From: Ruegeria sp. A3M17
Lineage (GTDB): Bacteria; Pseudomonadota; Alphaproteobacteria; Rhodobacterales; Rhodobacteraceae
Reading direction: 5' to 3'
Assembly (NCBI RefSeq): GCF_003318255.1
Contig: NZ_QOCF01000035.1
Span: 1 to 64,000 of the forward strand
DNA: 64,000 bases
The notes beneath the pieces are model-generated. The model worked only from the letters and a program-made list of their open reading frames with translations, was not told the origin of the DNA and did no database searches. Positions 1 through 64,000 of this stretch are shown in pieces (the first letter of the stretch is position 1; every line of letters starts with the position of its first letter). The position numbers and the translations under genes are program-made.

Positions 1-165
1 TGGGCAAAACCCCCGGTTGAATTCCCTGCAAACCGGCGCAGCTGGGCCGGTGCTGGTCAATCCATACCGTTGTGTACAATCCCGATGGATAGAGATTCCG
101 ACATATTCATGCCATGAAACGGCGTAGCGTCATTTCACCGGTTTCAAATCGAAAACGCTTGACGC

Positions 166-741
166 TTAGGGCGCCCAAGCCCGCTGATCGGGCACGAACA
201 GCGTCATCCGATCCCCCAACCGCAGCTGTCCGGGTCGTTCCACCCACGCAGTCACACCCCTTCGGCCCTGTGCCGCAGGCTTGAAGGACGCCCCGTACCC
301 GGGTTGATCGGCTTCGATCTCACGCCCGGGAATGACGCAGGGGCGGTTTTCCATATCCACGGTTATCGTGACACCGTCGCGGACCTGCAAACGCGAGGAT
401 GGCGGAAGGTATGTAAAGTCCGGAATGCCGCGCAACAGGATGCTGACGCCCAGAAACGAAGGGTCCAGCCGATCCAGCCCCATCTCTTTAGCAGTGGCGT
501 CCATTTCCTCGGCGGACAGAACAGACAATTGGCGCACGTTGCGGATTTCGGTGCCTTGCGGATACAGATTCTTGACCCTGACACATGAGGTCCGGTTGAG
601 ACCCTCGTGCCGCTCGCCTTTGTCCCCTGAGAAATCCAGATCCAAAACATCGACAGCTTTGGCCCGGATTGAACCACCCGCGGGCACATGACCCAGCCAA
701 ACAACTTCACCCGTGAATTCTGTTTCTCGCAATACCGGCAT
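166..741 (-). CDS. MOSC-domain protein
   Basis: A 191-residue protein with the layout of a MOSC (molybdenum cofactor sulfurase C-terminal) domain, including the conserved cysteine in an N-R-P-C-V context near residue 134 and a C-terminal G-R-R-G-V-T-A-W-V segment. Family members bind sulfur through this cysteine and act in metal-sulfur or Moco-related chemistry; the substrate of stand-alone forms like this one is mostly unknown. I start at the ATG at 741 because AAGGGG lies a few bases upstream; an in-frame ATG at 771 has no such signal. It is the last gene at this edge, on the same strand as ftsH but separated from it by the ftsH terminator, so it is probably transcribed on its own. Confidence 0.8.
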   Translation of the reverse strand: MPVLRETEFTGEVVWLGHVPAGGSIRAKAVDVLDLDFSGDKGERHEGLNRTSCVRVKNLYPQGTEIRNVRQLSVLSAEEMDATAKEMGLDRLDPSFLGVSILLRGIPDFTYLPPSSRLQVRDGVTITVDMENRPCVIPGREIEADQPGYGASFKPAAQGRRGVTAWVERPGQLRLGDRMTLFVPDQRAWAP

Positions 742-811
742 TTGAAATCCCCTTCGGCTGCGGGCCGTCAAAATCGTACTAAAAGTCAGACCGGGCCAAA
801 TGAAAAGCTGA

Positions 812-841
812 AAAGAAAAGACCCGGGACTTGGCCCGGGTC
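812..841 (-). terminator. Rho-independent terminator of ftsH
   Basis: A perfect 8-bp inverted repeat, GACCCGGG / CCCGGGTC with a 6-base loop (820-841), followed on the minus strand by CTTTTCTTTT. It lies 9 bases past the ftsH stop codon and closes that operon. Confidence 0.88.
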
Positions 842-849
842 TGATTTCT

Positions 850-2766
850 TTATGCCGAAGGTTCCGGCTCCATCCCGCCGTCGGGCGGGGTCTTTTTGAC
901 CTTGGTCTTGGGAATGGCGGTAACGCTGGGCGCGCTGCCCTCATCCGGCTTATCACCCTCGTCATCACCATCGGTCGGCGATTCGCCATTCATGACACGC
1001 TTGATCTCTTCCCCGGTCAGGGTTTCGTATTCCAGCAAGCCTTGCGCCAGACGTTCCCATTCCTCGTTCTTGTCGGACAGGATCTTGTGCGCGCGCTCAT
1101 AACCCTGCTGGATCAGGCGTTTTACCTCTTCCTCGATCAGCTCTTTGGTATGCGCTGAAACCGAGAAGCCAGCAGTGTTGCCCGAATAGCCATCATGCGC
1201 CTCGGCATAATCAATATTGCCGACCTTGTCAGACATACCCCAGCGCATCACCATGGCTCGCGCCAACTGGCTGGCCTGCATGATGTCACCGGCGGGGCCG
1301 TTCGAGACGTGATCTTCACCATATTTGATCACCTCGGCGGCTTTGCCTGCCATGGTCATGGCCAGCTTTTGCTCACATTCGTCGCGGTGATAGTTTAGAC
1401 GGTCCATTTCCGGCAACGACACCACCATACCCAATGCGCCACCGCGCGGAATAATGGTCGCCTTGTAGACCGGATCGCACAGCGGCAGCGACAAACCGAC
1501 GACCGCGTGACCAGATTCGTGATAGGCGGTCTTTTCCTTCTGGTCTTGCGTCAGCACCATCGAACGGCGCTCGGCGCCCATCATCACTTTGTCCTTGGCG
1601 TTCTCAAAGTCTTCCATGGTGACAAAGCGACGGCCAACACGGGCAGCCATCAGTGCGGCCTCGTTCACGAGGTTCGCCAGATCGGCACCCGAGAAACCCG
1701 GAGTACCACGCGCGATGATGCGCAGGTCGACATCGGGACCCAGAGGTGTCTTGCGCGCGTGCACGCCCAAGATCTTCTCGCGGCCTTTGATGTCGGGGTT
1801 GCCGACAGTCACGTTGCGGTCAAACCGGCCGGGGCGCAGCAGCGCAGGGTCCAGAACGTCCTTACGGTTGGTGGCCGCCAGAATGATCACACCCTCATTG
1901 GCTTCGAACCCGTCCATCTCAACCAGCAACTGGTTGAGGGTTTGTTCGCGTTCGTCGTTCCCGCCGCCATAACCGGCACCACGATGGCGACCCACGGCGT
2001 CGATTTCGTCGATGAACACAATACAGGGTGCATTCTTTTTGGCCTGTTCAAACATGTCACGCACACGGGATGCCCCGACGCCCACGAACATTTCAACAAA
2101 GTCCGAGCCCGAGATGGTGAAGAACGGCACACCCGCCTCACCAGCAATCGCACGGGCCAGCAGCGTTTTACCGGTGCCCGGAGGGCCAACCAGCAACGCG
2201 CCTTTTGGGATTTTGCCGCCAAGACGGCTGAACTTCTGCGGGTTACGCAGGAATTCCACGATCTCTTCCAGCTCTTCCTTGGCCTCGTCGATGCCTGCAA
2301 CATCGTCAAATGTCACGCGGCCATGCTTTTCGGTCAGCATCTTGGCCTTGGACTTGCCAAAGCCCATCGCGCCGCCTTTTCCACCGCCCTGCATCCGGTT
2401 CATGAAATAGACCCAAACACCGATGAGCAGCAGGAACGGCAGCAGCGTGATCAGAAACGACTGGAAGCCGGATTGCTGTTGTTTAACTGCTTCGACCGGA
2501 ATCTTTTCGTCAATCAGCAGTTTTGTGACCTCGGCATCGCCGGGTTTGATGGTGACATAGCTGGCACCGCTTTGCGTGGTATAGCGAATCTGTTCGCCAT
2601 CCAAGGTCACATTCTTGACTTCGCCAGCTTGAACGGCCGTTACGAAATCGGAATAAGTTCTTTCATTGCCCTGAAGCGTTCCGCCTGGTCCGCTGAACAA
2701 ATTGAACAGTGCAAGGATCAGCAAAAACAGAACGACCCAGAAGGCGATGTTACGAGCGTTGCCCAA
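850..2766 (-). CDS. ftsH: ATP-dependent zinc metalloprotease FtsH
   Basis: Membrane-anchored AAA+ protease (638 aa, normal length) that extracts and degrades misfolded membrane proteins and short-lived regulators. Two N-terminal membrane helices (about residues 8-25 and 103-121) flank a periplasmic domain. The AAA module has Walker A GPPGTGKT (194-201), Walker B IVFIDEID (249-256) and the second region of homology near 297-315. The zinc protease motif HESGH lies at 416-420. The last 40 residues are a charged, Pro/Lys-rich tail. It follows tilS by about 76 bp, ends in a strong terminator, and has a hairpin in its 5' leader. The tilS-ftsH adjacency is common in bacteria. Confidence 0.98.
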
Positions 2767-2787
2767 GGAAAGTCTCCCAAAAGATTT

Positions 2788-2807
2788 CGGCAGATGGGGG
2801 TCTGCCG
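2788..2807 (-). promoter_or_regulatory. Hairpin in ftsH leader
   Basis: CGGCAGA and TCTGCCG form a perfect 7-bp stem around a 6-base loop, between the tilS stop and the ftsH start, about 20 bases before the ftsH ATG. There is no T-tract in either direction, so it is not an ordinary terminator. It could shape ftsH mRNA processing or translation, or be an operator. Confidence 0.4.
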
Positions 2808-2842
2808 GGTTGCTCTATAAAATAGAGATGATTCAAGGAGGT

Positions 2843-4096
2843 TCAATGCGATAAAAAAGAAGAATGAAACTCGGGCGTTCCCGGGGCCAATTCAGCCGTC
2901 CATCCATTCAACAATCTGGCGGTTGGCGCTGACACCAGTTCATCCGCAAGCCAAACAGCGGGTGAAGCCAACAAGACCTGACGTGGTTTACCCAAGTCCC
3001 GCCAATCTGGAACCCTAGGCAGGCCCTGCTCTCCTAACGGGCGGATTTGCATACCAGCAGTCGAAGGTCCTGACAGAATCCAGCGTTTGTCCCACGGCTC
3101 GCCTGGGCGCGCGATTTCGCCCTGAACTGCGTTTAGCTCTCTGCAAATCCACGTTTTATTGACCTTTGGGACAAACAAACAGCCATTGATCGACGTACCG
3201 GTACCCTCTTCAACAGCCTTCACCGCCTGATCCACTGACGTTTGCCGTGGTGGATACCCCGCTCCGGCAATCCACGCGATGCAGCCGATCACAAGCCGAC
3301 GCTGGATTTCCTGTGGCAAAGACTGAAAGGCGGCGCGATCCAAGCAAACATCACCGGATTCCACCACGACGATTTTTCGGGCGGATTCCTGCGTAAAACG
3401 CTCCAATGCCTCACGCGCTTGTGCAAGGTTTTCTGCGACTCGGGTCAAAGAACTGGCCGTGATCCCCAAATCCTTGAGGTCAGACAAGGCCTGCCGCGCC
3501 TTGATCCGGTCAAACCGAAGGTCCTGATTCGAGGGATCTTCGATCCAGCCAACATCCTGATCAGACAGATAGCCACGCAATGCTTGCCTTGTGACACCCA
3601 GCATCGGCCGCAACATCGTCACGCCATCCAAAATCCGTTCAACCGGCATGCCCGACAGACCCGTAACACCAGCTGCGCGGCCTAGTCGCATCAGGAAGGT
3701 TTCGGCCTGATCATCTGCTGTGTGGCCTAACGCAATCGCGCTGATCGCATTGCGGGTGGCCCATTCGGTCAACAGCCGATAACGCGCCTGTCTGGCCTGA
3801 TCCTGAAGGTTCCCCTGACCGGCCCACCCTGTCCATTTCAACGTTTGATGCGAGATACCCAAACGCGCGGCAAGCTTGCCCACATTCTGCGCCTCGTCCG
3901 CGGATTCGGGGCGCAAACCGTGGTCAACGGTTGCCGCAAACAGCTCAACCTGCTCGTTTTGGGCAATATCATTCAGCAGCAAAAGCAAGGCGGTTGAATC
4001 GCCCCCGCCAGAGACAGCCACACCTAGGCGCGATGGAAGGATTCGCGGCAAACGCGCCCTAATCTCGGCGCGCAATTCTTCAGTGATTTCGGTCAA
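2843..4096 (-). CDS. tilS: tRNA(Ile)-lysidine synthase
   Basis: N-type ATP pyrophosphatase that converts C34 of the CAU-anticodon isoleucine tRNA to lysidine, changing both its decoding and its charging from Met to Ile. The PP-loop SGGGDS is at residues 29-34, followed by the A-T-V-D-H-G-L-R and A-L-G-H-T-A-D-D-Q-A-E-T segments typical of TilS. Length is 417 aa. I place the start at TTG 4094-4096, which overlaps the cpoB stop as TTGA; a longer frame upstream would run far into cpoB and adds residues the family lacks. The 4-base overlap suggests translational coupling to cpoB in the tol-pal operon. Confidence 0.93.
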   Translation of the reverse strand: MTEITEELRAEIRARLPRILPSRLGVAVSGGGDSTALLLLLNDIAQNEQVELFAATVDHGLRPESADEAQNVGKLAARLGISHQTLKWTGWAGQGNLQDQARQARYRLLTEWATRNAISAIALGHTADDQAETFLMRLGRAAGVTGLSGMPVERILDGVTMLRPMLGVTRQALRGYLSDQDVGWIEDPSNQDLRFDRIKARQALSDLKDLGITASSLTRVAENLAQAREALERFTQESARKIVVVESGDVCLDRAAFQSLPQEIQRRLVIGCIAWIAGAGYPPRQTSVDQAVKAVEEGTGTSINGCLFVPKVNKTWICRELNAVQGEIARPGEPWDKRWILSGPSTAGMQIRPLGEQGLPRVPDWRDLGKPRQVLLASPAVWLADELVSAPTARLLNGWTAELAPGTPEFHSSFLSH

Positions 4097-4920
4097 GAAC
4101 AGCCCAGGCTTGCCATTTCCTGCGTGGCATTTGTGGCCGAGGTCGAAGACGGGAACCGCACGCCCACCTCGCCAAGGGTGATGCAAGCCTGATCGGTCTG
4201 ACCCAGACGCCCCAGCGCCGATCCCAACTCAAACAGCGCCTCGGGTGCGAATGCACCTTCGGAATCGCCGGTAAAGCTGGCCAGAAAGGCCCGCGCGGCC
4301 TCACGCGTGTCACCGATCCCAACAAGCGCGCGCCCCCGTTTCAGGTTGGCTTCGGGTGCCAGCGGACTGCCGGGATACGAGGTTTCGAATGTGGTGAATT
4401 GCTCCGCTGCGGCCTGAAAGTTGCCATCCGCCAGCGCCTGTGATGCGGCATCAAAGTCCGCGCGCTCACCCACTGCAAGTTCACCTTGTTCCATCGACGT
4501 TGGCGCTGCCGGTGTTGCAGGCGCCGCAGCGGTGATTTCGGAATCGCCACCCAGCGTGCTTGTCGGCTCGCCCGAGATTTCGCAGCCCGTTTCCAATTCG
4601 CACAACCGGAATTCCATATCGCCGATCCGGTTGGTCCCATCGGTGACGATGTTTTGCACACGCTGGTTCAACTGCTCGGTCTGACGGGTCAGACGCTGCA
4701 ATTCAGCCTCAATGGCGTCAACACGTTCCAGAACGGAACTGCCAGCCAGATTAGGCGCCGGAGATCCGGTGGTTGAAAACTCGCGCTTGAGGCGCTGAAC
4801 CTCGACGTGCAGCACCGTAAGCTCCTGACGGATATCCGCCAGTGTTTGCTGATCCTGTGCACTTGCCACGCCAGCAGTCGCCACGACCGTAGCCAGAACC
4901 CATCCTGCAATTCGCATCAT
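4093..4920 (-). CDS. cpoB: Tol-Pal system protein CpoB (YbgF)
   Basis: Periplasmic coordinator of peptidoglycan synthesis with Tol-driven outer-membrane constriction. The 275-aa protein has a signal peptide ending A-S-A before Q22, a short coiled coil (about residues 25-90), a low-complexity Ala/Pro/Thr linker, then a C-terminal tetratricopeptide region (about 150-270) with D-A-A-S-Q-A-L-A-D-G-N-F-Q-A-A and the A-P-E-A-L-F-E-L-G repeat. It sits 1 base after pal, as in most Proteobacteria, and overlaps tilS at its 3' end. Confidence 0.94.
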   Translation of the reverse strand: MMRIAGWVLATVVATAGVASAQDQQTLADIRQELTVLHVEVQRLKREFSTTGSPAPNLAGSSVLERVDAIEAELQRLTRQTEQLNQRVQNIVTDGTNRIGDMEFRLCELETGCEISGEPTSTLGGDSEITAAAPATPAAPTSMEQGELAVGERADFDAASQALADGNFQAAAEQFTTFETSYPGSPLAPEANLKRGRALVGIGDTREAARAFLASFTGDSEGAFAPEALFELGSALGRLGQTDQACITLGEVGVRFPSSTSATNATQEMASLGCS

Positions 4921-4921
4921 C

Positions 4922-5425
4922 TTACCCCAAAGTTGAACCGGTCAGGACCGTCACCGAACGACGGTTTTTGGAATAGCATTCCTCGGTGCTGCAAATCTCG
5001 ATCGGGCGTTCCTTGCCGAAACTGACGGTGGTCAACCGGTTGCCCGCAACCCCACGTGAAATCAGGTATTCACGCGCCGCATTCGCGCGACGCGCGCCCA
5101 GGGCCAGGTTATACTCGCGAGTACCCTGTTCGTCCGCGTGACCCTCGATCGTGGCGACAAAATCTGTATTGGCCAGTAGCCAGTCTGCCTGTCCCTGCAA
5201 TATCGTCTGCGCCTGCCCGGTCAGGGTCGATTGATCGACCTCAAACAACACGCGGTCACCAACAGTTTGCTGGAAATAGGCCGGTGATTGAGGGTCGCTG
5301 GGCGAACCCGGCAGGATCGAGCCGTTACCGCCTGCGCCACCGCCCAGTGCCGTAGGATCGTTATTGGTACAGGCGGCCACTACACTTAGCACGCCCAATG
5401 CTATGACTTTGCTCAATACATTCAT
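4922..5425 (-). CDS. pal: Peptidoglycan-associated lipoprotein Pal
   Basis: Outer-membrane lipoprotein that anchors the outer membrane to peptidoglycan. The lipobox V-V-A-A-C places the lipidated cysteine at residue 19, followed by a short Gly/Asn/Pro-rich linker. The OmpA-like domain (about residues 60-165) carries the peptidoglycan-binding pattern E-G-H-A-D-E-Q-G-T-R-E-Y-N with A-L-G-A-R-R-A. Length (167 aa) is typical. About 89 bp separate it from tolB, the longest gap inside the tolB-cpoB stretch; on the minus strand this gap contains a tandem AGCAATAAA-like repeat and could hold an internal promoter. Confidence 0.97.
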   Translation of the reverse strand: MNVLSKVIALGVLSVVAACTNNDPTALGGGAGGNGSILPGSPSDPQSPAYFQQTVGDRVLFEVDQSTLTGQAQTILQGQADWLLANTDFVATIEGHADEQGTREYNLALGARRANAAREYLISRGVAGNRLTTVSFGKERPIEICSTEECYSKNRRSVTVLTGSTLG

Positions 5426-5514
5426 TTCAGGTGCCTCGTCGTTTTATTGCTTTATTGCTGTCTCTGTTATCACAGTGCAGGAAATTTGTGAACTTTTCCA
5501 ACCCCCTGCCCCGA

Positions 5515-6834
5515 TCACTTCTGCAGAGGCCCCCAGGATGGGTCACTGCCGCCATCCGGGGTTCGCACCGGGCGCAGGTTCCGACCTGAGATATCCACCG
5601 AATACAATGTCGCCCGTCCACTTGCGCCCTGCGATTCACGGGTGAACATGATGACGCGACCGTTCGGCGACCATGTTGGCCCCTCATCCAGGAAGGACGA
5701 GGTCAGCAGCCGTTCCTCGCTGCCGTCCGTCCGCATGACGCCGATATGGAACCGGCCTTTGTTCTGCTTGGTAAAGGCGATCAGGTCACCACGCGGCGAC
5801 CAGACCGGAGTGCCATAACGCCCCTGCTTAAAGCTGATGCGGGTCGCCTCTCCGCCATTTGAGGGCATGATGTACAGTTGAGGTGTGCCAGAGCGGTCGC
5901 TTTCAAACACGATCTGCGACCCATCCGGAGAATAGCTGGGTGCAGTCTCAATGGCAGGTGTGTTCGTCAGCCGCACGCTTTGCCCCGAGGCCAGATCCAT
6001 TTTCCACAGGTCCGTGTTGCCGCCCTGAATCAACGAATACAGAATGGAACGGCCGTCGGGCGAAAAGCGTGGCGAAAAGCTCATGGTGCCGTCTTGTGTC
6101 TTCAATTCGGTCCGTTTGACGCGATCAACGTCCAAAACATAAATGCGCGGCTGACCGGTTTCATAGCTTGTGTACAACAGCCGATCGCCCGAGGGCGAAA
6201 AGCGTGGTGCCAGAACAATCGCGGCGCTGTCGGTCAGGTACTGAACGTTCGCGCCGTCATAGTCCATGATTGCCAGACGCTTCAGACGCTGGTTCTTGGG
6301 CCCGCTTTCGGACACAAACGCGACGCGGCTGTCAAAGTAACCGCTCTCGCCGGTCACACGGGTGTAAACCTGATCGGCCACTTTGTGTGCCATGCGCCGC
6401 CAGCCATCTGTGGTCCCGGAAAACTGCAGACCATTGCCCAATTCCTGACCCGAGAATACGTCCCAAACGCGAAATCGCACAGTCAGGCGCTTGCCCGAGA
6501 CATTGACTGCACCTGTCACCAGGGCCTCAGCATTGATGGCCTTCCAATCGGCAAATTGCACAGGGGCTTCGAAATTGCTGACCCGACTGATGAACGCGTC
6601 TGAAGAAATTTCACGGAACAGTCCGGTTCCCGTCAGATCCGCCGCTACGACGCGCGATAAGTCGTTTGCGTATTGTGTGGCTGCTGGCCCGTCGGGCACG
6701 AAATTCGGCACCGCAAAAGGCAAGGGTTCGATAATCCCCTGATCCAGCTCAAGACGCAGGGGTCCGCTTTGCGCATACACTGGCGCTGCCAAAATTGTCA
6801 GGCCAAGCAACAGGCTGGTCAGAAATCTCATCAT
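5515..6834 (-). CDS. tolB: Tol-Pal translocation protein TolB
   Basis: Periplasmic beta-propeller protein that binds Pal and relays TolA signals. A signal peptide ends at A-P-V-Y-A-Q (about residue 21). An N-terminal alpha/beta domain (about 22-160) precedes six propeller repeats with [35 protein letters not shown] and G-P-T-W-S-P-N-G-R. Length (439 aa) is normal. Its ATG overlaps the end of tolA by 4 bases. Confidence 0.97.
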
Positions 6835-7931
6835 TTGATCCGCATCCTCTCGGGATTGAATGTAATCTCAATATCCCGCCATTGATCGTATTTGTCAGTA
6901 GGCAGGGTGTATCCTTTGGCCCCGCAGCGCAAAATCGCTCGCCGGGCGGCCTCGTAGGCTTGTCTTGCAGACGCGTCAGTCCCGCCGGAACTGTCGATCA
7001 TTTGCAGTGTACCGCCGAGCACCTTGCCATCCGGTGTCAGCGAGAACCCGACCACAACGACCGTTTGCAGTGCGTCCGTGGACAAAGAACCAACGTTCCA
7101 GCACTTCGACACAGCCAGTCGCATGGCATCCTTCTCACCCGCAGTCAGGGGTGGGCCAGACGGTTCGCTGCTCTGCCCCAGCGCCTCGGCCAGTGCGTCG
7201 TTGATCGCGGTTTCATCACTTGGCGCGGGCTCTGGTTCGGTCGGTTCTTCGGTCTCAGCCACTTCGGGCTGCGCCGGCGGCGTTGGCCGGTTCGGTCGCA
7301 CCAGCGGACGAGGAGAGCTGCGCGGCGCATATTCCTTGGCTTCTTCCGCCTCGGTCACGATTTCATCCGTGGCCTCTTCGGGTGCCGTTTGATCCTGCTG
7401 TTCTTGCTGAGTTTCAGCTCCCTCGTCCAGCGATACAGCCGGGGATTCAATATCATCTGGCGTGGCCTCGGGCGGCGGCGGCGCAACAGGTTCAGGCGCT
7501 ACTTTATCCGCAGGCCGCGGCTGTGCCTCGGGCCCCGGCGGGGTGGGCAAAACGACGGCCTCGGGTTCCGGGGGGGCCAATTCGGGGGGTTGTTCGATCA
7601 CGACCGGTTCAGGTGGAGGGGCCAGCGGTTCCGGTTCCAGCTCCGGCTCCGGCTCATTTGGCTCTGACACTTCAGGCGTCGGAGGTTCCTGCTCCACCGG
7701 TTCAGGGGTGGGGATTTCTTCTTCGGGCGCATCAGGCTGTTGCAGGGCGGCTGGCGTAGGCACCTCTGGCGCCGCACTCTGGGCCGTCATTGCTGCGAAC
7801 TGTTCAGCCGAAATCACCGAGATATCCTGAACGGGCATAGGCAATGGTTCGGACCGGAAGGTGCCGCCAAACAGAGCCCACGAAATCAAACTGACATGGG
7901 CAATTGCCGAGATCTTGGTGCCGGTATCCAC
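6831..7931 (-). CDS. tolA: TolA-like energy-transducing protein with Pro/Glu-rich linker
   Basis: Inner-membrane protein coupling TolQR proton flow to TolB-Pal. It has one N-terminal membrane segment (about residues 7-24), a long Pro/Glu-rich linker (about 50-265) with many P-E and P-P pairs, and a C-terminal alpha/beta domain (about 270-366) with K-C-W-N-V-G and R-C-G-A-K-G cysteines that could form the TolA domain III disulfide. The classical enterobacterial linker is an Ala/Lys-rich helix; this one looks TonB-like and probably extended. The GTG start is supported by GGAG overlapping the tolR end, and by its place between tolR and tolB. Confidence 0.92.
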
Positions 7932-7940
7932 CGCGCGGCC

Positions 7941-8417
7941 TCACTCTCCACCTTCGTCCAGCGCAGGGCCGCCGGTGTCAGTCACCAGCCCCACATTGGA
8001 AAACCCACCTGCATTCAGCGCGCCCATAACCTGCATCACCTGCGCGTATGGGATTGCACCATCCGCCCGCAGGAACACCCGGTCGCTGCTGCGTTCTGCC
8101 GCGATGGCGCGCAGCTTGCCAATCAACTCTTCGCGGGCAACATCGGTGGTTTGAATCTGAACGCGCCCTTCGGCAGTCATCGTGACTGTCAGCGGCTCTT
8201 CGTTATCGCCCGGCAACGCGCTTGCCGCCGTTTTGGGCAAGTCCACCGGCACGCCAACGGTTAGCAGCGGTGCCGCCACCATAAAGATAATCAGCAACAC
8301 CAGCATGACGTCTACAAACGGCGTCACGTTAATCTCGGCCATCGGCTGCGCGTGCCCGCGACGACGGCCGCGTCTGCGCCCGTTCCCGCCTCCGTTCTGC
8401 TGAACCGCCGCACCCAT
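7941..8417 (-). CDS. tolR: Biopolymer transport protein TolR (ExbD family)
   Basis: Stator partner of TolQ in the proton-driven Tol motor. The 158-aa protein starts with a basic cytoplasmic patch (R-R-R-G-R-R-R at about 14-20), then one membrane helix preceded by N-V-T-P-F-V-D-V-M-L-V-L-L, where Asp36 is the conserved proton-carrying residue. A periplasmic dimerisation domain follows. The ATG at 8417 is chosen because it lies 1 base past the tolQ stop and fits family length; an upstream ATG at 8495 would lie within tolQ. Confidence 0.96.
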   Translation of the reverse strand: MGAAVQQNGGGNGRRRGRRRGHAQPMAEINVTPFVDVMLVLLIIFMVAAPLLTVGVPVDLPKTAASALPGDNEEPLTVTMTAEGRVQIQTTDVAREELIGKLRAIAAERSSDRVFLRADGAIPYAQVMQVMGALNAGGFSNVGLVTDTGGPALDEGGE

Positions 8418-8418
8418 C

Positions 8419-9114
8419 TTAGCTGTCCAACTGACGCGACAGGATGGTGGCGAACTCGTCGGCAAAAGCCTCGTAGCCACCCACAATCCGGTCACTATCA
8501 GAACTGAGTTTGTTGTAGAAAATTACCGCCGGGATCGCAGCCAACAGACCCAGGCCCGTGGCCAAAAGCGCCTCGGCAATGCCGGGTGCCACAACGGCCA
8601 GGTTGGTGTTTTGCTGCTCGGCAATCTCGATAAACGCGTTCATGATGCCCCAAACGGTCCCGAAAAGGCCAATGAATGGCGCGGTCGAGCCGACCGTCGC
8701 CAAAATGGGCAATCCTTTTTGCAGTGTCTCGGACTCTTTGGCGATCGCGACATCCATCGAACGGTCAATCCGCGCAGTGGCCCCCGCAATCAGCCCGCCA
8801 TCCGTTCGGTGCGACCTGCGCCATTCGATCATGCCAGCGGCGAAAATCTTCTCGGAACTGCCGTCGGGCTGCGATCCGATATGTTCGAACAGTTCATCCA
8901 GCGGGTTGCCGGACCAGAAGGCCTCGTCAAACACCTGCGCCTCGCGGCGGGCCGCGCGGTAGTTGATCAGCTTTTGAACGATAATGCCCCAAGACCAAAC
9001 AGATGCGCCGATCAGCATCAACATCACCAATTTGACGATAAAGGTCGCGCGGGCATACAGCCCCCACATGGAGAAATCGATCTCCTGCGCCAGCGCCAGC
9101 GTTTCAGCTTCCAT
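8419..9114 (-). CDS. tolQ: Biopolymer transport protein TolQ (ExbB family)
   Basis: Three-helix inner-membrane protein forming the TolQR proton channel. Of 231 residues, the first helix lies at about 25-45. The second and third helices (about 135-160 and 170-195) hold the conserved stretch G-T-V-W-G-I-M-N-A-F and G-I-A-E-A-L-L-A-T-G-L-G-L with the Thr and Glu residues of the family. It is the first gene of the tolQRAB run. The 111 bp between it and ybgC contain an 8-bp inverted repeat. Confidence 0.97.
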   Translation of the reverse strand: MEAETLALAQEIDFSMWGLYARATFIVKLVMLMLIGASVWSWGIIVQKLINYRAARREAQVFDEAFWSGNPLDELFEHIGSQPDGSSEKIFAAGMIEWRRSHRTDGGLIAGATARIDRSMDVAIAKESETLQKGLPILATVGSTAPFIGLFGTVWGIMNAFIEIAEQQNTNLAVVAPGIAEALLATGLGLLAAIPAVIFYNKLSSDSDRIVGGYEAFADEFATILSRQLDS

Positions 9115-9182
9115 GAACCTGCTCTTTGTTTTTTGCCTGACGGCCGTTCGTTTGGCCTTGTTTTTCCAAACGCTATCGCAGT

Positions 9183-9207
9183 TGGTTATGAAAAGCCAAC
9201 ATAACCA
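9183..9207 (-). repeat. Inverted repeat upstream of tolQ
   Basis: TGGTTATG and CATAACCA form a perfect 8-bp inverted repeat with a 9-base spacer, in the ybgC-tolQ gap. It lacks a T-tract. It could be an mRNA hairpin or an operator controlling the tolQRAB-pal genes; I cannot choose between these. Confidence 0.35.
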
Positions 9208-9225
9208 CCCCTGACCGACAAATTG

Positions 9226-9633
9226 TTACATCAATGCGCGAATCTCTGCCGGAAGGCGGACCGGCTTGCCCTGCGCATTCATGCAAACAGCAGTCACCGA
9301 GGCGCGGAAGATTTCGGTCTCACCCCTTTTGACCAACTGACCCATGGTCAGCCGCACACCAGAGATTGACGACAGCCAAGTTTCAACGATCAGCTCATCA
9401 TCGAACTTCGCCGGAACCAGATAATCGGCCTCGATCCGGCGCACGACCCAGACGATCCCGCCATCGCGCATCGCGTTCTGATCATTGCCCAGAAGGCGCA
9501 CATAGTCAGATCGCGCGCGTTCGATAAACTTGAGATAATTCGCGTGATATACGACCCCGCCCATATCGGTGTCTTCATAGTAAACCCGGATCGGAAAGAT
9601 ATGCTTGTGGGGCGCATCAGCTTCATTGGCCAT
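9226..9633 (-). CDS. ybgC: Tol-Pal-associated acyl-CoA thioesterase YbgC
   Basis: Single hotdog-fold thioesterase (135 aa) of the 4HBT family. The catalytic aspartate is in Y-Y-E-D-T-D-M-G-G-V-V-Y-H near residues 18-30, followed by A-N-Y-L-K-F-I-E-R-A-R. YbgC is usually the first gene of tol-pal clusters and acts on acyl-CoA or acyl-ACP linked to phospholipid metabolism. Here it precedes tolQ on the same strand by 111 bp, so it may share a promoter with the tol genes. Confidence 0.94.
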   Translation of the reverse strand: MANEADAPHKHIFPIRVYYEDTDMGGVVYHANYLKFIERARSDYVRLLGNDQNAMRDGGIVWVVRRIEADYLVPAKFDDELIVETWLSSISGVRLTMGQLVKRGETEIFRASVTAVCMNAQGKPVRLPAEIRALM

Positions 9634-9824
9634 GATATCAGGTCCGGTCTCTCAAATATGCAACGCGCGGGGCAAATCCTGCTCTGAAACAGATGCATGG
9701 TTGCCACGGGTCCTGCAATCCCCTTGTGGGGGCAAATTTCCCACCTTCCTAAGTCCGCTCTCGAAATTCGACGATTTGCCCTCTAGGCTTTCATACATAC
9801 CAGGTGAATCCGACAGGAGTTTCA

Positions 9825-11531
9825 ATGGCTAAAGGACCAAAAGAAGAGAGGATGTTCTTTCTTCCAGTCCTTCAGGGCGTCTTGCCGTTCAACCGCGCGA
9901 CTTTGCCTGCGGAAATTTTGGCAGGCCTGACCTTCGCCTGCCTCGCGATCCCCGAGGTCATGGGCTACACAAAGATCGCAGGCACGCCGGTCGTGACGGG
10001 ATTGTACACCATCCTCATCCCAATGGCGCTGTTCGCGCTGTTCGGTTCGTCCCGCCATCTTGTGGTGGGTGCGGATTCTGCCACGGCGGCGATTACGGCC
10101 TCAGCCCTGGCTGGCATGGCAGTGTCGGGTTCGTCCGAGTATCTGGCGTTGGCGTCCCTGTTGGCGCTGATGGCAGCTGTTCTGCTGATTGCCGCACGCC
10201 TTATCGGCTTGGGGTTTTTGGCTGATTTCCTATCCCGGACAGTTCTTGTCGGGTTCCTGACAGGCGTGGGCATTCAGGTCGCAACCGGTGAAATACCGGG
10301 GCTTTTGGGGATCGAAAGCGACGGTCACGGGACTATCGCCAAGCTTCAGGCAACCATTCAGAACATCGACCAGTCAAGCTGGCCCACATTGACGGTGGCG
10401 GCGGCGGTTCTGCTGATCGTCGTCGGATGCCGGCAGCTGTCACCGAAACTACCCGGCCCGCTAATCGCAATACTTGGGGTAATCCTGTGCAGCTGGGCGT
10501 TCCAATTCGCCGCATCCGGCATCGCGGTACTGGGCTCGGTTCCCAGCGGTTTGCCTGCGCTCTCTGTCCCGAACATGGATTGGAGCTGGACCCTGTTCAA
10601 ACAATTGCTGCCAACCGCGCTGTCCATCTTCGTTGTGATCTTGGCCCAAAGTGCTGCAACCTCGCGGGCCTACGCGGCGCGTTACGAAGAGAAGTTTAGC
10701 GAGAACACAGACCTAATCGGCCTGGGGCTTGCCAATCTGGGGGCGGCATTTACAGGTACATTCGTGGTAAATGGCAGCCCGACAAAAACCGAGATGGTGG
10801 TCAGCGCAGGTGGTCGCAGCCAAGTGGCACAACTGACGACCGTCTTGATCGTCTTGGTGGTCATACTGTTCCTGACCGGCCCACTGGCCTACCTGCCGAA
10901 TGCGGCACTGTCTGCAGTCGTGTTCCTGATCGGCCTTAAGCTGATCGACCTGAAAGGCCTGATTGCAATTTACCGGCAAGCTCGATCCGAATTCTGGATT
11001 GCTGTCGCCACGGCTGCTGTTGTTGTTATCGTGGGGGTCGAACAGGGCATCATCTTTGCGATGGTGCTGTCATTGATCGACCATACCCGCCGTGGGTACC
11101 GCCCCAAAAATTCAGTAATCGTCAAAACCAAAGACGGTGGCTGGCATTCGAAACCCATTTCCGTGCCAAACCAATTCGAACCCGGGCTTGTCATCTATCG
11201 CTTCTCTCACAGCCTGTACTACGCGAATGCACAGCGGCTTTCGGATGAGATTACGACAATCACCCATAATTCAGACAACAAAGTACAGTGGTTCTGTATC
11301 GAGGCCTCGGCCATCGATGACGTGGACTTCACCGCGGGCTACACGCTGCGCAATGTTCTCAATCTCCTGCAGGAGAAGAACATCAGGCTGGTTTTCCTCC
11401 TGGTCGAACCGCATGTCCGGTCTGAATTGGACAGGTACGGAGTGACCGATTTGGTGGGCGACGACGCATTTTTCGACACGGGAAGCGATCTATTGACCGC
11501 TTTCCAACACCGCAGCACATCCAAATCGTAG
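9825..11531 (+). CDS. SulP-family anion transporter with STAS domain
   Basis: Inner-membrane carrier (568 aa) of the SLC26/SulP family. The N-terminal two thirds carry about 10-14 hydrophobic segments, beginning with the family motif around P-A-E-I-L-A-G-L-T-F-A-C-L-A-I-P-E-V-M-G-Y. A STAS domain occupies roughly residues 445-560. Substrates of bacterial members include sulfate, bicarbonate and dicarboxylates, and the sequence does not tell which is used here. I use ATG 9825, with AGGAG five bases upstream, over a GTG at 9804. It is divergent from ybgC and converges on an unrelated gene 16 bp away. Confidence 0.9.
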   Translation: MAKGPKEERMFFLPVLQGVLPFNRATLPAEILAGLTFACLAIPEVMGYTKIAGTPVVTGLYTILIPMALFALFGSSRHLVVGADSATAAITASALAGMAVSGSSEYLALASLLALMAAVLLIAARLIGLGFLADFLSRTVLVGFLTGVGIQVATGEIPGLLGIESDGHGTIAKLQATIQNIDQSSWPTLTVAAAVLLIVVGCRQLSPKLPGPLIAILGVILCSWAFQFAASGIAVLGSVPSGLPALSVPNMDWSWTLFKQLLPTALSIFVVILAQSAATSRAYAARYEEKFSENTDLIGLGLANLGAAFTGTFVVNGSPTKTEMVVSAGGRSQVAQLTTVLIVLVVILFLTGPLAYLPNAALSAVVFLIGLKLIDLKGLIAIYRQARSEFWIAVATAAVVVIVGVEQGIIFAMVLSLIDHTRRGYRPKNSVIVKTKDGGWHSKPISVPNQFEPGLVIYRFSHSLYYANAQRLSDEITTITHNSDNKVQWFCIEASAIDDVDFTAGYTLRNVLNLLQEKNIRLVFLLVEPHVRSELDRYGVTDLVGDDAFFDTGSDLLTAFQHRSTSKS

Positions 11532-11547
11532 ATTATCTCAGCTTAAA

Positions 11548-12171
11548 TCACTGCGACTGCTGCATTCGTGCAAACAACCGCAAGCCATGCGCCGGGTCCT
11601 GCGCTGCCCCCGGCAAAACCGGATCATAGGCTGCCCGGATCAGCCCGGCGATATCGGGGCGCAGGACAGTCACTCCCTCGGCAACCGCCAGCGGCGATTG
11701 CGTTCTGAACGCAGTGTCCGACCACAGCAAAATGGCCTGCACCACCTGGCTGAGCGCTAAAGTCTCTGCTGGAATCTTGGACAGCTCTTTGTCCATGCGC
11801 AGGAAAACAAACGCAGCCCGGATCGAACCGTCCTCTTCAAAGCGAAACACCCGATACTGATTGGCATCCGCCGCGATCAGTCGATCGACCAAAGGGGTCA
11901 GATCGGGAACCAGCCGATCTAGATCGGGAACCTCCAACAATTCCTTCCAGTCGCGGAAAAAGAACACCATGCAGTTCGCACCAAGTTCCGGATCCGTTTC
12001 AGCCATCTTATGATCGGCCAGGCTTACCACGGCCTCAAATGCGCCCTTGACGGTGGTCAGAGTTTCCACCTCGACCCCAAAGACGATGGGCACGATGGGC
12101 CGCCCCCAACGCGCGAACAGAAACTCTCCGCTTTCACGGGTGAACAACAACTGAATGTCTTCGGGGGTCAC
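11548..12171 (-). CDS. Uncharacterised 207-aa protein
   Basis: I do not recognise this family. The protein is soluble, with no signal peptide or membrane helix, mixed hydrophobic and acidic, and it begins T-P-E-D-I-Q-L-L-F. It has a central F-F-F-R-D-W-K-E-L segment, a hydrophobic stretch S-Q-V-V-Q-A-I-L-L-W and an apparently ordered C-terminus. The GTG start at 12171 has AAGGA about seven bases upstream. It follows ruvB on the same strand by 63 bp and may be the last gene of the ruvCAB transcript. Base composition and codon use match the neighbours, so it looks like a resident gene. Confidence 0.75.
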   Translation of the reverse strand: MTPEDIQLLFTRESGEFLFARWGRPIVPIVFGVEVETLTTVKGAFEAVVSLADHKMAETDPELGANCMVFFFRDWKELLEVPDLDRLVPDLTPLVDRLIAADANQYRVFRFEEDGSIRAAFVFLRMDKELSKIPAETLALSQVVQAILLWSDTAFRTQSPLAVAEGVTVLRPDIAGLIRAAYDPVLPGAAQDPAHGLRLFARMQQSQ

Positions 12172-12234
12172 GCCCTATCCTTCATCTTTTCGAAAATACT
12201 CTCGCCGACGGCATAAAATCTATGGGCCGCAGCT

Positions 12235-13254
12235 TCAACCAAACAGATCGTTTTGCCCCTTGGGGGCCGCCATACCCAGATGAGTCCAAGCCTTCTGCGC
12301 CAACATCCGCCCCCGCGGCGTGCGTTGGATCAGACCTTGCTGCAACAAATAGGGCTCGATCACTTCCTCCAGCGAATCGCGACTTTCCGACAACGCAGCC
12401 GACAGAGTCTCAATCCCGACCGGACCACCGGCATAGTTCTCAGCGATCAGCTTGAGGTATCGCCGGTCGGCACCATCCAAGCCCAGATTATCCACTCCCA
12501 ACCGCGTCAGCGCGCCATCCGCCAGATCCAGTGTGATACGTCCATCGCCCTCGACGATGGCGAAATCCACCACCCGTCGCAGCAATCGCCCCGCGATCCG
12601 CGGGGTCCCGCGCGATCGGCGCGCAATCTCTCTGGCGCCCGCATCATCAGCAGGCGCGCCCAGTTTGCGGGCGTTGCGCGTAACGATCTCGTGCAACTCG
12701 TCCACTGTGTAGAACTGCAACCGCGTCGGAATGCCAAATCGGTCGCGCAATGGGGTGGTCAGCAAGCCCATCCGCGTGGTCGCACCAACCAAAGTAAATG
12801 GCTGCAGCTCAATCCGGACTGTGCGCGCCGCCGGACCTTCGCCAATCACCAGGTCCAGCTCAAAATCCTCCATCGCCGGATACAGAACCTCTTCGACAGC
12901 CGGGTTCAGACGGTGGATTTCGTCGATGAACAACACATCGCGGGATTCCAGATTGGTCAGGATTGCCGCCAGATCACCTGCTTTGGCCAGAACCGGCCCC
13001 GAGGTCATGCGGAAATTCACTCCCAACTCGCGCGCCATGATTTGCGCCAGCGTCGTTTTACCCAGACCCGGAGGGCCATGAAACAGCGTGTGATCCATCG
13101 CCTCGCTCCGCATACGCGCGGATTGGATAAAGATGCGCAGATTGGCCCGCGCCTCGGCCTGACCGATGAATTCGTCCAGCCCCTGCGGACGCAGGGCGCG
13201 GTCGTTGTCCTCGGGCAAGGGCTCGGGGCGCAATGTGGGATCGGCGTCTACCAT
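12235..13254 (-). CDS. ruvB: Holliday junction branch-migration ATPase RuvB
   Basis: AAA+ hexameric motor (339 aa) that drives branch migration with RuvA. Walker A GPPGLGKT lies near residue 60, Walker B plus sensor D-E-I-H-R-L-N near 110, and the C-terminal winged-helix domain ends in R-T-P-R-G-R. The N-terminus [11 protein letters not shown] is typical. It starts 4 bases after the ruvA stop, in the order ruvC-ruvA-ruvB. Confidence 0.98.
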
Positions 13255-13258
13255 TCAG

Positions 13259-13936
13259 TTACCCTTTCGGAGCCAGCAACTTGAGCGCCGCCCGGATCAA
13301 TTCAGCCTCGCCTGCATCCGGCAGGCTAGCGGCCGCTTCGGCCACAGCCGAGGCCGCCTCAGACGGTCCGTACCCCAAATTGCCAAGGGCTGACAGTGCC
13401 CCGGCCGAAGCTGCGGCAGACCCCGAGGCAGGTTTGGTCGCCCGCTTGGGCACTTGTGCCGGTTCAGACAGCTCAACAACTTCCAATCCGGGGCCGTCCA
13501 TCGCTTCGGTCACGGTCCCGCCCATAGCCATCACACCCGGCGCTTTGTCTTTCAGATCCAGCACGATCCGCTGTGCCGTCTTTGGGCCCACGCCTTTCGC
13601 CGCTTTGACGGCACCCCAATCCCCAAGCGCAATCGCCCGACTGACCCCATCCGGACCCAGCGCGGACAGAATGGCAAGCGAGACCTTGGCCCCAACGCCC
13701 TGAACCGAACAAAGCAGGCGATGCCATTCCTTTTCGACCAGGGACAAAAACCCATAAAGCTGCATCAGGTCTTCGCGCACTACCATATCGGTATAGATCG
13801 AGACAGCCTCGCCAACGCCCGGCAACGCGGCCATGGTCCGGTCCGAGCAGTAAACGAGGTATCCGACCCCACGCACGTCGATCAACACGTGATCCGCTGC
13901 GCGATAGTCCAATCGCCCGGTCAGTTTTCCGATCAT
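13259..13936 (-). CDS. ruvA: Holliday junction DNA-binding protein RuvA
   Basis: Tetrameric protein that holds the four-way junction for RuvB and RuvC. The N-terminal OB fold starts [11 protein letters not shown]. Helix-hairpin-helix DNA-binding motifs are at about residues 70-130 (S-V-Q-G-V-G-A-K and [12 protein letters not shown]). The C-terminal RuvB-binding domain ends [11 protein letters not shown]. The 225-aa length includes an Ala/Pro linker slightly longer than in enterobacteria. Its ATG overlaps the ruvC stop as ATGA. Confidence 0.97.
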
Positions 13937-14430
13937 GCCCGCACCTCTTTCACGCGCGCCTGCGGCGCTGCGCCGTAATATGAATGACAGATGGCAATCG
14001 CCAGCGCATCCGCCGCATCCGCCCCTTTGGGTTTACAGCCCGGCAGTTGCAATTTGACCATATGAAGAACCTGCTCTTTCTCGGCATGTCCAACGCCCAC
14101 AACCGTTTTCTTGACCCGGTTGGGCGCGTATTCACCCACGGGCAGCCCTGCTTGCACCAGCGTCAGCAACGCCACACCCCGCGCCTGACCCAGCTTCAGC
14201 GTACCAGCCCCGTCCTTGTTGACGAAGGTCTGTTCGATGGCCGCCTGGTCGGGCTGATGTTCTGCAATGACTTCGACGATCTGATTGTACAGCGACAGCA
14301 AACGCTCGCCCAAATCGTCCCCGTCAGACTTGCATAGCCCGTTGGCGACGTGGCTCAGGCGGCTGCCATGCGATTCGATGACGCCCCATCCCAGGGTCCT
14401 AAGCCCCGGATCAATGCCTAAAATCCGCAT
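13933..14430 (-). CDS. ruvC: Holliday junction resolvase RuvC
   Basis: RNase H-fold endonuclease that cuts Holliday junctions. The first catalytic aspartate is in I-L-G-I-D-P-G-L near residue 7, a glutamate in A-I-E-Q-T-F-V-N near 67, and the C-terminal [12 protein letters not shown] provides the remaining acids. I start at ATG 14430 (165 aa), which gives the family N-terminus M-R-I-L-G-I-D-P-G; an upstream ATG at 14520 adds 30 unlikely residues. It leads the ruvCAB operon. Confidence 0.97.
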
Positions 14431-14764
14431 GTTTCGCCTCGGCCTGCTCGAGTTTTTGTGATCTTTTTTACGGATTAGCACGAAGCGTGAACATTTTCCA
14501 AGCGAATTGACAGAGAGCACAAAAACGACAGACCTGTTTCACAGGCGACAAAACGGCCAGTTTGCGACAGGCAAAAGTCTGAAATCGACATGTTTCATGA
14601 AGCAAAAATGGCCAATAAATTAAGGGGTTCTAATGAATCTCGAGCTCTGCAAAAAACGCATAGGACAGTTGCAATTTCCGCTCTTGCACAGCCGATTTGG
14701 CAGCACTAAATGCCGCTCAGATCGAACGATCAAAACGTAAACTTAAACCAGAAGGAAACAGGAT
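14431..14764 (+). promoter_or_regulatory. Divergent control region between ruvC and the DUF1127 gene
   Basis: A 334-bp, relatively A/T-rich stretch with no convincing long gene. It must hold the promoters of ruvC (minus) and the DUF1127 gene (plus). A weak match to a plus-strand promoter is TTGCAC (14684-14689), 16 bases, then CTAAAT (14706-14711). A 35-codon frame at 14633-14740 follows AAGGGG at 14622-14627 and could be a leader peptide, but it has no recognisable features. Confidence 0.35.
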
Positions 14765-14977
14765 ATGGCTGCACTGGACACCACCCGCACCACCACCGGC
14801 TCATTCGGCCTCGTCGGCCGTATCGGCGCAAATTTCGCATCGGTCGTAAACGCCTTTGTCGAATGGAATGACGCCCGCGTGACGCGTAACACGCTGAGCG
14901 GTCTGACAGATCGCGAGCTGGAAGATATCGGACTGTGCCGTGGCGATATTGACGTCGTGGCCGAAGGTCGTCGTTAA
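14765..14977 (+). CDS. Small DUF1127-domain protein
   Basis: A 70-aa basic protein whose C-terminal half is a DUF1127 domain: W-N-D-A-R-V-T-R-N-T-L-S-G-L-T-D-R-E-L-E-D-I-G-L. In Rhodobacter sphaeroides a DUF1127 protein (CcaF1) is an RNA-binding stress factor cotranscribed with sRNAs; other DUF1127 proteins affect phosphate and carbon metabolism. The ATG has AAGGA about 11 bases upstream. The Thr-rich N-terminus is unlike the shortest members. The mRNA 3' region carries a C/T-rich hairpin and a terminator (see next entries), matching the DUF1127-sRNA arrangement. Confidence 0.9.
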   Translation: MAALDTTRTTTGSFGLVGRIGANFASVVNAFVEWNDARVTRNTLSGLTDRELEDIGLCRGDIDVVAEGRR

Positions 14978-15060
14978 GATTTAACACACCCACTCATATG
15001 CCCCTTCCCTCCCTCAGGGGCAAAGCAGAACGCCGCGCATGCAGAATGCGCGGCGTTTCT
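14978..15060 (+). ncRNA. Candidate CcsR/cuckoo-type sRNA in the DUF1127 3' region
   Basis: After the DUF1127 stop comes CCCCT-TCCCTCCCTC-AGGGG (15001-15020), a 5-bp stem presenting a pyrimidine loop complementary to Shine-Dalgarno sequences. A strong terminator hairpin with T-tract follows at once. The known alphaproteobacterial CcsR/cuckoo RNAs lie downstream of orphan DUF1127 genes and show anti-SD motifs of the type CUYCCUCCC in hairpin loops. The position and motif fit; only one such loop is visible here rather than the usual two, and the motif has an extra C. The 5' end, probably made by processing, cannot be fixed from sequence. Confidence 0.5.
15031..15060 (+). terminator. Rho-independent terminator after the DUF1127 gene
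   Basis: Perfect 10-bp stem CGCCGCGCAT / ATGCGCGGCG with a 5-base loop, followed by TTTCT. It ends the DUF1127 transcript. The opposite side reads AGCAGAA before the stem, so it is a poor terminator for the gene coming the other way. Confidence 0.88.
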
Positions 15061-15077
15061 GATTCATTCGCCTGATG

Positions 15078-15422
15078 TCAGGGCAGCAGCCGTGCCAGCT
15101 GTTCCGAAAGCATCAGCGATACCGGGTCGATTTGCATCACCCAGGCACCGGCTTGTTCGACCGAGGTGCCCTCGTTCAATGCGTCAACCCTGTATTGATA
15201 GCCCGAAGGCCCAAGGCTGGTGAGCAAGAACGTCTTGAATGCAAACAACCCAAGCAGACACATCAGAAGAACCTTCAGGGGCAAAGCTGACTTCACCCTC
15301 TGCGGTTTCATCACAACCAACCCGTCCTTGCGCATCGTCGCGCGGTAGCCACGGCTTAGTTTTGCGTGTTTCTTGCTCAGGCGATTCACGCGCTGATCAA
15401 ATTCCAGTTGTTTTCCCGTCAT
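15078..15422 (-). CDS. Small single-pass membrane protein, unknown function
   Basis: A 114-aa protein with a basic N-terminal region (V-N-R-L-S-K-K-H-A-K-L-S-R-G-Y), one membrane helix (about residues 48-68, L-P-L-K-V-L-L-M-C-L-L-G-L-F-A-F) and a periplasmic tail ending S-E-Q-L-A-R-L-L-P. The start at 15422 is fixed by GGAGG five bases upstream; the frame is open further up without a signal. It lies alone between the DUF1127 unit and prmA. I do not recognise a family. Confidence 0.75.
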   Translation of the reverse strand: MTGKQLEFDQRVNRLSKKHAKLSRGYRATMRKDGLVVMKPQRVKSALPLKVLLMCLLGLFAFKTFLLTSLGPSGYQYRVDALNEGTSVEQAGAWVMQIDPVSLMLSEQLARLLP

Positions 15423-15525
15423 GGCAGCCTCCAAAACCGCCCCCCGATTCCACGTTAAGACGGTAGAAACAGAATGCGACAAAATCGAGGCAAAACTCCA
15501 GAAAGCTCCAGCAAATGGCCCAAAT

Positions 15526-16398
15526 TTAGCCCTGTTTGCTTAATATTAGCGTCGTCCACTCACCAATTTGGTCATTTCTCTCTAAATTAAACCCGTTTTG
15601 TAGATAAACGGAAACCACATCATCGGCTTGTTCGTTAAGGATTCCGGACAAAATTGCGTACCCACCGACGCGCAGATTCGCTGCGATTTCGGGGGCCAGA
15701 GCAACCAGTGGGCCCTTAAGGATATTTGCAAAAATCAGATCGTAGGGTGCGATCGCGCCCAGATCGGGATGGTCAAAGCCCGCCGCTTCCACGCAACGGA
15801 CCTTGCCTGCCATTCCATTGGCATTCAGGTTGGCTTCGGCGACATCAACGGCCACTTCGTCGATATCACTGGCGATGATCTCACCTTCCCAGACCCGCGC
15901 TGCCGCCATGGCCAGCACCGCCGTGCCGCAGCCGATATCGGCCACTTTCGTAGCCGCGAATCCGTCATTCAGAAGATGATCCAGCGCCTTCAGACACCCC
16001 AAAGTGGTTCCGTGGTGGCCAGTGCCAAAGGCCATTGCGGCTTCGATCAGCAAAGGGATACGTCCTTCGGGCAATTTGTCGGCATCGTGGCTACCGTAAA
16101 CAAAGAACCGCCCCGCTTCGACCGGGGCCAATTCCCGACGCACATGGGCCACCCAATCCGTGTCGGGCAGTTCCGATACCACGAAAGGCTTGGCCTCAAA
16201 CGCGGCGGCCAGAACGGCCAGAGCGGTTTCGTCCGGAGTTTCCGTGAAATACCCACCGACTTCCCACAGGCCCGAACCATCCTCGACTTCGAATACTCCA
16301 ACGCCGGTTGGTTCCGGATCCAGACGCTCCATTGCTTCGCCCAGCCCTTCGGCAGCTTTTTTACCAGTCAGTGTAGTCAGCGCAGTGAATGTGGGCAT
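15526..16398 (-). CDS. prmA: Ribosomal protein L11 methyltransferase PrmA
   Basis: SAM-dependent methyltransferase that trimethylates ribosomal protein L11. The 290-aa protein has the N-terminal substrate domain (about 1-100) and a Rossmann methyltransferase fold with A-F-G-T-G-H-H-G-T-T and motif I V-A-D-I-G-C-G-T-A-V-L-A (about 150-161). N-I-L-K-G-P-L replaces the usual N-I-L-x-x-P-L catalytic motif in the expected place. I start at ATG 16398, with GGAGG six bases upstream, rather than an in-frame ATG at 16416. Confidence 0.95.
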   Translation of the reverse strand: MPTFTALTTLTGKKAAEGLGEAMERLDPEPTGVGVFEVEDGSGLWEVGGYFTETPDETALAVLAAAFEAKPFVVSELPDTDWVAHVRRELAPVEAGRFFVYGSHDADKLPEGRIPLLIEAAMAFGTGHHGTTLGCLKALDHLLNDGFAATKVADIGCGTAVLAMAAARVWEGEIIASDIDEVAVDVAEANLNANGMAGKVRCVEAAGFDHPDLGAIAPYDLIFANILKGPLVALAPEIAANLRVGGYAILSGILNEQADDVVSVYLQNGFNLERNDQIGEWTTLILSKQG

Positions 16399-16464
16399 GG
16401 GGGCCTCCTGTATCAATTGACACAGCGCCTATGGCGATGGCCCACCAAGGTCAAGCATTGGCGC

Positions 16465-17697
16465 TTATTCGGCGGGTGCCGGCGCGTATTTCGACAAGAT
16501 CGTTTCATTTCCCGGTTCCGGGTGGCGCGGGACCAGCAAGGACAAACCCAGCGAGATCATCGCCATCGCAGCGGCCAGCGCAAAGACTGCACCGGGTGAG
16601 ATGACCCACAGCAGGCCTAGAAGCGCGGGAAGGAACACAGCGGCGATATGGTTGATCGTGAACGCCACGGCCGCTGTCGGTGCGATATCCGCAGGGTCGG
16701 CGATTTTCTGAAAGTAGGTCTTCAGGGCAAGCGCCAATGCGAACAGAACATGGTCGATCACATAAAGGGTTGCAGCCAGTACCACGCCCCAACCAAACCA
16801 GTAGATACCGCCATAGGCCGCAAAAACGATCGCCAAGCCGGTGTATTCGAAGATCAGCGTGCGGCGCTCACCGAACATCGATACAGCCTTACCCAGCATC
16901 GGAGCCGCCGCCATGTTGATCACCAGATTGATCAGATAAAGGCTGGTCAGTTCGTGTACTTCGAACCCAAACTTCTCGACCATCATGAAGCCCGCGAAGA
17001 CAACAAAGATCTGCCGCCGCGCGCCGGCCATGAACTGTAGCGCGTAATACAGCCAGTACCGACGACGCAGGATCAGTTTCTTGGTCTGTGGAGTTGGCGA
17101 GTCAAACTGCGGAAATGCGAACAGACAGAACAGCGCCAACAGGGCGGTCACACCACCAGCGGCCATGAATACAATGTTGTAGGATAGATCAAACCGGTCC
17201 CAAGTCAAAACGATCAAGCCGTAGACTACTGCGGTCGCGGCTGATCCCATGGCAACAAGCCAGCCCAATACCTGCGGCGCGCGGTCCTTGGGCAGCCATT
17301 GCAGCTGCAGCGACTGATTCACTGTCTCGTAGTAGTGAAATCCGATCGAGCTGAAGAGGGTGACAAACAGCAACCCACCAAGGCTGGGAAACCATGCTGT
17401 CAACGCAGTTGCCACGCCCAGCATCATCAGCGAGATCATCGCCAGTACCTGCTCGCGCACGAAAATGATCACCGCGATCACGCCAACAGCAAGAAATCCG
17501 GGGATCTCCCGCACAGTGTGCAGTAACCCAATGTCGGCCCCGTCAAAATTCGCCACCTCAATGACGAAGTTGTTCAGCAGTGCGCTCCATGCATTGAACG
17601 CAATCGGCATCGTCAGTGCCATCACGAACAAGAGCGTCACAGGGCGGCGCCAGAACGGAAGGCTCTGCGCCTCGGACAGGGGCATCGGTTTCAACAT
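16465..17697 (-). CDS. Major facilitator superfamily transporter
   Basis: A 410-aa inner-membrane carrier with about 12 hydrophobic helices and a basic loop between helices 6 and 7 (K-K-L-I-L-R-R-R-Y-W). The loop after helix 2 has F-V-R-E-Q. I cannot assign a substrate. AGGAG is four bases before the ATG. It lies between priA and prmA on the same strand, with about 80 bp to priA and 66 bp to prmA, and has no clear functional partner here. Confidence 0.85.
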   Translation of the reverse strand: MLKPMPLSEAQSLPFWRRPVTLLFVMALTMPIAFNAWSALLNNFVIEVANFDGADIGLLHTVREIPGFLAVGVIAVIIFVREQVLAMISLMMLGVATALTAWFPSLGGLLFVTLFSSIGFHYYETVNQSLQLQWLPKDRAPQVLGWLVAMGSAATAVVYGLIVLTWDRFDLSYNIVFMAAGGVTALLALFCLFAFPQFDSPTPQTKKLILRRRYWLYYALQFMAGARRQIFVVFAGFMMVEKFGFEVHELTSLYLINLVINMAAAPMLGKAVSMFGERRTLIFEYTGLAIVFAAYGGIYWFGWGVVLAATLYVIDHVLFALALALKTYFQKIADPADIAPTAAVAFTINHIAAVFLPALLGLLWVISPGAVFALAAAMAMISLGLSLLVPRHPEPGNETILSKYAPAPAE

Positions 17698-17776
17698 GGG
17701 ACTCCTCTACGCCCATTTTCAGATTTTGGCGAGGGCGAAGCAGCGGGCGCACAATCGGTCTGCGCTGATGCAGAGG

Positions 17777-19972
17777 TCAGTAGAAACTCTGCGGGTCGAT
17801 ATCCACGGTCAAACGCAGGTCGCCCTTCAGGCGCAAAGGCGCGATCCAACGGGCAATCGCGTCCTGAATCGGAGCGCCCTTGGGTGCCTTGACCAGCAAT
17901 CGCACGCGGTGTCTGCCGCGAATCCGCGCGATCGGGGCCGGTGCCGGACCAAACACCTGCGCGCCGATCTCGCGCAGCGGCGCATCGTTTCGGGCCATTG
18001 CATTTCCGATATCAAAAACTGGTCCAACCTCAGGTCCGGACAGGACGATCCCGGCCATACGGCCGTATGGCGGCACACCCGCCGCCTGCCGTCCGGCGGC
18101 TTCGGCCTTCCAGAAGCCCTCTTCGTCACCTGAAAGAATGGCGCGAATAACCGGATGCTCGGGCTGGAATGTCTGCAACAGGGCCTGCCCTGGCTTGTCC
18201 GCCCGGCCTGCCCGACCCGCGACTTGCCGCATCAACTGGAATGTCCGCTCAGCGGCACGCAGGTCTGCCCCGTGCAGACTGAGGTCGGCATCGATTACCC
18301 CGACCAAAGTCAGATTGGGAAAGTTGTGCCCCTTGGCAACCAGCTGCGTACCGATAACGATATCGGCATCGCCCTCGGCAATCTCTTCGATCTTAGCCTT
18401 CAGGGCGCGGGCCGAGCCGAACAAATCGGAACTCAGCATCGCGATCTTGGCATCGGGAAACGTCGCCTCGGCCTCTTCCGCCAACCGCTCGATCCCCGGA
18501 CCGACCGGGGCCAACTTGCCTTCGACGCCGCATGAGGGACATTCCTCGGGCATCGGCTTGGTCTCACCGCATTGGTGACACATCAGCCGTTTCAGAAACC
18601 GGTGCTCGACCATCCGCGCGTCGCAATGATCGCAGGCAATCTGTTCCCCGCAAGCGCGGCACAGGGTCACCGGCGCATATCCACGGCGGTTGATGAAAAG
18701 CAGCGATTGCTCACCCTTCTCGATCCGCTGCATCACCGCCTGCCGCAAAGACGGAGAAATCCAAGTCCCCGGTTGCATCTGTTCGGCCCGCATGTCGATG
18801 GGTTTCATCTCGGGCAACACTGCCGCCCCGAATCGCGAGGTCAGATCAACCCGGTCGTATTTTCCCGCCTCGGCGTTGGCCCAGCTTTCCAGCGAAGGTG
18901 TTGCGCTGGCCAGAATCACCCGCCCGCCACAAATGGCAGACCGCAGAACAGCCATGTCCCGCGCGCTGTAATGCACGCCGTCCTCTTGTTTGTAAGAGGT
19001 GTCGTGTTCCTCATCGACCACCACCAGGCCAAGGTTGCGAAACGGTAGGAACAAAGCTGACCGCGCACCAATCACCATTTGCGCATCCCCCTGCCCGACC
19101 ATTCGCCAGACCCGGCGGCGTTCCGTCATGGTCGCGCCGGAATGCCATTCGGCTGGGCGTGCACCGAACCGCGCCTCAACTCGTGTCAGGAATTCCGCTG
19201 TCAGAGCGATCTCGGGCAGCAGAACCAAGGCTTGTCGGCCCATGCGCAGCGCCTCGGCTACAGCCTCCAGATACACTTCGGTCTTGCCCGAACCCGTCAC
19301 GCCCTTAAGCAGCGTGGTTCCATATTCCCCGGACCGCTGGCCCTTCTGCAACTTCTCAACCGCCGCCGCCTGATCGTCGGTCAAAGCTTTGCCCGGTAAA
19401 TCCGGATCCAGATGCGGATAGGGCAAATCGCGCGGGCTGTCTTCTTCCCGTACAGCGCCCTGCTTGACCAACCCTTTGACGACCGAAGACGTCACGCCCG
19501 CCTGTTCGGCGAGTTCTTTCAGGGTAAATGCAAGCCCGCCATAGTCGCGCAGAACCTCCAGTACTCGGGTGCGCGCGTCTGTCATCCGATCCGGCGCGCC
19601 ATTGCCCAGCCGGTAAACCTTACGCATCGACGGCGGATCACCAAGCCCCGGCGCGCGCGTTGCCAGACGCAACATTGCGGGCATCGGCGTCAGAGTGTAA
19701 TCGGCAACCTTCCCCAGAAACAGCCGCATTTCTTCGCGCATTGGCGCGACCTCAAGCACGCGGATCACAGACCGCGCCTTGTTCAGGTCGAACCCGCCCT
19801 GTCCCGGCCCCCAGACGACACCCAGAACTTTACGCGGCCCCAGCGGGACCTCTACGAACGCCCCCAGAAAACAGCCCCCCTCGGGCGCCTTGTAATCCAG
19901 CGTCCGGTCCAGCGGTTGTGCGGTCAGAACCGCAACCAGCTCTCCGTGGTCGAAATACTCCTGAGTGCTCAA
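17777..19972 (-). CDS. priA: Primosomal replication restart helicase PriA
   Basis: DEAH-type 3'-5' helicase that reloads the replisome at stalled forks. The 731-aa protein has the N-terminal DNA-binding domain (about 1-105), Walker A G-V-T-G-S-G-K-T near residue 226, the V-V-D-E-E-H box, and two zinc clusters with C-R-A-C, C-D-H-C, C-H-Q-C and C-P-S-C cysteines between the helicase halves. The C-terminal helicase motif Q-V-A-G-R-A-G-R-A is present. The start is a TTG at 19970-19972, with AAGGA about eight bases upstream and no ATG nearby. It is divergent from the transaldolase gene. Confidence 0.96.
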   Translation of the reverse strand: MSTQEYFDHGELVAVLTAQPLDRTLDYKAPEGGCFLGAFVEVPLGPRKVLGVVWGPGQGGFDLNKARSVIRVLEVAPMREEMRLFLGKVADYTLTPMPAMLRLATRAPGLGDPPSMRKVYRLGNGAPDRMTDARTRVLEVLRDYGGLAFTLKELAEQAGVTSSVVKGLVKQGAVREEDSPRDLPYPHLDPDLPGKALTDDQAAAVEKLQKGQRSGEYGTTLLKGVTGSGKTEVYLEAVAEALRMGRQALVLLPEIALTAEFLTRVEARFGARPAEWHSGATMTERRRVWRMVGQGDAQMVIGARSALFLPFRNLGLVVVDEEHDTSYKQEDGVHYSARDMAVLRSAICGGRVILASATPSLESWANAEAGKYDRVDLTSRFGAAVLPEMKPIDMRAEQMQPGTWISPSLRQAVMQRIEKGEQSLLFINRRGYAPVTLCRACGEQIACDHCDARMVEHRFLKRLMCHQCGETKPMPEECPSCGVEGKLAPVGPGIERLAEEAEATFPDAKIAMLSSDLFGSARALKAKIEEIAEGDADIVIGTQLVAKGHNFPNLTLVGVIDADLSLHGADLRAAERTFQLMRQVAGRAGRADKPGQALLQTFQPEHPVIRAILSGDEEGFWKAEAAGRQAAGVPPYGRMAGIVLSGPEVGPVFDIGNAMARNDAPLREIGAQVFGPAPAPIARIRGRHRVRLLVKAPKGAPIQDAIARWIAPLRLKGDLRLTVDIDPQSFY

Positions 19973-20062
19973 CGCTTATCCTTGGGCTCGGGGGTTCCAG
20001 CATGGGTCTCTTTGAGGTAAAGCCATCCGCGACCAAGGCCAACCCATCAAAGGACTGCCCGC

Positions 20063-20716
20063 ATGAAATTCTTCGTAGATACAGCCGAGATCGACGCCAT
20101 TGCCGAACTGAACGATCTGGGCATGGTGGACGGCGTGACCACCAACCCGTCGCTGATCCTGAAATCAGGCCGTGACATTCTGGAAGTGACCAAGGAAATC
20201 TGTGATCTGGTCGACGGACCCGTTTCGGCCGAAGTTGTAGCCACCGAAGCTGACGACATGATCGCTGAGGGCCGTAAGCTGGCCAAAATCGCGCCGAATA
20301 TCGCCGTGAAAGTTCCGCTGACATGGGCTGGCCTGAAAACTTGCAAGACGCTCAGCGACGAAGGCCAGATGGTCAACGTCACACTCTGCTTCTCGACAAA
20401 CCAGGCGCTTCTGGCCGCAAAGGCGGGCGCAACGTTCATCTCGCCCTTCATTGGTCGTCTGGATGACATCAACCTTGATGGCATGGATCTGATCGCGGAT
20501 ATCCGTCAGGTCTATGACAATTACGGCTTTGAAACCGAAATTCTAGCCGCTTCAATCCGCACCGTGAACCACGTGACCGACAGCGCCCGCATCGGTGCTG
20601 ACGTGATCACCGCACCGCCTGCCGTGATCAAGAAACTGGCCGATCACCCGTTGACAGACAAAGGTCTGGAAACCTTCCTGGCCGACTGGGCCAAGACCGG
20701 TCAGAAAATCCTCTGA
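20063..20716 (+). CDS. Fructose-6-phosphate aldolase / short transaldolase
   Basis: A 217-aa TIM-barrel enzyme of the TalC/FSA class. The Schiff-base lysine is in I-A-V-K-V-P-L-T near residue 86, and the family signature [10 protein letters not shown] lies near residue 27. Members either cleave fructose 6-phosphate or act as transaldolases in the pentose phosphate pathway; the sequence does not settle which, though most alphaproteobacterial short forms are annotated as transaldolase. It is the first plus-strand gene after divergent priA, and is followed by a hairpin. Confidence 0.93.
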
Positions 20717-20730
20717 CCCTTTGCGCGACC

Positions 20731-20754
20731 GCGCGGCACCGTTAGGTGCCGCGC
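20731..20754 (+). terminator. GC-rich hairpin after the transaldolase gene
   Basis: GCGCGGCACC and GGTGCCGCGC form a perfect 10-bp stem with a GTTA loop, 15 bases past the stop codon. No T-tract follows, so termination would be weak or Rho-assisted; it may mainly protect the mRNA 3' end. Confidence 0.55.
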
Positions 20755-20911
20755 CCGGCCCAACTGCCAAGCCTTGATCTTTGATCAAAGCTTCGCAGGC
20801 GGGAGCCGCAGGTCACAGTGGGAATGAAATGCACCGCCAATGCATTTTTTCCAAGGAAACCGCTATAACTCATGTTATAAGCCCCTCAACAAAAAAAAGA
20901 CCGAGCGGGAC

Positions 20912-21619
20912 ATGAGCAGTAACACCAAACTCCAGGACAACTTGCGCGCCGCGATTCTGGCCAAACCAGACGCTGTGCTGGACGACAAGGACCTGATGCA
21001 GGCACTTGTGACGGCCAACGAACAGGCGCGCGGCGACAATGTCATCGACCTGCGCGGCATCGCCATGCAACGGCTCGAGGAACGGCTGGACAGGCTGGAA
21101 GACACCCACCGGTCCGTCATCGCCGCAGCATATGAAAACCTTGCGGGCACAAATCAGGTGCATCGTGCCGTTATCCGCATGCTGGAACCGGCCGAGTTCG
21201 AAGATTTCCTGCGCACGCTCGGCTCGGATGTGGTCGAAATCCTGCGCGTTGATCGCATCAAGCTGATTCTGGAATCCACAGCAACGCAGGATGACCCCGC
21301 CATCGACACTCTGGGCGGCGTTCTGTCCGTAGTCGAACCCGGCTTCGTGGACAATTACCTGACCTTCGACCGCGGCGGCCCCGCCCGCGACGTGGTTCTG
21401 CGCGAGATCCTCCACCCGACGCACAGAATTTTCGGGCCCAACGCAGATCACCTGCGGTCCGAGGCTTGCTTGCGGTTGGATCTGGGTGAGGGCCGGTTGC
21501 CGGGCATGATCGTGATGAGCGCAAGGGACCGCAATCATTTCTCGCCGCAGCTGGGCACTGATCTTCTGTCGTTCTTCGCTGGCGTCTTCGAACGCTCGAT
21601 GCGCCACTGGTTGTCGTGA
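20912..21619 (+). CDS. DUF484-family protein
   Basis: A 235-aa cytoplasmic protein of the DUF484 family, distantly GAF-like, with an N-terminal helix pair and R-L-E-E-R-L-D-R-L-E-D-T-H-R near residues 50-63. Function is unknown. DUF484 genes commonly sit directly before xerC, as here, with a 4-base GTGA overlap that implies translational coupling. I use ATG 20912 because the family begins near this point; the frame is open to 20840 without an obvious signal. Confidence 0.87.
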   Translation: MSSNTKLQDNLRAAILAKPDAVLDDKDLMQALVTANEQARGDNVIDLRGIAMQRLEERLDRLEDTHRSVIAAAYENLAGTNQVHRAVIRMLEPAEFEDFLRTLGSDVVEILRVDRIKLILESTATQDDPAIDTLGGVLSVVEPGFVDNYLTFDRGGPARDVVLREILHPTHRIFGPNADHLRSEACLRLDLGEGRLPGMIVMSARDRNHFSPQLGTDLLSFFAGVFERSMRHWLS

Positions 21620-22536
21620 GCCTGATCTCACCCGCCTGCCGCAACGCGTTACAGTATTGGCTGGACAGCCTGAGCGCGCTGGCGGGGCGATCGGAAAACA
21701 CCCAGGCCGCCTATCGTGGTGATGTCACCGATTTCCTGTCTTTTATGACACTACATCACAGTGAACAGCAGGGATTGGCAGCGCTGGCCCGGATCACCGT
21801 GTCCGACATGCGCGCCTGGATGGCCGATCAGCGCAGCACGGGAGTTGGCGCGCGATCGCTGGCGCGCAAGCTGTCGGCGGTCAAAAGCTTCTACCGATGG
21901 CTGGCCGAGCGGGAAGGCTTCGAACCCACCGCCGTCCTGTCCACACGCGCGCCAAAGTTTACTCAAAAACTCCCCCGCCCGCTGGCCGAAGACGCGGCGC
22001 GCGCGATGATCGACACGGTCGAACTTCAGTCGTCAAACGACTGGGTCTCGGCGCGCGACGTTGCTGTCGTTACATTGCTCTATGGCTGCGGTTTGCGCAT
22101 ATCTGAGGCGCTGTCCCTGTCAGGAAGCGACGCACCTTTGCCGGGTAGCTTGCGTATTGTGGGAAAGGGCGGAAAGGAACGCATCGTTCCGGTGATCCCG
22201 GTTGCCCGAACCGCCGTTGATCGTTATCTGCAGCTTTGTCCGCATCCACAATCCAAAGAAAAAGCCTTGTTCCGCGGAGTGCGGGGCGGTGCCCTCAATC
22301 CGCGCGCAATTCAGGGCGTGATGGCCAAGGCACGCATGCAGCTTGGCCTGCCCGCAACCGCCACACCACACGCTTTAAGGCACAGTTTTGCCACCCACCT
22401 GCTGTCTGCTGGGGGTGATCTGCGCGCCATTCAGGAATTGCTGGGCCATGCCTCGCTTTCCACCACGCAGGCCTATACTGCCGTGGATACGGCCCGACTG
22501 ATGGAAGTCTACAACCGCGCCCACCCCAAGGCCTGA
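21616..22536 (+). CDS. xerC: Tyrosine recombinase XerC
   Basis: Site-specific recombinase (306 aa) that with XerD resolves chromosome dimers at dif. The N-terminal SAM-like domain (about 1-100) contains R-S-E-N-T-Q-A-A-Y-R-G-D-V. The catalytic domain shows C-G-L-R-I-S-E-A-L (first Arg), H-A-L-R-H-S-F-A-T-H-L-L (His, Arg), L-G-H-A-S-L-S-T-T-Q and the tyrosine in A-Y-T. The GTG start overlaps the DUF484 stop. Context and length argue for chromosomal XerC rather than a phage integrase. Confidence 0.95.
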   Translation: MSLISPACRNALQYWLDSLSALAGRSENTQAAYRGDVTDFLSFMTLHHSEQQGLAALARITVSDMRAWMADQRSTGVGARSLARKLSAVKSFYRWLAEREGFEPTAVLSTRAPKFTQKLPRPLAEDAARAMIDTVELQSSNDWVSARDVAVVTLLYGCGLRISEALSLSGSDAPLPGSLRIVGKGGKERIVPVIPVARTAVDRYLQLCPHPQSKEKALFRGVRGGALNPRAIQGVMAKARMQLGLPATATPHALRHSFATHLLSAGGDLRAIQELLGHASLSTTQAYTAVDTARLMEVYNRAHPKA

Positions 22537-22621
22537 TCCCAGGTCCCACGATGACGTCTAGGCTGTACCCTTACCCGGCTTTTAGTTTGCATCTGCAGCG
22601 CGCATCGTCCAAGAGACACAA

Positions 22622-23317
22622 ATGACAATAAAACTCAAAGCCCTTTCCGTACATTTGTTCACCGCGACCGGCGCCGTCTTTGCAATGTTGGCCATGCTGG
22701 CCGCGGTCGAGGAAAAGTGGAGCCTTATGTATCTGTGGCTCGTGATCTCGTTCATCGTGGACGGAATCGACGGCCCGCTTGCGCGCCACTACCATGTCAA
22801 AAAGAACGCACCGGAATTTGACGGTGTTCTGCTGGACCTGATCATCGACTATCTGACCTACGTGTTCATTCCGGCCTTCGCGCTGTTCAAATCGGGGCTG
22901 ATGGACGGTTGGACCGGCTGGTTTGCGATCATCGTGATCACCTTTGCTAGCGCCATGTATTTCGCGGACACGCGGATGAAGACCAAGGACAACTCGTTCT
23001 CTGGATTTCCGGGTTGCTGGAACATGTTCGTCATCGTGATCTTCGCGCTTGAGCCCAATTTCTGGGTGATCCTGCTGCTGGTGTCGCTGCTGTCGCTGGC
23101 GATGTTCCTACCGTTGAAGTTCATTCACCCGGTGCGGACGGAACGCTGGCGTAACGTGTCACTGCCGATCGCGTTCGCCTGGACGTTCTTCGCCGGTTGG
23201 GCGGCCTGGGTCGATTTCCATCCTGAAAGCTGGGCGCATTGGGGGTTGGTAATTACAAGCCTCTACCTGGTTTCAGCTGGTATTGCGCAGCAACTTGTCC
23301 CGCTGCGCAACAACTAA
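22622..23317 (+). CDS. pcs: Phosphatidylcholine synthase
   Basis: Inner-membrane CDP-alcohol phosphotransferase that condenses CDP-diacylglycerol with choline to make phosphatidylcholine directly. The signature D-G-x2-A-R-x8-11-G-x3-D-x3-D is visible in D-G-P-L-A-R with D-G-V-L-L-D-L-I-I-D (about residues 49-78). About seven or eight membrane segments fill the 231 residues. This one-step route is typical of Rhizobiales and Rhodobacterales. The gene follows xerC by 85 bp and converges on the GreA-like gene. Confidence 0.92.
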   Translation: MTIKLKALSVHLFTATGAVFAMLAMLAAVEEKWSLMYLWLVISFIVDGIDGPLARHYHVKKNAPEFDGVLLDLIIDYLTYVFIPAFALFKSGLMDGWTGWFAIIVITFASAMYFADTRMKTKDNSFSGFPGCWNMFVIVIFALEPNFWVILLLVSLLSLAMFLPLKFIHPVRTERWRNVSLPIAFAWTFFAGWAAWVDFHPESWAHWGLVITSLYLVSAGIAQQLVPLRNN

Positions 23318-23320
23318 ACG

Positions 23321-23788
23321 TTACAGGATTTCCTCAACCTCGAACTCAGTGCCGTTATGGGTGAATGCATCACCCTCTTGCAGACCGGTCATGGTCAGGT
23401 AGATCGGGCTTTGGGTTGAGATGCCCATATATGTCTTACCGTCGACCTCAAAGCGAGTCGTTGAGACACAGACCACGAAACGGCGGTTGTTGAACTTGAC
23501 AACAGCGCCCGGCTGAACCCGGTCCGTCAGGCTGAAATCCGTGTTCTCGATCACATCAATCTTGGCGTGATGCGCGTGAACGGGCGCATCGAACGCTGCC
23601 GCCAGATCTGCATTCTCGCGTGAGGCGGCGATGTCATCCTTGTCATGCCCTTCGCGGTCGTCCAGCTGCGAGTCCTTGAGAAATGCGTCGTAATGCGCCT
23701 GCGCAGTTGCCAGTTCCTGCTCTTCCAGCGACATCAGGCGGTCTATGATGGCCTTTTTGCGAGCGGCCGGGTCTGTATGGGCGGTCAT
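23321..23788 (-). CDS. GreA/GreB-like transcription factor
   Basis: A 155-aa acidic protein, close to GreA in length. The C-terminal half (about 90-155) resembles the GreA/GreB FKBP-like domain: a G-A-V-V-K strand, G-I-S-T-Q-S-P-I-Y in the place of the I-S-x-x-S-P-x segment, and a G-D-A-F turn. The N-terminal half is a predicted coiled coil with acidic residues (D-D-R-E, D-K-D-D-I) where Gre factors place catalytic acids. It may bind the RNA polymerase secondary channel. It is not the main greA, and it converges tightly (3 bp) on pcs. AAGGA lies about nine bases before the ATG. Confidence 0.6.
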   Translation of the reverse strand: MTAHTDPAARKKAIIDRLMSLEEQELATAQAHYDAFLKDSQLDDREGHDKDDIAASRENADLAAAFDAPVHAHHAKIDVIENTDFSLTDRVQPGAVVKFNNRRFVVCVSTTRFEVDGKTYMGISTQSPIYLTMTGLQEGDAFTHNGTEFEVEEIL

Positions 23789-23864
23789 GCAATACGGTCC
23801 TTCAAATTCAGTAACTGATATAAGTTGGGCCGCGAACTCTGGGATTGCAACTGGTTTTCGCAGC

Positions 23865-24326
23865 TCAGATCAGCAGGCCCGCCGCGCGTTCATGGCGCAG
23901 AAGGGCCACTTTGGTCTCGACCCCACCATCGCCCGAGAACCCGCCCAGACCATTGGCAGACAGTACCCGATGGCAAGGTATGATCACCGGAATGGGGTTC
24001 GCGCCGCAGGCCTGACCCACCGGTTGCGGTGGTTGCCCAAGCTCTTTCGCGATGTCCCCATACGTTCGGGTCTCGCCCAGCGGAATGGCATACATCAGAT
24101 CGCAGACATTGCGCTGAAAGTCTGACCCGGCAACACGATACGGCAGATCGAACCGTTCGAGACGCCCCTCGTTATAGGCGGCCAACTGTGCGGCGGCTTC
24201 CTGCAACAGAGGTGTGTCCGGCCCGTCGTCCTGGCCATCCCACACAAGGCGTGTGATGGCGCCATCTGTTTCTTCAATGCCAAGGCGGCCAAACTGCGTA
24301 TCAACGGAAATCATCGGCATGGACAC
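23865..24326 (-). CDS. ogt: Methylated-DNA-protein-cysteine methyltransferase
   Basis: Suicide DNA-repair enzyme that moves the methyl group from O6-methylguanine to its own cysteine. The active site I-P-C-H-R-V is near residue 118, preceded by G-Q-A-C-G-A-N-P and followed by G-G-F-S-G-D. The 153-aa length fits the Ogt type without an Ada regulatory domain. The start could be GTG 24326 or an ATG at 24320 or 24314; none has a strong ribosome site. It lies past the ileS terminator, so it has its own promoter or depends on readthrough. Confidence 0.93.
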   Translation of the reverse strand: MSMPMISVDTQFGRLGIEETDGAITRLVWDGQDDGPDTPLLQEAAAQLAAYNEGRLERFDLPYRVAGSDFQRNVCDLMYAIPLGETRTYGDIAKELGQPPQPVGQACGANPIPVIIPCHRVLSANGLGGFSGDGGVETKVALLRHERAAGLLI

Positions 24327-24367
24327 AGCGTTTCAGATCACCGGGGCCAGTGCAAGCGAGGAAAGAA

Positions 24368-24395
24368 AAACCCCCGGCAGTCACGCCGGGGGTTT
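24368..24395 (-). terminator. Rho-independent terminator of ileS (bidirectional)
   Basis: AAACCCCCGGC and GCCGGGGGTTT form a perfect 11-bp stem with a 6-base loop, six bases past the ileS stop. On the minus strand it is followed by TTCTTTCC; on the plus strand by ATTTTTTT, so it can stop transcription in both directions. Confidence 0.9.
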
Positions 24396-24401
24396 ATTTT
24401 T

Positions 24402-27314
24402 TTAGCCCAGCGCTTCGTCGCAGCGCCCACACACACCCGCGTGGGAATGCCGACCAACGTCCGGCAGGATTTTCCAGCAGCGCTGACATTTCTCGCCATC
24501 TGCTTTTTCGAAGACGACGCCCACCCCTTCGATTTCAGGCACGCGGAATGCCTCGGCTGGGGCCGGGTCGCCCGAAACGGTCAGGCCAGACGTGATGCAC
24601 ATGTCATCCACGTCAAAGGTTGCCAGCAGGTCGCGGGTGTCACTGTCCTCGACATGCACGATCGGCGCGGCCTCAAGGCTCGAACCGATGACCTTGTCCT
24701 GACGCTGGATTTCCAACGCAGCAGTCACGGCACGACGCACGCGACGGATTTTGGACATGCCAGCCTCTAGTTCGGCGTTGCGCCAATCGGTGGGTGTATC
24801 CGGAAAATCCACCAGATGGACCGAGCTGTCATCGCCGGGGAACCGCTCCAGCCAGACCTCTTCCATGGTGAAGACCAGAACCGGGGCCAGCCAGGTGGTC
24901 AGGCGGTGGAACAGGATATCCAGAACGGTACGGGCCGAGCGGCGGCGCAGGTTGTCGCCATCGCAGTACAGCGCATCCTTGCGGACGTCGAAATAGAACG
25001 ACGACAGATCGACCGTGGCAAAGGTGAACACGGCGCTGAACACACCCTGAAAGTCGAAAGACGCATAGCCTTTGCGCACCTGCTCATCCAGATCGGCCAG
25101 ACGGCTGAGAACCCAGCGTTCCAGGCGCGGCATATCTTCAGGCGCGACGCGATCCGCTTCGGTGAAGTCGGCCAGCGAGCCCAGCATGAACCGCATGGTG
25201 TTGCGCAAGCGGCGATAGCTGTCGGCGGTTCCTTTCAGAATCTCCGGCCCGATCCGCTGGTCGGCAGTGTAATCCGTCTGGGCAACCCACAGGCGCAGGA
25301 TATCGGCACCATATTGCTCGATCACCTTTTCCGGCACGATGGTGTTGCCCAGCGATTTGGACATCTTGTTGCCCTTGGCATCCAGCGTGAAGCCGTGGGT
25401 CACCACGTTGCGATACGGCGCACGACCCTTGGTGCCGCAGGCCTGCAGCATCGATGAATGGAACCAACCGCGGTGCTGATCGGTGCCTTCCATGTAAACG
25501 TCTGCGATACCGTCTTCGGTGCCATCCTCACGGTCGCGCAGAACGAAGGCGTGGGTCGAGCCCGAGTCGAACCACACATCCAACACGTCGAATACCTGCT
25601 CGTAATCATCCGGGTTGGTGATACCGTCGAGGATCTTCTCTTTAAAGCCGTCCGTGTACCAGACATCTGCACCGTCTTTCTCGAACGCCGCCTTGATGCG
25701 GTTGTTGAGCTCTTCGTTGCGCAGCAGATAATCCGCGTCGGTGGGCAAGGCCCCTTTCTTGGTAAAACAGGTCAGTGGCACACCCCAGGCGCGCTGGCGG
25801 GACAGAACCCAATCCGGGCGCGCTTCGATCATCGAATACAGACGGTTGCGACCGGTCTGCGGCGTCCACTTCACCAGCTCGTCGATTGAGCGCAAGGCGC
25901 GTTCGCGGATGGAATCGCCCATCTGACCCATGCCGTCATCTAGCTTGCGGTCAACGGATGCAAACCACTGCGGCGTGTTGCGATAGATGATCGGTGCCTT
26001 TGAGCGCCAAGAATGCGGATAGCTGTGCTTGATCTTGCCACGCGCCAGCAGGCCCCCGACCTCGACCAGCTTGTCGATGACGGCCTTGTTCGCGTCACCT
26101 TCGCCGCCCTTGCGGGACAGGATGTACTTGCCGCCAAAGAACGGCAGATCGGCGCGGAAAGAGCCGTCATCCATCACGTTATAGGTGATAACCTGCTCAA
26201 GCATGCCCAGATCACGGTAGAGTTCGAATTCCTCCATACCGTGCGACGGCGCACAGTGGACGAAGCCGGTTCCTTCGGTGTCGGTTACAAACTCAGCCGC
26301 GCGGAAGTCGCGGATGTCGTCCCATTCGCCATTGCCACCTTCGGCCCCGGCCAGCGGGTGAGTCAGTTGAACGCCTGCCAGCTCATCCGCAGACACGTCA
26401 CGTACGCGCGTCCACTGATCGTCGTTCAGGCGAGCGCGGCCCAGCACATCGGCGGCCAGATTGTCGGCCAGCAGGAACTTGTCTCCGGCACTAGCCCAGC
26501 ATTCTTCTGGAGCTCCAGTGACTTCGTAGAGGCCGTAAGAGATGTCCTTACCGTACACGACCGCCTTGTTCGACGGCATCGTCCATGGCGTCGTTGTCCA
26601 GATCACAACAAACGCGTCATCCAGATCGCCCGCGTTCACGACCTCGAACTTCACCCAGATGGTGAAGCTTTCCTTGTCGTGATACTCGACCTCGGCCTCA
26701 GCCAGGGCGGTTTTCTCGATCGGCGACCACATCACGGGTTTCGAACCCTGATAAAGCGTGCCGTTCATTAGGAACTTCATGAACTCGTCAGCGATCACGG
26801 CCTCGGCGTGATAGTCCATGGTGATATAGGGGTCAGGCCAGTTGCCGGTGATGCCCAGACGCTTAAACTCTTCGCGCTGGACGTCGATCCAGCCTTCGGC
26901 GAACTTGCGGCATTCCTGACGGAAGTCGACAACGTTCACCTCGTCCTTGTTCTTGCCCTTCTTGCGATACTGTTCCTCGATCTTCCATTCGATCGGCAGG
27001 CCGTGGCAGTCCCATCCCGGCACATAGCGCGCGTCATGACCCATCATCTGATGGCTGCGTACGATCATGTCCTTGATGGTCTTGTTCAGCGCGTGGCCGA
27101 TATGCAGGTGACCGTTGGCGTAGGGGGGGCCGTCATGCAGGGTAAAGGGCGTGCGGCCCTCTTTCTCGCGCAGACGGTCATAGACGCCGATCTCTTCCCA
27201 GCGATCCAGCCATGCGGGTTCGCGCTTGGGCAGGCCAGCGCGCATGGGGAAATCGGTTTTGGGCAGGTTCAGCGTGTCTTTGTAGTCAGGTGTTTCGGTC
27301 GTGTCGGCGCACAT
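24402..27314 (-). CDS. ileS: Isoleucyl-tRNA synthetase
   Basis: Class I synthetase (970 aa) charging isoleucine tRNAs, with editing of valine. The HIGH motif is in G-H-L-H-I-G-H-A-L-N (about residue 70), KMSKS in G-N-K-M-S-K-S-L-G-N near 650, and a long CP1 editing domain lies between. The C-terminal zinc site is visible as C-Q-R-C-W-K and C-G-R-C. This is the bacterial type 1 form. AGGA lies upstream of the ATG. A 164-bp gap precedes it, and a strong terminator follows. Confidence 0.98.
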   Translation of the reverse strand: MCADTTETPDYKDTLNLPKTDFPMRAGLPKREPAWLDRWEEIGVYDRLREKEGRTPFTLHDGPPYANGHLHIGHALNKTIKDMIVRSHQMMGHDARYVPGWDCHGLPIEWKIEEQYRKKGKNKDEVNVVDFRQECRKFAEGWIDVQREEFKRLGITGNWPDPYITMDYHAEAVIADEFMKFLMNGTLYQGSKPVMWSPIEKTALAEAEVEYHDKESFTIWVKFEVVNAGDLDDAFVVIWTTTPWTMPSNKAVVYGKDISYGLYEVTGAPEECWASAGDKFLLADNLAADVLGRARLNDDQWTRVRDVSADELAGVQLTHPLAGAEGGNGEWDDIRDFRAAEFVTDTEGTGFVHCAPSHGMEEFELYRDLGMLEQVITYNVMDDGSFRADLPFFGGKYILSRKGGEGDANKAVIDKLVEVGGLLARGKIKHSYPHSWRSKAPIIYRNTPQWFASVDRKLDDGMGQMGDSIRERALRSIDELVKWTPQTGRNRLYSMIEARPDWVLSRQRAWGVPLTCFTKKGALPTDADYLLRNEELNNRIKAAFEKDGADVWYTDGFKEKILDGITNPDDYEQVFDVLDVWFDSGSTHAFVLRDREDGTEDGIADVYMEGTDQHRGWFHSSMLQACGTKGRAPYRNVVTHGFTLDAKGNKMSKSLGNTIVPEKVIEQYGADILRLWVAQTDYTADQRIGPEILKGTADSYRRLRNTMRFMLGSLADFTEADRVAPEDMPRLERWVLSRLADLDEQVRKGYASFDFQGVFSAVFTFATVDLSSFYFDVRKDALYCDGDNLRRRSARTVLDILFHRLTTWLAPVLVFTMEEVWLERFPGDDSSVHLVDFPDTPTDWRNAELEAGMSKIRRVRRAVTAALEIQRQDKVIGSSLEAAPIVHVEDSDTRDLLATFDVDDMCITSGLTVSGDPAPAEAFRVPEIEGVGVVFEKADGEKCQRCWKILPDVGRHSHAGVCGRCDEALG

Positions 27315-27478
27315 TGGGGGCGTCCTCAGGATGATCTTGACGTGTGTGGATCGAAGCGGTCAGTGCGAATTCTCAAGCACCTTTGCCCGGCGTCTCGCGA
27401 TATCAGAGCGCCGGGGATATAATTCGAATAATGATGGCCATCCGGTCATACATGGCCGCGCTTATAGGACGCCCACGC

Positions 27479-30178
27479 CTAATGGTCCAGAGGTTCCGCC
27501 CCATGCGGCGAATGGCGTAGCGTTGCCCACCGATTCAGCCACGCCAAACCGGCCAGCGCGAGGCCCAGTGCCAGCAGTGAGAACACCCGGATAAGCCCCC
27601 CCAAACCAGCGATATCGACCAGGAACACCTTGGCCACGGTAAGCCCAATAACGACCAACCCCGCCTTGCGCATCATGTCCGACCGGCGGGCGAATGACTG
27701 GTAGAACAGCCCCGCACCGATCAGCAGTAAGGCCATGGTATAGGAGTAAAGCTCGGGCTGGGTCACGCCGTTGCCTTCATACATACCGCTGGCCCCTTGC
27801 CAAACATGGCGAATGGTCAGGCCCAGCCAGATTGCACCCAATGCCGCCGCCAGACCAAAGCACACCTGTTTCCATCGCGGGTGTAGTGCGGGCAGCCAAG
27901 CAGCCGACAGGGCCAAAACAATGGCGGGCAACAGGTAAGCCACGGCGAGGGTATTCAGTATTGGCACCCCAAGTACCGGATCAGCTTGCGCATTCAGCAA
28001 TGGGTTCGCCTCGGTCAGCGCCTGCGACAGGCGAACAACACCATGTGCTGCAAAGAACAACGCCAGCCCATAGCGCGCATAATTCAGTTTCCCGCCCAGT
28101 TCGAACCGCCGCACCTGCGCGCAGGCCAGCAGCAGCCAGATCAAGGACAAAAGCCCCAACCCCCAGTGGCTGTCATGGGCACCGCCGTCGCCAAACCCTT
28201 CGAGCCAGCGCAGCAACAGCAAAGACAGCAAGATACCAGCGGTCGCCCAGGCAGCGCTTTCCAGAAGCAGCGCGATGACCGGACGGTTCAATGGGCGCAG
28301 GATGGTCCAAGCCGCAAGAAATCCAACAGCAGCTGTGGCATAGACAAGCGCCATTTCCGCGACCGGTGCCGAGTTTGCCCAATCCAGACCGGGGTTCAGT
28401 ACAAGTCTGAGCGTGACAGTGAACACGCCTGCCCAGATGAACCAACCCATCGGTGGAAGATCAAAGCGCCGATCCAGCACCGCGGCGGCCACGATCAAAG
28501 CCACAAAAGCAATAGTCAGGGCAGCCGAGCTTAGGACAATCACGCAGGCAAAGGTCAGGCAGGACAAAGCTGACAAGGTCACCAAAGCCGCCCGCAGTCG
28601 GTTTTCGCCATCGATCCGTGCGAAGCGCCCGGCCAGAACGACCATCATCACCGCCAATGCAACCGCATGCAGCGCCCACGGATAGGCTCCGATGACCTCA
28701 TCGGGATGCCATCCAAGCTCCAGCGCGATTGCCAACACCGGTGCAAAAACTGCGGCACCGCCCGCCCATACAGCCCGGTACTCGGTTGCGCGAAGCGATC
28801 GCCATGCCGCAAGGCCTGAGATCAATGCGCCCAAAGCCACCAACAGGGTGACCGCCCACGGGATATCAGCCTCGGCGGTTTCGGCATAGGTTTCGGCGAA
28901 CCGGCGCGCGACGGCGCCATGGTCCCACCCATGGATCAGTACGAACCAAGTTAGACCAGCGGCGGGGAGTATGGTCAGGTCTTGCAGGGCCCGCGCTTGA
29001 CTTGCCCAGGTCAGCAAACCCAGTGTCAAGCCTGCCAACAGCATGACACTCAGCCAGAATTCTGCCGCCGAGTCCGGCCAGTGTATCGCCAGGATTACCG
29101 TGGTGACGCTCACCGCACCAAAAGCAAGGCGGGTGGGAAACTCTGGCCACTGGAGGCCTTTTTGGATCGCAATGATTTCGCTGATCATGCGCCCCTCGTG
29201 ATCCGGCCAGATCCGCCGCACGGGGATCGCGATCGCGATGACCGCCAATGCAGTTACGCCGACAAGATACCCCGGCTCGGTCGCGGGTGCCGAGAGCACC
29301 AAGAGCAGGCACGCGGAATAAGCCCCAACTAGCGTCAGAACGGATATCCACGCCCAGCGCCGCACGGTGTCGATCCCCAAGCCAAGGACGGCGATCACAA
29401 AGAAATAACCGTACAACCAGCCGGGATCGGTCGAAGTCCCGCCCACCACGAAGGGTGACGCAAACGCACCTATCAAACCGACGGCCGCCAGCAAAGGGCC
29501 GTGGAACCAGCCCAAAACAAGCCCCACAAGCGCAACAGCAATCATGGCGATTAGGGCCGCTTCGGGGCCAATCAGATCGTACAACTGCCTTGCAGCCAAC
29601 AAGCCGCCGAACAGCGTCACCAGCCCTGCGCCGGAAGAGACCGATGGCAGGTAAGCCGTGGCTGAAGACTCGTCATCGCCATACTTCCGGCGGATCACCT
29701 CACCCACGCCAATCAGCGTCGCCCCGAACATCAGGGCCGCAATGACGCGCATCGTTGGCGACAATAGCCCGCTTTCGACCCCGTATTGGACCAGAAAAAC
29801 ACCCGCCAGCGCCAAAGACAGGGCGGAAACCGCGTAGAACCAGTTCTCTCGCAGCCAAGCCCCCAATGCAGCGATACGATCGTCACGCACTGTCATGGGT
29901 GCGGGTGCTTTCTGTGGCTCGGGTGCTGAGTCGCCCTCGTCCGTGACAACCTCGGGCGATTTTTGTTGGATGACCGGCCACGGAGAGCCCTTTTTTTCAA
30001 CGACTTGCGTTGGTTCAGGGGCCGTCTCCTGCGTTGGCAAATCGCCCCCAAGCACGCGAATCTGCTGTTCAAGCTGCTCCACCCGGCGGCGCAGTCGAAC
30101 CTGGGATACCAACAGAACAAGGATGGCCACCGGGATGGCTAGAACGATCAATCCAACGAGTACGAGCAGCGATTCCAA
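27479..30178 (-). CDS. DUF2339 multi-pass membrane protein
   Basis: Very large inner-membrane protein (899 aa) of the DUF2339 family, function unknown. It has one N-terminal helix, a short coiled coil (R-R-R-V-E-Q-L-E-Q-Q-I-R), a linker, then some 25 hydrophobic segments. The tail contains A-K-V-F-L-V-D-I-A-G-L and G-L-I-R-V-F-S-L-L-A-L-G. The start is a TTG at 30176-30178, supported by GGAGG six bases upstream. It has no obvious operon partner: about 200 bp lie upstream and 164 bp separate it from ileS. Confidence 0.9.
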   Translation of the reverse strand: MESLLVLVGLIVLAIPVAILVLLVSQVRLRRRVEQLEQQIRVLGGDLPTQETAPEPTQVVEKKGSPWPVIQQKSPEVVTDEGDSAPEPQKAPAPMTVRDDRIAALGAWLRENWFYAVSALSLALAGVFLVQYGVESGLLSPTMRVIAALMFGATLIGVGEVIRRKYGDDESSATAYLPSVSSGAGLVTLFGGLLAARQLYDLIGPEAALIAMIAVALVGLVLGWFHGPLLAAVGLIGAFASPFVVGGTSTDPGWLYGYFFVIAVLGLGIDTVRRWAWISVLTLVGAYSACLLLVLSAPATEPGYLVGVTALAVIAIAIPVRRIWPDHEGRMISEIIAIQKGLQWPEFPTRLAFGAVSVTTVILAIHWPDSAAEFWLSVMLLAGLTLGLLTWASQARALQDLTILPAAGLTWFVLIHGWDHGAVARRFAETYAETAEADIPWAVTLLVALGALISGLAAWRSLRATEYRAVWAGGAAVFAPVLAIALELGWHPDEVIGAYPWALHAVALAVMMVVLAGRFARIDGENRLRAALVTLSALSCLTFACVIVLSSAALTIAFVALIVAAAVLDRRFDLPPMGWFIWAGVFTVTLRLVLNPGLDWANSAPVAEMALVYATAAVGFLAAWTILRPLNRPVIALLLESAAWATAGILLSLLLLRWLEGFGDGGAHDSHWGLGLLSLIWLLLACAQVRRFELGGKLNYARYGLALFFAAHGVVRLSQALTEANPLLNAQADPVLGVPILNTLAVAYLLPAIVLALSAAWLPALHPRWKQVCFGLAAALGAIWLGLTIRHVWQGASGMYEGNGVTQPELYSYTMALLLIGAGLFYQSFARRSDMMRKAGLVVIGLTVAKVFLVDIAGLGGLIRVFSLLALGLALAGLAWLNRWATLRHSPHGAEPLDH

Positions 30179-30378
30179 CTGAGGCCTCCGGGCAAATGTG
30201 CCGACAAGCTAACCGGCTGTCGATCTGCGCAACAGTCCGAAAAACCGTGTTTTTTGCGGGCACCAACGATCAGTGTGACGTAGCCCTAGCCAAGTGGGGG
30301 CGATCTGTTGCTGGCTGTGTCCGTAATCGGCCATGGCTGGCTGACATCGATGTGCCAAGCAACTGAACCGTGGTCAGG

Positions 30379-31368
30379 TTACGTTTTGGAAAACAGGCCC
30401 GCCAGTGCGCGTTTGACGATGCTGCGGGTCGATGGCTTGTGCCGATCCGAGAAGGGCAGCGGACGGCAGACCTCCATCGCGGCGACCCCTACCCGCGCAC
30501 TTAGCGCGCCGTTGACAAGCCCCTCGCCAAACCGGCGCGACAGCTTGCTGAGGATCGATCCGCCCAGAACCGGTTCCAGCAGGTCGTCCCCGACGGCCAC
30601 GGCCCCGGTGGCCACAAGGTGCACGAACACGGCCCGCGTCAGTCGCCAACTGCCCAAAAACCCTGCACGCCCGCCATAGATTTCAGCGATGCGCCGGATC
30701 ATCCGCAACGAAGCGGCCAGCGCGGTTGCAACATCCGCAAGCGCCAAGGGCACCAACGCCGTCACCGTTGCAACCTGCCGCGCGGCAGCCTCGACTTCGC
30801 GGCTGGCAGCGACATCCAGCGGGGCCAGCAACTCATCCTCGGCCAGGGTCAGCAGACCAGACGCGTCAAATTGTTCGTCGATCCGTTCGGACAGCCGATC
30901 GCGCCCCCAACGGGTTTCGTCTCGGCCTTTGTAAAACGAGATCAATCGGTTCGTGACTGCGCGTGCCTGCGCCAGATTGTCTTCGGCCAAGGCAGTATCG
31001 GCGGCGCGCCGCATCCCGTCCACACGGGACAACCGCCCGATTGCGGCCAGCTCGCGCACAGCGATGATCAATGCGACCAGCACCAGCGCTGCAAACAAAC
31101 CCGTAATCACCCATCCTATGATCGGCGCGCGGAGAATCAGGGAATTCACAAAGTCCCAAGCCGCCACTGAAACAACAGCCCCAAGCGCGGCCAGCGCCAA
31201 ACCCCAGAACCACCGCGACAGGGCCGAAGGTTTGCGCGCCGCCAAACGCGCCGCACCTTGCATCGCCTGACCCTGAGGCTGTGCGATATCCGGGACCGGA
31301 GGTGCTTGCGACACATCAGCCGCGGGTTCATCGCCCTCCAGATCAATCAGAACCGGCCCCTTAGCCAT
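30379..31368 (-). CDS. YcjF-family membrane protein (TIGR01620)
   Basis: A 329-aa inner-membrane protein with two adjacent helices (about residues 60-85 and 95-120) and a helical C-terminal domain with N-G-A-L-S-A-R-V-G-V-A-A-M-E-V-C-R-P-L. It matches the YcjF/TIGR01620 family, which pairs with the YcjX GTPase and is linked to stress responses in other bacteria. ATG 31368 is chosen for GGAG seven bases upstream; it overlaps the GNAT gene by 8 bases. Start M-A-K-G-P-V-L-I-D-L fits the family. Confidence 0.87.
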   Translation of the reverse strand: MAKGPVLIDLEGDEPAADVSQAPPVPDIAQPQGQAMQGAARLAARKPSALSRWFWGLALAALGAVVSVAAWDFVNSLILRAPIIGWVITGLFAALVLVALIIAVRELAAIGRLSRVDGMRRAADTALAEDNLAQARAVTNRLISFYKGRDETRWGRDRLSERIDEQFDASGLLTLAEDELLAPLDVAASREVEAAARQVATVTALVPLALADVATALAASLRMIRRIAEIYGGRAGFLGSWRLTRAVFVHLVATGAVAVGDDLLEPVLGGSILSKLSRRFGEGLVNGALSARVGVAAMEVCRPLPFSDRHKPSTRSIVKRALAGLFSKT

Positions 31369-31816
31369 TGGCTGCTCCTTCACTGTTCCAGACATACTTT
31401 ATGTCGGGAAGGTTCTCGTCATTGTCAGCGCCGTCGCTGCGTGCGACCTCGGCAAAGCCATTGCGCTCATAGAACCGGCGCGCTAGATGGTTGGCCTGAA
31501 ACGCAAACAATGACAATTCGGATCGGCGGGACTTGGCAAGCTCAAGCAATTGCCGACCGATCCCTTGCCCCCGTGCGCCAGGTGCCAGGTACAGTGAGTG
31601 GATTTCGGCACCGTTGAGCGCCAAAACCCCGATCACACCCTCGTCGGTTTCGGCCACCGTCACCCAATCCAATTCAATCATACGGCCACAAAACGCGATG
31701 GTTTCCGCGCGTGAGTGCAGCTCCGGCATCCATTCGTTTTCGCGGGCGAACCCATGCAAAATCTCTCCGGTGGCACCGGCATCCGTGCTGCGGGCGGGGC
31801 GAAGAATGACATTCAC
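31361..31816 (-). CDS. GNAT-family N-acetyltransferase
   Basis: A 151-aa acetyl-CoA-dependent transferase. The acetyl-CoA binding loop is L-A-P-G-A-R-G-Q-G-I-G-R-Q-L-L (about 77-91), and the family end motif A-R-R-F-Y-E-R-N-G-F lies near residue 110. The substrate cannot be read from the sequence. It is wedged between ycjX and ycjF, overlapping each (4 and 8 bases), so all three are surely translated from one message; that makes a role linked to the YcjX/YcjF pair plausible but unproven. Confidence 0.88.
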   Translation of the reverse strand: MNVILRPARSTDAGATGEILHGFARENEWMPELHSRAETIAFCGRMIELDWVTVAETDEGVIGVLALNGAEIHSLYLAPGARGQGIGRQLLELAKSRRSELSLFAFQANHLARRFYERNGFAEVARSDGADNDENLPDIKYVWNSEGAANG

Positions 31817-33282
31817 AGCCGGTCTCCGATCAGGAACTGGGCCGCGCGGTCCAGTCGAATATGCGGCGGACCATCCCCGGGACGCAGGGTCAGGTGTGCC
31901 GGCGCGAAGGCCATGAACTCATAATCCTCGCCCAGCCAGCCTTCGGACCCGTTGCGCGCCGAGCCAAGCAAATGCGACGGGTCTTCGGGCAGATCACCGG
32001 GATAGAAAGCGGCCTGCTTGCCGCTGTCCAACAATGTACCTCGCACGCAGGGCAGCTCGGCCCCGTTATGCGTTCGAATTTCCTCAGTCGTTGCCCTTAA
32101 CGAGGCCAGCGACAGCGCCGCCGTCTCTGCTCCGGCGAAACTTGCACGGTCGCGCGCATCTCGAGTCAGGGCCTCCATGATATTGGTCAGGCGATGGTGT
32201 TGCAGGTGATGCAGATGGTCCGCCTTGGTGGCCGCAAACAGGATGCGTTCAACCCGTTTGCCCAGCAGCAACTGGCTAAGCCACGCATTTCGTCCGGGCC
32301 GAAACGCCGACAGGATATCAGCCATCGCGCGACGCATATCCTCGACCGCCTGTGGCCCGTTATGGATCGCGCCCAGCGCATCCACCAGAACCACCTGCCG
32401 GTCGATCCGGGAAAAATGATCGCGGAAAAACGGTTTCACGACCTGAGACTTGTAAGCCTCGTACCGCCGGGCCATCTCGCGGTGCAGACTACGACGCAGG
32501 CCGTGGCCGTCCACGGGCAAGGGAGCAAATGTCAGCACCGGTGAGCCCGCCAGATCACCCGGCAGCAGGAACCGCCCAGGCGTGCAGTCGTAGAACCCTG
32601 CATCGCGCGCTGCGTTCAGGTACGAAGCGAATTCTTTGGCCAGTGATTGGGCCTTTGGTTCGTCGTGGCTGTCAGTTGGGTCAACAGCCATTGCTTGCGA
32701 CAGAAACGCCGTGGCCTCGGTGCGATTGGCGATGCGCTCCAGCGTTTCCTGCGACCAGACCTCATAGGTTTTGTCCAGCAACGCCAGATCCAGCAGCCAT
32801 TCGCCGGGGTAATCCACGATATCCAGATGGATGGTGCGTGGTCCCTGCAACCCTGACAAAAGCCCCGCGGGACGGGCTTTGAACGACAAACGCAGTTCTG
32901 ACACTGCGCGCGTACTTTCGGGCCAGTGTGGCTGAGGCCCGGTCAGCGCCGCCAAGTGATTTTCGTAGTCAAACCGGGGCACGGTGTCGTCTGGTTGAGG
33001 CTGCAGGTATGCCGCGTTGATCCGCCCTTCTTGCTGCGCCACGAGGCCCGGCATCCGCCCTCGGTCCAGCAAGTTCGCAACCAGAGACGTGATGAATACT
33101 GTCTTTCCTGAACGCGCCAACCCGGTGACGCCCAGTCGGATCACCGGCTCAAACAATGCCTCAGACACGCGGTCACCCACGGATTCGACGCCGCGCGCCA
33201 GACTGTCTGCCAGAGATGAGATGACCAAACCGTCGCCCCGCTTTTTTCGTTTTCCCAAAGATAGGTAGCAGCTGTCGGACAT
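31813..33282 (-). CDS. YcjX-like P-loop GTPase
   Basis: A 489-aa protein of the YcjX/DUF463 family, with Walker A G-L-A-R-S-G-K-T at about residues 54-61 and the family segment [19 protein letters not shown] later A-A-T-K-A-D-H-L resembles the G4 base-recognition loop. YcjX proteins are stress-induced GTPases of unclear role that pair with YcjF. The N-terminal 20 residues are basic and may not be real: the ATG at 33282 has a weak ribosome site and a TTG about 19 codons in is an alternative. It is divergent from truA. Confidence 0.88.
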
Positions 33283-33335
33283 ACCAGCGCTTTCCCACTC
33301 TTGCCCGTTGCGGCACGGCGCGTTACCAGCAGCCC

Positions 33336-34103
33336 ATGCCTAGATACGCGCTGAAAGTCGAATACCAGGGGAAACCGTTTGCCGGATGGCAGCGGCAAAA
33401 GGAATTGCCTTCTGTTCAGGGGGCAATCGAACAGGCCCTGTCGCGCATTCAGCCCGGCGATCACACCATTGCCGCAGCTGGGCGTACAGACGCGGGCGTT
33501 CACGCGCTGGGACAGGTTGCGCATTGTGATCTGGTCAAAAACTGGGACCCGTTTCGCCTGTCTGAGGCGCTGAACTATCACCTTAAACCGCAGCCTGTTG
33601 CCATCGTTAAGGCGGCACGGGTAAATGATGATTGGCACGCACGGTTTTCAGCGCTGAAACGGCAATACCTGTTCCGCATCCTGATGCGCCGCGCACCCGC
33701 TGCGCATGACGCCGGGCAGGTCTGGCGGATCAAACATCAACTGGACGTCGGCGCGATGCAGGCGGGCGCGGATATGCTGATCGGACGGCATGATTTCACC
33801 ACGTTCCGATCCTCGATTTGCCAGGCCGCAAGCCCGGTCAAAACCCTGGATGAACTGCGGATCGAGGAAGCGGACGGCTTTTCCGGACCGGAGGTTCATT
33901 TTCACGTTCGCGCCCGGTCTTTCCTGCACAACCAAGTGCGCAGCTTTGTTGGAACGCTTGAACGTGTTGGTGCCGGAACATGGTCGCCCGAAGATGTACG
34001 GGATGCGTTGGAGGCCACCGATCGCGCCGCCTGCGGGCCGGTGTGTCCGCCGCAAGGGCTGTATCTGGCGCGGGTCGGGTACCCGGAGCCCGTGTTCGAT
34101 TAA
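33336..34103 (+). CDS. truA: tRNA pseudouridine(38-40) synthase
   Basis: Modifies uridines 38-40 in the anticodon stem. The catalytic aspartate is in [11 protein letters not shown] near residue 52. Other family segments are [10 protein letters not shown] and [13 protein letters not shown]. Length 255 aa is typical. It is divergent from ycjX, and its last 4 bases overlap the end of the NicO-family gene, which comes from the other strand. Confidence 0.97.
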
Positions 34104-35059
34104 ATCGCGCGCAACAGCAGACCGCTTGCAATCACGGCGATCAGCAACCCCGCCACCAGTTCAATCGTCGGAGCCAAGACCGAGGCAAATCGCGTCGCCG
34201 AGGCTGAGGCCAGCAGCCCTCCGCGCAGTCCGAACGAAGTCCACCCGACCAAGGTCGTGACGGTCGCTGTCCCCAGCGCCATGGCGAAAGCACCGGCAAT
34301 GCCAACCATTGCGATGCCCATCTGCCAGGTCAGGATCAGAACAAACAGCGCTCCGGTACAGGGGCGCGCGGCAATTCCCGCGATCAGCACCGCGGCTTCG
34401 CGCAGGCTGCCAACTTGGGCCACTTCGTCGGCGGTAGGGCCATGGCGATGCCCGCAGTCTGCGCAGACGCCATGGTCATGGTCATGGTCGTGATGTTCGT
34501 GACCCTCGTCGTGCGGGTGGTGATGGTGGTGCGTATTCTCATGATGAAGCGCTTTTTCGCTACGATGACGCCGCGCAAAACTGCGAATGGACCGAAAGAT
34601 CAGCCACAACCCAATCGCCGCGATAGCGCCATAGCTGATCGGGGCCATAACCCGTTCAGTGGTATCGACAAGGCTTGCCCGGGACATCTGGAACACCAGC
34701 ACACCAGCATAGACCAGAACAACCGCAGTGACTGCCTGTCCCAGGCTGGACAACAAGCTGATTGCAGACAAACGCAGGAACGCCACGTTGCGTCCCAACC
34801 CATAGCCACCAATCAAAACCTTACCGTGACCGGGGCCGATGGCATGGAAAAAGCCGTAGGCGAAACAAACTGTCAGCAGCGTCGCTACAGCCTCGGGCTG
34901 TTCCGCGCGGGCTGCGCGCAGGGAACGTGCGATCTGATTTTGGAACTCGCGCTGCTCACCCGCAGCCCATGCGGCCAAGTGGTCAAAGCCACCGCTGCCC
35001 CAGAACCACAGCAGCAAACCAATGGAGATGGCGACAGGAATAATCAGGTACTTGGACAT
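34100..35059 (-). CDS. NicO/RcnA-like metal exporter with His-rich loop
   Basis: A 319-aa membrane protein of the nickel/cobalt transporter NicO family, with about six helices. [11 protein letters not shown] is the family metal-path motif (about residues 70-80). A cytosolic loop (about 178-212) is extremely His/Asp rich and ends C-A-D-C-G-H-R-H-G, a likely metal sensor. RcnA relatives export Ni or Co. The partner is the DUF1007 gene, which overlaps its start by 16 bases, suggesting a two-component unit; the metal (Ni, Co or Zn) cannot be told from sequence. Confidence 0.87.
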
Positions 35060-35691
35060 GAAAGGCGGATCTCGGACGCAAAGTTTTCCCCAACCAGCGG
35101 GATATCGTTTTCTTCAAGGTCATAGTCGGCATCCAGGGTCTGCAGGAACGCCTGCATCTGCGCCAGTTGCCCGTCAATATCCGCGTCAATCCGGTTGATC
35201 TGACAAGAGGTGGGTCCAGATACTGACACCGGGCGGGTCACTTCATAAGCCGTGTAGTAAGATTCATCATATGCTTTTGCGACGACTGCGGTCGCGGGTA
35301 CTCCGCCGCCTTCCACCGCGCGCAGGTGGGTTGTCACGATACGGCCATCCTCGGTGGTCGCTTTGGCCTCCATCGGCCCCGACAAGACGACCGGCGCGCC
35401 ATCGGCCAACACCACAAGATCGCCGTTATATCCTTCGACCCACTGGGCATCAAAGCCGGACAGAAACTTTTCTTCGCTCTCGGTCAGAATGCCATCAGAA
35501 TCCTGATCCAGCTTCATGTCTTCAAGCTGAAACAGCGAGAAAAGCTCATCATACGCCCAAGTTACCCTGACATGGGTCAACTGGCCGCTATCATCCACAA
35601 TAAATTCCAGCCCGGTGTCGATAAAGACATGCGGGTGGGCCAATGCCGGAACCGGCAGGCAACAGGAGAAAAGGGTTATGAGCCATCGCAT
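35044..35691 (-). CDS. DUF1007 periplasmic protein paired with NicO exporter
   Basis: A 215-aa secreted protein. The signal peptide ends P-A-L-A before H-P-H-V-F-I-D, and the mature protein starts with this His motif, common to DUF1007, which is probably a metal ligand. An EF-hand-like segment D-Q-D-S-D-G-I-L-T-E-S-E lies near residues 63-74. I start at ATG 35691 because it begins the signal peptide; the frame is open further upstream with no signal. It lies just before, and overlaps, the NicO gene. The function, perhaps delivering or accepting metal in the periplasm, is inferred. Confidence 0.87.
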   Translation of the reverse strand: MRWLITLFSCCLPVPALAHPHVFIDTGLEFIVDDSGQLTHVRVTWAYDELFSLFQLEDMKLDQDSDGILTESEEKFLSGFDAQWVEGYNGDLVVLADGAPVVLSGPMEAKATTEDGRIVTTHLRAVEGGGVPATAVVAKAYDESYYTAYEVTRPVSVSGPTSCQINRIDADIDGQLAQMQAFLQTLDADYDLEENDIPLVGENFASEIRLSCPST

Positions 35692-35765
35692 AGGCGAAAG
35701 ATAGGGGCTTGGCCCGTGCCCGGCAACGTGTTTCGGCAGACCCGTGCAGGAACTGGCCAAACCAG

Positions 35766-36572
35766 TCACTTCGGCGGGAACAAAACCAGTGTCTGCAACG
35801 CTGTTCCGACCGGGCCTTCGGTGTCGAACAGAACCGATTGCGACATCCCTATTCCTGAAGGTTGCCAATGAGATACGGACTGCGAGGCCAACCAGTCCGA
35901 TTTGGGTTCACGATGAATCTGGACCGTCAGATCGGTGTTCATGAACCCCATCTCGGACGCCGGTGCATTCCACGAGATCCCGTTGCCACAATCCGCCAGC
36001 GGACATAGCGCCTGAATCGGCGATTGCGCCTCGCCCTCCAACAGCTTCGGGGTGCGCATCCAGATTGTCTTTGGACCGGCTTTCTGGTTGCCACCCTTGG
36101 GGTAGAGAATGTCCGAATGGTTTGCGAACCCCGGCAGGTCATGGCGCGTTTCGCCAATCGGAAACGGGCCGGTCACCGCATCGTCGAGTTCGGGCGTCGG
36201 CAACGTGATGTTCGGAACCGACCCCAAATCGCGACGCACCATGTGCATCGTGGTGGCCGTGGCACACAGCGTATCGTCCAGATCGTGCACCGCGACACGG
36301 GTTGTAGCCAGCGTTTTGGTGTGGCGCGTGGTCTCCGCCGCCACCCGCAGACCTGCTAGCGGCAGAGGGCGCAGCAAGTCCACGGTCAGCCGTGTCAGTA
36401 TCTTTTCCGGCCCAACCTCTGTTTCGGCCGCGCGGACGATCAGCCCCGCGACCGGGCCCGCATGGCAATGATCCGCAGACCACGGCCCGCGCGCGGGATC
36501 ATTGCCGACGAAAGCTCCGTCAGCCCGAACGTGGAAATAGGCTTGTTCCTTCAGATCCGGTTTCAGCACCAT
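35766..36572 (-). CDS. Acyl-CoA thioesterase-like double-hotdog protein
   Basis: A 268-aa protein whose N-terminal half fits a hotdog (G-P-W-S-A-D-H-C-H-A-G-P-V-A-G-L) and whose C-terminal half a second one, as in TesB-like thioesterases that release free acids from acyl-CoA. It starts 8 bases after the acyl-CoA dehydrogenase gene on the same strand, so the two probably work on the same acyl-CoA. No catalytic triad can be named with confidence. The DUF1007/NicO pair lies 74 bp downstream and may be on the same message by readthrough. Confidence 0.78.
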   Translation of the reverse strand: MVLKPDLKEQAYFHVRADGAFVGNDPARGPWSADHCHAGPVAGLIVRAAETEVGPEKILTRLTVDLLRPLPLAGLRVAAETTRHTKTLATTRVAVHDLDDTLCATATTMHMVRRDLGSVPNITLPTPELDDAVTGPFPIGETRHDLPGFANHSDILYPKGGNQKAGPKTIWMRTPKLLEGEAQSPIQALCPLADCGNGISWNAPASEMGFMNTDLTVQIHREPKSDWLASQSVSHWQPSGIGMSQSVLFDTEGPVGTALQTLVLFPPK

Positions 36573-36580
36573 CTAGAACC

Positions 36581-37816
36581 TCAGACTTTTTCCTGCGTGT
36601 GCTTTTTCAACTCGGCCCGCGCCACCTGACGGCGGTGTACCGCATCCGGCCCATCGGCCAACCGCAATGTACGCACATGGGTCCAGGCCGTCGCCAGCGG
36701 CGTGTCCTGACTGACCCCCTGCCCGCCGAACATCTGAACGGCCTCATCGATGACTTTGAGTGCGACACGCGGGGCCACGACCTTGATCTGGCTGATCCAG
36801 GGTGCTGCCGCACGGGCATCGCCCTGATCCATGTACCAGGCAGCCTTCAGGCATAGCAAGCGCGCCATTTCAATCTCCATCCGGCATTCGGCAATAATAT
36901 CGAAATTCGCCCCGAGTTGCGCCAGTTTCTTGCCGAAGGCTTCGCGCTGCAGCGACCGTTTGCACATCTGCTCCAGCGCCGTTTCAGCCTGACCAATTGC
37001 GCGCATGCAATGGTGGATACGGCCGGGCCCAAGGCGACCTTGCGCGATCTCGAACCCGCGGCCTTCGCCCAACAGGATGCTCTCTGCTGGCACCCGGACG
37101 TTGGTAAAGCGAATATGCATGTGGCCGTGCGGGGCATCATCGTGGCCGTAAACCTGCATTGGTCTCAGAACCTCGATCCCCGGCGCATCGGCAGGCACAA
37201 CAATCATCGACTGCCGCTTGTGTTTGGGTTGCTCGCCGCCTGCCGTCTTGACCATGACGATATAGACCTTGCACCGTGGATCACCCGCCCCCGATGACCA
37301 CCATTTTTCCCCGTTCAGAACAAAGTCATCCCCGTCCCGCACACAGGACATCGACACGTTCGTGGCATCCGATGACGCCACATCCGGTTCCGTCATCAAA
37401 TACGCGGACCGGATATCGCCGTTCAGCAGGGGTTTCAGCCACTGCTCTTTCATCTCGCCCGTGCCGTAGCGCTCGAACACTTCCATATTGCCGGTATCGG
37501 GGGCCGAACAGTTGAACACCTCGGCCCCAAGGGGCGTTTTGCCCATCTCTTCGGCGAAGTAAGCATACTCGACCGTGGTCAAGCCAAAGCCCTTGTCGCT
37601 GTCGGTCAGCCAGAAGTTCCAAAGCCCGGAAGCCTTGGCTTTGGCTTTCAACCCTTCCAGGATTTCAGCCTGACGTTCGGTGTATTGCCAGCGGTCGCCC
37701 TTATCGATTTCGGCCTGGTATTCTTCTTCCAGCGGCATGATCTCATCCCGGATCATATCTGCCACACGTTGTAGCAGTGCGCGGTTCTCTTCGCGCAGAC
37801 CGAATGACATGTTCAT
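36581..37816 (-). CDS. Acyl-CoA dehydrogenase (ACAD10/11-like)
   Basis: FAD flavoenzyme (411 aa) catalysing alpha-beta desaturation of an acyl-CoA. Family segments visible: Y-L-M-T-E-P-D-V-A-S-S-D-A-T (substrate/FAD loop), E-K-W-W-S-S-G-A-G-D-P-R, R-L-G-P-G-R-I-H-H-C-M-R and M-F-G-G-Q-G-V-S-Q-D-T near the end. The helical extension and E-K-W-W segment resemble the ACAD10/11 type rather than short-chain forms. The start ATG has AGGAGG seven bases upstream. It is followed closely by a thioesterase gene and is divergent from ghrA. Confidence 0.92.
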   Translation of the reverse strand: MNMSFGLREENRALLQRVADMIRDEIMPLEEEYQAEIDKGDRWQYTERQAEILEGLKAKAKASGLWNFWLTDSDKGFGLTTVEYAYFAEEMGKTPLGAEVFNCSAPDTGNMEVFERYGTGEMKEQWLKPLLNGDIRSAYLMTEPDVASSDATNVSMSCVRDGDDFVLNGEKWWSSGAGDPRCKVYIVMVKTAGGEQPKHKRQSMIVVPADAPGIEVLRPMQVYGHDDAPHGHMHIRFTNVRVPAESILLGEGRGFEIAQGRLGPGRIHHCMRAIGQAETALEQMCKRSLQREAFGKKLAQLGANFDIIAECRMEIEMARLLCLKAAWYMDQGDARAAAPWISQIKVVAPRVALKVIDEAVQMFGGQGVSQDTPLATAWTHVRTLRLADGPDAVHRRQVARAELKKHTQEKV

Positions 37817-37898
37817 GAGCTTTCCTCCTCAGGCCCAAAGAGCGGGCTTTACCTTTGAACAGAGAATGACTTAGCTGCCGATAGAATGTCTAGCTGTG

Positions 37899-37911
37899 TG
37901 ACGGAACGTCA
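37899..37911. promoter_or_regulatory. Short dyad between the acd and ghr genes
   Basis: TGACG-GAA-CGTCA, a perfect 5-bp dyad with a 3-base centre, lies in the 127-bp divergent gap, 32 bases before the ghr ATG. It could be an operator for a regulator of either gene; short dyads like this also occur by chance. Confidence 0.25.
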
Positions 37912-37943
37912 ACTCAATCAAAATGAAATTGCGAGGGTGATTC

Positions 37944-38879
37944 ATGGCGCTATTGATCGAAACCGGTCTGACCGACTGGATAAGCGATGATGACATCGCC
38001 AAAACGATCCGAAACATCCACCCCGGCGCGGATGTGCGAACCCGGAAAACGATTGGAGATGCAAGCGAAATCACAATGATCGCTGTTGTCGGCCTGAACA
38101 ACGACCACCCCAAACGGCTGCCAAACCTGCAACTGGTTCAGAAGCTGGGCGCAGGCGTCGAAACGATCGTCGGCAACCCAAACCTGCCCGATCACGTCCG
38201 TATCGCGCGGCTCAAACCCGATGCGCCGGCGCAGGGCATTGCCGAATGGTTCGTCGCCTATGTCCTTCACCACCAACGGAACATGGCCTTTCACGAAGCT
38301 GCCCAGCGCAAAGCAGAATGGGTGCCCAAAGCGCCGGTATTCACGCCGGACACCGTAGTGGGCGTTCTGGGCCTGGGCCATATCGGCGCCCGCAGCGCCA
38401 GGATGCTGCGCGCCATCGGATTTCAGGTCATGGGATGGAGCCGATCCCCGAAAGAGATCGAGGGTGTCACCTGCCTGCACGGCGAGGATGCGCTGCCGAC
38501 GTTGCTAGGCCAATGCGACCACGTTTGCGCAATTCTGCCGTCCACCCCGCAAACCGTTGGCTTGTTCGATGCGCAGATGCTGGCCGCCATGAAGCCCGGC
38601 AGTCAGCTGTTGAACGCAGGGCGCGGTGATCTGATTGACGAAAATGCGCTGATCGAAGCCTTGGACCATGGAACGCCCGGCCACGCCGTTCTGGACGTAA
38701 CCACTACAGAACCCTTACCGTCAGACAGTCCGCTCTGGGCACACCCCGGTGTCACAATCACTCCGCATGTTTCTGGCTGGCACTTAGGTGAAGCATTGGC
38801 GGACGTTGCCGAGAATTTCCAACGGTTGTCCGCAGGAAAGCCCTTACTGCACGGGGTCGACCGAACACGCGGCTACTGA
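37944..38879 (+). CDS. Glyoxylate/hydroxypyruvate reductase A
   Basis: A 311-aa D-2-hydroxyacid dehydrogenase of the GhrA type. The Rossmann motif G-V-L-G-L-G-H-I-G-A-R lies near residue 138, followed by S-R-S-P-K in the cofactor-choice position, and the catalytic His is in H-P-G-V-T-I-T-P-H-V-S-G-W-H. It reduces glyoxylate or hydroxypyruvate with NAD(P)H; the R-S pair after the second strand suggests NADPH. It lies just before the ureide-degradation genes, whose end product is glyoxylate, so it may use that glyoxylate. Confidence 0.88.
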   Translation: MALLIETGLTDWISDDDIAKTIRNIHPGADVRTRKTIGDASEITMIAVVGLNNDHPKRLPNLQLVQKLGAGVETIVGNPNLPDHVRIARLKPDAPAQGIAEWFVAYVLHHQRNMAFHEAAQRKAEWVPKAPVFTPDTVVGVLGLGHIGARSARMLRAIGFQVMGWSRSPKEIEGVTCLHGEDALPTLLGQCDHVCAILPSTPQTVGLFDAQMLAAMKPGSQLLNAGRGDLIDENALIEALDHGTPGHAVLDVTTTEPLPSDSPLWAHPGVTITPHVSGWHLGEALADVAENFQRLSAGKPLLHGVDRTRGY

Positions 38880-38886
38880 GTCGAAA

Positions 38887-39243
38887 TCAGGGCGTCAGAA
38901 CCCAGTTCCCGCCGGCGTCCCGGCAGTTGCGGGTTCTGACTTCGCGTGATTGTTCGGCCCCCGCGGGTACGATGAAATGCTGAAGATGCACGCAATTGTC
39001 CCGGACCTCGCGCACCCGGACAGTGCCTTTTGATCCGGTATCATCGTTCGACCAAGTGCGCTCGGTTCCGACCTGAGGCGTTCCATCTGTCAACATCGCG
39101 TTGGTCGTGGCGTTGACGACACTATAGTCCTCGGGGCTCAAACCCATTTCTGCGATGATTCTCGAAAGTGGCTTGGCCTGTGCCAGTGAAACCGCGCCGA
39201 TCACAACGGCTGCTGCAAAAAAGTGTGAAATCCAGGCTTTCAT
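38887..39243 (-). CDS. Small secreted protein, surface-antigen-like
   Basis: A 118-aa protein with an N-terminal signal peptide ending at about A-Q-A-K. The C-terminal region R-T-W-S-N-D-D-T-G-S-K-G-T-V with a later R-N-C-R-D-A-G-G-N-W resembles the 16/17-kDa surface-antigen domain of the RT0821/Lpp0805 type. Two cysteines (C-V-H-L and N-C-R-D) could pair. It converges on ghrA 7 bp away. The role is unknown. Confidence 0.7.
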   Translation of the reverse strand: MKAWISHFFAAAVVIGAVSLAQAKPLSRIIAEMGLSPEDYSVVNATTNAMLTDGTPQVGTERTWSNDDTGSKGTVRVREVRDNCVHLQHFIVPAGAEQSREVRTRNCRDAGGNWVLTP

Positions 39244-39418
39244 GATCTTCTCGCCTTGCTGAAATAAGTTTGGTCACAAGACTATACCGCCGGGGAACGG
39301 GGGCCAAGCCCCGCTGACCGACCTTCAAATAATACCGAAATAACCTATCGCGACTCGGGTGCTAGGACCTCCGGGCCAATCCCCGCATAGTGCCCCAAAC
39401 ACGAACCAGAGGCATGAA

Positions 39419-40252
39419 ATGGCACAGCCCACCTATTATGCGCCCACAGGCGGACACCCCGGACAAGACCAACTGTTGACCGACCGCGCCATGTTTACCG
39501 AAGCCTATGCGGTTATCCCCAAAGGCACCATGCGCGACATCGTCACCAGCAACCTGCCGTTCTGGGAAGGCACACGGCTTTGGGTCCTGTCCCGCCCCCT
39601 CAGCGGATTCGCCGAGACGTTTTCGCAATACATCATGGAAGTTCAGCCCGGCGGCGGAAGCGACCACCCTGAAACTGACCCTCAGGCCCAGGGCGTTCTC
39701 TTTGTTGTCGAAGGTGAGGTGACCCTGACATTAGGTGGCACTGAGCATGTCCTCGATACCGGCGGTTATGCCTATATCCCGTCCGGATCGGATTGGACCC
39801 TGCACAACCGCGCCGAAAAAACCGCCCGATTCCACTGGGTTCGCAAAGCATACGAGGCCGTTCCCGACCTGCCTGCACCAGATCCGATCATCACCAACGA
39901 ACGTGATGTATCGCCCGTCGAGATGCCCGGCACCGAGGGGCGCTGGTCCACAACCCGCTTCACCGATCCGCAGGATCTGCGTCATGACATGCATGTCAAC
40001 ATCGTCAATTTCGAACCCGGCGGTGTGATTCCCTTTGCCGAAACCCATGTCATGGAACACGGTTTGTACGTGCTGGAAGGCAAGGCGGTCTATCGGCTGA
40101 ACCAGGATTGGGTCGAGGTAGAGGCCGGCGATTACATGTGGTTGCGCGCCTTCTGCCCGCAGGCCTGCTATGCGGGTGGGCCTGGGCGCTTTCGCTATCT
40201 GCTTTACAAGGATGTGAACCGGCACATGCCGTTGACACTGTCCAAACGCTAG
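39419..40252 (+). CDS. allE: (S)-ureidoglycine aminohydrolase
   Basis: Manganese bicupin that hydrolyses (S)-ureidoglycine to (S)-ureidoglycolate and ammonia. Two cupin halves are visible: about residues 50-130 (G-G-G-S-D-H-P-E, G-V-L-F-V-V-E-G-E-V) and 190-270 (E-T-H-V-M-E-H-G-L-Y-V-L-E-G-K), the second with the metal site E-T-H-x-x-E-H and the downstream F-C-P-Q-A-C. Length 277 aa fits. ATG 39419 is chosen, with AGAGG about nine bases upstream. It is part of the purine-degradation island but on its own strand segment. Confidence 0.93.
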   Translation: MAQPTYYAPTGGHPGQDQLLTDRAMFTEAYAVIPKGTMRDIVTSNLPFWEGTRLWVLSRPLSGFAETFSQYIMEVQPGGGSDHPETDPQAQGVLFVVEGEVTLTLGGTEHVLDTGGYAYIPSGSDWTLHNRAEKTARFHWVRKAYEAVPDLPAPDPIITNERDVSPVEMPGTEGRWSTTRFTDPQDLRHDMHVNIVNFEPGGVIPFAETHVMEHGLYVLEGKAVYRLNQDWVEVEAGDYMWLRAFCPQACYAGGPGRFRYLLYKDVNRHMPLTLSKR

Positions 40253-40341
40253 GCTTTTAAACGCTTTATTTCGGTCAGGGGTTCACAGAAGCCTGTGAAT
40301 CTGGTGAAATAACAGCAGTTTTTAGCACTGGAGATTGTTCA

Positions 40342-40665
40342 ATGGTACTGCGTGTAACGATGCTGGCACTGGCAGCTGCAATTGGTTTGACGGCATTTGA
40401 TGCAACACCTGTCGCCGCGAAGGAAGAAACAAAACAGGTTTCTGTCATGAGCCGTACCTGGGCGGTGACACAGGTCTCGGACGCTCCGGTCGTGTACCGT
40501 GCGACGCGCGACAACAACAACCTGAACCCCTTTGGCCCGCCGCCGCGCTTGCGCACCATTCAGGCCATAGCCGCCTTTCAGCAAGCGACTGGGTGCAGAC
40601 CGATCGTGGCCAGCATGTACCAGAACATTTCGGGTCAGTTCTTTTCGCAGGTCAGCTGCAACTGA
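40342..40665 (+). CDS. Small secreted protein, unknown
   Basis: A 107-aa protein with a signal peptide ending near T-P-V-A-A-K, then a basic, Asn-rich middle (R-D-N-N-N-L-N-P-F-G) and a C-terminal segment with two cysteines (T-G-C-R-P-I-V and V-S-C-N). It has GGAG eight bases before the ATG and sits between allE and the GAPDH gene on the same strand. I do not recognise a family. Confidence 0.65.
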   Translation: MVLRVTMLALAAAIGLTAFDATPVAAKEETKQVSVMSRTWAVTQVSDAPVVYRATRDNNNLNPFGPPPRLRTIQAIAAFQQATGCRPIVASMYQNISGQFFSQVSCN

Positions 40666-40693
40666 CCATAGGTCACAACGGGCATTGAGCTAT

Positions 40694-40709
40694 TGGCAGC
40701 GCGCTGCCA
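40694..40709. promoter_or_regulatory. 16-bp perfect palindrome upstream of GAPDH gene
   Basis: TGGCAGCGCGCTGCCA is self-complementary over all 16 bases and ends 10 bases before the GAPDH ATG. It is positioned to act as a repressor operator, or as a hairpin that hides the translation start (no Shine-Dalgarno is visible there). Confidence 0.45.
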
Positions 40710-40719
40710 TAGCTTGCGC

Positions 40720-41706
40720 ATGAAACTTGCAATCAACGGATTCGGCCGTATTGGCCGCACAATCCTGCGGCAGCTGCTGGCTTTGCCGCAGGACACGGAT
40801 ATTGAGTTGGTTCTGATCAACGACATCGCCCCGCTTGAGACCTGCGCCTACCTGTTCAAATATGACAGCACCTTTGGCCCCTACGCCGGTGCAGTAGAAC
40901 AGGGCGACGCGGCGATCGTCGTCGATGGGCGCACAATCCCTATGACGCACAGCCCCAATCTGGCACATGTCGATCTGTCCGGTGTCGACGTTCTGATGGA
41001 TTGCACCGGCGTTGCCCGCACCTCGGATGTGGCCAGTCAGGGCCTAACCGCCGGGGCTCGCAAGGTGCTGATCTCTGGCCCCTCGCCCGCGACCGAAATC
41101 ACAATCGTTCTGGGGGCCAACGAAGATCAGTTAGGCAACGCTCGCATCGTGTCCAACGCGTCTTGTACAACCAACGGGCTTGCGCCCTTGGTCAAAGTGT
41201 TGGACCAGATTGGCGGGATTGCGTCAGCCCATATGACAACGATTCACTGCTATACGAACAGCCAACCAATGGTGGACGCACCACGCGGCGATCTGGCCCG
41301 TTCGCGCGCCGGCGCGCTGTCTATGGTGCCCACCACGTCAAGCGCCACTCATCTGATCGACGAAGTCATGCCGCATTTGGCTGGCCGCATCTCGGGCGCT
41401 GCTGTTCGGGTCCCGACGGCCAGTGTATCCGCCATTGATCTGGTAGTGACACTGGATCGCGGAATGTCGCCTGGGTTGTTCGAAGCCGAACTGCGCGCGG
41501 CCGTCCAGACATCGCCCGTGCTAGGTTGGACAGATTCCCCTCTGGTCTCGTCAGACCTGCGTACACGGCCAGAGTCACTGGTTATCGCGGGACCCGAGAC
41601 ACGGATGGTCGGCGAACATCAGGTCCGTGTTTTTGGATGGTATGACAATGAGTGGGGATTTTCAGCGCGCATGCTGGATGTTGCCCGTCTTATGACAGAT
41701 AGCTGA
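40720..41706 (+). CDS. Divergent glyceraldehyde-3-phosphate dehydrogenase paralogue
   Basis: Type I GAPDH fold (328 aa): N-G-F-G-R-I-G-R at the NAD site, catalytic Cys in S-N-A-S-C-T-T-N-G-L-A-P (about residue 150), H-M-T-T-I-H-C-Y-T-N and W-Y-D-N-E-W-G at the end. Two hallmark spots differ from glycolytic GAPDH: the residue after C-T-T-N is Gly rather than Cys, and the usual P-T-S-T-G-A-A phosphate loop reads P-T-T-S-S-A-T. It is not a clear match for Epd either. Probably a paralogue with a changed substrate or role; the start is set by the conserved N-terminus M-K-L-A-I-N-G-F-G-R. Confidence 0.85.
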   Translation: MKLAINGFGRIGRTILRQLLALPQDTDIELVLINDIAPLETCAYLFKYDSTFGPYAGAVEQGDAAIVVDGRTIPMTHSPNLAHVDLSGVDVLMDCTGVARTSDVASQGLTAGARKVLISGPSPATEITIVLGANEDQLGNARIVSNASCTTNGLAPLVKVLDQIGGIASAHMTTIHCYTNSQPMVDAPRGDLARSRAGALSMVPTTSSATHLIDEVMPHLAGRISGAAVRVPTASVSAIDLVVTLDRGMSPGLFEAELRAAVQTSPVLGWTDSPLVSSDLRTRPESLVIAGPETRMVGEHQVRVFGWYDNEWGFSARMLDVARLMTDS

Positions 41707-41718
41707 ATTTGCGCGGGC

Positions 41719-41746
41719 GCAGCGGGCGGGCTCGCCCGCACGCTGC
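41719..41746. terminator. Strong hairpin between convergent gap and allA
   Basis: GCAGCG-GGCGGG and CGCCCGCA-CGCTGC pair over about 11-12 bp with one mismatch and a small loop, 13 bases past the GAPDH stop and 55 past the allA stop. It has no T-tract. It may block readthrough between these convergent genes. Confidence 0.5.
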
Positions 41747-41800
41747 TTGGCCCAACGGGTCTCAAGCATCTTTGATGCGCATTGACCGGGCGGGAGAACC

Positions 41801-42289
41801 CTATCCGCCTATGATCTCAAACGGAGTGTCAAACCAGAACTCCTCCAGATTAGCCCCCCCACCAATCCGATCAATCACAGCGAATAAGCCGGGCCCGTGC
41901 AATGGGGTCAGCACCCCATGCCATGTGCCGCGAAAATAGTTCACACCCTGTCCTGGTTTGGTCACAAATGCCTGCGGATGTCCGGGCCGCCCGCCTTCAT
42001 CCGGGGCCACGACAACCAGAAAAGGCTGATGTGTCATCGGTATGAAAGCCTGACTGCCATCAGGGTGACGCTCAACCATAACCAGTTGATAGGGCAAGGA
42101 TCGCGGATTGGCTTTGAACAGGCTGATCCCGGCGCACCCGTCTGAAAAATCCAGTCGTGCCAGATCATGGTACCGGCCACATTGCCCCTGATTGATGATC
42201 TTATCCGGATCACCCGTCACTTCGATGACATCCCCAAACGGGGCAAATGCCGTGGCTGTCAACGGCGCGATCGTGACGCGCCCGGTCAT
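41801..42289 (-). CDS. allA: Ureidoglycolate lyase
   Basis: Splits (S)-ureidoglycolate into glyoxylate and urea, the last ureide step. The 162-aa protein shows A-F-A-P-F-G-D-V-I near the N-terminus, a central V-M-V-E-R-H-P-D-G-S-Q-A-F-I-P, and G-T-W-H-G-V-L-T-P-L, the His-bearing motif of AllA. The ATG at 42289 overlaps the stop of the puuE-uraD gene as ATGA, so the two are translationally coupled. Confidence 0.94.
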   Translation of the reverse strand: MTGRVTIAPLTATAFAPFGDVIEVTGDPDKIINQGQCGRYHDLARLDFSDGCAGISLFKANPRSLPYQLVMVERHPDGSQAFIPMTHQPFLVVVAPDEGGRPGHPQAFVTKPGQGVNYFRGTWHGVLTPLHGPGLFAVIDRIGGGANLEEFWFDTPFEIIGG

Positions 42290-43716
42290 GAGGGAAGAAC
42301 GTCCCGCAACCGGAATTCGGCGATCCGCTCGACCTGACGGCAAGCCTCGGCGAATTCGGTGTCCTTATCCTGATCGATCCGCCGTTGAAACGCCTGAAGG
42401 ATAGACGTTTTGTCGTGAACACGTACGGCGATGATAAACGGAAAGCCGAACTTCTCGGTGTATTTCTGGTTCAAGCCGGTGAATGTCGCACGCTCTTCAT
42501 CTGTCAAAGCGTCCAACCCGGCCGAAGCCTGCTCGGACGTGCTTTCCTGCGTCAGCCGTTTGGCCTGCGCCAGCTTTCCGGCAAGATCCGGATGCGCGGT
42601 CAGGACACCCATCCTTTCGTCCGCAGAGGCGGAACGGAACATGCGGGTCAATGCGCTGTGCAGCCCTCCGGCCGTGTCATGGGCCGGTCCCAATTCCAGC
42701 TCATACGCCCGTTCAGCGATCCAGGCGGAATGCTCGAAGATGCCACCATACGCCGCCACGAACGCATCGCGATCCATCTGGGCAGGTTTCGGATGCGGCA
42801 CCGCCGGATGGTGTTCCGCCCAGTGTTCGGCGATCTGCAACCGTGTTGCAAACCAGACATCAGAAAAGCCGCGCACGTATTCCAGAAACCGTTTCAACGC
42901 CATCACCCGGCCCGGTCGTCCGATCAGGCGGCAGTGCAAACCGATCGACAGCATCTTGGGCGCACCGGCTTCGCCCTCGGCATACAGCGCATCAAAGCTG
43001 TCTTTCAGGTAGGAATAGAACTGGTCGCCCGCATTGAAGCCCTGCGGCGTGGCAAAGCGCATATCGTTGCAATCCAACGTATAGGGCACGATCAACTGAT
43101 CCCGCCCACCAGTCTGCATCCAGTACGGCAAGTCGTCCGCATATGTGTCGGCCACATAGGCAAAGCCACCCTCTTCCGCCACCAGCCGAACGGTGTTTTC
43201 CGAACACCGCCCTGTGTACCAACCGCGCGGGCGTTCTCCGACGACCTCGGAGTGAAGACGGATAGCCTCGGCGATTTGTGCGCGCTCTTCATCTGCGGGC
43301 ATGTCTTTATGTTCGACCCATTTCAGACCATGGCTGGCAATCTCCCACCCCGCTGCCTTCATCGCGGCCATCTGATCCGGCGAGCGGGCCAAAGCTGATG
43401 CAACGCCATAGACCGTTATTGGCAAGTCCTGCATCAACCGGTGCAGTCGCCAGAATCCAGCGCGAGAGCCGTACTCATAGATCGACTCCATGTTCCAATG
43501 GCGCTGATCCGGCCATTGGGCGGCCCCCACGATTTCGGACAAGAACGCTTCGGACGCTGCATCGCCGTGCAGAACACAGTTCTCGCCGCCCTCTTCGTAG
43601 TTCAGCACGATCTGAACGGCCAGCTTTGCACCGCCTGGCCATTGGGCGTCAGGCGGGTTGGCACCGTAGCCAATCATGTCACGAGGATAGCGAGGGGGCT
43701 GCATGGCATCTTCCAT
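42286..43716 (-). CDS. puuE: Fused allantoinase (PuuE) and OHCU decarboxylase (UraD)
   Basis: Two enzymes in one 476-aa chain. The N-terminal part (about 1-305) is a PuuE-type, cofactor-independent allantoinase of the polysaccharide-deacetylase fold (N-Y-E-E-G-G-E-N-C, E-Y-G-S-R-A-G-F-W-R, G-L-H-C-R-L-I-G-R-P-G). The C-terminal part (about 315-476) is a 2-oxo-4-hydroxy-4-carboxy-5-ureidoimidazoline decarboxylase: G-G-I-F-E-H-S with the catalytic His, H-P-D-L-A-G-K, and F-G-F-P-F-I-I-A-V. UraD makes allantoin, PuuE hydrolyses it to allantoate. Fusions of this kind are known in several bacteria. Start M1 or M5 is open. Confidence 0.95.
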   Translation of the reverse strand: MEDAMQPPRYPRDMIGYGANPPDAQWPGGAKLAVQIVLNYEEGGENCVLHGDAASEAFLSEIVGAAQWPDQRHWNMESIYEYGSRAGFWRLHRLMQDLPITVYGVASALARSPDQMAAMKAAGWEIASHGLKWVEHKDMPADEERAQIAEAIRLHSEVVGERPRGWYTGRCSENTVRLVAEEGGFAYVADTYADDLPYWMQTGGRDQLIVPYTLDCNDMRFATPQGFNAGDQFYSYLKDSFDALYAEGEAGAPKMLSIGLHCRLIGRPGRVMALKRFLEYVRGFSDVWFATRLQIAEHWAEHHPAVPHPKPAQMDRDAFVAAYGGIFEHSAWIAERAYELELGPAHDTAGGLHSALTRMFRSASADERMGVLTAHPDLAGKLAQAKRLTQESTSEQASAGLDALTDEERATFTGLNQKYTEKFGFPFIIAVRVHDKTSILQAFQRRIDQDKDTEFAEACRQVERIAEFRLRDVLPS

Positions 43717-43816
43717 TCTTAATCTTTTGAATAGCCTTACCCCAGAAACACGCCGATGATTATCAAATCAATCCGAACGCTGTTTCCGGTTCTTTCGGCA
43801 TTTCCACTGTTTCAAA

Positions 43817-43839
43817 CTTTGCGTCAGACTGTGACAAAG
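43817..43839. promoter_or_regulatory. Interrupted dyad upstream of uraH
   Basis: CTTTG-cg-TCA-GACTG-TGA-CAAAG forms an interrupted dyad 26 bases before the uraH start, in the 149-bp divergent gap between puuE-uraD and uraH. It is a candidate regulator site for both sides; the arms are short, so confidence is low. Confidence 0.3.
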
Positions 43840-43865
43840 CAAAAGACAAATCAAAGGAGAGACCC

Positions 43866-44222
43866 GTGGCTGGCTATCTGACGACCCATGTTTTGGACAC
43901 TGCACGCGGCTGCCCGGCTGACGGGTTGAAAATCGCACTCTATCGGGTGTCAGGGAACTCCCATCGCAAAATCGCCGAGATGGAGACCAATTCGGATGGG
44001 CGCACAGACAGCCCGATCTTGCCACAGGACTTGTTCAAAACTGGCACTTACGAACTGGTTTTCTCCGCAGGAGACTATCTGCGCGCATCGGGTCAGGCTG
44101 CTGATGACCCGCTGTTTCTTGATCAGGTGCCGCTCCGGTTTGGCATGTCTGATGCCGAGGCACATTATCACGTGCCTCTGCTGCTGTCCCCTTACGGCTA
44201 TTCGACCTACCGGGGCAGTTAA
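43866..44222 (+). CDS. uraH: 5-hydroxyisourate hydrolase
   Basis: Transthyretin-like enzyme (118 aa) that hydrolyses 5-hydroxyisourate to OHCU after urate oxidation. It has the N-terminal L-T-T-H-V-L-D-T-A-R-G-C-P-A and the family's invariant C-terminal Y-R-G-S. The GTG start has AAGGAG a few bases upstream. It faces away from puuE-uraD, which handles the next two steps. Confidence 0.96.
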   Translation: MAGYLTTHVLDTARGCPADGLKIALYRVSGNSHRKIAEMETNSDGRTDSPILPQDLFKTGTYELVFSAGDYLRASGQAADDPLFLDQVPLRFGMSDAEAHYHVPLLLSPYGYSTYRGS

Positions 44223-44255
44223 ACCGCGGAATGGGGCTGCCGCTAAGCCGAAGCT

Positions 44256-45179
44256 TTATGTATCAGCAGTTTCCGACCCACGCACGACCTTGCCGATCCG
44301 CGCAATCATGAAATCCATGAACAAACGCGCCTTGGGGTCCTGATGGCGGCGATGTGTGTATAGGCAGGCCATTTGCACAGATACCGGCGGCGTTTCGACC
44401 GCAACGGGAACCAGACGCCCCGAACTGAGGTGCTCAGCCACCTCAAAAACCGGTTTCATCGCGATCCCCTGCCCTGACAACGCCCAGTCTGTCAGCACAT
44501 CCCCATCGTCACATTCAAACCGGCCAGAGACTGCGAACCGCTTGGGACCGTCAGGTGTCTCTAGCTGCCACTGAAACTCGGTCGCGCCGGGAAACCTCAG
44601 ATTCAGGCATTCATGGCGCTGCGACACCAGGTCCGCGCCCGTTGCTGGCATGCCCCTGCGTTCGACATAGGCCGGAGCGGCACAAAGCACGCGCTGACAG
44701 TCGGCGATCTTGCGAATGCGCAAAGTACTGTCTTCGGGTTGGCCAATGAAAAAGGCCAAATCCAGACCTTCGGTCGTCAGATCAACAGATCTGTCCGTCA
44801 ACCGCAAGCGCACATCGATCTCGGGATATTCCGCAAGAAAATCGGGCACATGCGGTGCCAAAACCCTGCGCCCCACCCCTAGTGGAGCAGCCACAAACAA
44901 CGATCCACGCGGCGCTTCGGTCAGATGGACGACCTGCGCTTCGGCATCGTCCACCGCATCCAAAACAGCCACAGCACCGGGATAGAATGCCCGCCCCTGC
45001 TCTGTCGGACTGAGGTTGCGCGTCGTTCTTTGAAACAGGCGCACGCCCAAATGGTCTTCCAGCTGAGATATCCGCGCCGACGTCACCGCAGGCGAGATAC
45101 GCAGGTCTCGCCCGGCGGCGGACATGCTGCCAAGGTCATAAACCCTGACAAAGGTACGGATGTTGTCGAGATAAGACAT
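44256..45179 (-). CDS. LysR-family transcriptional regulator
   Basis: A 307-aa LysR-type regulator. The winged helix (residues 1-60) reads M-S-Y-L-D-N-I-R-T-F-V-R-V-Y-D-L-G-S-M, followed by the L-F-Q-R-T-T-R-N-L family segment and a co-inducer domain. ATG 45179 is chosen because it begins the conserved helix; the frame is open far upstream. It is divergent from puuD and converges on uraH, so it is the likely local regulator of urate breakdown. The co-inducer may be urate or a ureide. Confidence 0.92.
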   Translation of the reverse strand: MSYLDNIRTFVRVYDLGSMSAAGRDLRISPAVTSARISQLEDHLGVRLFQRTTRNLSPTEQGRAFYPGAVAVLDAVDDAEAQVVHLTEAPRGSLFVAAPLGVGRRVLAPHVPDFLAEYPEIDVRLRLTDRSVDLTTEGLDLAFFIGQPEDSTLRIRKIADCQRVLCAAPAYVERRGMPATGADLVSQRHECLNLRFPGATEFQWQLETPDGPKRFAVSGRFECDDGDVLTDWALSGQGIAMKPVFEVAEHLSSGRLVPVAVETPPVSVQMACLYTHRRHQDPKARLFMDFMIARIGKVVRGSETADT

Positions 45180-45193
45180 TTTTTCGTTTTTTT

Positions 45194-45214
45194 TGATACA
45201 GTTTGACAATATCA
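45194..45214. promoter_or_regulatory. LysR box between lysR and puuD
   Basis: TGATA-N11-TATCA is a full 5-bp dyad with the T-N11-A spacing typical of LysR-type operators. It lies 14 bases before the lysR ATG and 61 before puuD, in the position expected of the regulator's own recognition site. Confidence 0.6.
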
Positions 45215-45275
45215 GGGAATACCGAAGAAAGTGCCCTTTGCCTAGTGTGACGGTAACCAATCGGAGAGCTTTCTC

Positions 45276-46499
45276 ATGTACGACTTCGCCGTGTTCTGGG
45301 ACTGGATGGCTTTTGCCGTGCGCTGGCTGCACGTTATTACCGCCATTGCCTGGATCGGATCCTCATTTTATTTCATCGCACTGGACCTTGGCCTGAACCG
45401 CGACATCCCCGGCCCGGCGGATGGAGAGGAATGGCAGGTACATGGCGGCGGCTTTTACCACATTCAAAAATATCTGGTCGCGCCCGAACGGATGCCGGAA
45501 CACCTGGTTTGGTTCAAATGGGAAAGCTACGCGACCTGGCTCAGCGGGGCCGGGTTGCTGATGATCGTGTATTGGGTGGGCGGAGAGCTTTATCTGATCG
45601 ACGCGCAGAAAGCCGATCTTGCGTTGTGGCAAGGTATTCTGATCTCGGCCGCCTCACTGACTGTCGGATGGCTGATCTATGACTTCCTGTGCAAATCGGG
45701 TTTGGGCGAACGTCCGACCCTGCTGATGGTGCTGCTGTTTGTGCTGCTGGTTGTTATGGGCTGGGGTTATAATCAGGTGTTTACCGGTCGTGCGATGATG
45801 CTGCATCTGGGTGCATTCACGGCTACGATCATGACAGCCAACGTGTTTTTCATCATCATGCCGAACCAACGCATCGTAGTAGACGATCTGAAGAACGGCC
45901 GTACACCTGACCCAAAGTACGGAAAAATCGCCAAGCTACGCTCGACGCACAACAACTACCTGACCTTGCCGGTGGTGTTCCTGATGTTGTCGAACCACTA
46001 CCCACTGGCCTTTGCGACAGAATACAACTGGATAATCGCGGCTCTGGTCTTCCTGATGGGCGTGACCATCCGGCACTACTTCAACACGCGCCACGCACGG
46101 GCAGGCGATCCGACCTGGACATGGCTGGTCACCGCACTGCTGTTCATCGCCATCATGTGGTTGTCTACCGCCCCCATGTACAAACCCCTGGAAGAGGCCG
46201 AAGCACAGCCACTGACACCGTTTGAACAGAAATACGCTGCCGCTGACGGATTTGAAGAGGCCCATGACGTCGTTTTGGGACGCTGCTCGATGTGCCACGC
46301 ACGCGAACCGGTGTGGGAAGGCATTCTGTGGGCTCCCAAGGGCGTGTTGCTGGAAACCGAGGGCGACATTGCCCGCAACGCCCAGCAAATCTATCTGCAG
46401 GCGGGGGTCAGCCATGCGATGCCCCCCGCAAACGTCACCTACATGGAGCCCGAGGACCGCGAGGCAATCATCCGCTGGTTCCGCAACGCTGGTTCCTGA
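45276..46499 (+). CDS. puuD: Membrane-bound urate hydroxylase PuuD
   Basis: Oxidises urate to 5-hydroxyisourate in the membrane, without the soluble uricase. The 407-aa protein has about eight membrane segments (for example near 13-30, 85-105, 115-135, 145-165, 170-190, 240-265) in the N-terminal part, matching the urate oxidase N-domain, and a C-terminal cytochrome c domain with the haem motif C-S-M-C-H at 337-341. Electrons probably pass through this haem to the respiratory chain. GGAGAG lies before the ATG, and a LysR box in the same gap suggests regulated expression. Confidence 0.95.
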   Translation: MYDFAVFWDWMAFAVRWLHVITAIAWIGSSFYFIALDLGLNRDIPGPADGEEWQVHGGGFYHIQKYLVAPERMPEHLVWFKWESYATWLSGAGLLMIVYWVGGELYLIDAQKADLALWQGILISAASLTVGWLIYDFLCKSGLGERPTLLMVLLFVLLVVMGWGYNQVFTGRAMMLHLGAFTATIMTANVFFIIMPNQRIVVDDLKNGRTPDPKYGKIAKLRSTHNNYLTLPVVFLMLSNHYPLAFATEYNWIIAALVFLMGVTIRHYFNTRHARAGDPTWTWLVTALLFIAIMWLSTAPMYKPLEEAEAQPLTPFEQKYAAADGFEEAHDVVLGRCSMCHAREPVWEGILWAPKGVLLETEGDIARNAQQIYLQAGVSHAMPPANVTYMEPEDREAIIRWFRNAGS

Positions 46500-46657
46500 T
46501 CCCGAGACCGATCAATCACACAGGCCGCAAAATTCAGGCGACGCAGGATTTAGTCTTTTCCTGCAAGGACTCTGATGCTCTAACATGAACTTAATCAGCC
46601 GTTGCTTTGCACAAAACGGCAAATGTGATTTCGAGTTGAGGCAGTTGGAGCTATCAG

Positions 46658-48463
46658 ATGTCGGGGAGCAGACCGCGCGCCTTTTTGAAGAGATGCCTTC
46701 TCGGCGCGATTGCAATGACCCTGCCGACCGCATTGGCCGCGTTGGAAACCACCCTGACGGCCCCGGGTGCCTCGAAAGAGCTTGTAGAGCGGATGGAGGA
46801 AACCTCCTCGGTTACGACGGCCGAATCCCGCGGGCTGGACACGCCGCTTGAGATCTTGTCAGCCGCGCTTTCGGATTATCGCACACTAGTCCAGATTCTC
46901 TATGACGAAGGGTATTTCAGCCCAGTCGTAAGCATCAAACTGGACGGAAAAGAAGCAGCCGAGATCAGCTCGCTCAGCGTACCGGCGCAGATCAATAGCG
47001 CGGTTATCACGGTCAACACCGGTCCCAAGTTCACCTTTGGCGAAGCCATCGTACAACCGACAACGCCGGAAACAGTTCTGCCCGAGGAGTTTGCGGTCGG
47101 CAAACTCGCGACCACCGGCGCCATCCAACAAGCCGCGTCCGCTGGCGTCCAGGGTTGGCGCAACGCGGGTCATGCCAAGGCCGAAGTCGAAGGTCAGACA
47201 GTCCTTGCCCGCCATGCCGAGGCCAAGCTGGATGCCGAGATCGACCTTACCCCCGGCCCGCGCCTGAGATTTGGCAAAATGATCATCAAGGGCGACTCCG
47301 ATGTGCGCCATCGGTCGATCGAAAAGATCGCCGGCTTTCCGGCAGGCGAGGTATACTCGCCCGAGAAAATCCAGAAGGTCGGCACTCGGTTGCGGCGGAC
47401 CGGGACCTTCAACGTGGTTTCGATTGAAGAGAGGGGCACTCCGAACCCGGACGGCACATTGGATTTCGACGCCACGTTTGAAGATTTACCCAAGCGCCGA
47501 CTGACCTTTGGCGCCGAGATCGCGTCGCGCGACGGGGTAGACGTGACCGCGACCTGGACGCATCGCAACGTGTTCCGGCGTGCCGAACGCCTGCGGTTCG
47601 AGGCGGCAGTCCGTAATATCGGCGGTGCCGAGGATATCGATGGCCGGATCGGCTTGCGTCTGGACCAGCCCGATCGGCTTGGTCCCGATGACAACACTTT
47701 CTGGAACGCGCTTCTGGAACGGCGCAACACAGAAAATTACAATGTCACCGTTGCGTCGCTGGCCTATGGTGCCCGGCGCACGTTCTCTGATCGGCTATAT
47801 GCCGAAGCCTCAGCCGGGTTTCAGTGGTCCAGCGCGGACGACGCCTATGGCGATGATCGCAGGTTCCGATATTTCATCCTTCCCTTGCGGTCGGAATGGG
47901 ACGAGCGCGACAGTAAGGTCAGCGCAACGCGCGGCTTTTATCTGGACGCGCAGATCACGCCCTTTGCCGGTCTGTCCGAAACCGAAAGCGGCATACGCAT
48001 GTTTTTCGACGGGCGTGGCTATACCAGCCTCGGCACCGGCGGACGGCTGGTTCTGGCCGGTCGCGTACAGCTGGGATCAGTGATCGGGCCGTCGCCGGAC
48101 GGTGTAACACCAGACTTCCTGTTTTTCTCGGGCGGTGCCGGAACCGTTCGGGGCCAGCCTTACGAAAGCCTGGGCATCCCTGTCGGCACCGGTATTGCAG
48201 GTGGTAAATCCTTCCTAGGTCTGTCCGCTGAGGTGCGCGGCAAAGTCACCGAAGCCATATCTCTGGTCGGGTTTTATGACTACGGTACGGTGGACACATC
48301 CTCATTCATCGGCAGCGGCGCAGAATATCACGCCGGTGCCGGGCTTGGGGTGCGCTATGATCTGGGCGGATTTGGCCCGCTGCGGCTGGACCTTGCTGTA
48401 CCTGTTCAGGGTGACACGGGCGACGGGCTGCAATTCTACATCGGGATCGGACAGGCATTTTGA
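46658..48463 (+). CDS. tamA: Outer-membrane translocation and assembly protein TamA
   Basis: Omp85-family outer-membrane barrel (601 aa). A signal peptide ends A-L-A before A28, POTRA domains run to about residue 270, and the rest forms the 16-strand barrel with the late G-G-A-G-T-V-R-G-Q-P-Y-E segment carrying the V-R-G-x-x-x motif of Omp85 proteins. With TamB it helps insert autotransporters and lipids. GGAG lies about seven bases before the ATG. The stop overlaps the tamB TTG start as TTGA. Confidence 0.95.
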   Translation: MSGSRPRAFLKRCLLGAIAMTLPTALAALETTLTAPGASKELVERMEETSSVTTAESRGLDTPLEILSAALSDYRTLVQILYDEGYFSPVVSIKLDGKEAAEISSLSVPAQINSAVITVNTGPKFTFGEAIVQPTTPETVLPEEFAVGKLATTGAIQQAASAGVQGWRNAGHAKAEVEGQTVLARHAEAKLDAEIDLTPGPRLRFGKMIIKGDSDVRHRSIEKIAGFPAGEVYSPEKIQKVGTRLRRTGTFNVVSIEERGTPNPDGTLDFDATFEDLPKRRLTFGAEIASRDGVDVTATWTHRNVFRRAERLRFEAAVRNIGGAEDIDGRIGLRLDQPDRLGPDDNTFWNALLERRNTENYNVTVASLAYGARRTFSDRLYAEASAGFQWSSADDAYGDDRRFRYFILPLRSEWDERDSKVSATRGFYLDAQITPFAGLSETESGIRMFFDGRGYTSLGTGGRLVLAGRVQLGSVIGPSPDGVTPDFLFFSGGAGTVRGQPYESLGIPVGTGIAGGKSFLGLSAEVRGKVTEAISLVGFYDYGTVDTSSFIGSGAEYHAGAGLGVRYDLGGFGPLRLDLAVPVQGDTGDGLQFYIGIGQAF

Positions 48464-51400
48464 TTGGACGTCGCGCATATCCGTTACTGGTCTCGGGGCT
48501 GATGTTGTCTGCCCCTCTGCCGGTTGCCGCACAGGACGAAGACAGCGGCAGCATGCTGGAGAACTTTCTGCAGGATACGCTCTCCGGCGACGACCAGAAC
48601 GTGACCGTCAAGGGCCTGCAAGGCGCGCTGAGCGCCCGCGCAACGATCGAAGAGATCACCGTCGCCGACGACGAAGGTGTCTGGTTGACCATCAAGGATG
48701 CCGAGCTTGACTGGAACCGTCTGGCGCTGATCCGCGGACGGTTTTCGGTCAACACTCTGACTGCGCAAGAAATCGACATTGCGCGTGCGCCCGGAACAAC
48801 GACCAAGGAAGCGCCGCCTGCTTCGGTAGAGACACAGCCGTTTCAACTGCCCGAGTTGCCGGTTTCCATCGAAATCGGTGAGATTCGCGTGGATGATCTG
48901 TCCCTTGGTGAGCCGCTGATCGGTGTCGCGGCCGACCTGAGCGTGACAGGCAATCTGACGCTGGCAGATGGGGCGCTGGACACCAATCTGGATGTAATCC
49001 GACTGGATCGCGCAGGTGATGAGATCAAGCTGGCCGCTGGTTTCCAGAACTCAACAAGTGAGATCAATCTGGATTTGCAAGTGAACGAAGCCTCTGGAGG
49101 TCTGATTTCAACCGCGTTAAAAATCCCTGACAGCCCACCGATTGGCCTGACGGCCAAAGGCGCGGGCCCGCTGTCGGATTTCACCGCTGATATCGGGCTG
49201 AGCAGCGACAACCAGATGCGCGTTACCGGACAGGTTCAGCTTCAGGCGGCCGAAGGCGGCGCAGCGGATGGTATTGCGTTCACCGCTGATCTGAACGGCG
49301 ATCTGACACCCTTTATGGGGGAGGACATCGATCCGTTCTTCGGCCCAAAATCACGGCTTTATGTCGATGGCCAGACCAAGCCCGAAGGCGCGCTGGACAT
49401 CTCGGATCTGGAACTCACCACGCAGGCGCTGGATCTGAAAGGTGAATTGCAACTGGCTGAAGGCGGCACTTTGCAATTGGCCGCGCTGCAAGGGCGCATC
49501 ACCCCGCCAGATGGGGAAGCTGTCGTTCTGCCGGTTGCAGGAGGCGACACATCGCTCAAGGCGGCACAGATTTCGGCGCTGTTTGACCGCCAGAACGGCA
49601 ACCTTTGGGATCTGAGCCTGACGGCCAACGAATTCGCATCTTCGCAGGCCAAGCTGGGTGATGCCCGGATCACCGCACAAGGCACCCTGGATCAGGGCGA
49701 GGTTCTGACGGTCGATGGCGACGTACAAATCGCGGTCGGCGGAATAGACATGGCCGATGACGCGCTGACCACGGCTTTGGGCGATCGCATCACGCTTGAT
49801 GGCCAATTCGACTATAGCAGCGACCAGTCCCTGAACTTGTCTGGATTCGAGCTTGTGGGCTCTGACTACACTCTGGCGCTGGATGCGCTGATTGCCGGGC
49901 TGACCAGCGGCTTGACGGTCGACGGAACGGCCAAATTGGACGCGACCGATCTGTCGCGTTTTTCGGACCTCGCCAAACTGGACCTTGGCGGGCAGGTCTC
50001 GGCCAGCGTAACCGGGAAAGGTTCGCCGCTGGAACGCAGCTTTGACGGCAAAGTCGTGGTTCAGGGCCGCGATCTGTCCACTGGTCGTGACGATATCGAC
50101 CCGGTGATTGCCGGAAAGACCACAATCACTCTGGACGCCAGCCGCGGCACAGACGGCATAACAATCCGCGAATTCGATCTGGACAGCGAGGCTGCCAAAG
50201 CTGTAGCCAGCGGCGTTGTGACGACACCTGACGACAACCTGACCATTGATGGGCAGGCCCGTGTCAGCGCATCGGATTTGTCGATCTTCTCTGGCTTGGC
50301 AAAACGGGACCTTGGCGGTTCACTGCAGGCGACCGTGAGCGGCATAGGCACGGTGCAAACGCTGGAGTTTGACGGTACAGCCAGCGTGATAGGTCAAAAC
50401 ATAAAGACCGGCATGGCCGATATCGACCCTCTCCTGACCGGCAGAACCGAGATCGAATGGGACGGTTCCAGAACCGCAGACAGTATCGACATCCGCAGCG
50501 CCTCGGTGAATGGCCGCGCCCTTAGCGCACAGGTTCAGGCGACCGTAGACGACCCTACCGGAGATCTGTCGGCAGATGGCCAAGCGCAGTTGAATGTGCC
50601 GAACCTTTCCCTGTTTTCCGGGTTGGCCGGGCGTGATCTTGCCGGTTCGATCGCGGCAAACGTGCAAGGCAACGGTACCCTGTCTACCCGGGCATTCGAT
50701 GTTCAGGGCAACCTTGATGCCAACGACATCCAAACCGGCATCGAGGCCGTGGACAAGCTGATCCAGGGCCAGACAACCCTGTCCGTAGATGCCCAGAATG
50801 GGGAAGATGGCCTTAGCATTCAAACGTTCCGCCTGAACGGAACGGCCATAACCGCCACGGCTTCGGGCAAGCTGGACCGTCAATCGGGCGGGCTGGATTT
50901 CTCGGTCCAGCTGGACGATCTGGCCCGGGTGTTGAACACGATGTCCGGTCCACTGACGTTAGATGGAAACGTTGCCCCGGCATCCAAGGGCGTGGAAGGT
51001 ACGGTCAACCTGAATGGCCCCGACAGCTCGTACGCCAAGCTTGCCGGGACGGTGGACAGCGATGGGTCGGCTGATCTGGATTTTGACGCTAAATTTAACC
51101 GGATCGAGCGTTTTGTACCTGAGTTTCCGGGTACAGTGGCCGCCAATGGCAGCGCTAAGCGCAACAATGGCGTCTGGACAATCGACGCCCAGGCCGAAGG
51201 GCCTGCGGAGATTAGCGGCAAAGTCTCTGGTACCTTCGATGAAAGCTCCGGAGAAGCGGACATGAAAGCCGTTGGCGGCGTCAATCTTGGCATCGCCAAT
51301 ATCTTTATCACGCCCAACAAGATCGACGGCAGCGCTCGCTATGACCTGACCCTGTCGGGCAAACCCGCACTGGAATCCCTGTCCGGATCAATCACCACGT

Positions 51401-52542
51401 CAGGTACGTCGCTGGCAATCCCCGGCGCGGGACAGACGATCACTGGCATCAGCGGATCGGTCCAACTTGCAAATAGCCGCGCCACTATTTCCCTGAGTGG
51501 CGGACCACGGGCCGGCGGCAATTTTACCGTCAGCGGCCCAGTAGACCTCTCCCCACCATTCAATGCCAATATCACGACCGCCCTCAACAGCCTCGTACTG
51601 ACCGATCAGTTGCTGTATGAAACCACGCTGAACGGGCAAATTGCGATGACCGGGGCGCTGGCGGGTAACAGCTCGATCGCCGGACAGATCACGTTTGGCG
51701 AAACCAATATCAACCTAGCGGCCGCATCAGGTGCCGTGGGGGCGGCACCCGTCCCGGATATCGTGCATGTGAATGAAAGCGGGTCAGGCTATGTGACCCG
51801 TGAACGCGCGGGCCTCGTCCAAAAGGAAGACGGCAATAAAAGCAATTCTCGTATCGCCCTGGATGTCAGTCTTTTGGCACCCAAGGCCGTGTTTGTCCGC
51901 GGACGTGGCGTCAACGCAGAGCTTGGTGGAAGAATAAACATCGGCGGCACCACGTCCTCGGTCATCCCATCGGGTCAGATCGAGCTGATCCGTGGTAATT
52001 TTGACATTCTGGGGCGCAGGCTGGCCCTGACCAAGGGCATTGTGACGCTGCAAGGGGACCTGACGCCCTATATCGAGTTCGAATCCTCGACCAGCACCTC
52101 TGACGGTACCGCAACGATCGAGATCGCCGGACCACTGGACTCGCCCGAGGTCAACGTCTTTTCCGACCCCGAGCGCCCAGCCGAGGAAGCGCTGGCTATG
52201 CTGTTGTTCGGCAATCGCTTCTCAGAATTGTCACCGTTCGTAATCGCTCAGATGGCGGCCTCGCTGGCGCAACTCAGCGGCGCTGGCGGAGACGCGACCA
52301 AAGGCCTGCGGGAGTCAACGGGCGTCGACACCGTGGACATCGGCGTGTCCGAAGGTGGTGCAGGCCGGCTCGGCGCCGGGGCGTATCTGAGCGACAACCT
52401 CTACACCGATTTCACCGTAAACACCGAAGGCGACACCGAGGTGAATCTGAACCTGGATGTTACCGACAGCTTCACCGTGAAAGGCACTGTAGATGGCCGG
52501 GGTGAGACCGGTGTTGGGGTCTTCTTTTCACGCGACTACTAA
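48460..52542 (+). CDS. tamB: Inner-membrane TamB, AsmA-like envelope bridge
   Basis: A 1360-aa protein whose N-terminal hydrophobic segment ends P-V-A-A-Q (about residues 8-25). Its long central part is made of short beta strands, consistent with the hydrophobic groove of TamB/AsmA proteins that carry phospholipids to the outer membrane. The C-terminal DUF490 domain contains D-I-L-G-R-R-L-A-L-T-K-G-I-V-T-L and L-F-G-N-R-F-S-E-L-S-P-F. The TTG start overlaps the tamA stop by 4 bases. The middle contains three exact-period 109-residue repeats (next entry). Confidence 0.94.
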   Translation: MIGRRAYPLLVSGLMLSAPLPVAAQDEDSGSMLENFLQDTLSGDDQNVTVKGLQGALSARATIEEITVADDEGVWLTIKDAELDWNRLALIRGRFSVNTLTAQEIDIARAPGTTTKEAPPASVETQPFQLPELPVSIEIGEIRVDDLSLGEPLIGVAADLSVTGNLTLADGALDTNLDVIRLDRAGDEIKLAAGFQNSTSEINLDLQVNEASGGLISTALKIPDSPPIGLTAKGAGPLSDFTADIGLSSDNQMRVTGQVQLQAAEGGAADGIAFTADLNGDLTPFMGEDIDPFFGPKSRLYVDGQTKPEGALDISDLELTTQALDLKGELQLAEGGTLQLAALQGRITPPDGEAVVLPVAGGDTSLKAAQISALFDRQNGNLWDLSLTANEFASSQAKLGDARITAQGTLDQGEVLTVDGDVQIAVGGIDMADDALTTALGDRITLDGQFDYSSDQSLNLSGFELVGSDYTLALDALIAGLTSGLTVDGTAKLDATDLSRFSDLAKLDLGGQVSASVTGKGSPLERSFDGKVVVQGRDLSTGRDDIDPVIAGKTTITLDASRGTDGITIREFDLDSEAAKAVASGVVTTPDDNLTIDGQARVSASDLSIFSGLAKRDLGGSLQATVSGIGTVQTLEFDGTASVIGQNIKTGMADIDPLLTGRTEIEWDGSRTADSIDIRSASVNGRALSAQVQATVDDPTGDLSADGQAQLNVPNLSLFSGLAGRDLAGSIAANVQGNGTLSTRAFDVQGNLDANDIQTGIEAVDKLIQGQTTLSVDAQNGEDGLSIQTFRLNGTAITATASGKLDRQSGGLDFSVQLDDLARVLNTMSGPLTLDGNVAPASKGVEGTVNLNGPDSSYAKLAGTVDSDGSADLDFDAKFNRIERFVPEFPGTVAANGSAKRNNGVWTIDAQAEGPAEISGKVSGTFDESSGEADMKAVGGVNLGIANIFITPNKIDGSARYDLTLSGKPALESLSGSITTSGTSLAIPGAGQTITGISGSVQLANSRATISLSGGPRAGGNFTVSGPVDLSPPFNANITTALNSLVLTDQLLYETTLNGQIAMTGALAGNSSIAGQITFGETNINLAAASGAVGAAPVPDIVHVNESGSGYVTRERAGLVQKEDGNKSNSRIALDVSLLAPKAVFVRGRGVNAELGGRINIGGTTSSVIPSGQIELIRGNFDILGRRLALTKGIVTLQGDLTPYIEFESSTSTSDGTATIEIAGPLDSPEVNVFSDPERPAEEALAMLLFGNRFSELSPFVIAQMAASLAQLSGAGGDATKGLRESTGVDTVDIGVSEGGAGRLGAGAYLSDNLYTDFTVNTEGDTEVNLNLDVTDSFTVKGTVDGRGETGVGVFFSRDY
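49921..50901 (+). repeat. Three tandem 109-residue repeats in TamB
   Basis: Residues 488-596, 597-705 and 706-814 of TamB form three direct repeats of exactly 109 aa (327 bp). Landmarks align to the residue: D-G-T/Q-A starts each unit; L-S-x-F-S-x-L-A-x-x-D-L-G/A-G at 498, 607 and 716; and T-G-R/M/I then D-I-D-P or a variant about 42 residues later. A fourth, decayed copy may begin near 815. Confidence 0.8.
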
Positions 52543-52554
52543 GCAGGCCTCAGC

Positions 52555-53076
52555 TCACTTTCTGCGGATGCCGATCGGGTGTCCGACCTCTGGGGCCGGG
52601 TCTAGCGCCGCATGATCCTTCAGCATACTCTGAAGACGTGCGACCGCCCAGTCCGGATAGGGAACCGACCTGCCGGTCGTATGGCTAACATTCATGAACA
52701 ACGCTTCCTGCGTGGCGCAGATGGCGCCGTCTTTTTCAGACACCATCTGCGCAAAATAGTGGCCACGTTTGTGATCTGCGTCCAGCATCCGAAACCGGAT
52801 GCTGAAGGCCTCACCTTCCAGTACTTCGCGTAGGAAATTCATGTGGGATTGCAAAATGTAAGGTCCCTGCCCCATCGCATTGACCTGTGCCTCACCCAGC
52901 CCAAGATGATCCATCATCAACAGCTCTAGCGCATTGTCGAAAGCGACGCCGTAGCAGCCCACGTTCATGTGACCGTTATAATCAATCCACTCGGGGCGCG
53001 CCTTGAACCCGCGGAATTCAAGCGGGGCATCATAGGGTCCGTCATGTCCGGCCAGCGTTTCAGGCGTCAGTTGCAT
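52555..53076 (-). CDS. 4HBT-type thioesterase
   Basis: A 173-aa hotdog-fold protein resembling acyl-CoA thioesterases. R-P-E-W-I-D-Y-N-G-H-M-N-V-G-C-Y has the D-x-x-G-H-x-N family motif (about residues 31-38). ATG 53076 is set by the family N-terminus; its coding start overlaps the cyclase gene end by 17 bases, so the two are in one operon. The substrate is unknown; some relatives sit in carnitine or aromatic-acid operons. Confidence 0.82.
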   Translation of the reverse strand: MQLTPETLAGHDGPYDAPLEFRGFKARPEWIDYNGHMNVGCYGVAFDNALELLMMDHLGLGEAQVNAMGQGPYILQSHMNFLREVLEGEAFSIRFRMLDADHKRGHYFAQMVSEKDGAICATQEALFMNVSHTTGRSVPYPDWAVARLQSMLKDHAALDPAPEVGHPIGIRRK

Positions 53077-53866
53077 CAGGTGCTCCTTCTTGGGTCTCAA
53101 AGATCGCAACCGCGCGGATGAATCCAGCTGAGGCCCCTTTGATCTTGAACGGGAAACAGGAAATCTCGAACCCAGTCGGCGGCAAGGTTTCAAGGTTCGT
53201 CAGTTTTTCCATGTGACAATAACCAACTTCCATCGAGGCCCGGTCCCCTTCCCAAATAATCGATGCATCTTGCGTTTCAGCATATTCCTGCGCGGTCAAT
53301 GGAAACGGTGCGTCCCAGCTCCAGGCGTCAGTTCCGGTCACGCGAACCCCGCGTTTGGTCAGGTACAGCGTCGCCTCGCGCCCTATGCCGCATCCTTTGG
53401 CCAGATAGTCCGGATGCCCATACCGCGTGCCAGCCGAGGTATTCACGACGACGATATCCAACGGCTGCAATTCGTGGCCAATCCGTTTCAACTCGGCTTC
53501 GACGTCGGCGGCAGTCGCCACATAGCCATCGTCGAAGTGGCGAAAATCCAGTTTCACGCCGGGGTTCATGCACCATTCCAGCGGCACCTCGTCGATGGTG
53601 ATCGCCCTCTCACCATTATTCATGGTCGAATGGTGATGGTAAGGCGCATCCAGATGGGTGCCGTTATGCGTGGCGATCTGAAGGCGTTCGATAGCCCAGC
53701 CCTCGCCGCCCGGCAGATCTTCTTTCCGCAGGCCCGGAAAGAAGGACATGACTTGTTCGGCGGTCTGGTCATGGGGCAGATATTCGATTTCCGGCAACAT
53801 GATTGGCGGGTCCGACACGATGCCGGTTTCCAACGGAACGGACAAATCGACGAAGCGGCGCGGCAT
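53060..53866 (-). CDS. Cyclase-family (kynurenine formamidase-like) hydrolase
   Basis: A 268-aa metal-dependent hydrolase of the cyclase/KynB family. The metal motif T-H-N-G-T-H-L-D-A-P-Y-H lies near residues 66-77. Members hydrolyse N-formylkynurenine or cyclise polyketides; the substrate here is not clear. The ATG at 53866 has GGAGGAG seven bases upstream; a longer open frame upstream lacks such a signal. It is followed, with an overlap, by a thioesterase, perhaps acting on the same acid or its CoA ester. Confidence 0.85.
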   Translation of the reverse strand: MPRRFVDLSVPLETGIVSDPPIMLPEIEYLPHDQTAEQVMSFFPGLRKEDLPGGEGWAIERLQIATHNGTHLDAPYHHHSTMNNGERAITIDEVPLEWCMNPGVKLDFRHFDDGYVATAADVEAELKRIGHELQPLDIVVVNTSAGTRYGHPDYLAKGCGIGREATLYLTKRGVRVTGTDAWSWDAPFPLTAQEYAETQDASIIWEGDRASMEVGYCHMEKLTNLETLPPTGFEISCFPFKIKGASAGFIRAVAIFETQEGAPDATDA

Positions 53867-53929
53867 GTAAAACTCCTCCACCAAGACCGGTGACAGGGTT
53901 GGCCGCAGGTAAGCTGCTGTCAAGGAAAG

Positions 53930-53958
53930 AAAAAGGCGACCCAATGGGCCGCCTTTTT
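53930..53958 (-). terminator. Rho-independent terminator of the fdh operon
   Basis: AAAAAGGCGACCC and GGGCCGCCTTTTT pair with one A-C mismatch around an AAT loop; on the minus strand it runs into TTTTTCTTTCC. It lies 19 bases past the fdhA stop. Confidence 0.87.
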
Positions 53959-53977
53959 AATGGTGCACGTGGCGGAT

Positions 53978-56761
53978 TTACTCCGCCGCGATGGCGTCTT
54001 CAATCTTTTCAACGCGAATGGCCGAGAACTTGAACTCGGGGATCTTGCCGTACGGGTCGATGGCCGAGTTGGTCAGAATGTTCGCCGCCGCCTCGACATA
54101 GGCAAACGGAATGAACACCATATCTTCGGCGATCGCCCGATCGGCTCGAACCATGATTTCGATCGAGCCACGACGCGTGGTCAGTCGGATCATCTCGCCC
54201 GGCTCGATCCCCATCAGTTTCAGCTGGCGCGGGTTCATCGAACAGTTTGCTTCCGGTTCCACAGCATCCAGAACGTTGGACCGGCGGGTCATCGACCCGG
54301 TGTGCCAATGCTCCAACTGACGACCCGTGGTGGCAATCATCGGGTATTCCTCATCCGGCGCTTCATCCGGCGGGATGACACTGGCCGGGGTGAACTTGGC
54401 CCGTCCGTCTGTCCGCGGGAAGCCATCACCGAACACGATCGCCTGTCCCGGATCGGTTTCACTGAGCGACGGATAGGTGATCGTCTCGGTCTCAAGCCGG
54501 TCCCAGGTGATGTTGTCGAGCGACGCCATGGTCAGCTTCATCTCGGCAAAGACCTCGGATACATCCGTGTAATCCCAGTTCAGTCCGATGCGTTGCGCAA
54601 GCTCAACGGTGATTTTCCAGTCCTCACGCGCCTCACCCGGAGGTGCCACAGCCGGACGCACACGCTGTACCTGACGGTTGGTGTTCGACACGGTACCGTT
54701 CTTTTCATACAGCGCCGAGGCGGGCAGGATGATGTCAGCATAGTTGGCCGTTTCGGTCAGGAAGATATCCTGCACGATCATCAGCTCCAGCTTGGCCAAT
54801 GCTTCCCGTGCGTGACCAACATCAGGGTCGGACATCGCCGGGTTTTCACCTTGAATGTACATGCCCTTGATGTTGCCCGCATACGCCTGATCGATGATCT
54901 CGGTAACGGTCAGGCCCTTCTCGTTCGAGAAGTCGTCCGAGTTCCAGACATTGTTGAACTTGGCCCGGATGTCATCGTCCATAACCGACTGGTAATCGGG
55001 CAGGAACATCGGGATCAGACCCGCGTCAGACGCGCCCTGCACATTGTTCTGACCGCGCAACGGGTGCAGACCCGCGCCGGGTTTACCAACGTTTCCGGTC
55101 ATCAGAGCCAGCGAGATCAAACAACGCGAGTTATCGGTGCCGTGGATGTGCTGACTGACGCCCATACCCCAGAAGATCAGACCTGCCTTGGCCTGCGCGA
55201 AGGTACGCGCGACACGGCGCAACTGATCCGGCTCAATGCCGCAAATCGGCGCCATTGCCTCGGGCGTGAAGGCGCGCAGATGCTCTTTCTCGGCTTCCCA
55301 GTTCTCGGTCCAGCGGTGGATGTACTGGCTGTCGTACAGTTCCTCTTCGACGATCACGTTCATGATCGCGTTGAGCATCGAGACATCAGCACCCGGACGG
55401 AACTGCAGCATCTCGTCCGCGAACTTGCGCATACCGACGCCGCGCGGGTCCATCACGATCAGCTTGCCACCGCGTTTGGTGAACTGCTTGAAGTAGGTTG
55501 CCGCCACGGGGTGGTTTTCAATCGGGTTCGCGCCGATGATGATAACCACATCCGAGTTCTCGACCTCGTTAAAGGTGGCGGTCACCGCGCCCGAGCCCAC
55601 GTTCTCGATCAGCGCCGCCACGGACGAGGCATGGCACAGACGTGTGCAGTGGTCGACATTGTTGTGCTTGAAGCCCTGACGAATGAACTTTTGGAACAGA
55701 TAGGCTTCTTCGTTGGTGCATTTGGCCGAACCAAAGCCAGCGACGTTGCGCGGATCTTCATCACGCAGCGCCTTCAGCTTGGTGGCCGCCAGATCCATTG
55801 CCTCTTCCCAAGTCGCCTCGCGGAAATGAGTGCCCAGATTGCCCGGATCGACATTCAACCCCTTCGCAGGCGCATCCTCACGCCGGATCAACGGCTTGGT
55901 CAGGCGGTGCGGGTGATGGATATAGTCAAAGCCAAAGCGGCCTTTGACACACAGACGGCCTTCGTTTGCCGGGCCGTTGATGCCTTCGACATATTTGACC
56001 TTGCCGTCTTTGACCTTCAGCGAGACTTTGCAGCCAACACCGCAGAACGGGCAAACACTTTCGGTTTCGCTATCGTAATCCTTGCTGTCCCCCTGCTGCT
56101 GATCGTCCAGCACAGTGGCTGGCATCAACGCACCTGTCGGGCAGGCCTGAACACATTCACCACAGGCGACACAGGTCGAATCCCCCATCGGGTCGTTCTG
56201 GTCAAACACCACTTGCGCGGTGTGTCCCCGACCGGCCATGCCAATCACGTCATTGACCTGCACGTCGCGACAAGCACGGACACAGAGGTTGCAGTTGATG
56301 CAAGCGTCCAGATTGACGCGCATTGCGACGTGGCTGTCATCCAACAGCGGGATTTTCTCGGCTTCTTTTGCCGGGAAGCGGCTGTCACTGACATCGTTCA
56401 GCTTGGCCATATCCCAGAAGTGGCTGGATTTATCGTGCGCCTCTTCGGGTTGGTCGGCGACCAGCAATTCCATGACCATTGCGCGCGATTTCTCGGCCCG
56501 GTCGCTATCGGTTTTTACCACCATACCCTCCGCCGCAGGGCGGATGCACGAGGCGACCAGAGTGCGCTCGCCTTCCACCTCGACCATACAGGCGCGACAG
56601 TTGCCGTCGGGTTTATAGCCCGGCTGCGGCTTGTGGCAGAGGTGCGGAATGGTAAATCCCTGCCCCTTGGCGGCTTCCCAGATGGTCCAGCCCTCGGGCA
56701 CGGTGACATCATCGCCGTTCAGGTTGAAGGTGACGGTCTTGGTTGGGCTTGCATCAAGCAT
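53978..56761 (-). CDS. fdhA: NAD-dependent formate dehydrogenase, alpha subunit
   Basis: Molybdenum bis-MGD subunit (927 aa) that oxidises formate to CO2. In order: a 2Fe-2S ferredoxin domain (C-R-A-C-M-V-E-V-E-G), two 4Fe-4S ferredoxin motifs (C-I-N-C-N-L-C and C-V-A-C-G-E-C), a catalytic-subunit cluster (C-P-F-C-G-V-G-C-K), then the molybdopterin domains. The metal ligand is Cys, not Sec, in R-L-C-H-A-S-S near residue 376. It fits FdsA-type soluble enzymes. It follows fdsGB by 13 bases; GAGGGAG lies before the ATG. Confidence 0.95.
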   Translation of the reverse strand: MLDASPTKTVTFNLNGDDVTVPEGWTIWEAAKGQGFTIPHLCHKPQPGYKPDGNCRACMVEVEGERTLVASCIRPAAEGMVVKTDSDRAEKSRAMVMELLVADQPEEAHDKSSHFWDMAKLNDVSDSRFPAKEAEKIPLLDDSHVAMRVNLDACINCNLCVRACRDVQVNDVIGMAGRGHTAQVVFDQNDPMGDSTCVACGECVQACPTGALMPATVLDDQQQGDSKDYDSETESVCPFCGVGCKVSLKVKDGKVKYVEGINGPANEGRLCVKGRFGFDYIHHPHRLTKPLIRREDAPAKGLNVDPGNLGTHFREATWEEAMDLAATKLKALRDEDPRNVAGFGSAKCTNEEAYLFQKFIRQGFKHNNVDHCTRLCHASSVAALIENVGSGAVTATFNEVENSDVVIIIGANPIENHPVAATYFKQFTKRGGKLIVMDPRGVGMRKFADEMLQFRPGADVSMLNAIMNVIVEEELYDSQYIHRWTENWEAEKEHLRAFTPEAMAPICGIEPDQLRRVARTFAQAKAGLIFWGMGVSQHIHGTDNSRCLISLALMTGNVGKPGAGLHPLRGQNNVQGASDAGLIPMFLPDYQSVMDDDIRAKFNNVWNSDDFSNEKGLTVTEIIDQAYAGNIKGMYIQGENPAMSDPDVGHAREALAKLELMIVQDIFLTETANYADIILPASALYEKNGTVSNTNRQVQRVRPAVAPPGEAREDWKITVELAQRIGLNWDYTDVSEVFAEMKLTMASLDNITWDRLETETITYPSLSETDPGQAIVFGDGFPRTDGRAKFTPASVIPPDEAPDEEYPMIATTGRQLEHWHTGSMTRRSNVLDAVEPEANCSMNPRQLKLMGIEPGEMIRLTTRRGSIEIMVRADRAIAEDMVFIPFAYVEAAANILTNSAIDPYGKIPEFKFSAIRVEKIEDAIAAE

Positions 56762-56774
56762 GGCTCTGTCTCCC

Positions 56775-58478
56775 TCAGATTTCGTCAGCGAAGTGTTTCA
56801 TGACCAGGCGGATAGGGTTCGGGGCCGCCTGCCCCAGACCGCAGATCGAAGCATCGCCCATGACCTGGCACAGATCTTCCAGCAAATCCTGATCCCACTT
56901 GTCAGCCTGCATCAGTTTCACCGCCTTTTCGCAGCCTGCTCGGCATGGGGTGCACTGACCACAGCTTTCATCTTCGAAGAACCGCAGCATGTTCAGCGCG
57001 GCATCGCGTGCGGTGTCCTGATCGGACAGAACCACCACAGCGGCGGATCCGATGAAGGTGCCATGTGGCTGCAGCGTGTCAAAGTCCAATGGTATATCGT
57101 CCATTGACGCGGGCAGCAGACCCGAAGACGGCCCACCCGGCTGATACGCTTTGAAGGTCTGACCTTCGATCATGCCGCCAGCGGCCTCAATCACGTCCAT
57201 AATGGTCGAACCCGCAGGCAGCAGGTAAACACCCGGCTTGGCCACCCGCCCCGAGATTGAATAGCTGCGCAGGCCCTTGCGACCATTTTTTTCGACAGAG
57301 TTCAGAATCTGTGGCCCTTCGCGACAGATCTTCGAGACCCAATACAGCGTCTCGACATTGTGCACCAAGGTCGGACGGTTAAAGACCCCGACCTGCGCCA
57401 CAAACGGAGGACGGTGACGCGGCAAGCCCTTCTTACCCTCGATCGACTCGATCATCGCAGATTCTTCACCGCAGATGTAAGCACCAGCACCCCGGCGCAG
57501 GTCGATGTAACCCTTTTCGACGATCCTCGCCTCTTCCAACGCGGCAATCTCGCGGGCGAGGATTTCCAGCACCGCAGGATATTCATCACGCATGTAGATG
57601 AAGCAGGTCTCTGCCTCGACCGCCCAAGCGGCGATCAGCATACCCTCAAGGAAAACATGAGGCGCACGCTCCAGATAATAGCGGTCTTTGAAGGTTCCGG
57701 GCTCGCCCTCGTCACCGTTCACGGCCAGATAGCGGGTGCCTTCGTTCATACGAACAAAGCCCCATTTCTTGCCGGACGGGAAGCCAGCACCACCCAGACC
57801 GCGCAGGCCTGAGGACAGAACGTCTTCTTGTACTTTCTCCCAGTCGCCGCTCTCGCGCAGCTCTTTCAGCTTGGCGTAGCCACCGTTTGCCTCATAAGCA
57901 GCAAAGGTTTCGTATTCGGGCAGATGGGCGTGGGTGTCGTCGGCGGCAATTGCGGCCTGCACCTTTTCAGGGGTCGCATGGTCGATGTGGTTGTGACCAA
58001 TCTCAAGCACCGGGGCCGTATCGCAACGCCCCATGCAGGGCGCGCGCACCACACGCACTTCGGATGCATCCAAGCCACCTTCCAGCGCCTTCTGCAACTG
58101 CTGGGCACCGGCCATTTCGCAGGACAGAGAGTCACAGACGCGGATCGTCAACGCGGGCGGAGGAACCTCGCCTTCTTTCACCACGTCGAAATGGGCATAA
58201 AACGTCGCGGTCTCGTAGATCTCTGCCTGACCGATCCGCATCTCAACCGCCAGTGCCGCGATATGGTCGGCGCTGATATGGCCGCATTCGTCCTGGATCA
58301 AATGCAGGAATTCGATCAGCAGATCGCGACGGCGCGGGCGGTCGCCCAGCAGGCGCACGATCTCGGCCTGCGCCCCATCTGTGAACTGACGGCCTTTGGG
58401 CGTATGCCGCCCTTTGCCTTTACCTGACTTCCAGACGCCCTTGGGTGCGCCTGATGGCTTGGTATCTAATGGTGCCAT
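56775..58478 (-). CDS. Fused FdsG-FdsB diaphorase subunit of formate dehydrogenase
   Basis: A 567-aa protein joining a NuoE-like and a NuoF-like half. The N-terminal half (about 35-185) has the 2Fe-2S cysteines (I-R-V-C-D-S-L-S-C and A-P-C-M-G-R-C-D). The C-terminal half has the FMN site G-A-G-A-Y-I-C-G-E-E-S-A-M, NAD-binding G-G-A-G-F-P-S-G and the 4Fe-4S C-G-Q-C-T-P-C-R-A-G-C. In Rhodobacter capsulatus and Cupriavidus these are separate subunits FdsG and FdsB; here they are one chain. It passes electrons from FdhA to NAD+. The context excludes a complex I role. Confidence 0.93.
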   Translation of the reverse strand: MAPLDTKPSGAPKGVWKSGKGKGRHTPKGRQFTDGAQAEIVRLLGDRPRRRDLLIEFLHLIQDECGHISADHIAALAVEMRIGQAEIYETATFYAHFDVVKEGEVPPPALTIRVCDSLSCEMAGAQQLQKALEGGLDASEVRVVRAPCMGRCDTAPVLEIGHNHIDHATPEKVQAAIAADDTHAHLPEYETFAAYEANGGYAKLKELRESGDWEKVQEDVLSSGLRGLGGAGFPSGKKWGFVRMNEGTRYLAVNGDEGEPGTFKDRYYLERAPHVFLEGMLIAAWAVEAETCFIYMRDEYPAVLEILAREIAALEEARIVEKGYIDLRRGAGAYICGEESAMIESIEGKKGLPRHRPPFVAQVGVFNRPTLVHNVETLYWVSKICREGPQILNSVEKNGRKGLRSYSISGRVAKPGVYLLPAGSTIMDVIEAAGGMIEGQTFKAYQPGGPSSGLLPASMDDIPLDFDTLQPHGTFIGSAAVVVLSDQDTARDAALNMLRFFEDESCGQCTPCRAGCEKAVKLMQADKWDQDLLEDLCQVMGDASICGLGQAAPNPIRLVMKHFADEI

Positions 58479-58533
58479 GATGCCCTCCGATTAAGGCTCC
58501 GTGTCTCATCAGAATAGCATATCGTCAAATCGC

Positions 58534-58553
58534 TTATCGCTATCGCACGATAA
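58534..58553. promoter_or_regulatory. Dyad upstream of fdsGB
   Basis: TTATCG-N8-CGATAA forms a perfect 6-bp dyad in the 85-bp gap between the lysR stop and the fdsGB start. The surrounding 30 bases hold four ATCG copies. It may be the site for the LysR regulator just upstream. Confidence 0.45.
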
Positions 58554-58563
58554 CGACACCTTA

Positions 58564-59445
58564 TCACCGTAAAGACGTCACCACAGCGCGCAAGGCTCCA
58601 ACCGTCGGCAATTCAGGGTCTCGACTTAAGGTGGCCAGGCAAATCGGTTTACTTACAACAGGATCGACCAGAGGCAGCACTTTCGTACCCTTAAGATCAC
58701 CCAGCGCCCGAACCAGAACGCGGGGCACAACGGTGGCTGCCAGCCCTTCACGCGCCATGACCATTGAGGCGGTAAAGCCACTGGTTTCGGCAACCACTTG
58801 GGGGTGGAGCCCCTGCTCAGCAAAGATGCGGTCCAGAATGCGACGGTTCTGCATCTGCGGCTCAAGCAGGCTGAGTGGAAACTCGGCGACCTGTGTCCAC
58901 GGGATCGGCCCGGTTTCTTCGGTCATATGTGACGGGATCAACAGCACGTAAGTCTCTTCGTACAACGGCTGCACCTGCCGCAGGTCGGTGCCAATGCTGT
59001 CGCCATAGGTGATTCCCGCATCCAGACTACCTTCGTCCAACCGGTGCTGAATGGACGAGGCCGACATGGTTTCGATCCGTGTGACAACGCGCGGATGCGC
59101 CTGATGCAGCCGCTTGATCAGCCGTCCGGTAAAGGCAATCGCGGTTGGGATTACGCCCAGTTTGAGTGTCCCAGTAATCTCACCCTTCGAAGCCAGAACC
59201 TGCTGTTCCAACGCCTTTGTCTCATCCAGAATGCGTCGCGCGCGTTGGACGATCATCTCGCCTTCTTCAGTCAGACCCTGAAACCTGTTGGCGCGGCGCA
59301 CGATTGAGACACCCAGCCGGTCCTCGAGATTCCGAATGCGCATGGAAAACGCCGGCTGAGAAATCCCGCATTCCTCGGCCGCCTTGGCAAAATGACGATG
59401 CCGCGCCAGAGCGTTGAGCAGTTGGAGGTCACGGATTTCGATCAT
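58564..59445 (-). CDS. LysR-family regulator next to formate dehydrogenase
   Basis: A 293-aa LysR-type regulator with an N-terminal winged helix (M-I-E-I-R-D-L-Q-L-L-N-A-L-A-R-H-R-H-F) and a co-inducer domain with G-L-A-A-T-V-V-P-R-V-L-V near the C-terminus. It is upstream of, and codirectional with, fdsGB-fdhA. In Cupriavidus an FdsR LysR regulator controls the fds operon, so a similar role is likely but not shown. It could be cotranscribed or have its own promoter. Confidence 0.92.
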   Translation of the reverse strand: MIEIRDLQLLNALARHRHFAKAAEECGISQPAFSMRIRNLEDRLGVSIVRRANRFQGLTEEGEMIVQRARRILDETKALEQQVLASKGEITGTLKLGVIPTAIAFTGRLIKRLHQAHPRVVTRIETMSASSIQHRLDEGSLDAGITYGDSIGTDLRQVQPLYEETYVLLIPSHMTEETGPIPWTQVAEFPLSLLEPQMQNRRILDRIFAEQGLHPQVVAETSGFTASMVMAREGLAATVVPRVLVRALGDLKGTKVLPLVDPVVSKPICLATLSRDPELPTVGALRAVVTSLR

Positions 59446-59572
59446 TTGGAGTTTTCTCGGATGGTATGTTGCAAATTACACTATCGAGGTTTGGGCCAAA
59501 GAGAAAAGCGTGAGTATGTGGAGGGCGCACGGTCAGCGTACACTTATTCAACCGGAGTTCTGAGCCTGCTGT

Positions 59573-59980
59573 TCAAGGAAAAGGCGACCCGCCTTGCAAG
59601 CATTTCAACCGGCTTGAGACTTGATCCTCTTTCGAAAGCGCCATCCTTTTGCGCCCAAATATCAGACCCACACAGATGAAGTACCATCGAAAGAACCATG
59701 GGGCGACGATCGCCAATCCACCAACCCCCAGAACCGTTGAGGCTATTGCGCCAATCACGCCAGCGTTCTCAAGTAGCCAGACGCAGAAAATACCAACAGG
59801 GATCATGGGTAAAAAGAACCAAACCCATAACGTTCCAAATGTAAAAAAGCCCATAACAGGCACTTTCTTCGCAACTTTCAGTGCCCAAGCTTCATTGCGT
59901 GTGAAACGCAACTTCAGAGAGTGGGCCATCCTTCCAACAAGAGTGGAACAGTGAAGCGCAGTCTCATCAATCTCTGTCAT
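59573..59980 (-). CDS. Small membrane protein, possibly foreign
   Basis: A 135-aa protein with about three hydrophobic segments (near residues 44-68, 74-93, 95-112) and basic ends. The stretch looks AT-richer than its neighbours, which would fit a recent arrival or relaxed selection. It starts 15 bases past the ychF stop and has no convincing ribosome site at the ATG at 59980; an alternative start is ATG 59929. I do not recognise a family. The opposite strand has a shorter open frame that looks less protein-like. Confidence 0.4.
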   Translation of the reverse strand: MTEIDETALHCSTLVGRMAHSLKLRFTRNEAWALKVAKKVPVMGFFTFGTLWVWFFLPMIPVGIFCVWLLENAGVIGAIASTVLGVGGLAIVAPWFFRWYFICVGLIFGRKRMALSKEDQVSSRLKCLQGGSPFP

Positions 59981-59995
59981 GAAGTCGAGGTGTCC

Positions 59996-61093
59996 TCAGG
60001 TATTGAACAAAAAGTGCATCACATCGCCGTCTTTGACGATGTAGCCCTTACCTTCGGCCCGCATCTTGCCTGCTTCCTTTGCGCCTTGTTCACCGTTGGC
60101 AGCGATGTAGTCGTCATAGGCGATCGTCTCAGCGCGAATGAAACCTTTTTCGAAATCTCCATGGATCACACCAGCGGCCTGCGGCGCGGCGGTGCCCGTG
60201 CGGATCGTCCAGGCGCGGGCCTCTTTCGGGCCAACGGTGAAATAGGTTTCCAATTTCAGCAGGTCGTAACCCGCGCGGATTAGACGGTCGAGGCCGGGCT
60301 CTTCCAGACCCATTTCCTCCAGGAACATCTGCGCCTCGTCTTCTTCCAGCAGGCTGATCTCTTCTTCGATCTTGGCGCTGATGATGACGTGGGAATTGCC
60401 CTGAGCCGCGGCCATTTCAGCCACGCGCGCGGAATTTTCGTTGCCCTCGGCGGCTTCTTCCTCGGACACGTTGCAGACATAGAGAACCGGTTTTGTGGTC
60501 AGCAGCTGCAGCATCGTCCATGCCTTGGCGTCTTCGTCAGAGACTTCGACCAGACGCGCGGGTTTGCCGTCTTCCAGCATCGCCTGCGCTTCGGCCAGCA
60601 AGCGTTCCTGCTGCTGCGCCTCTTTGTCGTTGCCTTTCAGCTTGCGCACCAGATTGGCACGGCGCTTTTCGATGCTTTCCAGATCGGCCAACATCAACTC
60701 GGTCTCGATGGTATCGGCATCGGCCACAGGATCGACGCGGCCGTCCACGTGGGTCACATCGCCATCTTCGAAACAGCGCAGCACGTGCGCAATGGCGTCG
60801 GTTTCACGGATGTTCGCCAGAAACTGGTTGCCCAGCCCCTCCCCTTTCGAGGCACCCTTCACCAGACCGGCAATATCCACAAAGGTCATGCGCGTCGGAA
60901 TGATTTGCTTGGAGCTTGCGATGGTGGCCAGCTTGTCCAGCCGGTCGTCGGGGACGGCCACATCGCCCACATTGGGTTCGATCGTGCAGAACGGGAAATT
61001 CGCCGCCTGCGCAGCTGCGGTTTTGGTCAGCGCATTGAAGAGGGTCGACTTACCCACATTCGGCAGACCCACGATTCCCATTTTAAAGCCCAT
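59996..61093 (-). CDS. ychF: YchF/OLA1 family ATPase
   Basis: OBG-type P-loop protein (365 aa) that binds ATP and the ribosome. Walker [10 protein letters not shown] lies near residue 8, the switch D-I-A-G-L-V near 73, and the N-x-x-E motif N-V-S-E, which favours ATP over GTP, near 209. The C-terminal TGS domain is also present. ATG 61093 has GGAGG five bases upstream and is preferred over ATG 61108. Confidence 0.97.
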
Positions 61094-61291
61094 GACGGCC
61101 TCCTGCATAGCATTCGAGCGCAGCTTCTATGCAGGTCGGGCACAATGCGCAAGCCAGCGGGCGCATTAGGTACGCAAGGGCGTTTTGACAACACAATTGA
61201 TTGTCACGGCTTTGTGCGCTTGCTCACATTGAAATGAGAGCACTAGAATCACCAATTAGCAATTTAGAAAAATTGAATAGTGAATGCTGAC

Positions 61292-61777
61292 ATGAGATCT
61301 TTCGTTCTTGCCCTTGGGGTTCTTTTCGCCGCGACCTCCGCACACGCGCAATCAGTTGTCTTCGGTGCCGGATATGCAGATTTTTCCGAAAGTGACGCAA
61401 AAGACCAGGCCGCCTTTTCGGTCGAATACCATCACCGCCCTTTCTACGAGGCGACACGCCTGTCCGCGACATGGGGCGGTGCGCTGACGGTGGACGAAGC
61501 CGGTGACGTCCATGTGGGTGCTGGCCTGATCGGTACATATACCTTCGCTGAACGCTGGTTCGTAGAGGGCAGCGTCATGCCCGGCTATTTCTCTGAATCA
61601 GAGGAACTGAACGACCTGGGCGGCAGTTTCCAGATCCGCAGCCTGTTGGGCGTCGGTTATACACTGAACAGCGGCAACAAAGTCTCGGTGGCGATTACGC
61701 ATAAATCCAATGCAAGCACGCAACAGGAAAACCCGGGCGTCAATTCCGTGCTGCTAAGATACCACCTTGCGTTCTAG
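61292..61777 (+). CDS. PagL-like lipid A 3-O-deacylase
   Basis: Outer-membrane beta-barrel hydrolase (161 aa) of the acyloxyacyl hydrolase/PagL family. A signal peptide ends A-H-A before Q-S, and the catalytic H-x-S-N motif is in T-H-K-S-N-A-S near residue 139, with a glutamate in Q-E-N-P-G shortly after. PagL removes the 3-linked acyl chain of lipid A. The strands and C-terminal Phe (Y-H-L-A-F) fit an outer-membrane protein. The ATG at 61292 starts the signal peptide; a GTG at 61280 is an alternative. It is divergent from ychF. Confidence 0.82.
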   Translation: MRSFVLALGVLFAATSAHAQSVVFGAGYADFSESDAKDQAAFSVEYHHRPFYEATRLSATWGGALTVDEAGDVHVGAGLIGTYTFAERWFVEGSVMPGYFSESEELNDLGGSFQIRSLLGVGYTLNSGNKVSVAITHKSNASTQQENPGVNSVLLRYHLAF

Positions 61778-61856
61778 GGGCCGCGCTGCGAACCGGGATT
61801 GATTTCTTTTCAAAGTTTCTGCACATCAGGTCTGAACCTGATTGCAAGGACAGCTT

Positions 61857-62648
61857 ATGACCCGTATCGACGCCAAGTTCGCCGCTCTGAAAGAACAGGG
61901 AAAGAAGGCGTTCGTCGCCTATATCATGGCCGGTGACCCGGATTTCGAAACCTCGCTTGAAATCGTAAAGGGCTTGCCTGGCGCAGGTGTCGATGTCATC
62001 GAACTGGGCCTGCCCTTTACCGATCCGATGGCAGACGGCCCGACGATCCAAGCCGCCGGTCAACGCGCACTGGACAGCGGCATGACTTTGCAGCGGACTT
62101 TGGATCTGGCCCGAGCGTTTCGCGAAACCGACGACACCACTCCGATTGTGCTGATGGGGTATTACAACCCGATCTACAGCCGCGGTGTCGACAAATTTCT
62201 TGCAGATGCCAAAGAGGTCGGAATTGACGGTCTGATCGTCGTCGATCTGCCGCCGGAAGAAGACGAAGAACTATGCCTGCCCGCACAAGCTGCAGGTCTG
62301 AACTTTATCCGTTTGGCCACGCCAACCACCGATGACAAGCGCTTGCCCCGCGTTCTGCAGAACACATCCGGCTTTGTGTATTACGTATCGATCACCGGCA
62401 TTACGGGTGCGGCCGAAGCCCAAGCCACAAATGTTGGCCCCGAGGTCGCCCGCATCAAATCCGCAACCGATTTACCCGTGATCGTCGGGTTCGGGATCAA
62501 TACACCTGAAAAATCACAGGCAATCGCAACGGTTGCTGATGGTGCTGTGGTTGGCTCTGCTATCGTCAGCCAGATCGCTGCGGGCAAGCCCATCGGCGAA
62601 GTCTTGGATTTCGTGAAATCTCTGGCTGACGGCGCGCACTTGGCCTGA
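61857..62648 (+). CDS. trpA: Tryptophan synthase alpha chain
   Basis: TIM-barrel enzyme (263 aa) that cleaves indole-3-glycerol phosphate and channels indole to TrpB. The catalytic Glu and Asp are in [15 protein letters not shown] (about residues 48-62). The phosphate loop is visible as G-F-G-I-N-T-P near 211. ATG 61857 has AAGGA upstream and fits the family length. The gene stands alone, without trpB in the window, and is closed by a terminator. Confidence 0.97.
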
Positions 62649-62669
62649 GTGAGGCCTGATCAATTTTCG

Positions 62670-62700
62670 ACGCGGTCGGCCCTGTCCGGCCGCGTTTTTT
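62670..62700 (+). terminator. Rho-independent terminator of trpA
   Basis: ACGCGGTCGG and CCGGCCGCGT pair over 10 bp (one T-G) with a 6-base loop, directly followed by TTTTTT. It lies 21 bases past the trpA stop. Confidence 0.9.
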
Positions 62701-62800
62701 GTTGCCCGGGGATACTGGCGTTGCCTCGCAACGTCCCAGCGTTGCGAGGGCCTCAAATGGTTGGTAACAAACATCACCAATACTGCGAAGGCCGAACCTC

Positions 62801-63967
62801 ATGCCCGTCATTACCAATATCGACGATCTGAAACGTATCTACGAACGCCGCGTGCCGCGCATGTTTTTCGACTATGCCGAAAGTGGCAGCTGGACCGAAC
62901 AGACCTTCCGCGACAACAGCTCGGATTTCGAAGATATCAGGCTGCGCCAGCGGGTCGCCGTGGACATGGACGGGCGCTCGACCGCATCGCAGATGATCGG
63001 GCAGGATGTTGCGATGCCGGTGGCTCTGGCCCCTGTTGGCCTGACAGGCATGCAGCACGCGGACGGTGAGATGAAGGCCGCAAAGGCTGCCGAGGAATTC
63101 GGCGTGCCCTTCACCCTGTCGACCATGTCGATCAACTCGATCGAGGATGTTGCAGGGCATACAAGCAAACCCTTTTGGTTTCAGCTTTATGCCATGAAGG
63201 ATCAGGACTACGTCGGCCGCCTGATCCAGCGCGCCAAGGATGCCAAATGTTCCGCATTGGTGATCACCCTAGATCTGCAAATTCTGGGGCAGCGCCACAA
63301 AGACTTGAAAAATGGCTTGTCCGCGCCGCCGAAACTGACCGCCAAGACAATAGCAAACCTCATGACCAAATGGGCTTGGGGGATAGAAATGCTGGGCGCA
63401 CATCGGCGCGAATTTGGCAATATCGTTGGCCATGCCGAGGGCGTCTCTGACGCCTCATCGCTGGGCGCGTGGACGGCCGAGCAATTCGACCCCAGCCTTG
63501 ATTGGAAAAAGGTCGAAAAGCTGATGGAACAATGGGGCGGCAAGGTGATCCTGAAAGGCATTCTGGATGCCGAAGACGCCAGGATGGCAGCTAAACTGGG
63601 TGCCGATGCCATCGTTGTTTCAAACCACGGCGGGCGACAGTTGGATGGAGCGCTCAGTTCGATCCGCGTTTTGCCTGAAATCATGGACGCCGTTGGTGAT
63701 GACGTCGAAGTCCATCTGGACAGCGGCATCCGATCCGGGCAGGACGTTCTCAAAGCGCTGGCACTTGGGGCCAAGGGTACTTACATCGGTCGCGCTTTTG
63801 TCTATGGGCTGGGTGCGATGGGCCAACAAGGTGTCTCGACTGCGCTGGATATTATCCACAAAGAGCTGGACACCACGATGGCCCTGTGTGGCGAGCGGGA
63901 TGTGAGCAGTCTGGGTCGTCACAACCTACTGATCCCCGAAGGTTTCGGCGGCCGATGGCAAGCCTGA
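62801..63967 (+). CDS. lldD: FMN-dependent L-lactate dehydrogenase-like alpha-hydroxyacid dehydrogenase
   Basis: A 388-aa flavoprotein of the LldD/glycolate oxidase family. It has the N-terminal R-M-F-F-D-Y-A-E-S-G-S segment, an FMN-binding Q-L-Y-A-M, and the catalytic His in S-N-H-G-G-R-Q-L-D-G near residue 270. It oxidises L-lactate (or a related 2-hydroxyacid) in the membrane or cytosol. The family cannot be split into lactate, glycolate and mandelate forms with certainty here. It follows trpA after the terminator and so has its own promoter. Confidence 0.9.
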   Translation: MPVITNIDDLKRIYERRVPRMFFDYAESGSWTEQTFRDNSSDFEDIRLRQRVAVDMDGRSTASQMIGQDVAMPVALAPVGLTGMQHADGEMKAAKAAEEFGVPFTLSTMSINSIEDVAGHTSKPFWFQLYAMKDQDYVGRLIQRAKDAKCSALVITLDLQILGQRHKDLKNGLSAPPKLTAKTIANLMTKWAWGIEMLGAHRREFGNIVGHAEGVSDASSLGAWTAEQFDPSLDWKKVEKLMEQWGGKVILKGILDAEDARMAAKLGADAIVVSNHGGRQLDGALSSIRVLPEIMDAVGDDVEVHLDSGIRSGQDVLKALALGAKGTYIGRAFVYGLGAMGQQGVSTALDIIHKELDTTMALCGERDVSSLGRHNLLIPEGFGGRWQA

Positions 63968-64000
63968 TCTCGCAAAACCTTCCAGCAAACCATGTTAAAG

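Follow-up and report, generated by a model that had tools for sequence, protein, structure and literature searches.

A putative single-seed, CcsR-like anti-Shine-Dalgarno element downstream of a DUF1127 gene of Ruegeria sp. A3M17

The DUF1127 gene that lies between ruvC and prmA in Ruegeria sp. A3M17 is followed by a short tail which, on comparative and folding analysis, is probably a 3'-UTR-derived, single-seed anti-Shine-Dalgarno (aSD) regulatory RNA of the CcsR/cuckoo type; we put the probability of this reading at roughly 0.58. The tail consists of two hairpins, the loop of the first is conserved, the locus is syntenic, and the gene has a promoter box in common with the full DUF1127-CcsR locus found elsewhere in the genome. 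The whole stretch of DNA analysed, 64,000 nt of contig NZ_QOCF01000035.1 (positions 1 to 64,000, forward strand), is referred to here as the window.

The DUF1127 locus and its two-hairpin tail

A preliminary description of the window had called a 70-aa DUF1127 gene, and the Pfam match bears this out (Table 1). The gene order ruvA-ruvC-DUF1127-small hypothetical gene-prmA is syntenic in the Ruegeria and Rhodobacteraceae loci examined; in the Ruegeria orthologs the DUF1127 gene is always flanked by ruvC and prmA, and the 70-aa protein shows 76-94% identity among them. The nearest named relatives of the window's gene are found in R. atlantica strains. The locus is old within the family.

Table 1. 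Features of the DUF1127 transcription unit, in window coordinates
Feature	Position	Strand	Basis and remarks
Upstream box TGCA-N6-GCATAG, resembling a transcription-factor site	14648..14663	+	Conserved; ~-70 to -57 relative to the inferred TSS
Candidate promoter CTTGCA-N17-CTAAAT	14683..14711	+	Ortholog alignment; genus consensus CTTG-N17/19-CTAGAT
DUF1127 gene, 70 aa	14765..14977	+	Pfam PF06568, E 5.4e-14
Hairpin 1, UGCCCCU-UCCCUCCCUC-AGGGGCA; aSD loop with seed CCUCCC, 7-bp stem	14999..15022	+	Predicted fold and conservation
Terminator hairpin, 12-bp core 15029-15040 / 15046-15057 with outer pairs; short T-tract	15026..15061	+	Predicted fold, covariation

Hairpin 1 is located between convergent genes. 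The CCCCT/AGGGG hairpin at 15001-15020 that had been recognized in the preliminary description is present in that sequence and at those coordinates, with CCCCT at 15001-15005, a 10-nt C/U loop (TCCCTCCCTC) at 15006-15015 and AGGGG at 15016-15020, although its stem comprises 7 bp rather than 5. The terminator that had been placed downstream of it is likewise present, but its stem runs to 12 continuous bp with an outer extension rather than 10 bp, and the T-tract ascribed to it is short in the window strain (TTTCTGATT); among the orthologs this tract reaches TTTTTTT. The 93-nt tail is predicted to fold at -38.3 kcal/mol, compared to -18.9 kcal/mol for dinucleotide shuffles (z -6.0), the terminator being the main contributor to this stability. 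A simple terminator scan did not include the 15026-15061 hairpin among its calls. The aSD motif is absent from the terminator loop of the window copy, and the earlier observation of one loop only, with an extra C in its motif, holds.

Conservation and distribution of the C/U loop

Loop conservation was assessed in 42 distinct Ruegeria orthologous loci, with dinucleotide shuffles of the same stretches as the null. In 33/42 orthologs, CUCCC is found in the loop of a hairpin that precedes the terminator, compared to 4.2% of shuffles and at most 5/42 in any round, and CUCCC or CCUCC lies in a hairpin loop in 34/42 (shuffle mean 3.3, maximum 10). The preliminary description had named lack of conservation of the loop in homologous DUF1127 loci as the outcome that would tell against its proposal, and these 34 of 42 loci are the reverse of that outcome. 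The exact cuckoo motif CCUCCUCCC occurs in eight of the 42, the seed is missing from the predicted loops of another eight, and in four loci (L019, L033, L070 and L115) a two-loop form is seen, in which the terminator loop also has CCUCCC or CCUCC. Since the loop is kept although, in the adjacent ruvC, median pairwise identity at four-fold degenerate sites is 0.53, its retention does not reflect mere shared ancestry. As measured by these sequence comparisons, conservation of the loop exceeds neutral expectation.

The two stems behave differently in the ortholog alignment: the terminator stem covaries strongly across 37 sequences (e.g., GC in 20 and AU in 17 at one pair), whereas the hairpin-1 stem is kept through sequence, without covariation. 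The case for an RNA structure at hairpin 1 thus rests on folding together with loop conservation. The window copy is a drifted variant, with one C more than the genus consensus has. The near relative L011 has a hairpin loop identical to the window's at 0.74 four-fold identity. In the closest sister of the window, L017 (G019:C72), the C/U loop is kept and the 3' stem arm is broken, reading GGTAC for GGGGC. Given this drift and the stem loss in L017, the element may be weakening in the window strain.

The distribution of the loop beyond Ruegeria was followed on a tree of RuvA, RuvC and PrmA with 114 loci. On this tree, the loop clusters in a single clade (Ruegeria, Falsiruegeria, Leisingera and R. 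pomeroyi), where it is found in 44/57 rows, and is sporadic elsewhere; by parsimony it needs 20 changes on the tree, compared to 37.9 with shuffled labels. Of the 73 loci from outside Ruegeria, 19 carry the loop, against 1.7 in shuffles. Most other genera retain the DUF1127 gene and the terminator without the C/U loop, so the DUF1127 gene does not need the loop, and the loop was probably a later addition to an older gene. Alternatively, it may have been lost repeatedly.

Relationship to CcsR and cuckoo RNAs

The window element has the order expected of a CcsR-like locus. The motif hairpin begins at 14999, on the same strand as and directly 3' of the small PF06568 gene, and the transcription unit ends, as in the cuckoo/CcsR family, in a Rho-independent terminator, here the strong, covarying hairpin at 15026-15061. 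The preliminary reading of a CcsR/cuckoo-type RNA is upheld in this order of DUF1127 gene, aSD-loop hairpin and terminator, but the locus is not the organism's own CcsR/cuckoo (CIN1) locus. This lies on contig C21, where six aSD-loop hairpins come after a different DUF1127 gene (74 aa), five of them having the exact CCUCCUCCC and the last doubling as terminator; the protein encoded there is 36% identical to the window's over 61 aa. The C21-type protein was found in 41/41 Ruegeria genomes searched, and all 30 of the Ruegeria loci of this type that were examined carry 5-8 aSD-loop hairpins. Since the true ccaF1-CcsR array is on C21, the window element represents an additional aSD locus, distinct from that array.

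Nine DUF1127 genes (L001-L009) are present in the genome, two of them with aSD-loop tails; besides the window's, the hairpin follows only the C21 gene and is absent at the other seven. Isolated CCTCCTCCC sites elsewhere in the genome did not have the hairpin arrangement. Two neighbouring CCTCCTCCC motifs occur in 143/198 genomes of the family. In one family genome, a strongly expanded CcsR-like array (L164, G225:C1:334997-336119) has 17 paired-CCTCCTCCC matches in ~1.1 kb.

Cuckoo RNAs were reportedly defined by Reinkensmeier and Giegerich, in 2015, as two to four adjacent hairpins with the motif in each loop. A single motif hairpin is present in the window element, and its loop reads UCCCUCCCUC in place of the exact CCUCCUCCC; on both counts the window copy falls outside that definition. 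Rfam searches at gathering and relaxed thresholds returned no relevant family and only weak chance matches. We built one covariance model from the window element's orthologs (R1) and another from the two-hairpin units of the genus's true CcsR (R2). A covariance check of this kind had been proposed in the preliminary description; with R2 the window element, at 24.8 bits, outscored everything else in the 64-kb window (11.5 for the runner-up), but at orthologous loci terminators without the motif score up to 26.1 bits, so R2 does not discriminate. Some orthologs of the window locus scored 35.9, 30.8 and 29.3 bits with R2. In the window's genome, R1 recovered the window locus; its remaining matches were look-alike terminators and a weak one to the CIN1-type array. 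The main text of the R. pomeroyi sRNA paper makes no mention of DUF1127, ruvC or this C/U motif; the primary cuckoo paper may already list the ruvC-DUF1127 locus.

Among known systems, CcsR1-4 of Rhodobacter sphaeroides are cut by RNase E from the ccaF1 3' UTR, a step in which the DUF1127 protein CcaF1 participates (PMC8625941, PMC10253847). The ccaF1 locus, which is of the CIN1 type, and the window have in common a DUF1127 gene, an aSD-loop hairpin and a Rho-independent terminator on one strand, as well as a C/U loop complementary to Shine-Dalgarno sequences. They differ in that CcsR1-4 are arrays of two-hairpin units and the window has one motif hairpin, in that the window loop lacks the exact CCUCCUCCC and its terminator loop lacks the motif, and in that the window's DUF1127 gene is a paralog at the ruvC-prmA locus, with the genome's true array elsewhere. 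NfeR1/alpha-r14 of Sinorhizobium and relatives resembles the window element in having aSD seeds in hairpin loops and an upstream TGCA-N6-GCAT box, but is a stand-alone sRNA of three adjacent motif hairpins, the three seeds of which are functionally redundant (PMC10746234), whereas the window element lies 3' of a DUF1127 gene. AbcR1 and AbcR2 also have aSD-like seeds, and their targets are transport and metabolic mRNAs (PMC10746234); they are separate sRNAs with their own promoters at an unrelated locus, and on these grounds, rather than by sequence comparison, were set apart from the window element. The window element is best described as CcsR-like, rather than as a CcsR.

Promoter, possible targets and alternative readings

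A generic sigma-70 scan returned no match at the DUF1127 promoter region; the candidate promoter was recognized from the ortholog alignment (Table 1). The CcsR promoter of R. sphaeroides is presumably dependent on RpoHI/RpoHII. All 42 Ruegeria orthologs of the window's gene have the TGCA-N6-GCAT box ~116 bp upstream of the ATG. In other genera, 40/73 orthologs have it, whether or not they carry the aSD loop, compared to 0/73 for a reversed-pattern control. The same box lies 5' of the CcsR locus in 30/30 loci examined (upstream regions L203-L232), in 26 of them at ~-123. The 16-mer TGCA-N6-GCATAG has about seven sites in the genome, which is about chance level, and two of these are the window and C21 DUF1127 promoters. 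Judged by its distribution, the box tracks the DUF1127 gene, not the hairpin. NfeR1, a cuckoo-type sRNA of S. meliloti, is preceded by an LsrB-bound TGCA-N6-GCAT box at -72 to -57 (PMC10746234), which the window box matches in sequence and in inferred position (~-70 to -57). LsrB was not adopted as regulator of the shared box, because it is reported from Rhizobiales only (PMC11975290), and neither was VtlR, the published box of which, GCAT-N3-TG-N3-T, is not an exact match.

The predicted duplex of the window loop motif with GGGAGG is as stable as that of the CcsR loop (-11.8 and -11.6 kcal/mol, respectively), and with GAGGGAGGGA the window loop is predicted to pair at -20.0 kcal/mol. The pattern GGGAGGG-N4-11-ATG has 31 sites in the genome, one of which is the hairpin's own antisense, compared to 7 in the reversed control, so that ribosome-binding sites of this kind are available as potential targets; a candidate among them is the start of a porin-like protein on contig C1 (AAGGGAGGGAAGAATG). 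Autoregulation through the DUF1127 gene's own Shine-Dalgarno sequence was rejected, since the predicted pairing is weak (-4.3 kcal/mol). In the mechanism that we propose, the DUF1127 gene and its tail would be transcribed together from one promoter, possibly under stress, and a tail of ~60-85 nt would be released by processing or would act as part of the DUF1127 mRNA. The C/U loop, through its CCUCCC core, would pair with the G-rich Shine-Dalgarno sequences of other mRNAs and so block ribosome binding. The DUF1127 protein may, in analogy to CcaF1, bind this RNA and aid the processing.

A cis-acting 3'-UTR element also has to be weighed, in which the C/U loop would bind a protein (the DUF1127 protein, a cold-shock protein or Hfq) or govern processing or stability of the DUF1127 mRNA, with no action on other mRNAs. 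The hairpin is linked to just one gene, and aSD RNAs that act in trans less typically have only one seed. RNA binding and effects on mRNA stability are known for DUF1127 proteins such as CcaF1 (PMC10253847), and the weak pairing to the gene's own Shine-Dalgarno sequence, which makes autoregulation there unlikely, leaves protein binding possible. We nevertheless regard a purely cis role as unlikely, though worth keeping in view: what is conserved is specifically the aSD core CCUCCC, with the exact CCUCCUCCC in eight orthologs, and a general C/U site would need neither.

Loss of function in the window's sub-lineage, from an RNA that is functional in the clade, would account for a window loop without CCUCCUCCC, a terminator loop without a seed, the broken stem of the sister L017 and the loss of the loop in several Ruegeria. 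Such decay is improbable, given that the window copy retains a perfect 7-bp stem with an open CCUCCC and that the loop of L011 is still identical at 0.74 four-fold identity. Strong terminators are found at this locus family-wide, with or without the C/U loop, and the position between convergent genes would suit an ordinary intrinsic, possibly bidirectional, terminator in which the C/T-rich stretch is incidental. This explanation is largely refuted by the conservation of the Ruegeria loop, far above both shuffles and neutral divergence, and sits poorly with a C/U loop that belongs to a hairpin of its own, 5' of the terminator; we hold it to be very improbable.

On the preferred reading, that of a single-seed aSD regulatory RNA, we tentatively suggest, at somewhat under even odds, that the 3' UTR of another DUF1127 gene gave rise to a second, one-seed aSD RNA, in parallel to the CcsR array and with a common promoter box, that DUF1127 genes have repeatedly gained aSD tails, and that one seed suffices. 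If this is true, aSD regulatory RNAs would not be confined to multi-hairpin arrays, and genomes that have the full array would also maintain a minimal, one-seed form, adjacent to another DUF1127 gene and under a common upstream box. The locus would then offer a natural minimal test case for the number of seeds that aSD RNAs need and for the recurrent pairing of DUF1127 genes with aSD RNAs.
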